Shown: positions 1 through 26,388 of the stretch, one piece after another | Position numbering within the stretch: position 1 is the stretch's first letter | How the letters are laid out: every line of letters starts with the position of its first letter | Origin: a virus | IMG/VR virus record: IMGVR_UViG_3300015371_000146 | Location: 1 to 26,388 of that record | DNA length: 26,388 bases | Strand: one strand, 5' to 3' | Translations under genes and position numbers: made by a program | Notes under the pieces: generated by a model | What the model saw: only the letters and a program-made list of their open reading frames with translations | Databases searched by the model: none | What the model was told of the DNA's origin: nothing

Positions 1-357
1 ACCGACGAACCGTCGGGTTTCTACCTCAACAACTTCGCTGCTGCGGGGCCATGGCCTGTCTCGACTACCTGGTCGTTGCCGTTCAAGGCTGACGTGCTGG
101 TTGTCTGGTCGGCGACGTGTTGGGGGCTGGCCGTCGGCATGTGCGGTGTGACCCTTCAGCTTGACGGAGTCACGCAATCAAACTGGGGCGACTACTACTT
201 CAACGAGACCGGCAGTCACAAGCCGTGCATGTCCAGCCAGGTCATTCGAGGGCTTGCGGCCGGGAACCACACGTGGCAGGTGGCGACCAACGCCAACAGC
301 GCATCCGACGCCAACGACCGAGTTCGCATGGCCTGGACCTGTGTGCAGGTGCCCTGA
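1..357 (+). CDS. Tail/virion protein, 5'-truncated by the window edge
   Basis: The frame is open from base 1, so this is the C-terminal part of a longer gene; a TTG at 76 lies inside the open frame and is probably not the true start. The visible C-terminus (about 118 residues) is rich in Gly, Thr, Asn, Trp and Cys and looks like a beta-rich extracellular or virion domain. The stop at 355-357 directly abuts the GTG of the next tail gene, so it is the first visible member of a co-transcribed tail operon. I do not recognise a named family. A minor tail protein or fibre domain is inferred from position. Confidence 0.6.
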   Translation, partial: TDEPSGFYLNNFAAAGPWPVSTTWSLPFKADVLVVWSATCWGLAVGMCGVTLQLDGVTQSNWGDYYFNETGSHKPCMSSQVIRGLAAGNHTWQVATNANSASDANDRVRMAWTCVQVP

Positions 358-855
358 GTGTCCCGCCTGAAGTATTGGACCGGATCGGCGTGGCAATCGC
401 TCGACATGGGCGGGCACGTGCAGGGTTACCGCTACGGTGCCGAGGCGTACCAGACAGTCAGCCAGCCGATCACGGCGAACGTCTGGACCTACTTCACCTT
501 CGACGCCGTGGCCTTCGACAGTGGGCCGTTTTGGAACTCGACAACCAACAAGGACAGGCTCACCATCCCGGCAGGGATGAGCGGGATGTACGCCGTGATG
601 GCGTACACTCAAGCTTTCTGGACCACCACACAGATCGGGCTCTGGCGAGGGTCACAGAGCGGAATCTTCTACCGCAAGCAATTCATCTCGCCGCTCGATG
701 CGATCACTTGGGTCGGTTGGCTCAATGCCACCGACTACGTGAAGGTGGGCGTACTCACGTCTAACACGGGCTACTCGACCACCATCGAAACCGCAGCAGC
801 ATCCAACTCCAACTCACCGAACTCGCCTATGATGAACATCTACAAGGTGGCGTGA
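358..855 (+). CDS. Minor tail / receptor-binding-like protein with C1q-like domain (paralog 1)
   Basis: 165 residues with a GTG start directly after the upstream stop. It opens with an L-K-Y-W-T-G-S-A-W-Q motif, a pattern common at the start of short actinophage tail proteins. A beta-rich C1q/TNF-like jelly roll follows, with the typical S-G-x-Y-A-V strand near residue 79 and a conserved I-T-W-V-G-W-L-N segment near 118-125. The next gene is a clear paralog over its full length. The role is inferred to be a tail-tip or fibre protein contacting the host surface. No enzyme motif is visible. Confidence 0.7.
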   Translation: MSRLKYWTGSAWQSLDMGGHVQGYRYGAEAYQTVSQPITANVWTYFTFDAVAFDSGPFWNSTTNKDRLTIPAGMSGMYAVMAYTQAFWTTTQIGLWRGSQSGIFYRKQFISPLDAITWVGWLNATDYVKVGVLTSNTGYSTTIETAAASNSNSPNSPMMNIYKVA

Positions 856-1343
856 TGCCTGCGCTCAAGTACTGGGACGGAACGGCCTGGCAGTACCTCA
901 CCGGCGGCGGTGTCGGTCAGCCGACAAGGGTCGGCTGCGAGGTCTACCAGAGCGTGGCGCAGTCCCTGACGCAGAACACCTGGACTGCGCTGTCATGGAA
1001 CATCGCTATCAGTGATAGTGGAGGGTTCTTCCCCGGAAGCAACAACAACTACGTACGGATTCCACTCGGACAGTCAGGCGTCTACGCTCTCAACACCTAT
1101 CTCTACGCCGGTAACCTAGGCGCAAACTGTCAGCTGGGGTTCTGGCGAAACGCCGGCGGTGTCATCTACCGCAAGGCGATCACTCCGAACATGGACTCGC
1201 TGACCTGGGTGGGCTGGCTGAACGAGTACGACTACGTACAGGTAGTGATCTACTGTCCTAACGCTGGCATCTCCACCACGATCGAGTCCGTGGGGGCGAA
1301 CAACCCTTACGCCCCCCTGTTCAACGTCTTCAAGGTGAGCTGA
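855..1343 (+). CDS. Minor tail / receptor-binding-like protein with C1q-like domain (paralog 2)
   Basis: 162 residues. ATG at 855 shares one base with the preceding TGA (TGATG), indicating translational coupling; a GTG at 852 is an alternative start. It aligns with the previous protein throughout: L-K-Y-W-D-G-T-A-W-Q start, S-G-V-Y-A-L strand, G-F-W-R near residue 98, Y-R-K-A-I and T-W-V-G-W-L-N. The loops differ markedly, as expected for two copies diverging at a binding surface. Receptor binding is an inference; the jelly-roll assignment comes from pattern only. Confidence 0.7.
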   Translation: MPALKYWDGTAWQYLTGGGVGQPTRVGCEVYQSVAQSLTQNTWTALSWNIAISDSGGFFPGSNNNYVRIPLGQSGVYALNTYLYAGNLGANCQLGFWRNAGGVIYRKAITPNMDSLTWVGWLNEYDYVQVVIYCPNAGISTTIESVGANNPYAPLFNVFKVS

Positions 1344-1646
1344 ATGAGCTACGAAACAATCGCGATCAGCCAGTCAGACGTCGCCTTGCAGCGACGAGTA
1401 ACGTCGTGCATCGCACAGGAAGGTGTCGTACCGCCGTATCCCGTCTTCGACGAGATCATGTGGGATGTGGTCACAGCCGCTGACGTCGAAGCGGCATACG
1501 CCTCGGCCATCGCCAACGGCAACCCCGATCCCGGCAACGACCCCGCCGTCATCTCAGACGGCATGATCCTGGCTCACGTGCAAGCCGGAATCGCGAACCT
1601 TCCTACAGCTGAACCAACCTCATCCGGGAACAGCACCGGGACCTGA
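1344..1646 (+). CDS. Small conserved-looking protein at the end of the tail operon
   Basis: 100 residues, starting one base after the previous stop. The N-terminal half (M-S-Y-E-T-I-A-I-S-Q-S-D-V-A) looks globular and the last 15 residues are a Thr/Ser/Gly-rich tail. It has no signal peptide, membrane segment or recognisable catalytic motif. Its 3' end overlaps the 3' end of the convergent endolysin gene by 27 bases, with no obvious terminator between them. A virion-associated role is suggested only by operon membership. Confidence 0.6.
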   Translation: MSYETIAISQSDVALQRRVTSCIAQEGVVPPYPVFDEIMWDVVTAADVEAAYASAIANGNPDPGNDPAVISDGMILAHVQAGIANLPTAEPTSSGNSTGT

Positions 1647-2420
1647 CGGGTACACGATCTCATACCCGCCATAGATGTCCCACGCCTCGACGTTGATCGT
1701 GGGACCGGCGAGGCCGCGAGCCTGGAGGTTCGCGACGATGTTCGGATCGCTCATGCCGACGGCTCGGCCGCCAGCACACATGAACACCGAGCCGTTCCAG
1801 GGGTGTCCTGCAGTCGTGATCAGGCAGGTCTGGTACATGTCGTCATCCTGTGGTTGTGGTGGTGTCGGGCCTGGCCCGCCGCTGCCGCCGTAGTTCGAGG
1901 GGCGCCACAGCGAGCAGATCTGACCCCAGTAGCGGTCGGTGCGGTTCATCACGGCGCCGCCGTTGTCCCAGCTCGACTGGCTGGTGTTCCCCTCGACTGT
2001 CTCGATCCAGCCACCGCCGAGGTCTCGGACGAAGTAGCCGGTGTGATCACCTGCCACCCAGCCCGTCCACTCGGAGCCGTCGTCAATGATCGGGATGCCG
2101 TCGTAGAGACTCCAGCCGTACCAGCTGAAGATCAGCACGTCGCCGGGCTCAGGGGATGGCGCTTGCTCGCCATACGCCCACGAGTGGTAGGTCCCGCTCG
2201 GACAACTCACGAAACCTGGCACGCCCGAGCACGAGCCGTCGAGCGCCGGGAGCGGATAACCCGCCATGGCATTGCAGTAGCTCACGAAGCACGCGCACCA
2301 GGATCCGAGGTTGCAACCCCACCAGTCCCAGTAGGGGACCTGGTTCGAGTTCGGCGGGGACTCGGTGACGCCGACCTGAGAGAACGCGACGGCGAGGCTC
2401 GCGTCGCCACCGGCGGTCAT
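1620..2420 (-). CDS. CHAP-domain endolysin (peptidoglycan amidase/endopeptidase)
   Basis: 266 residues. The N-terminal CHAP domain (about 8-175) shows the family pattern: a W-C-A-x-F-V motif with candidate nucleophile Cys42, P-G-D-V at 92-95, catalytic His126 in G-D-H-T-G-Y-F, and the E-G-N-T motif at 143-146 supplying the polar third residue. A Gly/Pro-rich linker (178-191) leads to a C-terminal domain of about 70 residues, probably for wall binding. No signal peptide is seen, so a holin would be expected elsewhere. Its ATG overlaps the preceding gene's TGA (ATGA). CHAP enzymes cleave amide bonds in peptidoglycan; the exact bond cannot be told from sequence. Confidence 0.88.
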   Translation of the reverse strand: MTAGGDASLAVAFSQVGVTESPPNSNQVPYWDWWGCNLGSWCACFVSYCNAMAGYPLPALDGSCSGVPGFVSCPSGTYHSWAYGEQAPSPEPGDVLIFSWYGWSLYDGIPIIDDGSEWTGWVAGDHTGYFVRDLGGGWIETVEGNTSQSSWDNGGAVMNRTDRYWGQICSLWRPSNYGGSGGPGPTPPQPQDDDMYQTCLITTAGHPWNGSVFMCAGGRAVGMSDPNIVANLQARGLAGPTINVEAWDIYGGYEIVYPSGPGAVPG

Positions 2421-2752
2421 CGGTCGCCCCGATCTTCGCGCCGCTCGCGACGCCGCTCCTGGCGTCTCTCTCGACGCGAAGAATCATCGTCGTCATCGTC
2501 TTGCAATCGGTCACGAAGCCCGTAGCGCTCTCGAGCAAAGTCAAGAGTGTCTGGCCAAGGCGTGATCTCTTCGCGCCCGTCCATGTACTGGATCGCGACA
2601 CCGTCCCGCGCGAGCCGGTAGCCGATCGCCTGATTCTCTCGACGACGAACAGCGAAGAGCGTTCGCGCCGCCCGTTGATCGAGAAGCGGGTCCGGCGGAT
2701 CAGGCGCGTCATAGGGAACGGTCCGCGGGAACGGAACCGCGTCGTATGGCAT
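2417..2752 (-). CDS. Small protein with extremely charged C-terminal tail
   Basis: 111 residues from the ATG at 2752; upstream codons in the frame overlap the preceding gene and lack a good start. The N-terminal half is Pro/Asp-rich. Residues about 30-80 look globular (A-R-T-L-F-A-V-R-R-R then Y-M-D-G-R-E-E-I-T-P-W). The tail is six consecutive Asp residues followed by some 20 residues almost entirely Arg and Glu. It lies between the baseplate-like gene and the endolysin and overlaps the latter by ATGA. There is no membrane segment, so it is not a holin. Function unknown; the tail suggests nucleic-acid or protein binding. Confidence 0.6.
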   Translation of the reverse strand: MPYDAVPFPRTVPYDAPDPPDPLLDQRAARTLFAVRRRENQAIGYRLARDGVAIQYMDGREEITPWPDTLDFARERYGLRDRLQDDDDDDSSRRERRQERRRERREDRGDR

Positions 2753-2774
2753 GATGCGGATCGTAACAGGCCGA

Positions 2775-3311
2775 TCAGGACAGGAGGCGGCTGACGTCCT
2801 TGGTCGCGGTGAACTTGCCACGAAGCAGCGTCGTGACCTCACCGCCGAGCGTCATCTCCAAGTCCCAGACCGCGGCCACGCTCACCTTCGCCGACTCATC
2901 CGCGGAGAGGTGTACGTCGACCGCATTGGTTTGCCCCGACACGGGCGTGACCGTCATCGTAGCGAGCGTGGTGGTGGCGTCTTCCTGAGCGCGGATGTCG
3001 CAGTCCCAGGTGGCAGTACTCACGTCGACCGGCGATCCATCTTGGGTGACCGTCACCCGGAACGTTCCCGAGTCACCACGATATGCCGTGATGTCCATCG
3101 TGGCAGGGTCGCTAAGAGTCAGCGCCGGCAGTGGCGTAGAGAACGGCGTGGCGGTAGGGAGCGACACCACACCTTGCCGGCGATTGATCTCGGCCTGCAC
3201 CAGCGGCTTCGCCCAGTCCGGTGACTTCGCGAGATAGTCGCGCAGTTGTTGATCGCTCAACGCGCGAAGGCTCGCCTCGAACTTCGCAGTAGGATCATCT
3301 GCCAACGACAT
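2775..3311 (-). CDS. Baseplate/Ig-like virion-associated protein
   Basis: 178 residues from the ATG at 3311, whose N-terminus M-S-L-A-D-D looks natural; an in-frame ATG at 3323 is an alternative. An N-terminal helical segment (A-L-S-D-Q-Q-L-R-D-Y-L) is followed by a Pro/Thr linker. A beta-sandwich domain of about 105 residues then has the pattern R-G-D-S-G-T-F-R-V-T-V, W-D-C-D-I-R and W-D-L-E-M-T seen in BppU N-terminal-like baseplate domains. It heads the short minus-strand operon ending in the endolysin. No Shine-Dalgarno sequence precedes the ATG, while a TATGAT box ends 7 nt upstream, so a leaderless mRNA is likely. Confidence 0.6.
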   Translation of the reverse strand: MSLADDPTAKFEASLRALSDQQLRDYLAKSPDWAKPLVQAEINRRQGVVSLPTATPFSTPLPALTLSDPATMDITAYRGDSGTFRVTVTQDGSPVDVSTATWDCDIRAQEDATTTLATMTVTPVSGQTNAVDVHLSADESAKVSVAAVWDLEMTLGGEVTTLLRGKFTATKDVSRLLS

Positions 3312-3341
3312 ACTGGTTATCATATCGTTAGTCAGGGGGTA
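3312..3341 (-). promoter_or_regulatory. Putative leaderless promoter of the endolysin operon
   Basis: On the minus strand TATGAT (3324-3319) is separated by seven bases from the ATG at 3311. The hexamer 17 bp upstream is TGTCCT, a weak relative of the TGG-type -35 used elsewhere here. It lacks the CAGAC start element found at most other minus-strand genes, which would fit distinct control of the lysis genes. Inferred from spacing only. Confidence 0.4.
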
Positions 3342-3369
3342 AGGACATCTAGCTGGCAAGTCACCAGTT

Positions 3370-3400
3370 GACGGGGGCCGATCCACAGCCGGCCCCCGTC
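3370..3400. terminator. Perfect 11-bp inverted repeat between divergent genes
   Basis: GACGGGGGCCG (3370-3380), a nine-base loop, then CGGCCCCCGTC (3390-3400). There is no T-run on either side. It sits between the start of the leftward endolysin operon and the Shine-Dalgarno sequence of the rightward gene at 3421. It could be an operator or a leader hairpin of the rightward gene rather than a terminator, because no convergent transcripts meet here. Confidence 0.5.
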
Positions 3401-3420
3401 ATTCCAGTGCGGAGGTCAAC

Positions 3421-3684
3421 ATGGCAAAGGACAAGGGCCAGGAAGAGCAGCAGCGCGAAGATCAGCAGCGCCAGGAAGAGCAGCGCCGTCGCGAAGAGCA
3501 GGAGCGTCAGCAGCGCGCTAATCAGCCCGGCCAGTCTGAGAACGTGCAGACGGAGTGGGCCGACCCGAGCAAGCGGCCAGACATCCCGCGCGAGGGCGAA
3601 CGACCCGACGTCCCTCGAGAAGGCCAGGACAAGGGCGAGGTCGGGTACTCCGACTTCTCCCCGGGATCCAACCCGAAGCAGTAG
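3421..3684 (+). CDS. Highly charged coiled-coil-like protein, isolated plus-strand gene
   Basis: 87 residues. The ATG is preceded by GGAGG with a five-base spacer, a strong site that fixes the start. Residues 1-35 are almost entirely Gln, Glu, Arg, Lys and Asp and would form a single charged helix or coiled coil. Residues about 50-70 hold a near repeat, R-P-D-I-P-R-E-G-E then R-P-D-V-P-R-E-G-Q. It is the only rightward gene between 1646 and the right end, flanked by an inverted repeat before and a terminator after, like an independently expressed cassette. Function unknown. Confidence 0.75.
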   Translation: MAKDKGQEEQQREDQQRQEEQRRREEQERQQRANQPGQSENVQTEWADPSKRPDIPREGERPDVPREGQDKGEVGYSDFSPGSNPKQ

Positions 3685-3696
3685 TCGCGGAACGCG

Positions 3697-3730
3697 AAAA
3701 GGGCCGGCACCCGAAGGTGCCGGCCCTTTT
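3697..3730. terminator. Perfect bidirectional intrinsic terminator
   Basis: A 15-bp perfect stem (AAAAGGGCCGGCACC with its complement) around a CGAA loop, ending in four T residues on both strands. It separates the rightward gene ending at 3684 from the leftward gene whose stop is at 3742, so it can stop both transcripts. This is the strongest terminator in the window. Confidence 0.9.
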
Positions 3731-3741
3731 CATGCGTCGAA

Positions 3742-4452
3742 TCAGATGATCCGCTTCCAGTCCTCAACCGAACAGCGGCCGTCGCCGCGCGAGCGATCCG
3801 CGCCAACGCCACCCCACTCGACGTACTCCCAGATCTGAAGCCAGAGCTCCTCTGGGATGCAGTCGTCGAGGACCTTGAGCGTGGCCGTGACGGTGACGTC
3901 CTTGCAGACGTCCACGACGTTGACGGCCGAGCGCTTGCCCTGCGGTCCGGTCACGTGCTTGATGCGCTGCTCTCCGGTGATGTCCGGCTTCTCACGACCG
4001 AGCGGAAGGTAGGTCTGGACCACCTCGACCCGCTCCGTCAGGTACGCCTGAAGGCCCTTCCGGATGTTGGTGCCGGGATGGCCGGGCCACTTCGACACGC
4101 CCGGGTAGAGTGCGTTGCTCGCCTCTTTCAACGCCGCCTTGAGGCAGCGACCCTCCCAGACGAGCTTGCCGTCGATGACCTTGAAGCCGTTGCCCTGGTA
4201 GGACTCTTCGATCACCTTGTCGATGACCTCGTCGAGCTGGCTCGGATTGTCGATGTGCTCCAGCCCCATCTCGGCGAGCGTCCGCTCGACGATGGCCTGG
4301 GTCTCGACGTCGCCCAGCTCGAGGCGGGCCTTCAGCCACTTGCTGATCGTGTCGGGGTCCTTGGGAATGCCGCCCACGAGAGTGTCGACGTGAAGGGTGA
4401 CCTCGTAGGTCGCCCACCGGGTCTTGCCGTTCATGAGGTCGCGTGCTGCCAT
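3742..4452 (-). CDS. Conserved-looking phage protein with a Gly-rich, RAMP-like C-terminal motif
   Basis: 236 residues. The ATG at 4452 has AGGAG ten bases upstream, embedded in a copy of the CAGAC start element (ATCAGACAGGAG). The protein is mixed alpha/beta. A basic segment lies around residues 127-140 (N-I-R-K-G-L-Q-A-Y-L), a run of alternating hydrophobics near 170-195 (D-V-T-V-T-A-T-L-K-V-L), and the C-terminus has W-G-G-V-G-A-D-R-S-R-G-D-G-R before a final Trp. That Gly/Arg/Ser pattern resembles the Gly-rich loop of RAMP-fold RNA-binding proteins, but this is only a resemblance. It is the last gene of the long leftward block, after the ParB-like gene. Confidence 0.65.
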   Translation of the reverse strand: MAARDLMNGKTRWATYEVTLHVDTLVGGIPKDPDTISKWLKARLELGDVETQAIVERTLAEMGLEHIDNPSQLDEVIDKVIEESYQGNGFKVIDGKLVWEGRCLKAALKEASNALYPGVSKWPGHPGTNIRKGLQAYLTERVEVVQTYLPLGREKPDITGEQRIKHVTGPQGKRSAVNVVDVCKDVTVTATLKVLDDCIPEELWLQIWEYVEWGGVGADRSRGDGRCSVEDWKRII

Positions 4453-4469
4453 ATCGTCTCCTGTCTGAT

Positions 4470-5135
4470 TCAGAGTTCGCTGAGGTAGTCGTCGATGAGA
4501 GCGCCGAGGCGCGTCAGCCGCGTTCTCAGCTTATCGTCGTCCGGCAAGGCGTGAGCCTCGAGGAAAGCGATCAACTGATCGACGTGAAACACGGGCTGCA
4601 TGCCGGAAGCGTGCTCATTGAGCCGCTCGATCTCCGGCGTGATTTCATGCTCGATGAGATGTGAGAGCGATCGCTTCAGCGCGATCTTCTTGTGGCCGAG
4701 CGTGCGACCGATCCGCTGCTCTCTGATCCTGTCGAGACGGACGGTGTTGACCCGCAACAAGCCGGCCAGCTCCGTGTCGCTGATCCCCACCTGCTCACAG
4801 AGGATGAGGCAGCGGGCATAGTCGTACGGCTGGAGGTCCTGACCACGACCCACATTCGCCGTGATGGCGTCACGCAACATGTCAGCACGCGAGTTGTAGT
4901 GCTTCAACTCGACCGGCACTGTCGTGATGCCCACTTTCTCGTAGGCGCGGTGCCGGTGAAAGCCATCGACTAAGATGTGCTCAGGATCGCTGACCAGTAG
5001 CGGCGGCAGCTCAGCCGGTGACTCCTGCTCGAGCGCGTCCACGAGCTTGCGGACGTTGATCTCGTTGATCCCCTTCCGAGGGAAGAACTCTCGGTCGAGT
5101 AGGATCGCCGCGATCGGCATCGTCGTTGTCGCCAT
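4470..5135 (-). CDS. ParB/Srx-fold nuclease-like DNA-binding protein
   Basis: 221 residues. Residues 5-90 match a ParB N-terminal domain: an early P-I-A-A-I-L-L strand, conserved P-P-L-L-V, then V-D-G-F-H-R-H-R-A (56-64), the signature ParB box. A helix-turn-helix-like stretch follows near 115-140 (I-S-D-T-E-L-A-G-L-L), then a helical C-terminus. Phage ParB-like proteins act in partition, transcription control or as nucleases; no ParA partner is visible. The ATG is preceded by AGGAG (four-base spacer) inside a full CAGACACAGACAGGAG element. The 250-bp upstream region is rich in hairpins. Confidence 0.8.
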   Translation of the reverse strand: MATTTMPIAAILLDREFFPRKGINEINVRKLVDALEQESPAELPPLLVSDPEHILVDGFHRHRAYEKVGITTVPVELKHYNSRADMLRDAITANVGRGQDLQPYDYARCLILCEQVGISDTELAGLLRVNTVRLDRIREQRIGRTLGHKKIALKRSLSHLIEHEITPEIERLNEHASGMQPVFHVDQLIAFLEAHALPDDDKLRTRLTRLGALIDDYLSEL

Positions 5136-5387
5136 ATTTCTCCTGTCTGTGTCTGGAAAACGGCGGCGGCGGTTACATCAGAGTATAACATAACCGCCTC
5201 CGACTCGGCTGAACTGTCGGGTTGGATGGGTAAGCTGTGGATAGGTCAGGTAAGTCGGATTGCAGCCGGAACGACACTCGCCATCCGGACTTTCCGGTGC
5301 AGCAGGCGAGTGCCGATCGGGACGCACCCGATTGGGAGTTGCGGGCGGGCGCAGCAGGACTGGCGGGTTCCCGGCGCCCGCCCGCGA
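5136..5387. promoter_or_regulatory. Gene-free 250-bp region with four consecutive dyads upstream of the ParB-like gene
   Basis: From left to right: GGCGGTTA and TAACCGCC about 15 bases apart around 5170, enclosing AGTATAAC (plus) or TATACT (minus); CACTCGCC and GGCGAGTG (about 5276-5313) enclosing an inner CCGG/CCGG pair; ATCGGG and CCCGAT (about 5316-5333); and the 12-bp stem at 5341-5385. The leftmost dyad could be the operator or promoter of the ParB-like gene. The others could form a structured 5' leader on the minus strand or a plus-strand RNA started at AGTATAAC. No convincing coding sequence is seen. Confidence 0.5.
5341..5385 (-). terminator. 12-bp GC-rich hairpin after the DUF6011-like gene
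   Basis: GCGGGCGGGCGC and its exact complement flank a 21-base loop. On the minus strand it begins a few bases after the TGA at 5388, as expected of a terminator. No T-run follows, which is common in high-GC actinobacterial systems, so termination strength is uncertain. Confidence 0.55.
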
Positions 5388-5981
5388 TCACACGGCCTCG
5401 GCGACAGGAGCCGGAGCCGCGGGGAACATCATCGCGACGAGCGGGTTCGCGACGTCACCGCGGCAGACCGGACCAATGCCGAGCTTCCGGCTCTCTTCGT
5501 CGGTGAGCGTGCGACCGCAGTGGCAGCACTTCCCGATCTCGGAGCCGTACCGCTGTGCGGCGACGGCGGGTCCCTCGTCGGCGATGGCCTGGAGCACGGC
5601 GTGCTTGGCAGCTCCCTTGACCGGGAACTCCGGGTGACCACCGACGATCCGCTTCACGAAGACGTAGCCAGCCCACTTGCCCTTGTCCGGCCGATCGACC
5701 CGCACGAAGTCGAGGTCGTTGTTGCCGGTCAGCGACTCGATGGCGTAGAAGCCAGCGGGCACCGAGGACGCATCCTCAGAAGCCGACTTGACCTCCGCCA
5801 CGGCGCGGGGCTTCTCCAGTAGCCAGCCGATGACCTCGCTGGCCTTCGTCCGCGTGATGAGGCCGGCGTCGAGGCCACCCTCCAGGCGGGTCTTGAATCC
5901 GGGCGAGTAGCCCGTCCGTTCGGCAATCAGCTTCCGAAGGAACGCCTCCTGCTTCTCGGTGATCGTCTGGGTCTCTGTCAT
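5388..5981 (-). CDS. DUF6011-like zinc-binding protein, leaderless
   Basis: 197 residues from the ATG at 5981; codons further upstream in this frame run through the promoter and are rejected. The C-terminus has C-C-H-C-G-R-T-L-T (152-160) and G-I-G-P-V-C (168-173), the C-x2-C-G-R-x-L-T...G-I-G-P-x-C pattern of DUF6011 zinc-binding proteins. The N-terminus M-T-E-T-Q-T is the coding version of the CAGAC start element. TATAAT ends exactly six bases before the ATG and no Shine-Dalgarno sequence fits, implying a leaderless mRNA. Function of the family is unknown to me. Confidence 0.75.
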   Translation of the reverse strand: MTETQTITEKQEAFLRKLIAERTGYSPGFKTRLEGGLDAGLITRTKASEVIGWLLEKPRAVAEVKSASEDASSVPAGFYAIESLTGNNDLDFVRVDRPDKGKWAGYVFVKRIVGGHPEFPVKGAAKHAVLQAIADEGPAVAAQRYGSEIGKCCHCGRTLTDEESRKLGIGPVCRGDVANPLVAMMFPAAPAPVAEAV

Positions 5982-6030
5982 GAGTGTATTATACACAACC
6001 ATGGATGAGGTGTACACTCATGTGTACAAC
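5982..6030 (-). promoter_or_regulatory. Leaderless promoter with overlapping 7-bp operator-like dyad
   Basis: Minus strand: TATAAT at 5993-5988, six bases from the ATG at 5981; a 17-bp spacer; TGTACA at 6016-6011 as -35. The -35 lies inside the perfect dyad TGTACAC-TCAT-GTGTACA (about 6011-6028), a form of the ATACAC/GTGTAT dyad seen at other promoters. A second -35-like TTGACA lies further upstream near 6033-6038. A repressor or activator bound at the dyad would cover the -35. Confidence 0.65.
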
Positions 6031-6060
6031 ATTGTCAAAGAAATCCCTCTACCAGGGCTT

Positions 6061-6462
6061 TTAGCCGTTCCGGTACTCCAAGAGCTTGAGCGTGCGGACC
6101 ACGATGCGGTCCACGTCGCGCTTCGACCACCAGGCGCCGGCCACGCTGTGCCAGTCACCGCAGTGCCAGCACTGGACGCGGACGCGCCAGCGCCAGCGCT
6201 GCTCGGCGATGACCATCCATTGATGGTGGCACGCGTCAGGAGGCAGGATCGGAACGACCGGCGGCTCTTGCGGAACCTCGTCCGGTGTCGGGTCAGGGAT
6301 CTGAGGGCCGCCAGGAGGGATCGGCGGGGGGTTGACCCGCCGACCCGGCCGCAGGTTCGGGTCAGCAGTGCGCGGAAGTCGAACAACCCGGTTCCGACCT
6401 AGCGGAACCGGGTTGTCTACGATCTCCTTCTGGCGCCGCCGAAGTGGCGCAGGATCACTCAC
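6061..6462 (-). CDS. Pro-rich protein with C-terminal zinc-ribbon-like motif
   Basis: 133 residues from the GTG at 6462, which overlaps the upstream TGA (GTGA) and has GAGG four bases before it. Residues about 35-75 are Pro/Arg-rich and probably unstructured. The C-terminal half has A-C-H-H-Q-W then V-Q-C-W-H-C-G-D-W-H-S, a C-x2-C-x3-H cluster with several Trp, consistent with a small zinc-binding module. A perfect 14-bp inverted repeat lies inside the early coding region (6383-6416), so a shorter start downstream of it is possible. Function unknown. Confidence 0.6.
   Translation of the reverse strand: MSDPAPLRRRQKEIVDNPVPLGRNRVVRLPRTADPNLRPGRRVNPPPIPPGGPQIPDPTPDEVPQEPPVVPILPPDACHHQWMVIAEQRWRWRVRVQCWHCGDWHSVAGAWWSKRDVDRIVVRTLKLLEYRNG
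6383..6416 (-). terminator. Perfect 14-bp inverted repeat inside the 5' part of a gene
   Basis: ACAACCCGGTTCCG, loop ACCTAG, then the exact complement. On the minus strand it lies about 45-75 bases after the stop of the gene ending at 6459 and is followed by TTCGACTT. It looks like a terminator, yet lies within the reading frame of the Pro-rich zinc protein. It may be a terminator or attenuator for the upstream gene or may dictate a later start. Confidence 0.5.
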
Positions 6463-6863
6463 CGATCCTCGTACTCCGGCCACTCGAAGTCGAGGGTAGG
6501 CTCACGCCACTCGCCCTCGTCGTTCACGTCGATGATCGGGTCCTGCAGCGGTCTCAACGCACGCCAGCACTTCATCATCGCTCGGTACATGAGGTTGTCA
6601 CCCTTTGAGACCTCTTCCTTGACATGACTCGTGTAGTCGATCCGGTACACCATCTTGGCGAGCGCCTCGGCGGCACGATCCCGACTGATGTCGGCATGCC
6701 ATCGGTAGTCAGAACAGTTCTCGCCGAGGTCCTCGACCTCGTCATCACTCAGACCGAACGTGTCGACCAGGTGATCGCGGCGGCGAGCTCGTGCCCGCAC
6801 CATATCAGCACTGTCGCGATGAGCGACCAGGGAGACGAACCCGTCAGTTCCAATGACCCACAT
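6459..6863 (-). CDS. Hypothetical phage protein
   Basis: 134 residues. The ATG at 6863 is preceded by AAGGA with a seven-base spacer. The protein is rich in acidic and Trp residues, mixed helical, with W-V-I-G-T-D-G-F-V at the start and an acidic C-terminus (W-P-E-Y-E-D-R). No membrane segment, Cys cluster or catalytic motif is recognisable. It follows the tiny membrane protein gene at 6876 and is translationally coupled to the next gene by GTGA. Confidence 0.65.
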   Translation of the reverse strand: MWVIGTDGFVSLVAHRDSADMVRARARRRDHLVDTFGLSDDEVEDLGENCSDYRWHADISRDRAAEALAKMVYRIDYTSHVKEEVSKGDNLMYRAMMKCWRALRPLQDPIIDVNDEGEWREPTLDFEWPEYEDR

Positions 6864-6875
6864 GTTTGGTTCCTT

Positions 6876-6986
6876 TCAGCGTGGTGTCAGCGCGAAGTAG
6901 AACGCGATGACAGTTCCTACGGCAACGGCGATGAATACAACTATGAGTATAACGAAGAGCAGACAGCAGGATTTCAGCGAACCCAC
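6876..6986 (-). CDS. Tiny single-pass membrane protein (36 residues)
   Basis: A short frame from GTG at 6986 to TGA at 6876: M-G-S-L-K-S-C-C, then about 24 uninterrupted hydrophobic residues (L-L-F-V-I-L-I-V-V-F-I-A-V-A-V-G...), ending F-A-L-T-P-R. GAAG lies eight bases before the GTG. It overlaps the end of the preceding gene by 13 bases, as is usual in this block, and fills what would otherwise be the only gap between two genes. A small membrane effector or holin-like role is possible but unproven. Confidence 0.55.
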   Translation of the reverse strand: MGSLKSCCLLFVILIVVFIAVAVGTVIAFYFALTPR

Positions 6987-8161
6987 CTATGGATCTTCGT
7001 CTTCACGACGAGTGGCGCGTCAGCTGGACCCTTGATGTGAGCGGGAATCAGCGTCAGTCGTCGCTGCTCTCGGCCAGGTCCGCAGGGCTGCCATCGCATG
7101 TGCTCTCGTACGAGCCAACGATGAGAGTACTTAGCCGTTCCAGGTTCTGCTGGAACGAAGTCGGGATGCGGAACTGGGCGAGGCTTTCGCAGGTTGATGA
7201 CGACCACGTCCGAAGCTCCGGTAATACCCTGTCGTTGAGATCGGCGGCGAAGCTCTCGAGAAGGACGGTCAACCATTCGGCTGGTGATACCTTCCTCGGC
7301 GAGGCAGGTGAAGAGCGCTGCGACAAGCTGGCGGTCCTCCTTGAACGAGTCCCACATTACGCCTTCTCGACACCAGGGCGGCATGTAGTCGAGTTGATCA
7401 GTCATCGGCCAGTCGCTGTGCCCCATCGGCGCCCAGAAGCAGCCGGTCAACTTGCTGATGAGGCGGACGTTCTCATCTTTGCCGAGGCCCTCACGCTTCG
7501 CAGCGATCGCCGCATCACGCGCATTGCCGAACTCTTCACCGGTCTTCTCGATGATGAGCTTCTCAGCGTTCAGCGCCATCTTCGCCGGCGTGAGCTCGCC
7601 GAGCATCTGAGCCATGTTGAGTTCGTCTGGATCGAGGCCGTCTTCAAAGTTGAGCATCCGATAGGAGTGGACGGACAGCGAGGGAATCCGCTTCGACCCG
7701 TTCCAAGGCGGCAGGTTCGACCGGTTCCACATGATCGCCCACACCTCCGTGTTGTGAGCGTGGATCTCCTTCGGCGCGTCGATCGCGGCATACGGCGCGT
7801 TCACGCCGAGCGGCCTATCGATCGCGGTGCCTCCGATCGGTCGCGCGAACACGACCAGGCCAGAGTTCTCTGGCCACACCAAATCTTCAGGCGTGACGTC
7901 GTCGGGCGTGCTCTCCTTCACGTCGCAGAGGAGGTCTACCATCGGCTCTTCTACGTACCACAAGGAGGAGCGTTGGAGCGCGACTCGCTCGGTCTCGGCC
8001 TCGTCCCTGTAGCGGATGCCGCGGTCGAGTTGTTGTTCGTTGAGTGCTCGATTCACGGCGATTTCGGTAGCCCGGCGGAAACCACCGCCAGGCTGCCACT
8101 GCCGAACCAGATAGTTCCGCAACTCCGCGACATCGACTGCTGTTCGCACAACCGGTGCCAT
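6974..8161 (-). CDS. Large hypothetical protein of actinobacterial type
   Basis: 395 residues from the ATG at 8161. The leader carries a variant start element (CTGACACAGACGAGAG). The C-terminal 90 residues have conserved-looking Y-S-H-R-W-L-V-R-E-H, M-R-W-Q-P-C-G-P-G and R-R-L-T-L-I-P-A-H-I-K-G-P, a segment I associate with uncharacterised actinobacterial and phage proteins. The central part is rich in Trp and Pro. There are no Walker, HNH or membrane motifs. It follows the CobT-like gene by 17 bases and is probably co-transcribed with it. Function unknown. Confidence 0.65.
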   Translation of the reverse strand: MAPVVRTAVDVAELRNYLVRQWQPGGGFRRATEIAVNRALNEQQLDRGIRYRDEAETERVALQRSSLWYVEEPMVDLLCDVKESTPDDVTPEDLVWPENSGLVVFARPIGGTAIDRPLGVNAPYAAIDAPKEIHAHNTEVWAIMWNRSNLPPWNGSKRIPSLSVHSYRMLNFEDGLDPDELNMAQMLGELTPAKMALNAEKLIIEKTGEEFGNARDAAIAAKREGLGKDENVRLISKLTGCFWAPMGHSDWPMTDQLDYMPPWCREGVMWDSFKEDRQLVAALFTCLAEEGITSRMVDRPSRELRRRSQRQGITGASDVVVINLRKPRPVPHPDFVPAEPGTAKYSHRWLVREHMRWQPCGPGREQRRLTLIPAHIKGPADAPLVVKTKIHRWVR

Positions 8162-8178
8162 GTTCGCTCTCGTCTGTG

Positions 8179-10113
8179 TCAGGCGGTCATCCCGGCGATG
8201 CGCCGGAGTACCGTGCGTTGTATTGTATCAGTTGTCGTTTCACCCGGGATGCCGGACTCTTCGACGTCGATGATCTCGGCAAGGCCCTGCTTCGCCGCTT
8301 CCTTGCACATGTGAGAGCGGGACGGCGTGATCCAGATCACCTTGGTGCCGGCGCGCTTGAAGTCCTTCAGCCGCTTGATCACGCGGGCTTCCTCACCTGA
8401 GATCACGAAGTGACCGTCACTGACGATCACCAGTAGCTTGGCTGCGCCGTCCGCGGAGCTGAGGTTCAGCACGCCGTCGAGCGCGGCGAGCCCTCGATCC
8501 GCGTTCTCGCTTCCTTCATTCGCCGGCTTCAACGGCACGGTGGGGAGAGGCTTCCCCGGACGAGCGGTGCAGATGACGTGGTCACCGAACGTGAGTCCGG
8601 CGGTCCTCGCTCCAACTCGCTGTCCTGCGTTGGTCCAAATGTAGACCAGCTCTGCGACAGCGTGCGCCGCCCAGCTCATCGAACCGCTGGTATCAGTAGC
8701 GACACCGACCACGATCGGACGGACGCGTGCGTGTGTACGGCGCGTTCCTTCCCACGGTCGAGCCGTGACGATCTGCCCCATCGATCGCTCAGCAGAGCGG
8801 CGAACCGCCTCACGCGACTTCATACGACCGGGCGGGAGGACCGCGGAGGTCTTCACCTTGGTGACGGCTGGGATCGCCAACTGCTGGAGTGCCGCAGCGG
8901 TGTCGGTCACGTGGTGCCTCACGGAGCGTGACGGAGTGGTCTGGCTGATCCGCTTGGAGTCGCGACCACTACCGAAGACCTTGGCGGCCCATTCGCGCGG
9001 GTCGGCCAGGTCGCTGGCGGGAAGGTCCCAGCTGTCATCGATGCCCGCGAGCAGTCGCTCGAGGACTTCCTTGATCAACTCGGTCTCGTCCTCAGACAGC
9101 GGCTCCGAGTCAGACTCGTCCTCGCCGTTGTCCTCAGCACGCTCCTGTGAGCCGGCGACTCCGGCACTCATGTCGTCAGAAGGCTCGTCTTTCTCGCCCT
9201 CGCTCGGCTCGCCACTCGAGCTCTCAGCGGGCTTCGTCGACTTGGTCTCTTCCTTGTCGTCGCCTTCTGCGACTTCGACTTCGACTTCGACTTCCTCTTC
9301 CTCGTCTGAGCCGCCGACAGAGCCTTCGGACTCCTCCTCGTCCTCTTCTTTCTTGGTCTTGCCGTGTCGACCGCAGTCGCCGGTTCCGTCCTCCTCGTCC
9401 TCGTCGTCAGAGCCCACGATCTCGAGCCACTCCCGAGCGATTTCGATCATGCGACCGATATAAACCGTCGTGTCGAGCTCAACAGCTTCCTGAAGAAGAT
9501 CAACGAGGAGGTCGTGATCATCACGTCCCAGCACGGTACTGCACGCATCGTCGAGCCACTCGAGCTCTTTCTTGTCGGCGACACCCGTGATGGCGCGGCC
9601 GTAGATGAGCGCCCAGCAGCGGGCCAGAGCCGCGCGAGTCGTCGGTGGCTCCTCGGTAAGACCCTTCATGGCGAGCGGCAGTGCCGCCCGGAACTTCTCG
9701 CGGTTGTCGGGATCGACTGACATCGCCCGCTGCTCGACCCGGATTTCCTCCAGGAGTGTGATCACGTCGAGCTCGGCTGACGTGCAGGCGCGACGAACCG
9801 CCGCGTCCATCCAGCCGGACCACTTCGAGTGGGCGAGCTCGTGCGTGAGCAGCCCCATGATCCGCATGTGGTCCTTGACCTCAGCGTCGCCGGCTACCCA
9901 GCGGGCGAGATCGACCTCAGCCGCGTCGAAGTGGACGCTGGCGTCGCCGGTCTTGTGGTCGTACCACGCGGGAGCGGGAGGCCTCGGGTTCGAGTCCTTG
10001 GTCTCCGCGTGAACGATGACGTGGCCAGGGCGAAGCGAACTGATCCGAGCTGCGTCCGTCAGCCGCGTGCTGGCCCGAACCCGCTGAGGGTCAGGCGTCT
10101 CTGTCTGGGTCAT
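8179..10113 (-). CDS. CobT-like VWA-domain protein with N-terminal HExxH metallopeptidase-like motif
   Basis: 644 residues from the ATG at 10113. The N-terminal domain has H-E-L-A-H (91-95) followed some 35 residues later by L-E-E-I-R-V-E, a zinc metallopeptidase-like arrangement seen in VWA partners of MoxR ATPases. Residues about 236-345 are a very acidic low-complexity spacer. The C-terminal VWA domain has the MIDAS motif D-T-S-G-S (474-478) and I-V-S-D-G-H (about 563-568). This architecture resembles CobT and DUF2201/VWA proteins. It pairs with the AAA ATPase at 10851. M-T-Q-T-E-T at the N-terminus is the coding start element, and TATAAT ends six bases before the ATG. Confidence 0.8.
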   Translation of the reverse strand: MTQTETPDPQRVRASTRLTDAARISSLRPGHVIVHAETKDSNPRPPAPAWYDHKTGDASVHFDAAEVDLARWVAGDAEVKDHMRIMGLLTHELAHSKWSGWMDAAVRRACTSAELDVITLLEEIRVEQRAMSVDPDNREKFRAALPLAMKGLTEEPPTTRAALARCWALIYGRAITGVADKKELEWLDDACSTVLGRDDHDLLVDLLQEAVELDTTVYIGRMIEIAREWLEIVGSDDEDEEDGTGDCGRHGKTKKEEDEEESEGSVGGSDEEEEVEVEVEVAEGDDKEETKSTKPAESSSGEPSEGEKDEPSDDMSAGVAGSQERAEDNGEDESDSEPLSEDETELIKEVLERLLAGIDDSWDLPASDLADPREWAAKVFGSGRDSKRISQTTPSRSVRHHVTDTAAALQQLAIPAVTKVKTSAVLPPGRMKSREAVRRSAERSMGQIVTARPWEGTRRTHARVRPIVVGVATDTSGSMSWAAHAVAELVYIWTNAGQRVGARTAGLTFGDHVICTARPGKPLPTVPLKPANEGSENADRGLAALDGVLNLSSADGAAKLLVIVSDGHFVISGEEARVIKRLKDFKRAGTKVIWITPSRSHMCKEAAKQGLAEIIDVEESGIPGETTTDTIQRTVLRRIAGMTA

Positions 10114-10148
10114 GTTGAGATTATACACCCTCGTGTATGAAAGAGCCA
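10114..10148 (-). promoter_or_regulatory. Leaderless promoter of the CobT-like gene with ATACAC/GTGTAT dyad
   Basis: TGGCTC at 10148-10143, a 17-bp spacer, TATAAT at 10125-10120, six bases, then ATG at 10113. The perfect dyad ATACAC-CCTC-GTGTAT occupies the spacer and runs into the -10. The -35 lies within the 3' arm of the terminator at 10145-10169. Confidence 0.75.
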
Positions 10149-10169
10149 GCGACTTCTTCAGCCGCTGGC
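10145..10169 (-). terminator. Terminator overlapping the next promoter
   Basis: GCCAGCG and CGCTGGC (7 bp) flank an 11-base loop; on the minus strand TCTTTC follows. It lies about 30 bases after the stop at 10201. Its distal arm contains the -35 hexamer of the following promoter, so termination and re-initiation signals share bases. Confidence 0.6.
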
Positions 10170-10200
10170 CCCTCAGGAGTTACGATTTCGTTACTGAGTC

Positions 10201-10836
10201 TCAGTAGGGCTCGTCACCCCAGTCCTTGTCGTCGTCCACCGCCTCCTCAGCCTCAGTCACCAGACTGGCGATCGCGGCGGTGACGCCACTGGTACCCGAG
10301 GTCCACGCCGGAGTGGGAGGAGCCGGCGAAATAACCGTCGGCGGCGCGATCAGCGCGATGGCGCGGTCGACGCCAGCATCACTCAGCGGCACGTTGACGG
10401 GCCGGTCGACGAAGTTCACGTCGGACTCACCATAGATTGACTTGAAATGACCGTGAGCGCGGTAGCGAACACCGGGGATCTCGCCGGCGGCAACCTGAAC
10501 GAGGTCGCTCGGCTCGAGCTGGGCGAGCACGGGAGAGCCCATCAACACGTTGCGGTCGCTGACCTTGAACATGGTGACCGCGTAGTCACGAGCTTCCTCG
10601 TTGGTCTTCATCGTGCGAAGACGGCGCCAGACGGTGCGCGACTTGCCGGGGTCTCGCTGGTAGAAGTACACGCACTTGTCGACCACGAGCACTCGGGTGT
10701 AGGTGTTGATGTTGGTGCGAGAGACGTTGAGGTTGACGTACTCGAAGTAGAAGGCGTACTGGTCGATCCCGCGAGGCGAGAAGATGACATGAGAGTTGGT
10801 GCGGAGCTGGCGAGCGGTTGCGGAACGAGCGGCCAT
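10201..10836 (-). CDS. Hypothetical protein between the AAA ATPase and its VWA partner
   Basis: 211 residues. The ATG at 10836 lies inside the start element (CAGACACAGACATGG), so the element itself provides the start codon and only a weak GAAAG serves as Shine-Dalgarno. Residues about 25-70 are beta-rich with alternating Tyr/Val (Y-F-E-Y-V-N-L-N-V, V-L-V-V-D-K-C-V-Y-F-Y). The C-terminus is Pro/Ala-rich, then acidic. Its position between two partner genes suggests a substrate adaptor or regulator of that complex, which is inference only. Confidence 0.6.
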   Translation of the reverse strand: MAARSATARQLRTNSHVIFSPRGIDQYAFYFEYVNLNVSRTNINTYTRVLVVDKCVYFYQRDPGKSRTVWRRLRTMKTNEEARDYAVTMFKVSDRNVLMGSPVLAQLEPSDLVQVAAGEIPGVRYRAHGHFKSIYGESDVNFVDRPVNVPLSDAGVDRAIALIAPPTVISPAPPTPAWTSGTSGVTAAIASLVTEAEEAVDDDKDWGDEPY

Positions 10837-10850
10837 GTCTGTGTCTGCTT

Positions 10851-11852
10851 TCAGCGGTAGAGGCTTAGGGGAGAGGGCTTCCTGCCCATGACGGTCTCGA
10901 TCACGCTTACCGCGACTTCGCGATTCTCAGGGCGAATCTGACCGAGGAAGTTCTGCAGCGCGAAGTCTTCACCGAACGCACCAGCGAGGTCGCGGTAGTC
11001 GAGCAGCTCTCGCAGCTGCGGGCTGCCGGTCATCTCTGCGGTCTCGACCTTGCGAGCGAGGTTGCGCGCGATCTGGATGATCTTGGCGGGGACGCCCAGG
11101 TCCTTGGCGAGCGTCCAGTCGGTCTGGACTTCGATCTGGATGGGAAAGCGCGAGAGGAGCGCGTCTGAGAGAACAGCACCAGGAACGTTCGGGTTGAACG
11201 CGCCCATCACAATGAAGCCGGGCTGTACCTTGACCGCGCCACGCTTCGGGTTCTGCGTCACGACGATCTCGCCGCGACCGTCCATGGCGCCGTACACGAC
11301 CGCGAGCGATCGCGGGTCGATCAACGCGATTTCGTCGATGAACAGCGGCAGGCCGTTCTCCGCGGCGACGACCAGCGGCCCATCGACCCAGGAGTAAGTG
11401 CCGTCCGGGTTGGCGACCCAGCTACCGACGAAGTCAGCGGTCTCGGTCTCGATCGTGCCCTGGACGGTCACGACCGTGGGAAACGCAGCCTCGATCAACG
11501 CGGTCTTGCCGGTGCCAGGAGGGCCGTACAGGAGGCAAGGCTTCGACAGTCGTGCGCTCGCACGTAGGAACGTAACGTCGTGGATGACCTCGGCACCAAC
11601 CGGCATCCTGCGCGGCACGTACGCCACACCGTTCGGACGGAAGTACTCGGCGGCGACTTCGATGTCGATGAACGCCGCGGACTTGACCACGGGCGCCGTC
11701 GACGCAGGCGAAGCCGAAGACGCGGACGTCGTGATCGTCGTGAGGTCGACCTGGTTCGCGAGGAGGGGTGCGACTCGGTCCAGCGCGGCCTTGAGCAGGT
11801 CGGCGCCGGTAGTCGTCACCTCCCCCGAAACAGGAAGCTCTAGCTTAGGCAC
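10851..11852 (-). CDS. CobS/MoxR-like AAA+ ATPase
   Basis: 333 residues, GTG start. Walker A G-P-P-G-T-G-K-T at 110-117, Walker B L-F-I-D-E-I at 170-175, a sensor-like G-A-F-N-P-N near 217-222 and a candidate arginine finger L-L-S-R-F at 232-236 mark a MoxR/CobS-type AAA+ ATPase. Such proteins work with VWA-domain partners to remodel targets or insert metals; the VWA partner follows two genes downstream. AGGA lies eight bases before the GTG. A seven-codon frame (11868-11845) beginning with ATG inside the start element overlaps the GTG in another frame. Confidence 0.85.
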   Translation of the reverse strand: MPKLELPVSGEVTTTGADLLKAALDRVAPLLANQVDLTTITTSASSASPASTAPVVKSAAFIDIEVAAEYFRPNGVAYVPRRMPVGAEVIHDVTFLRASARLSKPCLLYGPPGTGKTALIEAAFPTVVTVQGTIETETADFVGSWVANPDGTYSWVDGPLVVAAENGLPLFIDEIALIDPRSLAVVYGAMDGRGEIVVTQNPKRGAVKVQPGFIVMGAFNPNVPGAVLSDALLSRFPIQIEVQTDWTLAKDLGVPAKIIQIARNLARKVETAEMTGSPQLRELLDYRDLAGAFGEDFALQNFLGQIRPENREVAVSVIETVMGRKPSPLSLYR

Positions 11853-11868
11853 GGGTAAGGTCCTTCAT
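11845..11868 (-). CDS. Possible seven-codon leader peptide overlapping the AAA ATPase start
   Basis: ATG at 11868, within CAGACATGAAGG, opens M-K-D-L-T-R-A and stops at TAA 11845, spanning the GTG of the ATPase in a different frame. Its own Shine-Dalgarno is absent, but it lies near the expected mRNA 5' end. It could couple translation or be chance. Confidence 0.25.
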   Translation of the reverse strand: MKDLTRA

Positions 11869-11878
11869 GTCTGTGTCT

Positions 11879-11946
11879 GTCGTTGTGCGAAGTCATTATA
11901 CACAACGATGAACACGAAAGCCATACTTTCCTGTAAGATTTCTCAG
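11879..11946 (-). promoter_or_regulatory. Promoter of the AAA ATPase gene with upstream GAGAAAT element
   Basis: TGGCTT (11923-11918), 17-bp spacer, TATAAT (11900-11895), then a leader of about 25 bases containing CAGACACAGACATG. The upstream element CTGAGAAATCT (11946-11936) lies 12 bases before the -35, in noncoding sequence. TCGTTGTG (11880-11887) and CACAACGA (11901-11908) form an 8-bp dyad around the -10. Confidence 0.75.
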
Positions 11947-11998
11947 AACTTCTGTTCGTCGGCAAAGAACCAGGTCAAAGCCTGTGCGGAACACACTA

Positions 11999-12034
11999 CC
12001 GCCCCTGGCCGAGGAGAAGATCGACCAGGGGCGG
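11999..12034 (-). terminator. Terminator after the HTH protein
   Basis: CCGCCCCTGG and its exact complement (10 bp) flank a 16-base loop, starting about 24 bases after the stop at 12058 on the minus strand. Weak T content follows. It separates the recombination/nucleotide operon from the AAA ATPase promoter. Confidence 0.65.
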
Positions 12035-12057
12035 CAGCCGCGCGGGCAGGCGCGATC

Positions 12058-12339
12058 TCAGCTCTCGTCGCCCTCCCGACGCCGCGGCCGCCCGGCTCGA
12101 GGTCGGTAGCCGTCGGTCCGGACCAGCGACGCGTTGATCCAGCTGATCGACATCCCAGTCTTGTTGGCGATGTCTGCGTACGGAACTCGCTCATCTCGAG
12201 CCGCGGCGACGAGCAGGTCCCGACGAACCTTCAGCTCGGTGAGCTGCTCCTGCGCTGCCGCGAGGTCAACCGCCGTCGCCTCAAGGTCGCGGAGCACGAT
12301 CTGCTGCTTCTCGGGATCTATCGCCTCAGCCATAAGCAT
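12058..12339 (-). CDS. Small coiled-coil plus HTH DNA-binding-like protein
   Basis: 93 residues from the ATG at 12339, chosen because GGAGG lies five bases upstream; GTG at 12345 and ATG at 12333 are alternatives. Residues about 15-45 form a heptad-like helix (L-E-A-T-A-V-D-L-A-A-A-Q-E-Q-L). Residues 50-70 look like a helix-turn-helix (P-Y-A-D-I-A-N-K-T-G-M-S-I-S-W-I-N). The tail is Arg-rich. A DNA-binding regulator is likely. It is the last gene before a terminator. Confidence 0.6.
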   Translation of the reverse strand: MLMAEAIDPEKQQIVLRDLEATAVDLAAAQEQLTELKVRRDLLVAAARDERVPYADIANKTGMSISWINASLVRTDGYRPRAGRPRRREGDES

Positions 12340-12351
12340 GTTCACCTCCCC

Positions 12352-12759
12352 TCAGTCAGGCTCGTCGAGAGCTTCGCCTGTGACAGGATCCTTGGTACTT
12401 CTTCCGTCATACCCCGCTGCCTGCCGTTCGGCGTTGACTGTTGCTTTCCCGAAGTACCTACTATACACCTCGTTACCATCTGCATCCGCTACAAGCATGA
12501 GGTTGACGAAGAAGTGGAGCATGTCCACTCCCTCCTTCACGTACTTATCGCGGTCGTAGAAGATACCGGGCTCGTCAGAAGTCCATGACTTCCAATTGAT
12601 ATGCGCCAACATCTCAATGAGCTCAGCCATGGAGGCGAGTGCCATGGTCACGACGAAGGCGCGCTTGTCCTCACCCTTCAGCTCCCACGGCGTGATCCCG
12701 AAGGACTCAACCTGCAGCTGGCGTTGTCGGGCAAAGATATCGTCTAGATCAGCCGGCAC
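12352..12759 (-). CDS. All-alpha NTP pyrophosphatase (dUTPase-2/MazG-like)
   Basis: 135 residues from the GTG at 12759, one base after the upstream stop; longer versions overlap the Pro-rich tail of the previous gene and are unlikely. The paired acidic motifs of the all-alpha NTP-PPase superfamily are present: E46-L-I-E49 and, about 27 residues later, E76-G-V-D79. The intervening W-K-S-W and following H-F-F-V-N-L also match dimeric dUTPase/MazG-like proteins. It would hydrolyse dNTPs such as dUTP to monophosphates, fitting the replication and recombination module. Substrate is not certain. Confidence 0.75.
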   Translation of the reverse strand: MPADLDDIFARQRQLQVESFGITPWELKGEDKRAFVVTMALASMAELIEMLAHINWKSWTSDEPGIFYDRDKYVKEGVDMLHFFVNLMLVADADGNEVYSRYFGKATVNAERQAAGYDGRSTKDPVTGEALDEPD

Positions 12760-12760
12760 C

Positions 12761-13339
12761 TCAGAAAGGATTCCCGGGAGTCTGCGGCGGGGCACTAGCC
12801 TGCGGCGGTGCAGGCTGCGGCGGTTGGTCAATCGGCAGGGGCGGCTGCACGCCACCATCCAACGGAATGTCTGGAGCAGGTCCAGCCTGCTGCGGGATGA
12901 CCGGAGCCGGGATCGTCGGCGCGCTGGGAATGCCTACTGGCCCTGTCCCAGGAATGATGTCGATGTCGCTCTGCGGCGCCCCGTTGAAATCACGATGCGT
13001 GACCTTACCCGTGCACGACCGACCGATCAGTCGGCCAGCGATCTGCTCGAGCGACGGGTTGGCACTTCTCAACCACGTCTCGTCGATGCCCAGTGTCTTG
13101 AGTCGTCGCACTGTCATCGACATGGCGCGCGGATTGTCGAACGCGAACACGAGATTGAGGTACCCGACCTTGTTGTTGTCAGGACCGCCCTCGGCCTTCA
13201 TGCTCATCTTGATCATCTGGTTGCCGGTCGATGCGGTCGCCGGCTTGGCCTCGACAATCTTGAAGTTGTGGGTACCGATGCTGATAGGTCGGCTTCCCTC
13301 TTCAGCCTTCTTCAGCTCCTCGTCCCAGTTGATGCTCAT
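12761..13339 (-). CDS. DUF669-like single-stranded DNA-binding protein
   Basis: 192 residues; ATG with GGAGG six bases upstream. The N-terminal 110 residues (I-N-W-D-E-E-L-K-K-A then I-G-T-H-N-F-K-I-V-E-A, G-N-Q-M-I-K-M, Y-L-N-L) follow the layout of DUF669/phage ssDNA-binding OB-fold proteins. The C-terminal 60 residues are a Pro/Gln/Ala-rich disordered tail ending P-G-N-P-F, reminiscent of SSB tails without the acidic residues. It overlaps the Sak4-like gene by 38 bases, and this gene order (ATPase, then ssDNA-binding protein) is common in phage recombination cassettes. Confidence 0.65.
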   Translation of the reverse strand: MSINWDEELKKAEEGSRPISIGTHNFKIVEAKPATASTGNQMIKMSMKAEGGPDNNKVGYLNLVFAFDNPRAMSMTVRRLKTLGIDETWLRSANPSLEQIAGRLIGRSCTGKVTHRDFNGAPQSDIDIIPGTGPVGIPSAPTIPAPVIPQQAGPAPDIPLDGGVQPPLPIDQPPQPAPPQASAPPQTPGNPF

Positions 13340-14105
13340 CGTGTTCCTCCGTCCCTGAGTCTGTGGCGTGTGAGAAGACCATGCTGATCAACCCTTCCAC
13401 GTCGTGCCCTGGCTCACCGGGCTGCCTTGGTGTGATGTTCACGACGATGGGGATCTTTCCATCGACGCGTTCGCCCGCTTCAAACTGGGCGGTCCGACGC
13501 GTGAGGAGCTTCCTCGTCTCGATCGTCTCGCCCGTAAGCTCGTTCACTTCCTGCTCGACCCAGAGATATCCAACCACGTCGAGCAGATACGGGAGCACCG
13601 TCTGCAGCTGACCTTGCAGCCACGGCTTCCACATCCCGTCAATCTGTCGAGTCATCGCCGTCATCACGACGCACTCCATCGGATGCGTCGGATGCTGGGT
13701 CAGGTCTCGAATGTCGCGCACCAAGCCGCCGACGACCCGGAACGTCGCGCCCCACTGCTGCATGGTCGGCTGCATACGTCCCGACGACGTCTCGATGTAG
13801 CGCTGCTGAAGCTCCGAGATGGAGTCAATCACCAACGACTTGAAGCAGTGCTGACCGCTGGCCAACCACTGGTACACCCGCTCGACCACCGCCCAGTCCC
13901 GCGTGGGTACGACACACGTGTCCCATGACGGGTCCCAGTCGGGAGGAGACTCTGCCGCCGGGTTCCACAGCTTCGGCCTGATCGCCAGGAACCGACTCGC
14001 GGACTCCACGTCGAGGTAGAGCCGCGGCGCTGGGCAAGTCACACTGAATGCCGACTTTCCCGCTTTACTGGCACCATGAACTAGCAGGGTGAGTGCCCGC
14101 TGCAT
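13302..14105 (-). CDS. Sak4-like RecA-fold ATPase (phage recombination)
   Basis: 267 residues. Walker A G-A-S-K-A-G-K-S at 11-18, an early acidic residue in L-Y-L-D-V-E, Walker B-like S-L-V-I-D-S at 90-95 and a RecA-core length match the phage NTP-binding AAA_24/Sak4 family, which anneals or exchanges single strands during phage recombination. The first residues and Q-Q-W near 117 are also typical. It sits between a Cas4/RecB-like nuclease and an ssDNA-binding-like protein, supporting a recombination module. AGGAG within the start element (CTCAGACAGGAG) lies four bases before the ATG. Confidence 0.8.
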   Translation of the reverse strand: MQRALTLLVHGASKAGKSAFSVTCPAPRLYLDVESASRFLAIRPKLWNPAAESPPDWDPSWDTCVVPTRDWAVVERVYQWLASGQHCFKSLVIDSISELQQRYIETSSGRMQPTMQQWGATFRVVGGLVRDIRDLTQHPTHPMECVVMTAMTRQIDGMWKPWLQGQLQTVLPYLLDVVGYLWVEQEVNELTGETIETRKLLTRRTAQFEAGERVDGKIPIVVNITPRQPGEPGHDVEGLISMVFSHATDSGTEEHDEHQLGRGAEEG

Positions 14106-14182
14106 TGGTCTCCTGTCTGAGTCGGTGCGTATACACTATCAGACAGGAACGATGGCTGCCATCGCAATGCAGCGATATGCAG
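14106..14182 (-). promoter_or_regulatory. Leader/promoter region of the Sak4-like gene with SD-sequestering dyad
   Basis: Minus strand: TCCTGTCTG (14119-14111 on the plus reading) and CAGACAGGA (14140-14148 plus) are perfect 9-bp complements 20 bases apart. A TATACG box (14133-14128) lies between the arms, so a transcript begun there would carry only the arm containing the Shine-Dalgarno sequence, whereas a read-through transcript could fold it away. The -35 is poor (GCCATC at 17 bp). Small hairpins precede it. Confidence 0.5.
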
Positions 14183-14476
14183 TCAGACGAGCCAGTCCTT
14201 CGCCGTTTGGATCACTATTTCATAGTGAGGATCATGGCGAAGGTACTTGTCTAAACATTCTCGGCAAATGTGCTTGACTACGCCAATCTCAGCTTCAAGA
14301 GTCAACAAGTTGAAGAACACACCACGAGCATTGAAACCATGTTCGCCCTGAAGCTGACGAACACATCTGAACCCTCGACAAGATTCAGGCAGACGAGCTT
14401 GAAATACGCCTTGAATCTGTGGGGGATCACGATAGATTTCTACGGGAAGCAGCCCCCACCATCCGTCAGGAATCAT
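14183..14476 (-). CDS. Small Cys-containing protein
   Basis: 97 residues; the ATG overlaps the nuclease stop (ATGA) and a purine-rich GGGGGAAGA precedes it. Cys residues at C33 and C38 (C-R-G-F-R-C) and H-I-C-R-E-C near 69-74 suggest a four-Cys zinc site. The local base composition is noticeably lower in GC than neighbouring genes. It lies between the nuclease and the Sak4-like ATPase. Function unknown. Confidence 0.6.
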   Translation of the reverse strand: MIPDGWWGLLPVEIYRDPPQIQGVFQARLPESCRGFRCVRQLQGEHGFNARGVFFNLLTLEAEIGVVKHICRECLDKYLRHDPHYEIVIQTAKDWLV

Positions 14477-15459
14477 TCTTCCCCCTCGATGTCTGCGTCG
14501 TACCGAGCGTGCCGGCCGCCCCTAGTGAATTCCGCTGTGAGCATGCTCGCCGCCCCCAGCGGGACTTCGTCCTGAAGCTGGCAAGGATGCTTGTAGTCGC
14601 ACCAACGACACGAGTCCGCGGGTGTGGGATAAGCTCGCTCGTCGTTCACACGCGAGATGAACTCGAGCATGTCGGCGCAGATCGCCTCAAGCTGCTTGAT
14701 CCGACGAGGCAACGCGCTAGTCAACCCTGGCACGTGAAAGCGCTCCACCATCGGATGAAGCGCTCGCTCTGGAACCTTTAGCTTATAGAGAACGGTGTAG
14801 AACGCATCACCAACCACTCGACCGGACGTGAGCAGGTTCACGAGGCACTGATAGACCACGTGCTGGTAGCTCTTCTCCAGCGTGGGTGGCAGTGACGTTC
14901 GAGTGTGCGGCGACGCCGTCTTGATGTCGTCGGTCGCGATTGCTCCGTCGATCTCGCGAGTCAGGAACAAGTCGACCTTCCCGATGAGTCGCACCTGACC
15001 GGCGAGGAACGGCGCCTGAAGCACTTGCTCGGACGCGACCTTATACCCGTCGTATGGTCCTTCATCACGAAGCCAGTTGTAGTAGGCGACGCAGCAGTTC
15101 CTGCCGAGGATGACGTCCGTGTAGAACTCGTCCATCGCCCAGCCCGGAACATCCATGTCCATGAGCACCTGCTCGTCACGCTCCGCGAGCGCTTGGAACG
15201 CGTCACGCGGGTCGGTGCCCCTGAGCCAGAAGATCTGAACAGCCTCGTGAACGCGGTTGCCGCAGGCGAGCGGCCCCCAAAGCTTGAGCGGCGGCTGGAT
15301 GTCCTGGATGTAACCCCAGTCGAAGCGACGCCGACACCTGATCCACTCCGAGATGTCAGAGTGGGAGATGCGAATCGCGTCATCGAGAAAGCCTGAGTGA
15401 TGAACGTCTAGCGAGTGTAGACGGCGAACATTGACTGGGGCTTCGTCACGACCTTCCAA
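14473..15459 (-). CDS. PD-(D/E)XK nuclease with probable Fe-S cluster (Cas4/RecB-like)
   Basis: 328 residues from a TTG at 15459, supported by a perfect AGGAGG seven bases upstream; no ATG/GTG occurs near the expected N-terminus. The family layout is R-I-S-H-S-D-I-S-E-W with Cys42; G-N-R-V-H-E-A near 67-73; G-K-V-D-L-F at 160-165 and D-D-I-K-T at 177-181 as the PD-(D/E)XK core; Y-Q-H-V-V-Y-Q near 198-204; and C-x2-C-x5-C at 284, 287, 293. Cys42 plus the three distal Cys match the 4Fe-4S arrangement of Cas4/AddB-type nucleases. It likely resects DNA ends for the Sak4-like system. Confidence 0.82.
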   Translation of the reverse strand: MEGRDEAPVNVRRLHSLDVHHSGFLDDAIRISHSDISEWIRCRRRFDWGYIQDIQPPLKLWGPLACGNRVHEAVQIFWLRGTDPRDAFQALAERDEQVLMDMDVPGWAMDEFYTDVILGRNCCVAYYNWLRDEGPYDGYKVASEQVLQAPFLAGQVRLIGKVDLFLTREIDGAIATDDIKTASPHTRTSLPPTLEKSYQHVVYQCLVNLLTSGRVVGDAFYTVLYKLKVPERALHPMVERFHVPGLTSALPRRIKQLEAICADMLEFISRVNDERAYPTPADSCRWCDYKHPCQLQDEVPLGAASMLTAEFTRGGRHARYDADIEGEE

Positions 15460-16022
15460 CGATCATCCTCCTCGTCGACCCAGCACTGCAGGGCCTCTTC
15501 AAGTCCCATCGCTTCATCCGTGTACGGCTTCGCGTACAGGATGCCGAGCACGCATACGCTGTCGAGCTTGTTGAGTATGATGTCGAGCGCGACGTGCATC
15601 GAAGTCTCTCGACCGCGCAGGTCGAGCAAGACGACGCTAGGGTTGAACCTATCGACCAGGTCACTAACCTCTGTAGGGTCATCTTCTTCGATGATGACCC
15701 CGGGCTGTTGATTGTACGACCGGTTCAACATGTCGAGCCGCTCTGGGCTCAAGTCGACCGCGATCATCGTCTTGACGAGCAACGCTCGATAACAAAAGCT
15801 CGCGAATCCCGTGCCCGCTCCGAGGATCAACACGGTGTCGTCCTCGGACACGTGCTCCCTCAACGGACTACGGTCGAGAATGGACCACCGTCGTTGATCC
15901 GCTGGCGAGAGCCAGGCGCCACGCTGTGGGTCGAGTTGAGCGCCGTCAACGCTCACGGCGATGTCCGATGTGATAGCCCGGGCAAATCGCGCATCTAAAC
16001 GTCGTGAACTTTCGTCTGTCAC
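15408..16022 (-). CDS. SAM-dependent methyltransferase-like protein
   Basis: 204 residues from the GTG at 16022; a GTG at 15956 would shorten it by 22 residues and reduce the 77-base overlap with the zinc protein upstream. Motif I V-L-I-L-G-A-G-T-G-F (about 64-73), followed by I-A-V-D-L-S-P-E-R-L with the acidic motif II, and V-V-L-L-D-L-R-G near motif IV, define a class I methyltransferase fold. The D-P-P-Y/N-P-P-Y motif of DNA amino-methyltransferases is absent, so the substrate is open. It lies directly upstream of the nuclease and overlaps its start. Confidence 0.7.
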   Translation of the reverse strand: MTDESSRRLDARFARAITSDIAVSVDGAQLDPQRGAWLSPADQRRWSILDRSPLREHVSEDDTVLILGAGTGFASFCYRALLVKTMIAVDLSPERLDMLNRSYNQQPGVIIEEDDPTEVSDLVDRFNPSVVLLDLRGRETSMHVALDIILNKLDSVCVLGILYAKPYTDEAMGLEEALQCWVDEEDDRWKVVTKPQSMFAVYTR

Positions 16023-16131
16023 TTCTTCGGCGATTCGTGTAGTAGATAGCTCTCCGCCCTGCCTGTTTCGTGGAGTAGAACACCTTCCCGTTCAGAGGAC
16101 AACGTCGTCGCCCCCGTTCGTCGTCGTACAC
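15946..16131 (-). CDS. Small zinc-finger-like protein
   Basis: 61 residues with a GTG start; AAGGA lies seven to eight bases upstream within the start element (TTGACTCAGACAAGGAT). The protein is very basic. It has Cys11 and a C-terminal C-A-I-C-P-G-Y-H-I-G-H (C47-x2-C50-x3-H-x2-H), a pattern found in many small actinophage zinc proteins. The basic charge suggests nucleic-acid binding. The start element overlaps the stop codon of the preceding gene. Confidence 0.65.
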   Translation of the reverse strand: MYDDERGRRRCPLNGKVFYSTKQAGRRAIYYTNRRRSDRRKFTTFRCAICPGYHIGHRRER

Positions 16132-16150
16132 GGATAGATCCTTGTCTGAG

Positions 16151-16438
16151 TCAAGACTTACGTCGACCGCGCGGCTTGGGCGCGGCGTCTTGCGCGATGT
16201 CGATCAACGTCATCGTTTGGGTGGCTCGCTTCGCCTGCGAGTCGGTGATCGGCTTCACGTCATCGCTCGCCGCATCACGAAAGCCCACTCGCTTGAGGCC
16301 TCCTCGACCTGCCAACCCACCATACAGCGTGAGATGGCCGTCTGGGTTGACGCGGTACACGCGAAAGAAGTAACCGCGCCATGGCGACGCGGTTACGACT
16401 TGGCCCACCTCAAGCGAGGCATTCTCTGTCTGAGTCAT
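16151..16438 (-). CDS. Small SH3/KOW-like protein, leaderless
   Basis: 95 residues from the ATG at 16438; an ATG at 16444 is only one base after the -10 box and is rejected. The N-terminus M-T-Q-T-E-N is the coding start element. E-V-G-Q-V-V-T-A-S-P-W-R-G then F-R-V-Y-R-V and G-H-L-T-L-Y-G suggest a small beta-barrel. The C-terminus is basic (P-R-G-R-R-K-S). TATAAT ends seven bases before the ATG. Function unknown. Confidence 0.65.
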   Translation of the reverse strand: MTQTENASLEVGQVVTASPWRGYFFRVYRVNPDGHLTLYGGLAGRGGLKRVGFRDAASDDVKPITDSQAKRATQTMTLIDIAQDAAPKPRGRRKS

Positions 16439-16474
16439 CTCCATGATTATACACTCTCGTGGATGAGAGTTCCA
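16439..16474 (-). promoter_or_regulatory. Leaderless promoter (TGGAAC-17-TATAAT)
   Basis: TGGAAC at 16474-16469, 17-bp spacer, TATAAT at 16451-16446, seven bases to the ATG. The spacer holds a one-mismatch version of the dyad (ATACAC-TCTC-GTGGAT). The -35 is two bases past the stop codon of the preceding gene. Confidence 0.7.
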
Positions 16475-16475
16475 A

Positions 16476-16760
16476 TCACCAGGTCTCGCACTTGCCGTTG
16501 CGAGTGACGTGGTGAACGCAACACCCGAGGGTCCCACGCTCGCAGACATCCTCCTCGCCACGCTCGTCATCGACGTAGTCGATCTCGAACTCGAACTCCT
16601 CGACGAGCTCGCGCTTGGCGTTGTCGACCGAGTCGGCGAACCACTCGATGTACATGCCACCAGGTGACTGGTCGATGTGAACGAACACTCGCTCGGGGCG
16701 CGCGGTGATCGTGACGCTGGACTTGCCGTTCGGATGGGCGAAGGTCTCTGTCTGGCTCAT
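16476..16760 (-). CDS. Small acidic protein with C-terminal Cys/His cluster, leaderless
   Basis: 94 residues from the ATG at 16760; upstream in-frame codons are promoter sequence. It starts M-S-Q-T-E-T (coding start element). The body is a predicted beta/alpha mix (S-V-T-I-T-A-R-P-E-R-V-F-V-H-I). The last 25 residues have C-E-R-G-T-L-G-C-C-V-H-H...C, a possible zinc site. It is the first gene after the portal gene and has its own promoter, so it can be expressed independently of the head genes. Confidence 0.7.
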   Translation of the reverse strand: MSQTETFAHPNGKSSVTITARPERVFVHIDQSPGGMYIEWFADSVDNAKRELVEEFEFEIDYVDDERGEEDVCERGTLGCCVHHVTRNGKCETW

Positions 16761-16817
16761 GAGAACACTATACACCAACGTGTACTACTTTGCCAGCGAG
16801 ATCTTGAGATTTCTCAG
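16761..16817 (-). promoter_or_regulatory. Leaderless promoter with dyad and upstream GAGAAAT element
   Basis: TGGCAA at 16795-16790, 17-bp spacer, TATAGT at 16772-16767, six bases to ATG 16760. The dyad TACAC-CAAC-GTGTA fills the spacer. CTGAGAAATCT (16817-16807) lies 11 bases upstream of the -35 and overlaps the portal stop codon. Confidence 0.75.
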
Positions 16818-18538
16818 GCAGGAGTCGGCTGACGCGGCGGCATCGGACCGCCCTGCGCTGGCGACTGACCGTTCCTGGCACGCTCGACACCCGTAGGCCC
16901 GCTGGCGTCCTGAGGCCTTGGTGTCGCCAGCTCGTCTCGAGGCTGCGGCCCTGGCGGGGTCGGAGCGGCCTGGTCGGTCACCGCACCCGGATCGCCGTTC
17001 AGCATCGACTCGACGTCAGCCGGCAGTTGGCTCGCCTCCTGGCGCTGGCGCTGGAAGAACGTCGGGTCGAGCGACCGGACGACAGCGTCGATGATCTCCG
17101 GCGGCAACTGGCCACGCTCGAGGATGGTGCGCACGAGGATCTCGTGATCCTTCGGCGCCTCTGCTTCAGTAAAGCCTCGCGTCTCCCGCCACGCCGCCGC
17201 GGAGAGGACCTTGCGGTCGTACCCATCGTTCGCCGCCTGGCTCCGGTCGGGTCTCGTGACGATCGCCGAAGTGTCAGCCCAGACCACGATCCGGTTGACG
17301 ATGTTGGAGGCGGCTTCCTCCTCTACCTCTTCGACCATGGGGTTGAGCGGAACGTTACGCAGAACGTCCAACCCCGTCCTCTTCTTGAGCTGTGGGCGGA
17401 GATAGACACTCGTTATCGCGTCAACCGCGAGCAGGACGAGAGGCTCGATGTGAGCCTTGAAGAGGTTGTCGTCGATCACGATCGCGTTCGAGTAGCGAGT
17501 CTCGGCGAGACCCGACACGATCTCCTTCGGGATGTCGAGCCCCTGAAGGATTCGCTGCAGCGTGCGGTCGACGAGAGCCGTGAACGCGGCGTCGATCTGA
17601 CGACCGTATGGGATCCACTTGATGCCGTTGCCGAGCTCGAGCGGACCCTTCAGGATCTGTGGGACGACCGTGGCCTGAGCCGACTCCTGCTCCACCGACT
17701 CGACGCTGGCTCGAGCGAGCGCTTCCTCGACCGACATCCCGTCTGAGTTAGCGACGAAGCTAGTGATCCCGTCCGGGATGAACATGATGCCGGCGTTCAT
17801 GCGGGAGCGGGCAATGGAGCGCATCGCCTGCTGAAGCAGGACGAGGAGTTCACAGTCGTCAAGCACGCCGATCATCGAGCTGTCGGGCTCGTCCGTGTAG
17901 CGCGGGTGGGCGCGCCAGATGCGCGCGACGAACGCGTTGGGATCGACGGTCTCGCCCTGGTTCGTGGAGCGAGTCCCACTCGACCGCGACCGGCTCCGCT
18001 TGAACTTGAGCGTGTCACCGGACTGCGTGAGCTCGTCCGTCGAAGCGATGTACCACTGGTCGTTGTGATTGACGAGGTACATCTCACCCGGCACGGAGAG
18101 GTTCAGCGCCATGAGCCGCAGAACGTTAGAGATGCCGCCGTTGGCCTTCAGTTGAAGCTCGTCGAGGATGTCAGTCGCGTCCTTGAGCACCTTCGCCGTG
18201 TGCTCAGGGCGCTGACCCGTCGCGTCCTCGATCCGCTTCAGGTAGTCATAGATGTGGACCGGCGCCTGATCAGGATGCTCCACGACCGCGATGTAGAGCC
18301 GCACCCGGCTCATGATCTGACCGATCAGCTCGAACGCGTAATGAACCTCGCCGATCGCGTCGAACATCTGCCACGAGGCAGTCTGCCACGCCGAGGTCGG
18401 CCGCTTATCGATCCGGTCGCCAGAGCGCGAGAGCTTCAGCTGTTCGGCTGAGGCTACGATCGCGCGAGGCGCGTTGTAGGGAAGCGTCGCGAAGTAGTCT
18501 TCCTCGCGCTCGCCGGTCTCGAAGAATCGGACGGCCAT
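16814..18538 (-). CDS. Phage portal-type protein
   Basis: 574 residues from the ATG at 18538; longer versions run into the upstream gene. The N-terminal region has S-A-W-Q-T-A-S-W-Q-M-F-D-A-I-G-E-V-H-Y and I-M-S-R-V-R-L, typical of actinophage portal proteins. A central helical region follows, including the L-D-I-P-K-E-I-V-S-G stretch seen in the portal clip/stem area, and the last 80 residues are a disordered Pro/Gln/Ala tail. Portals form the dodecameric DNA entry ring of the capsid. The MuF-like gene upstream and the family length support the call. It is on the strand opposite the tail genes at 1-1646. Confidence 0.78.
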   Translation of the reverse strand: MAVRFFETGEREEDYFATLPYNAPRAIVASAEQLKLSRSGDRIDKRPTSAWQTASWQMFDAIGEVHYAFELIGQIMSRVRLYIAVVEHPDQAPVHIYDYLKRIEDATGQRPEHTAKVLKDATDILDELQLKANGGISNVLRLMALNLSVPGEMYLVNHNDQWYIASTDELTQSGDTLKFKRSRSRSSGTRSTNQGETVDPNAFVARIWRAHPRYTDEPDSSMIGVLDDCELLVLLQQAMRSIARSRMNAGIMFIPDGITSFVANSDGMSVEEALARASVESVEQESAQATVVPQILKGPLELGNGIKWIPYGRQIDAAFTALVDRTLQRILQGLDIPKEIVSGLAETRYSNAIVIDDNLFKAHIEPLVLLAVDAITSVYLRPQLKKRTGLDVLRNVPLNPMVEEVEEEAASNIVNRIVVWADTSAIVTRPDRSQAANDGYDRKVLSAAAWRETRGFTEAEAPKDHEILVRTILERGQLPPEIIDAVVRSLDPTFFQRQRQEASQLPADVESMLNGDPGAVTDQAAPTPPGPQPRDELATPRPQDASGPTGVERARNGQSPAQGGPMPPRQPTPA

Positions 18539-18552
18539 GACCGTCGACTCTA

Positions 18553-18888
18553 TCAGAGAGCAAGCTGTTCCTTGGCGCTTCCGCCGTCCCACGGCCCATA
18601 GTGACCAGACTCCAGCGCGAGCATCGCCGCTTCACGAGCGGTGTACCGATCCACCGAGTCGGGCACGATGCGACCGATCCGGTAGTAGAACTCGCGAGTC
18701 ACCATCACGTCGTTGCCGTTCGACTTGTCAATGACGAGATCGCCGACCTCCACCCAAGCGTGGTCGAATCGCTCGCCCATGTTCGCCTTCCCGGTTCCGA
18801 CCGGGAGACCGTGACACAGTCTCACCCGATCGTCAGCGCGATGGTCGAACACGTACTGGAACGCGACGACGAAGCAGTCACCACTCAC
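18553..18888 (-). CDS. Possible papain/transglutaminase-fold protein
   Basis: 111 residues; GTG overlaps the upstream TGA (GTGA). G-D-C-F-V at residues 3-7, F-D-H-A-W-V-E-V at 41-48 and V-I-D-K-S at 52-56 give a Cys...His...Asp order and spacing like a compact transglutaminase or cysteine-peptidase core. The family is not certain. Lying between the gene at 18885 and the portal gene, it could process a virion protein or be a packaged enzyme; both are inference. Confidence 0.55.
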   Translation of the reverse strand: MSGDCFVVAFQYVFDHRADDRVRLCHGLPVGTGKANMGERFDHAWVEVGDLVIDKSNGNDVMVTREFYYRIGRIVPDSVDRYTAREAAMLALESGHYGPWDGGSAKEQLAL

Positions 18889-19475
18889 GACTCCACCATC
18901 TCAGGCGACCACAACACTTCGCCCTGCAGGTCGAACGTCTCGAGCATCATGTCCATGAGCACCTTCATCTCGGCCGCGTTGGTCACCGGCGGCGCGTCGC
19001 TGTCTGGTTCTGCCATGAGCGTCGTGACGAGGATGTCATGCACGCGACCGCCGGCACCCTTCACCGTCGTCTGAAGATGCGTCCCCTCGTCGTTGAGCCA
19101 GGTAAAGTCGCCGCCCACGAAGTGGTACGGAACACCGGTCATGATCACGTCGTCGGGAGTCACGGTCGTGACGTGAAGCGCCTCGGCGACGTCCTCGGCA
19201 CCCTGCTGGAACCAGTACTCGAGCGGCGCCTTTCCGACTCGCTGGTCATCCGGCTTCCAGCCGAGTGACATGTACGTGTCCGCGACCAGCGTGAGGCTAT
19301 CGAGCTTGATGACGTGAGAGATCGTACGAGAGACCGCCAGCAGCTTGCTAACGTCAGAGCCGACGAACATCATGATGTACGACCCGTGCTGCACCAACAT
19401 CAAGTCGGGCTTGCGGCCATCGCACACCTCGAACGTCTTCTTACCGATCACGACTGCGTGGTCGTGAAGCTTCAT
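18885..19475 (-). CDS. Hypothetical protein in the head-gene block
   Basis: 196 residues from the ATG at 19475, chosen for AGGA eight bases upstream and the ATGA overlap with the previous gene. Beta-rich early part (H-A-V-V-I-G-K-K-T-F-E-V, Y-I-M-M-F-V-G), conserved-looking G-V-P-Y-H-F-V-G-G-D-F-T-W, then an acidic Met-rich C-terminus. No known motif. It is translationally coupled on both sides. Confidence 0.6.
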   Translation of the reverse strand: MKLHDHAVVIGKKTFEVCDGRKPDLMLVQHGSYIMMFVGSDVSKLLAVSRTISHVIKLDSLTLVADTYMSLGWKPDDQRVGKAPLEYWFQQGAEDVAEALHVTTVTPDDVIMTGVPYHFVGGDFTWLNDEGTHLQTTVKGAGGRVHDILVTTLMAEPDSDAPPVTNAAEMKVLMDMMLETFDLQGEVLWSPEMVES

Positions 19476-19699
19476 GCCGTCCATCCTGTCCACTGCGCGC
19501 CGTCCCACCAGCGCCACTGGCCGAGGCCGAACGTGTTCGGGTACCAGCCTGCGGGCGGCTTCAAATGAGGCGGGGTGTTCCGTAAGAGCGTGAGTTGTCG
19601 ATTGTACGCGCGCCTCTTCCTGAGGTACTCGCGCATGGTGGTAACTTCAGCTACCGTAGTCCGCCTCGTCCACTGTTCAGCCACCGTAAACCGCCTCAC
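19472..19699 (-). CDS. DUF2510-motif protein
   Basis: 75 residues if started at GTG 19699; GTG 19684 and ATG 19636 are alternatives. The C-terminus P-A-G-W-Y-P-N-T-F-G...R-W-W-D-G-A-Q-W-T-G is the DUF2510 signature, a short Trp-rich module common in actinobacterial envelope-associated proteins. The N-terminal part is basic with a T-V-A-E repeat that reflects a 20-bp direct repeat in the DNA (about 19645-19695). No membrane segment is seen. Confidence 0.65.
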   Translation of the reverse strand: MRRFTVAEQWTRRTTVAEVTTMREYLRKRRAYNRQLTLLRNTPPHLKPPAGWYPNTFGLGQWRWWDGAQWTGWTA

Positions 19700-19895
19700 C
19701 CACCGTTCCGTGCGTCATCGCGAGAAAGAGGGCGACGAGCAGAAGAATGACGATTGAGCTGATCGCGATCGTCGCTAGACCGACGATGCGATCCTGTGGA
19801 AGTCGTGCGGGCGGCGCGGCGTTGATCACCGGCGGCCACGGCGGATCGACCCTCGTCACTGGGATTTCCCTCGGGACCCGTGCTGATCGCGGCAT
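19677..19895 (-). CDS. Small single-pass membrane protein
   Basis: 72 residues from the ATG at 19895, with GGAGG four bases upstream, a near-ideal site that decides this start. A Pro/Arg-rich N-terminus of about 36 residues precedes one hydrophobic helix (I-V-G-L-A-T-I-A-I-S-S-I-V-I-L-L-L-V-A-L) and a short tail. It starts within the 3' end of the 52-residue gene upstream. Function unknown. Confidence 0.65.
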   Translation of the reverse strand: MPRSARVPREIPVTRVDPPWPPVINAAPPARLPQDRIVGLATIAISSIVILLLVALFLAMTHGTVGEAVYGG

Positions 19896-20014
19896 TGATC
19901 CTCCATCATCGAGGCGATCCGCTGCAGGTTCGTCGCGTTGGCGCGCTCTTCCATGCGCCGGGTGAGGTACTGCGTACCTCGGTCTTTCTTCACCCATGGG
20001 ATGCGGATGAACAT
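19856..20014 (-). CDS. 52-residue basic protein under a full start-element promoter
   Basis: ATG 20014 to TGA 19856 encodes M-F-I-R-I-P-W-V-K-K-D-R..., a basic helical protein with M-E-E-R-A-N-A-T-N-L-Q-R-I-A-S-M-M-E in the middle. AGGAG lies nine to ten bases before the ATG, within CAGACACAGACAGGAG. This short frame, rather than the longer overlapping frames, is what the strong promoter at 20047-20075 feeds. Function unknown; the position suggests an early expressed small effector. Confidence 0.6.
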   Translation of the reverse strand: MFIRIPWVKKDRGTQYLTRRMEERANATNLQRIASMMEDQCRDQHGSRGKSQ

Positions 20015-20096
20015 TGAAGTTGCTCCTGTCTGTGTCTGTGAGGAGCATTATACACTAACGTGTATTATTCGTCCAGCACTTCGCTGAACTTTCTCG
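20015..20096 (-). promoter_or_regulatory. Model promoter: TGGACG-17-TATAAT, dyad, start element and SD
   Basis: TGGACG at 20075-20070, 17-bp spacer with the perfect dyad ATACAC-TAAC-GTGTAT, TATAAT at 20052-20047, then CAGACACAGACAGGAG. GAGAAA upstream (about 20096-20090) sits where the promoters at 16807, 11936 and 24322 carry theirs. GCTCC right after the -10 can pair with GGAGC at the Shine-Dalgarno, placing the CAGAC repeat in the loop. Confidence 0.8.
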
Positions 20097-20099
20097 GGA

Positions 20100-20450
20100 T
20101 CAGTGCTCGTGACCGACCGCGTAGCTGGCCAGGAGCGACTGCAGGCCGGTCGCCGCGAGACAAAGCGCCAGGTCAACAGGCCAGTCGACGTCGAGCAGGA
20201 TCGCGGAGACGATCAACCCGACCACCGCGGTGATCCAGAAGCCGGTGCAGTGCGGGCACTGGACCAGCCGCTCGAGCCAGGTGCGCCACCGCGAGTTCGG
20301 GTCCCTGTACCGGACTCGCTCCGCCCAGAAGCGAACGGGATGGCCGACGTAGTCGATCGAGAGAGCGCGCGACAGGCGAAAGCCGATCAGCGCTGAGATG
20401 ACGACGACGACCAGGAGCTCAGTCACCAGCCTCCAACTCGACCACCTCAC
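20100..20450 (-). CDS. DUF1360-like membrane protein
   Basis: 116 residues from GTG 20450; GTG 20426 is an alternative, leaving the hydrophobic segment intact. The C-P-H-C-T-G-F-W motif near residues 64-71 is characteristic of DUF1360 membrane proteins, preceded by a membrane helix (L-L-V-V-V-V-I-S-A-L-I-G-F) and followed by one or two more. The family occurs in phages and bacilli/actinobacteria without a settled function. It overlaps the end of the HGG-motif gene. Confidence 0.7.
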   Translation of the reverse strand: MRWSSWRLVTELLVVVVISALIGFRLSRALSIDYVGHPVRFWAERVRYRDPNSRWRTWLERLVQCPHCTGFWITAVVGLIVSAILLDVDWPVDLALCLAATGLQSLLASYAVGHEH

Positions 20451-21222
20451 GACTCGCCGCGTCGACGGCCCTGGTCTGAAGCCCGCTCTGCATCGAGTCG
20501 AGCTTCGACTTCAGCGCCGCAATCTTCTGATCACGTCCCTCACCCTCAATCGTGACCGAGACCTGAAGCTCTGCGGTGAGACCGGCACGGTCCAGGATCT
20601 CCCGGGCTGCGTTGACTCGAGCCAGGTCATTCCGGCTCGTGGTGGCCACGTCGACCAGCGCCTGGACCGCGACTGATGTCGCCTCGACCAGCTGGAGATA
20701 GGATGACATGAGGACAGCGCGTCGGGTCGTCGCATCGACGAGCTCACCACCGTGGTGTCGGCACCGCGTCGTTCCATGGATCACCTCACCGCCACACCTG
20801 TTGCCGGTCGACAGCGAAAAGTTGCAGGTCATCGAATGGGCCATGACAGGATTCCGGTAGTCAAACCTCGCGTCGGCGTCGATGTCCATCTTACTCCTGA
20901 GCTTCTCCTGCCCCCGCTTGTCGACCCGCCACTCCATCTCGGCGGCGGTCAGGAGCTCTACAAGGTGTTCATCCCAGTCGAGTTTCTCGAGGATCTTCTC
21001 CCGGTCGAAGCGAACGCCCCATGCCTTGGCCTTGTCCATTGCCTCTTTGAGGTCGCGGTAGCGTGGATCGTCGCGGGTCGTCATCCAGAAGCGAAAGTTG
21101 GACGCCTGCACCGCGCGATCTCGATAGTCGTCGTGCGGGTCCACGACGGTGGGTGGCGTTGGCGGGGGCTTCTCTCGAAAGTCCTCATCTTCCGGCCGCA
21201 TGTGGCCGCCCTTACGCGCCAT
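20419..21222 (-). CDS. HGG-motif protein, small-terminase/DNA-packaging-like
   Basis: 267 residues; GAGG lies six bases before the ATG, inside the end of the MuF-like gene. C-N-F-S-L-S-T-G-N-R-C-G and T-R-C-R-H-H-G-G-E-L form a Cys/His-rich module ending in the C-x-H-x-G-G signature. A later R-V-N-A-A-R-E-I-L-D-R-A-G-L segment is typical of phage small terminase-like proteins. The C-terminus is helical. DNA recognition for packaging is the likely role, but a scaffold or other head protein is possible. No large terminase is present in the window. Confidence 0.55.
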   Translation of the reverse strand: MARKGGHMRPEDEDFREKPPPTPPTVVDPHDDYRDRAVQASNFRFWMTTRDDPRYRDLKEAMDKAKAWGVRFDREKILEKLDWDEHLVELLTAAEMEWRVDKRGQEKLRSKMDIDADARFDYRNPVMAHSMTCNFSLSTGNRCGGEVIHGTTRCRHHGGELVDATTRRAVLMSSYLQLVEATSVAVQALVDVATTSRNDLARVNAAREILDRAGLTAELQVSVTIEGEGRDQKIAALKSKLDSMQSGLQTRAVDAASREVVELEAGD

Positions 21223-22045
21223 AGACCACCTCGAAGTCCTGCTTGATTCCGATCTCTGGGTATTCCGGCTTCAGCCTCGCCGCCGCCGCGAGTGCGAAGT
21301 CCGACGCGGGGATGTGAAGGACTTCCTCGGCCTTGGGCGCTTGGTCGGCTCGCACCAAGAAGAGGTGACACCGACAGTTGATCGTCTGGTCGAGAGGAGC
21401 TCGTGGATCTCCCGGGAAGCCAAGCTGCTTGCCAGTTCCCAGCTCTCGCCAGAACGGCTTGTCGAGGTCCGCAGTCTTCCCGTGAAGCTTGCGATGAAGT
21501 TCGCGAACCCGGTTGTCACCTCGACTGATCCACACCTTCTTGAGGTCCTGCCCGAGCTGTGTCTGAAGCGGCCCCGCGAGCTGGAGCACAGCCTCTCCCG
21601 CCGTCCGGGTCGAGAGGGTGTCGGCCGCTGACCGCACCCAGTCTCGTCGCTCCTGGTTCTGCTCTGGACCAGACTTCTCCGACTCTCCCGGCGCAGGCTT
21701 CATGCGTTGAGCGGCTTCATGAGCGAGACCACGGACGGTGTCGGCGATGTCCTTGGTCTTCTGCTCGACCCAGTCATCGATCGCCTTCTTGTCAGTAGTA
21801 CTGCGAGCCAGTACGTCGTCGACCTGTCCCTTCACGCCTCGGTCCCTCGTGGCGTACGCGATCGCGGCGTAGACGGACAGCCTGGCGACGGTTCGGGCGG
21901 TCCTCATGAGGACACGAGTGTCGGTCTCGTCGTCCTCTCCGTTCTGTGCCATGACCAACGCCAGCATCGCCAGCTCGGCCATCCGCTTCTCCAGCCGCGA
22001 CTGGGCCTCGTCAGGCGGCGGCGCCTCGGCCTCGGTGAAGGTCAT
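21212..22045 (-). CDS. MuF-like head morphogenesis protein
   Basis: 277 residues. The helical N-terminal half is unremarkable. Residues about 170-232 match the MuF domain: V-W-I-S-R-G-D-N-R-V-R-E-L-H, then F-P-G-D-P-R-A-P, then T-I-N-C-R-C-H-L-F-L, the classic C-R-C-x-L ending. MuF proteins are minor capsid proteins bound to the portal and sometimes carry effector domains; none is evident here. ATGA overlap with the preceding small membrane gene. It lies four kilobases upstream of the portal gene on the same strand. Confidence 0.8.
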   Translation of the reverse strand: MTFTEAEAPPPDEAQSRLEKRMAELAMLALVMAQNGEDDETDTRVLMRTARTVARLSVYAAIAYATRDRGVKGQVDDVLARSTTDKKAIDDWVEQKTKDIADTVRGLAHEAAQRMKPAPGESEKSGPEQNQERRDWVRSAADTLSTRTAGEAVLQLAGPLQTQLGQDLKKVWISRGDNRVRELHRKLHGKTADLDKPFWRELGTGKQLGFPGDPRAPLDQTINCRCHLFLVRADQAPKAEEVLHIPASDFALAAAARLKPEYPEIGIKQDFEVVYGA

Positions 22046-22245
22046 GACCGACCGCTCGCCGTCACTCGAGCGGGAGGCCGGGCGACGCCGGTCGAGACGA
22101 TCATGCCGAGCAGGGAGAGCGCGCCGAAGATCGCGATGATCAACAGCACGGCGCCGGTAAAGGGCTTATCAGCCCAGACCAGTGCCGACCCACAGATCGT
22201 CATCACCGAAACGATGACTCCGAAAGATATGACCGCCGCGTTCAT
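22042..22245 (-). CDS. Small two-helix membrane protein
   Basis: 67 residues with two hydrophobic helices (A-V-I-S-F-G-V-I-V-S-V-M-T-I-C-G and G-A-V-L-L-I-I-A-I-F-G-A-L-S-L-L-G-M-I-V) and a basic tail. No good Shine-Dalgarno sequence precedes the ATG; TAGTGT ends six bases upstream, the leaderless spacing, though it is a poor -10. A terminator lies between it and the gene upstream. Could be a holin-like or membrane-remodelling protein. Confidence 0.6.
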   Translation of the reverse strand: MNAAVISFGVIVSVMTICGSALVWADKPFTGAVLLIIAIFGALSLLGMIVSTGVARPPARVTASGRS

Positions 22246-22273
22246 GGGTCTACACTACCAGGGAAACGCACGA

Positions 22274-22300
22274 CAGCCCCCGCCTGACTGACGAGGGCTG
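22274..22300 (-). terminator. Terminator after the WGxxGxxG-like gene
   Basis: CAGCCC and GGGCTG arms plus an inner CG/CG pair form a GC-rich hairpin starting about 20 bases past the stop at 22319 on the minus strand. The arm sequence is shared with the terminator at 23311-23336. Confidence 0.6.
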
Positions 22301-22318
22301 CCGCGCGCGGATGGGTTG

Positions 22319-22660
22319 TCAGTGGCTACTAGAGCCGCGTGGAGTGGTGTCGGCCGGCGGGACGCCCACCGTCGTGTAGTCGGGCTTGCGCTTCTTCAGA
22401 CCGGCGAGACCGGCGAGGCCGAGGAGGCCGACGAGCCCGACCAGTCCCCAGAGCCCGTCGTTGTCGTCATCGTCGTCATTGTCCGTGACGTCGTTGACCT
22501 TGTCCTCGATCTTGTCCTTGTCGATCGTCGTCGTCGTGGTCGTCGACTGAGCGCCTATCGGTGAGGCCAGGATCACGCTAGTCGGCAGCACCATGACCAC
22601 GGCTACGAGCGCTACGACGAGCGACTTACGTACGGCGCGTCTTGGCTTCCGCGTCGACAT
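22319..22660 (-). CDS. Secreted protein with WGxxGxxG-like C-terminal membrane anchor
   Basis: 113 residues; GAGG lies six bases before the ATG, inside the end of the PRC-barrel gene. Basic N-terminus (R-K-P-R-R-A-V-R-K-S), hydrophobic signal core (L-V-V-A-L-V-A-V-V-M-V-L) and A-Q-S cleavage-like site near 37-39. Then Thr-rich and Asp-rich stretches, and W-G-L-V-G-L-V-G-L-L-G-L-A-G-L followed by K-K-R-K, resembling WGxxGxxG/CTERM sorting anchors. Likely exported and kept at the host envelope. Confidence 0.65.
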   Translation of the reverse strand: MSTRKPRRAVRKSLVVALVAVVMVLPTSVILASPIGAQSTTTTTTIDKDKIEDKVNDVTDNDDDDDNDGLWGLVGLVGLLGLAGLAGLKKRKPDYTTVGVPPADTTPRGSSSH

Positions 22661-23264
22661 CGGCTACCTCCACATGCTCTTCTGTCTCGGTCACCGGGAC
22701 CTGCACGGTGCGAGTCTCGGTGCGCTGCTTCTGCGTCTGGTAGCGCCGAAGCCGAACGGTCGCCTCGATCGGAACGGTCGCCTCGACCGGAACCTCCTGA
22801 GTCGTCGCGGTCGCACGCTCGGTGTTCTCGCGCCACTCGTTGCTGTCGCGGTCCCAGCGGTGACGCTGGTACCCCGTGTCGGGGCGACTGACCGTGGCGT
22901 AGTTCTTACCATACGACGCCTCGGCCGTCCGCTCGCCATGCATGAAGCCGTAGTGAGCGTAGAGCTCTCGCTCCTCGTCCTGCGTGAGATAGCCGTCCGT
23001 GTCGAAGTCCGGAGCCTCCTTGATCCGATCCTTCGTGGTGGGCAGTCGCATCACCATGTCGCCGTCGTCGCGCCGCTCAAAGGTCGCGCCGGCGATGGGA
23101 GCGATCGACTGACGACCGAGCAGACCGGTCTTGACGGTCACCCACTCAGGCCGACCCGTCACGTCGTCGTAGAGCACGTCCTTGATGGTACCGATCTTGT
23201 CGCCGTTGGAGTCAATCGCGACGCGGTCGATCCACTCATCATAGCTCTGGGTCTGTTGTACCAT
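22626..23264 (-). CDS. PRC-barrel protein with DUF2382-like C-terminus, leaderless
   Basis: 212 residues from the ATG at 23264; longer versions cross the promoter. Residues 8-85 form a PRC barrel (V-A-I-D-S-N-G-D-K-I-G-T-I-K-D-V-L-Y-D). After an acidic linker the C-terminus is a T/V/E-rich repeat (V-P-V-E-A-T-V-P-I-E-A-T-V-R, E-T-R-T-V-Q-V-P-V-T-E-T) like DUF2382. This PRC-plus-DUF2382 layout is known from actinobacterial stress proteins, suggesting a host-derived gene. TATATA ends six bases before the ATG. Confidence 0.75.
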   Translation of the reverse strand: MVQQTQSYDEWIDRVAIDSNGDKIGTIKDVLYDDVTGRPEWVTVKTGLLGRQSIAPIAGATFERRDDGDMVMRLPTTKDRIKEAPDFDTDGYLTQDEERELYAHYGFMHGERTAEASYGKNYATVSRPDTGYQRHRWDRDSNEWRENTERATATTQEVPVEATVPIEATVRLRRYQTQKQRTETRTVQVPVTETEEHVEVADVDAEAKTRRT

Positions 23265-23300
23265 AAGGTGTATATACCCAATACGGTGTGAGAGTAGACG
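23265..23300 (-). promoter_or_regulatory. Leaderless promoter of the PRC-barrel gene
   Basis: TATATA at 23276-23271, six bases to ATG 23264, the same spacing as other leaderless promoters. The hexamer at 17 bp (GTCTAC) does not fit the TGG-type -35, so this member may depend on another factor. The first codons contain CAACAGACCCAGAG, a shifted start element. Confidence 0.55.
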
Positions 23301-23310
23301 AGGAATGCAC

Positions 23311-23336
23311 GACAGCCCCGCCAAAGCGGGGCTGTC
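23311..23336 (-). terminator. Perfect 11-bp terminator hairpin
   Basis: GACAGCCCCGC, loop CAAA, then the exact complement. It lies about 80 bases after the stop of the lipoprotein gene at 23416 and before the PRC-barrel promoter. Only short pyrimidine runs follow. Confidence 0.75.
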
Positions 23337-23415
23337 GCGATGCCTAAGCAGGTGAATGGGTGGGACTTCTGCTCGACCACATCGTATCGGTCGAACCAGA
23401 ACCGAGCCAGCCAGT

Positions 23416-23943
23416 TCAGCAGCCGACGATCTTCGCGACCTCCTGGTCGAACTTCACCCCGTCAGCCACCATCGTGAGCGCGTCCGTGTGGTTCTTCGCG
23501 AGCGTCTCTCCCATGAACATGGTGACCATCGCGGCGGCCTGGGCCTTCTCATCGTCGCTCTGGTACTGCTTCTTGCACGAGTCGGCGATTGTGTCCTCGA
23601 TCGAGTCATCGCTTTCAGCGCCCCACCCATCACCAAGAGCCGCCTTCATGTCGTCGAAGACGCCCTGGTACTTCGCCAGGTACTTGTCCTGAAGCTTCTT
23701 GACCGCGTCAAGCTGCTTCTGGGTGTACTTCGAGCCGTCGGCCGTCGTCTCGGGAGCCGGTGCGGGCGCCTCAGTCGAGGCGGGCGCGGAGTTGGAGTCG
23801 GGCACGGTCAACACGGCGCTGGTCGGCGTCGTGGCCGCAGCGGTCGACGTGTCGAGCGTGATGTGGTCCTCACCACCTCCGCAAGCGGCCAGGCCGAGGG
23901 CGGCCAGTGCGAGGGCGGGGACGAGAAGAAGTGACTTGCGCAT
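23416..23943 (-). CDS. Secreted lipoprotein
   Basis: 175 residues from the ATG at 23943. M-R-K-S then a hydrophobic core and the lipobox L-A-A-C (Cys20) followed by G-G-G-E-D, a textbook lipoprotein signal. Then a Thr/Ala/Pro-rich linker (about 27-67) and a helical domain with Tyr/Lys repeats (K-L-Q-D-K-Y-L-A-K-Y-Q) and a C-x-K pair; the protein ends in Cys. AGGA within CAGACACAGACAGGAACC precedes it. A surface role such as superinfection exclusion is possible but not shown. Confidence 0.75.
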   Translation of the reverse strand: MRKSLLLVPALALAALGLAACGGGEDHITLDTSTAAATTPTSAVLTVPDSNSAPASTEAPAPAPETTADGSKYTQKQLDAVKKLQDKYLAKYQGVFDDMKAALGDGWGAESDDSIEDTIADSCKKQYQSDDEKAQAAAMVTMFMGETLAKNHTDALTMVADGVKFDQEVAKIVGC

Positions 23944-23983
23944 GCTGTTGGTTCCTGTCTGTGTCTGGACTTCTGCCACAACA

Positions 23984-24008
23984 AGCCCCGACCCGAAGGG
24001 CCGAGGCT
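23984..24008 (-). terminator. Hairpin terminator before the lipoprotein leader
   Basis: A stem of about 11 pairs (two G-U type) with a UUC loop, starting 19 bases after the stop at 24027 on the minus strand and followed by TTGTTGTGG. The lipoprotein's start element comes right after it, with no recognisable -10 between. Confidence 0.65.
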
Positions 24009-24026
24009 GTGGCGGGACGAGCGGGG

Positions 24027-24275
24027 TCAGGCGACGGCGGCCTTGACCGCGGCGACGTCTGCGGCCGAGATGACCCCGTGCGACCAAGCCGAGATGGCGA
24101 CAGAGACGGGGTCCTCATGACGGCGGGAGGTGTAGTACAGGAGCCGACCGACGCGACTGAGCGCGAGAGCGTGAGGTGCGCGGCCACGCCCGAGCTGGAG
24201 CCTTGGCCAAGTAGCGGGTTCTGCGTTGATGAGCGAGGTGCCGAGGTCGAGGTCTGGAGTCTGCGTCTGGGTCAC
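24027..24275 (-). CDS. Small hypothetical protein, leaderless GTG start
   Basis: 82 residues from the GTG at 24275. The N-terminus M-T-Q-T-Q-T-P is the coding start element in its cleanest form. L-G-R-G-R-A-P-H-A-L-A-L-S-R-V-G-R-L-L-Y-Y-T is basic and probably helical, and the last 25 residues form an Ala/Val-rich helix. TATAGT ends six bases before the GTG. Function unknown. Confidence 0.65.
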   Translation of the reverse strand: MTQTQTPDLDLGTSLINAEPATWPRLQLGRGRAPHALALSRVGRLLYYTSRRHEDPVSVAISAWSHGVISAADVAAVKAAVA

Positions 24276-24331
24276 GAGAACACTATACACTGACGAGTAC
24301 TTCTCGTCCAGCAGTTCGCCGAGATTCTCAG
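24276..24331 (-). promoter_or_regulatory. Leaderless promoter nearly identical to that at 20047-20096
   Basis: TGGACG at 24310-24305, 17-bp spacer, TATAGT at 24287-24282, six bases to GTG 24275. The upstream GCGAANTGC and GAGAA blocks match those of the promoter at 20047-20096 almost base for base. The spacer has a one-mismatch dyad (ATACAC-TGAC-GAGTAC). The upstream element overlaps the stop of the LuxR-type gene. Confidence 0.75.
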
Positions 24332-24633
24332 TCGAGCTGCCATCCGGCCTGGTAGGCACGTGCGACGGCCGCTAGCTGGGAGCTGACGCCCAGCTTCTTG
24401 AGGATGCCTCGGATCTGCGTGCGAACCGTCGAGGTGCTGACGAAGTGCTTGGCCGCGATCTCGTCAGCGCTCAGGCCCTCCATCATCTCGACCAGCACCG
24501 CCGCCTCCCGACAGCTCAGCTGCGCGAAGGGCGCGAGCCTGGCGCGGCGGGCCGCCGCCTCACGAGTGGCGGCCATCGCCTCGGCCTGAGCGTTCGTCAC
24601 GTCGGTCGCGGCGTAGCTAGTCATCGCAGTCAT
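24328..24633 (-). CDS. LuxR-type helix-turn-helix regulator
   Basis: 101 residues; GGAG lies six bases before the ATG at 24633. The C-terminal 60 residues are a LuxR/GerE HTH: L-S-C-R-E-A-A-V-L-V-E-M-M-E-G-L-S-A-D-E-I-A, then V-S-T-S-T-V-R-T-Q-I-R-G-I-L-K-K-L-G-V. No receiver or ligand domain is present, only about 38 Ala-rich residues, so it is a stand-alone DNA-binding protein. It is a candidate binder of the dyads found at the phage promoters, which is inference. Confidence 0.85.
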   Translation of the reverse strand: MTAMTSYAATDVTNAQAEAMAATREAAARRARLAPFAQLSCREAAVLVEMMEGLSADEIAAKHFVSTSTVRTQIRGILKKLGVSSQLAAVARAYQAGWQLD

Positions 24634-24724
24634 CGCACACTCCGATCGCGGCCTGGCCCCACCAGCGCAGCACCCGCACCGACTTGAACTTCTTGCAGAG
24701 CTCGCACCAACCTATGACTCTCAT
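24617..24724 (-). CDS. 35-residue zinc-ribbon-like protein
   Basis: A short frame from ATG 24724, sharing a base with the upstream TGA (TGATG), to TAG at 24617. It encodes W-C-E-L-C-K-K-F-K at the start and V-C-D-D-C-D-D at the end, two C-x2-C knuckles 19 residues apart, with a basic Trp-rich centre. It overlaps the LuxR-type gene start by 17 bases. The paired Cys motifs and coupled start support a real gene. Confidence 0.6.
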   Translation of the reverse strand: MRVIGWCELCKKFKSVRVLRWWGQAAIGVCDDCDD

Positions 24725-25047
24725 CAGAGTCTCGACGGGCGTCGACCGGAGCCGCCAATCCGTCGATTCGCTTCCTGCCGCTCGAGCGGCGTGAAGAGAT
24801 CACGAAATTGGGGCTGAACTATCAGATTCTCGATGCAGAGGTCGAGTCGTCCCGCCAGCGCGAGCTGCGTGAACCCAGACTGGATTCGCGTTTCACTGCC
24901 GGTCGCGACGAGCGCCTTCGCGGCTTCGACGACCCCCTTCTTATGAATCTCCAGAACGAATCTACTGGGATTGTAGTGAAGGACTCGCTTCATCTCGGCG
25001 ATCTTCTCGTCGACCGCCGCAGCGAAGAGATCTTCCGTGGTCGTCAT
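24724..25047 (-). CDS. Small helical protein
   Basis: 107 residues from the ATG at 25047, one-base overlap with the upstream stop (TGATG). Y-N-P-S-R-F-V-L-E-I-H-K-K-G-V-V-E-A-A-K-A-L then G-F-T-Q-L-A-L-A-G-R-L-D-L-C-I-E and F-R-D-L-F-T form a conserved-looking helical module that I have seen as a C-terminal part of various bacterial hypothetical proteins. Function unknown. Confidence 0.65.
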   Translation of the reverse strand: MTTTEDLFAAAVDEKIAEMKRVLHYNPSRFVLEIHKKGVVEAAKALVATGSETRIQSGFTQLALAGRLDLCIENLIVQPQFRDLFTPLERQEANRRIGGSGRRPSRL

Positions 25048-25283
25048 CACTTCACCATGGTGCGGTACAGCCAGACGAGAAACGCCACGATGCCTCCCCA
25101 GCACAGGCCGCCGAAGATGAACGCCACGAGGGCCTCGGCGGCGTCGGGCTCGGGCCTGCTGAGCGTTCCGAGCGCGCTGAGGGCGCCCATGATGACGAAC
25201 GTCCAGGCGAAGATCTTGTCGATGCCGGTCTGCCACTGCTTGGGCTGTCTGGGCTGTCGGGATGGTGGCTGCTGAATGAGCAT
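25047..25283 (-). CDS. Small two-helix membrane protein, first gene of the leftward block
   Basis: 78 residues. A Gln/Pro-rich N-terminus, then two membrane helices (I-F-A-W-T-F-V-I-M-G-A-L-S-A-L and A-F-I-F-G-G-L-C-W-G-G-I-V-A-F-L-V-W-L) and a short basic end. AGGA lies eight bases before the ATG in CAGACCCAGACAGGAAG. Two helices with short loops fit a holin-like shape, but the endolysin is over 20 kb away and on a separate operon. Confidence 0.65.
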   Translation of the reverse strand: MLIQQPPSRQPRQPKQWQTGIDKIFAWTFVIMGALSALGTLSRPEPDAAEALVAFIFGGLCWGGIVAFLVWLYRTMVK

Positions 25284-25346
25284 GATGACTTCCTGTCTGG
25301 GTCTGTCGTACTGCGATAATTATACATCACGAAGTACATGAAGCCA
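25284..25346 (-). promoter_or_regulatory. Promoter of the first leftward operon
   Basis: TGGCTT at 25346-25341, 16-bp spacer, TATAAT at 25324-25319, a leader of about 35 bases with CAGACCCAGACAGGAAG, then ATG 25283. GTACT on each side of the -10 forms a 5-bp dyad. Confidence 0.75.
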
Positions 25347-25502
25347 GTCACGCGAGTTACAGAGCTGTTTCAGATTCGCGAGATCCAGGTGGGGGCCTGT
25401 GAGAAGCTCTAACTACGCGCGCGCGTACGCGCGCACGCGCGCGGGCCCGCGCGCGCGCAGTAGGAAAGGTATCCGCGAGTGGCCGCCAGGTGGCCGCCAG
25501 AG
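25347..25502. repeat. Gene-free stretch with alternating CG tract and perfect palindromes
   Basis: 25414-25458 is almost pure alternating C/G. It includes the palindrome TACGCGCGCGCGTA (25414-25427) and a perfect 20-bp palindrome centred on GGGCCC (25436-25455). Alternating CG favours Z-DNA, and the palindromes favour cruciforms. To the right, GTGGCCGCCAG is repeated, leading into the -35 of the plus-strand RNA promoter. No coding sequence seen. Confidence 0.7.
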
Positions 25503-25531
25503 TGGCTGCCCGATGCATCACAGAGTATAAT
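25503..25531 (+). promoter_or_regulatory. Plus-strand promoter TGGCTG-17-TATAAT
   Basis: TGGCTG (25503-25508), exactly 17 bp, TATAAT (25526-25531). It matches the TGG-type promoters of the minus-strand genes, which makes chance unlikely. The expected start, six to seven bases downstream, coincides with the first base of a hairpin. Confidence 0.7.
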
Positions 25532-25537
25532 GGAGTG

Positions 25538-25747
25538 CGAGGCGGTTCTGACGCGTGCTGGCCGCCTCGACCCCGCACCGACTTCGGTCCCGGCAACGTG
25601 CCATGGCAAGAACGGCTGACGCGACGCTCACACCGTCGCGTCGGACTTGGGATGGTCTGGTTAGTCCACGTTGCCGGGGCTGAGGTCGCGTCGCCACAAC
25701 CCTTCACAACTGCCAGCCCGATTCAAGAGCCCGCCATCGCGCGGGCT
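25538..25747 (+). ncRNA. Putative structured phage non-coding RNA
   Basis: Starting at the predicted transcript start: an 8-bp hairpin (CGAGGCGG 25538-25545 with 25562-25569); a GAC-UUCG-GUC tetraloop hairpin (25580-25589); then a long rod closed by a perfect 12-bp stem (25589-25600 with 25667-25678). Inside the rod are CCAU/AUGG and CAAG/CUUG pairings and a perfect 9-bp hairpin GACGCGACG (25618-25626 with 25634-25642) with a 7-base loop. A 7-bp hairpin (25728-25747) could end it. No open frame or Shine-Dalgarno explains the region. Family unknown; 3' end uncertain. Confidence 0.6.
25728..25747. terminator. Hairpin between the putative RNA and the convergent small frame
   Basis: AGCCCGC, loop CATCGC, GCGGGCT: a perfect 7-bp stem without a T-run. 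It could stop the plus-strand RNA and, in the other direction, lies at the stop codon (25746-25748) of the small minus-strand frame. Confidence 0.4.
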
Positions 25748-25955
25748 ACACGCGTCTCCCATTCCAGTCGACTATCCGTGTCAGCTCGCGCCAGGACAGC
25801 GCCGACCACCCCAGCCAACTCATGACCTCGCCGACGGGCCATGCCTCGTCCAGCCGCGTCTCACCCTCTCGGATCCCGACCATGCCTTTCCGGACCTGGC
25901 CGACCAGCCACGCCGCCGCTGCTCTTTCACGAGCCCGGTCCTGCCAGTCCGACAT
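25746..25955 (-). CDS. Possible small protein (69 residues)
   Basis: ATG 25955 to TAG 25746. The composition (A-R-E-R-A-A-A-A-W-L-V-G-Q-V-R-K-G, then E-G-E-T-R-L-D-E-A-W-P-V-G-E-V) looks protein-like with several Trp. The Shine-Dalgarno is weak (AGGG close to the ATG) and the surrounding sequence is repetitive and gene-poor. It may be an open frame by chance in G-rich sequence. No family recognised. Confidence 0.35.
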   Translation of the reverse strand: MSDWQDRARERAAAAWLVGQVRKGMVGIREGETRLDEAWPVGEVMSWLGWSALSWRELTRIVDWNGRRV

Positions 25956-26388
25956 GCCCTATCTCGACCTGCCCTGACGCGCCACGCTCCGGCCCCGTTC
26001 ATGCCGACTAGCCTGCTCTCGCTCGAGCCGTGTCGCGCCATCAGCGACTATCCTCGTCGCGCCAACCCTTCCCTGATCGCCTCGACGACCCTACCCGCGG
26101 CAACCGCTATCCCCGCCGAACCTACCCGACTGGTCTAGCCCCGCGCGTGCCGCTACTCGCCTCGGCCACGACGACTTGTCAGGCCTCACCGAGATCAAAC
26201 CAGCTCTGCTCGACTTGCCTCACCGTCCCTCATCAGGCCGCGCCGTGATCCTGTCGACGGGCCTGCTCCACTCATGCCCAACCAGGCCGACTAGTCAGGC
26301 CCTGCGCAACCCCGTCCATGTCGACCAGCCCACCCATTCCACGTCGAACCTGACCGATCCGACCGACTCATCCGGCCAGCCCACCTCT
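25956..26388. repeat. C-rich, gene-free sequence with degenerate short repeats
   Basis: No convincing gene is seen. The plus strand is strongly C-over-G. Words recur with variation: GACTAGTCAGGCC (26289-26301), GACTTGTCAGGCC (26173-26185) and CATCAGGCC near 26231; GACCAGCCCACC, GGCCAGCCCACC and GACCAGCCACGCC; CGACTATCC near 25769 and 26045. The stretch may be an origin-proximal, packaging or repeat region. A minus-strand frame open from the right edge to 26295 could be the end of another gene. Confidence 0.5.

Follow-up and report, generated by a model that had tools for sequence, protein, structure and literature searches.

A candidate structured phage RNA with its own promoter, adjoining a C-rich pentamer array, in a tailed-phage genome fragment

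Introduction

Structured RNAs encoded by phages include the HK022 put RNA, the phi29 pRNA and GOLLD, some of which have promoters of their own. In actinophages, phage promoters have already been shown to yield non-coding transcripts in abundance (PMC5712189, PMC10986025). In cluster A mycobacteriophages, Pleft yields abundant, stable non-coding transcripts that are processed to 100-500 nt and lack an evident terminator, and the corresponding locus of L5 is toxic to the host M. smegmatis (PMC5712189). Rhodococcus phage WC1 carries three highly transcribed intergenic non-coding regions, nc_1 to nc_3 (PMC10986025). Also relevant are Rho-utilisation (rut) sites, which contain more C than G and have regularly spaced C residues, every 11-13 nt over about 78 nt (PMC6407284).

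Here we describe a locus near one end of a tailed-phage fragment that shares features with both. Like the Pleft region of L5, D29 and StarStuff, it has a phage promoter, in a probable actinophage, placed to transcribe a non-coding region that lacks both a long ORF and a canonical terminator, and its predicted RNA of about 210 nt falls within the size range of the Pleft species (about 100-500 nt; PMC5712189). However, blastn detects no match to this RNA in the phage collection, D29 included, and a covariance model built from it does not match the D29 right end. Furthermore, transcription from Pleft continues into early genes of the same strand, while the element described here is oriented against the visible genes and would lead into a C-rich array. 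The highly transcribed WC1 regions are likewise intergenic and non-coding (PMC10986025), with no detectable similarity to our RNA in the phage collection. To judge from its sequence, the element resembles actinophage non-coding RNAs in kind but is an orphan in sequence.

Results and discussion

The phage fragment and its relatives

The DNA analysed (hereafter the window) is an entire IMG/VR record of 26,388 bases, an unclosed tailed-phage fragment of 26.4 kb. Portals of actinophages, among them phages of Gordonia and Microbacterium, match its portal protein at about 36%, and because of this resemblance the host is probably an actinobacterium. Its other gene products include an AAA ATPase, a Sak4-like annealing protein, an exonuclease, an endolysin and a head protein. 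Genes close to the right end point leftward. Relatives were sought by tblastn and by portal, ATPase and Sak4 scans of IMG/VR, and only three useful records were found. The first, G002 (96 kb), contains record G001 at 100% and has a 58% identical portal; G006 (96.6 kb) is more distant, and G005 spans 12 kb.

A phage-type promoter leads into the element

The initial annotation proposed that a TGGCTG-17-TATAAT promoter at 25503 drives a new structured RNA. The features upstream of this RNA are as follows.

25319-25347, minus strand: divergent phage-type promoter of the leftward genes (TATAAT at 25324-25319; spacing one base shorter)
25412-25461, no strand assigned: inverted repeat of alternating CG, lying between the divergent promoters
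25477-25510, plus strand: an 11-12-mer (GAGTGGCCGCCA) present in tandem about 2.9 times and running into the -35 element
25503-25531, plus strand: phage-type promoter TGG-N20-TATAAT (TGGCTG at 25503-25508, 17 nt, TATAAT at 25526-25531)
25538, plus strand: predicted transcription start (+/-1) from leaderless-gene calibration, identical to the first base of hairpin 1

In G002, each TATAAT preceded by TGG at a distance of exactly 20 nt sits on the structural-gene strand (n = 9). A position weight matrix was trained on these nine sites alone and then scanned across the window, where the plus-strand promoter at 25503 reached 17.9 bits. The next plus-strand site scored 7.4 bits and the best site among 30 shuffled windows 15.4 bits. 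The proposed promoter therefore matches a TGG-N20-TATAAT family that was learnt from another genome. It is the only strong plus-strand promoter of the window by this matrix, the other eight strong sites all lying on the minus strand, and the element does run against the visible genes as had been noted.

The same promoter type, common to G002 and the window, often drives leaderless mRNAs with the ATG at +1. Specifically, an ATG lies exactly 7 nt past TATAAT at six of the nine G002 sites and at two window sites, which indicates that these genes are probably expressed as leaderless mRNAs that fix the +1 position. Because eight genes share this spacing, the start site downstream of the 25503 promoter can be calibrated to 25538. 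This prediction agrees with the earlier claim that transcription begins on the opening base of hairpin 1.

The tandem 11-12-mers may serve as an operator. The CG tract at 25412-25461 is 50 bases of nearly pure CG alternation with a fold no better than shuffles (z -1.3), and might adopt Z-DNA or a cruciform.

A strongly folded, strand-specific RNA

Downstream of the predicted start, the plus strand can be divided into four parts.

25538-25569, plus strand: 5' hairpin of 10 bp (25538-25547/25560-25569) with two U.G pairs and a 12-nt loop
25579-25688, plus strand: core rod of 110 nt, comprising a 22-bp stem, internal loops and a 9-bp apical stem with a 7-nt loop
25689-25727, plus strand: mostly unpaired A/C-rich linker of 39 nt, in a fold with local hairpins forced
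25728-25747, plus strand: 3' hairpin of 7 bp (AGCCCGC/GCGGGCU), terminator-like but without a U-run

Most of the helices proposed from inspection are present, in a somewhat different arrangement. The first stem, given as 8 bp, is found as CGAGGCGG/CCGCCTCG at 25538-25545/25562-25569 and extends to 10 bp with two G.U pairs. The 9-bp stem (GACGCGACG/CGTCGCGTC) is present at 25618-25626/25634-25642, and the closing hairpin occupies 25728-25747. The complementary segments of the 12-bp stem (CCCGGCAACGTG/CACGTTGCCGGG) also exist, but they are the inner section of a longer stem, which runs unbroken for 22 bp (25579-25600/25667-25688) and includes three G.U pairs. The suggested UUCG tetraloop is not predicted, because its bases (GACUUCGGUC) lie paired inside this 22-bp stem. 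The inner CCAU/AUGG and CAAG/CUUG pairings are possible but show no clear preference, with CCAU pairing elsewhere at a probability of about 0.65. A further helix that would join the 5' and 3' ends is possible but stands hardly above chance; 28 of 500 shuffles gave one as strong, and it lies within 2.4 kcal/mol of the local-hairpin fold.

The core at 25579-25688 has a predicted folding energy of -67 kcal/mol (z -5.7 to -6.5), with none of 100 shuffles equally stable, and it is the strongest fold among 7,646 segments of 116 nt taken from both strands of this record and G001. The full segment 25538-25757 gives z -3.5. The drawn structure has 49 pairs, and five of them are G.U when read on the plus strand but A.C when read on the minus strand; no pair shows the opposite pattern. 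The MFE is -67.8 on the plus strand versus -56.4 on the minus strand. The five G.U pairs favour the plus strand as the RNA strand.

Coding potential and the 3' end

The region had been described as having no coding frame. Open frames do cross the element, including 25490-25825 (plus strand) and 25357-25707 (minus strand), yet none matches Pfam or PHROGs. An intrinsic terminator with a U-run is absent from 24000-26388. Because the 3' hairpin lacks a U-run, ordinary intrinsic termination at 25747 is probably not what ends the transcript.

The RNA lacks detectable homologues

The failure to recognise a known RNA class is borne out by the absence of any Rfam 15 match at the gathering threshold; a relaxed E-value adds three chance-level matches, each falling in the CG tract, which is not part of the RNA, and the RNA itself is without an Rfam match to set beside the HK022, phi29 or GOLLD RNAs. 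By eye and by Rfam, no feature supports a retron, tmRNA, RNase P, 6S RNA or type III antitoxin. Against phages and plasmids, blastn found no homologue (best phage match E 0.9, 27 nt within a protein gene). The element is absent from both 96-kb relatives, G002 and G006, and short matches in G006 and G005 were rejected as chance matches in coding sequence. An exact-stem pattern search of IMG/VR and GTDB genomes returned seven matches that share the searched stem alone and look like coding-region chance. A single-sequence covariance model, for which an empty result has limited weight, recovered only the window itself from 0.95 Mb and 16 further records.

Of the proposal of a new structured RNA with its own promoter, the RNA and its promoter are supported by three independent lines, namely the cross-genome promoter matrix, the start-site calibration and the fold z-score with its strand-specific G.U pairs. 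A new class in the sense of a family is not, because none of the collections and relatives searched yielded a homologue. Since neither 96-kb relative has the element, it would appear to be dispensable or recent.

A C-rich pentamer array adjoins the RNA

Directly downstream of the structured RNA lies a second feature, which the initial annotation did not mention.

25728-26388, plus strand: C-rich, G-poor, unstructured, non-coding and rut-like array of (G)YCNN pentamers, which continues to the end of the record

The tract in which C exceeds G starts together with the 3' hairpin, at 25728. The longest other such tract in this record, in G002 or in G006 has about half its length. Over 25751-26388, the lag-5 identity is 0.40, versus 0.305 in dinucleotide shuffles, and none of 1,000 shuffles is as high. 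A five-state cyclic model fitted to this interval learns (G)YCNN, in which the C stands at 99%, and its likelihood exceeds that of composition by 104 log units. None of 20 dinucleotide shuffles gains more than 28 and none of 17 other pieces of the window more than 68, and nowhere else among the loci scanned does the fitted model rise above background. Predicted structure in the array is below that of shuffles (z +1.8), and its ORFs match no Pfam family and score only at chance level against PHROGs. Because one position of the unit is almost invariant while its neighbours drift, the pattern suggests constraint, as read within a single genome; a repeat-generating process could also produce it.

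Rut sites and the array are alike in being unstructured and untranslated, with more C than G and regular C spacing (PMC6407284). By the published definition (at least 78 nt, more C than G, regularly spaced C), the array contains 504 consecutive 78-nt windows with C/G above 1.5. It differs in scale, extending for at least 640 nt as opposed to about 78 nt, with its C residues 4-5 nt apart where rut sites space them by 11-13 nt (PMC6407284), and is far denser and longer than termination needs. In sequence the array resembles an extended Rho-utilisation site, at which Rho binding and termination are predicted.

Short-period arrays occur in other records. L076 (480-750 and 1260-1850) and L019 (1-480), which have related portal genes, carry G-rich arrays of the GGGCA, AAGGC and GGGTC/GGGCT types upstream of the portal gene and on its strand, and each L076 array follows a CCCCCCTAG...CTAGGGGGG hairpin. 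The fitted model does not match them, and they were rejected as arrays of the same kind. A C-rich stretch at the D29 right end has no 5-nt period and was also set aside. On the minus strand of 25728-26388, GTCG recurs about every 39 nt.

A proposed route to a stable non-coding RNA

We lean, by a little over even, towards a phage non-coding RNA of about 210 nt that starts at 25538 and is terminated by Rho within the array. The standard phage promoter at 25503 would direct rightward transcription, and the nascent RNA would fold at once into the 5' hairpin, the long rod with its 22-bp duplex, the A/C-rich linker and the 3' hairpin. The duplex is a plausible RNase III substrate and could also act as a stability element. 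On entering the (G)YCNN array of at least 640 nt, the polymerase would be expected to be halted by Rho, and if the transcript were then trimmed as far as the 3' hairpin (25728-25747), a stable product of about 210 nt would remain. Such a course would account for the missing U-run terminator. The array would, moreover, prevent the 25503 promoter from producing RNA antisense to the leftward genes.

What the sequence itself shows is the promoter family, the fold, the strand preference and the regularity of the array; transcription, Rho termination, processing and action in trans are inferred. The RNA is likely to work in trans, either through pairing or through binding of a protein from host or phage, as may be compared with the cluster A mycobacteriophage non-coding RNAs. 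We infer that the likeliest modes are base-pairing through the 39-nt linker and protein binding by the 22-bp duplex. If transcribed, this RNA would be a well-delimited, foldable addition to the abundant but poorly understood non-coding RNAs of actinophages, and the pentamer array would offer a testable handle on Rho biology in phages.

Alternative explanations

The main rival is that the structure is not a free RNA but a 5' leader for genes past the record end. The fold and the array would then control the polymerase by antitermination or attenuation, in the manner of the HK022 put RNA or a Rho-controlled leader. The structure begins at +1, a rut-like array adjoins it directly, and the record stops 640 nt further on within that array, so any genes beyond are unseen. 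All other phage-type promoters here and in G002, however, lie on the structural-gene strand, the right-end genes point leftward, and known put sites are much shorter. On balance we consider a leader unlikely.

A second explanation places the function in the DNA, with the inverted repeats, CG tract, tandem 11-mers and array forming a replication, partition or packaging site whose folding as RNA is a by-product. The crowding of so many repeat types into 1 kb fits this idea, as do the short-period G-rich arrays found upstream of the portal gene in some records with related portal genes. In contrast, DNA palindromes do not require that all five non-Watson-Crick pairs be G.U on the plus strand (chance about 1/32), a matrix-supported promoter ends exactly at the structure, and the fitted array model fails to recognise the G-rich arrays of the other records. 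We judge such a site to be rather improbable.

It is also conceivable, if very doubtful, that the structured RNA and the array form one transcript, in which a stable 5' domain carries a tail of about 130 regularly spaced YC dinucleotides that serves as an RNA decoy. It would soak up Rho, or else a different ring-shaped protein that binds RNA in steps of 5 nt. If so, the phage would disarm host transcription termination with an RNA rather than a protein.

Chance, in the form of accidental inverted repeats in a GC-rich intergenic region beside an accidental promoter match, would fit the lack of conservation and the expectation from composition of about one TATAAT per strand in 26 kb, but it is most improbable given a promoter score above all 30 shuffles, a core fold above all shuffles and the coincidence of the two to the base.

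Other features of the window

Three further observations concern the rest of the window. Very strong GC-rich hairpins at 3615-3730, 6360-6440 and 22245-22320 (minus strand) lie at the ends of genes or close to them; most lack long U-runs, and they are probably terminators of this phage. An ARAGORN call of tRNA-Val at 24532-24612 (plus strand) runs antisense within a LuxR-type HTH gene (24328-24633, minus strand) and is probably a false positive. Finally, a PRC-barrel protein encoded at 22626-23324 (minus strand) finds its only phage-collection matches in two human-gut phage records.
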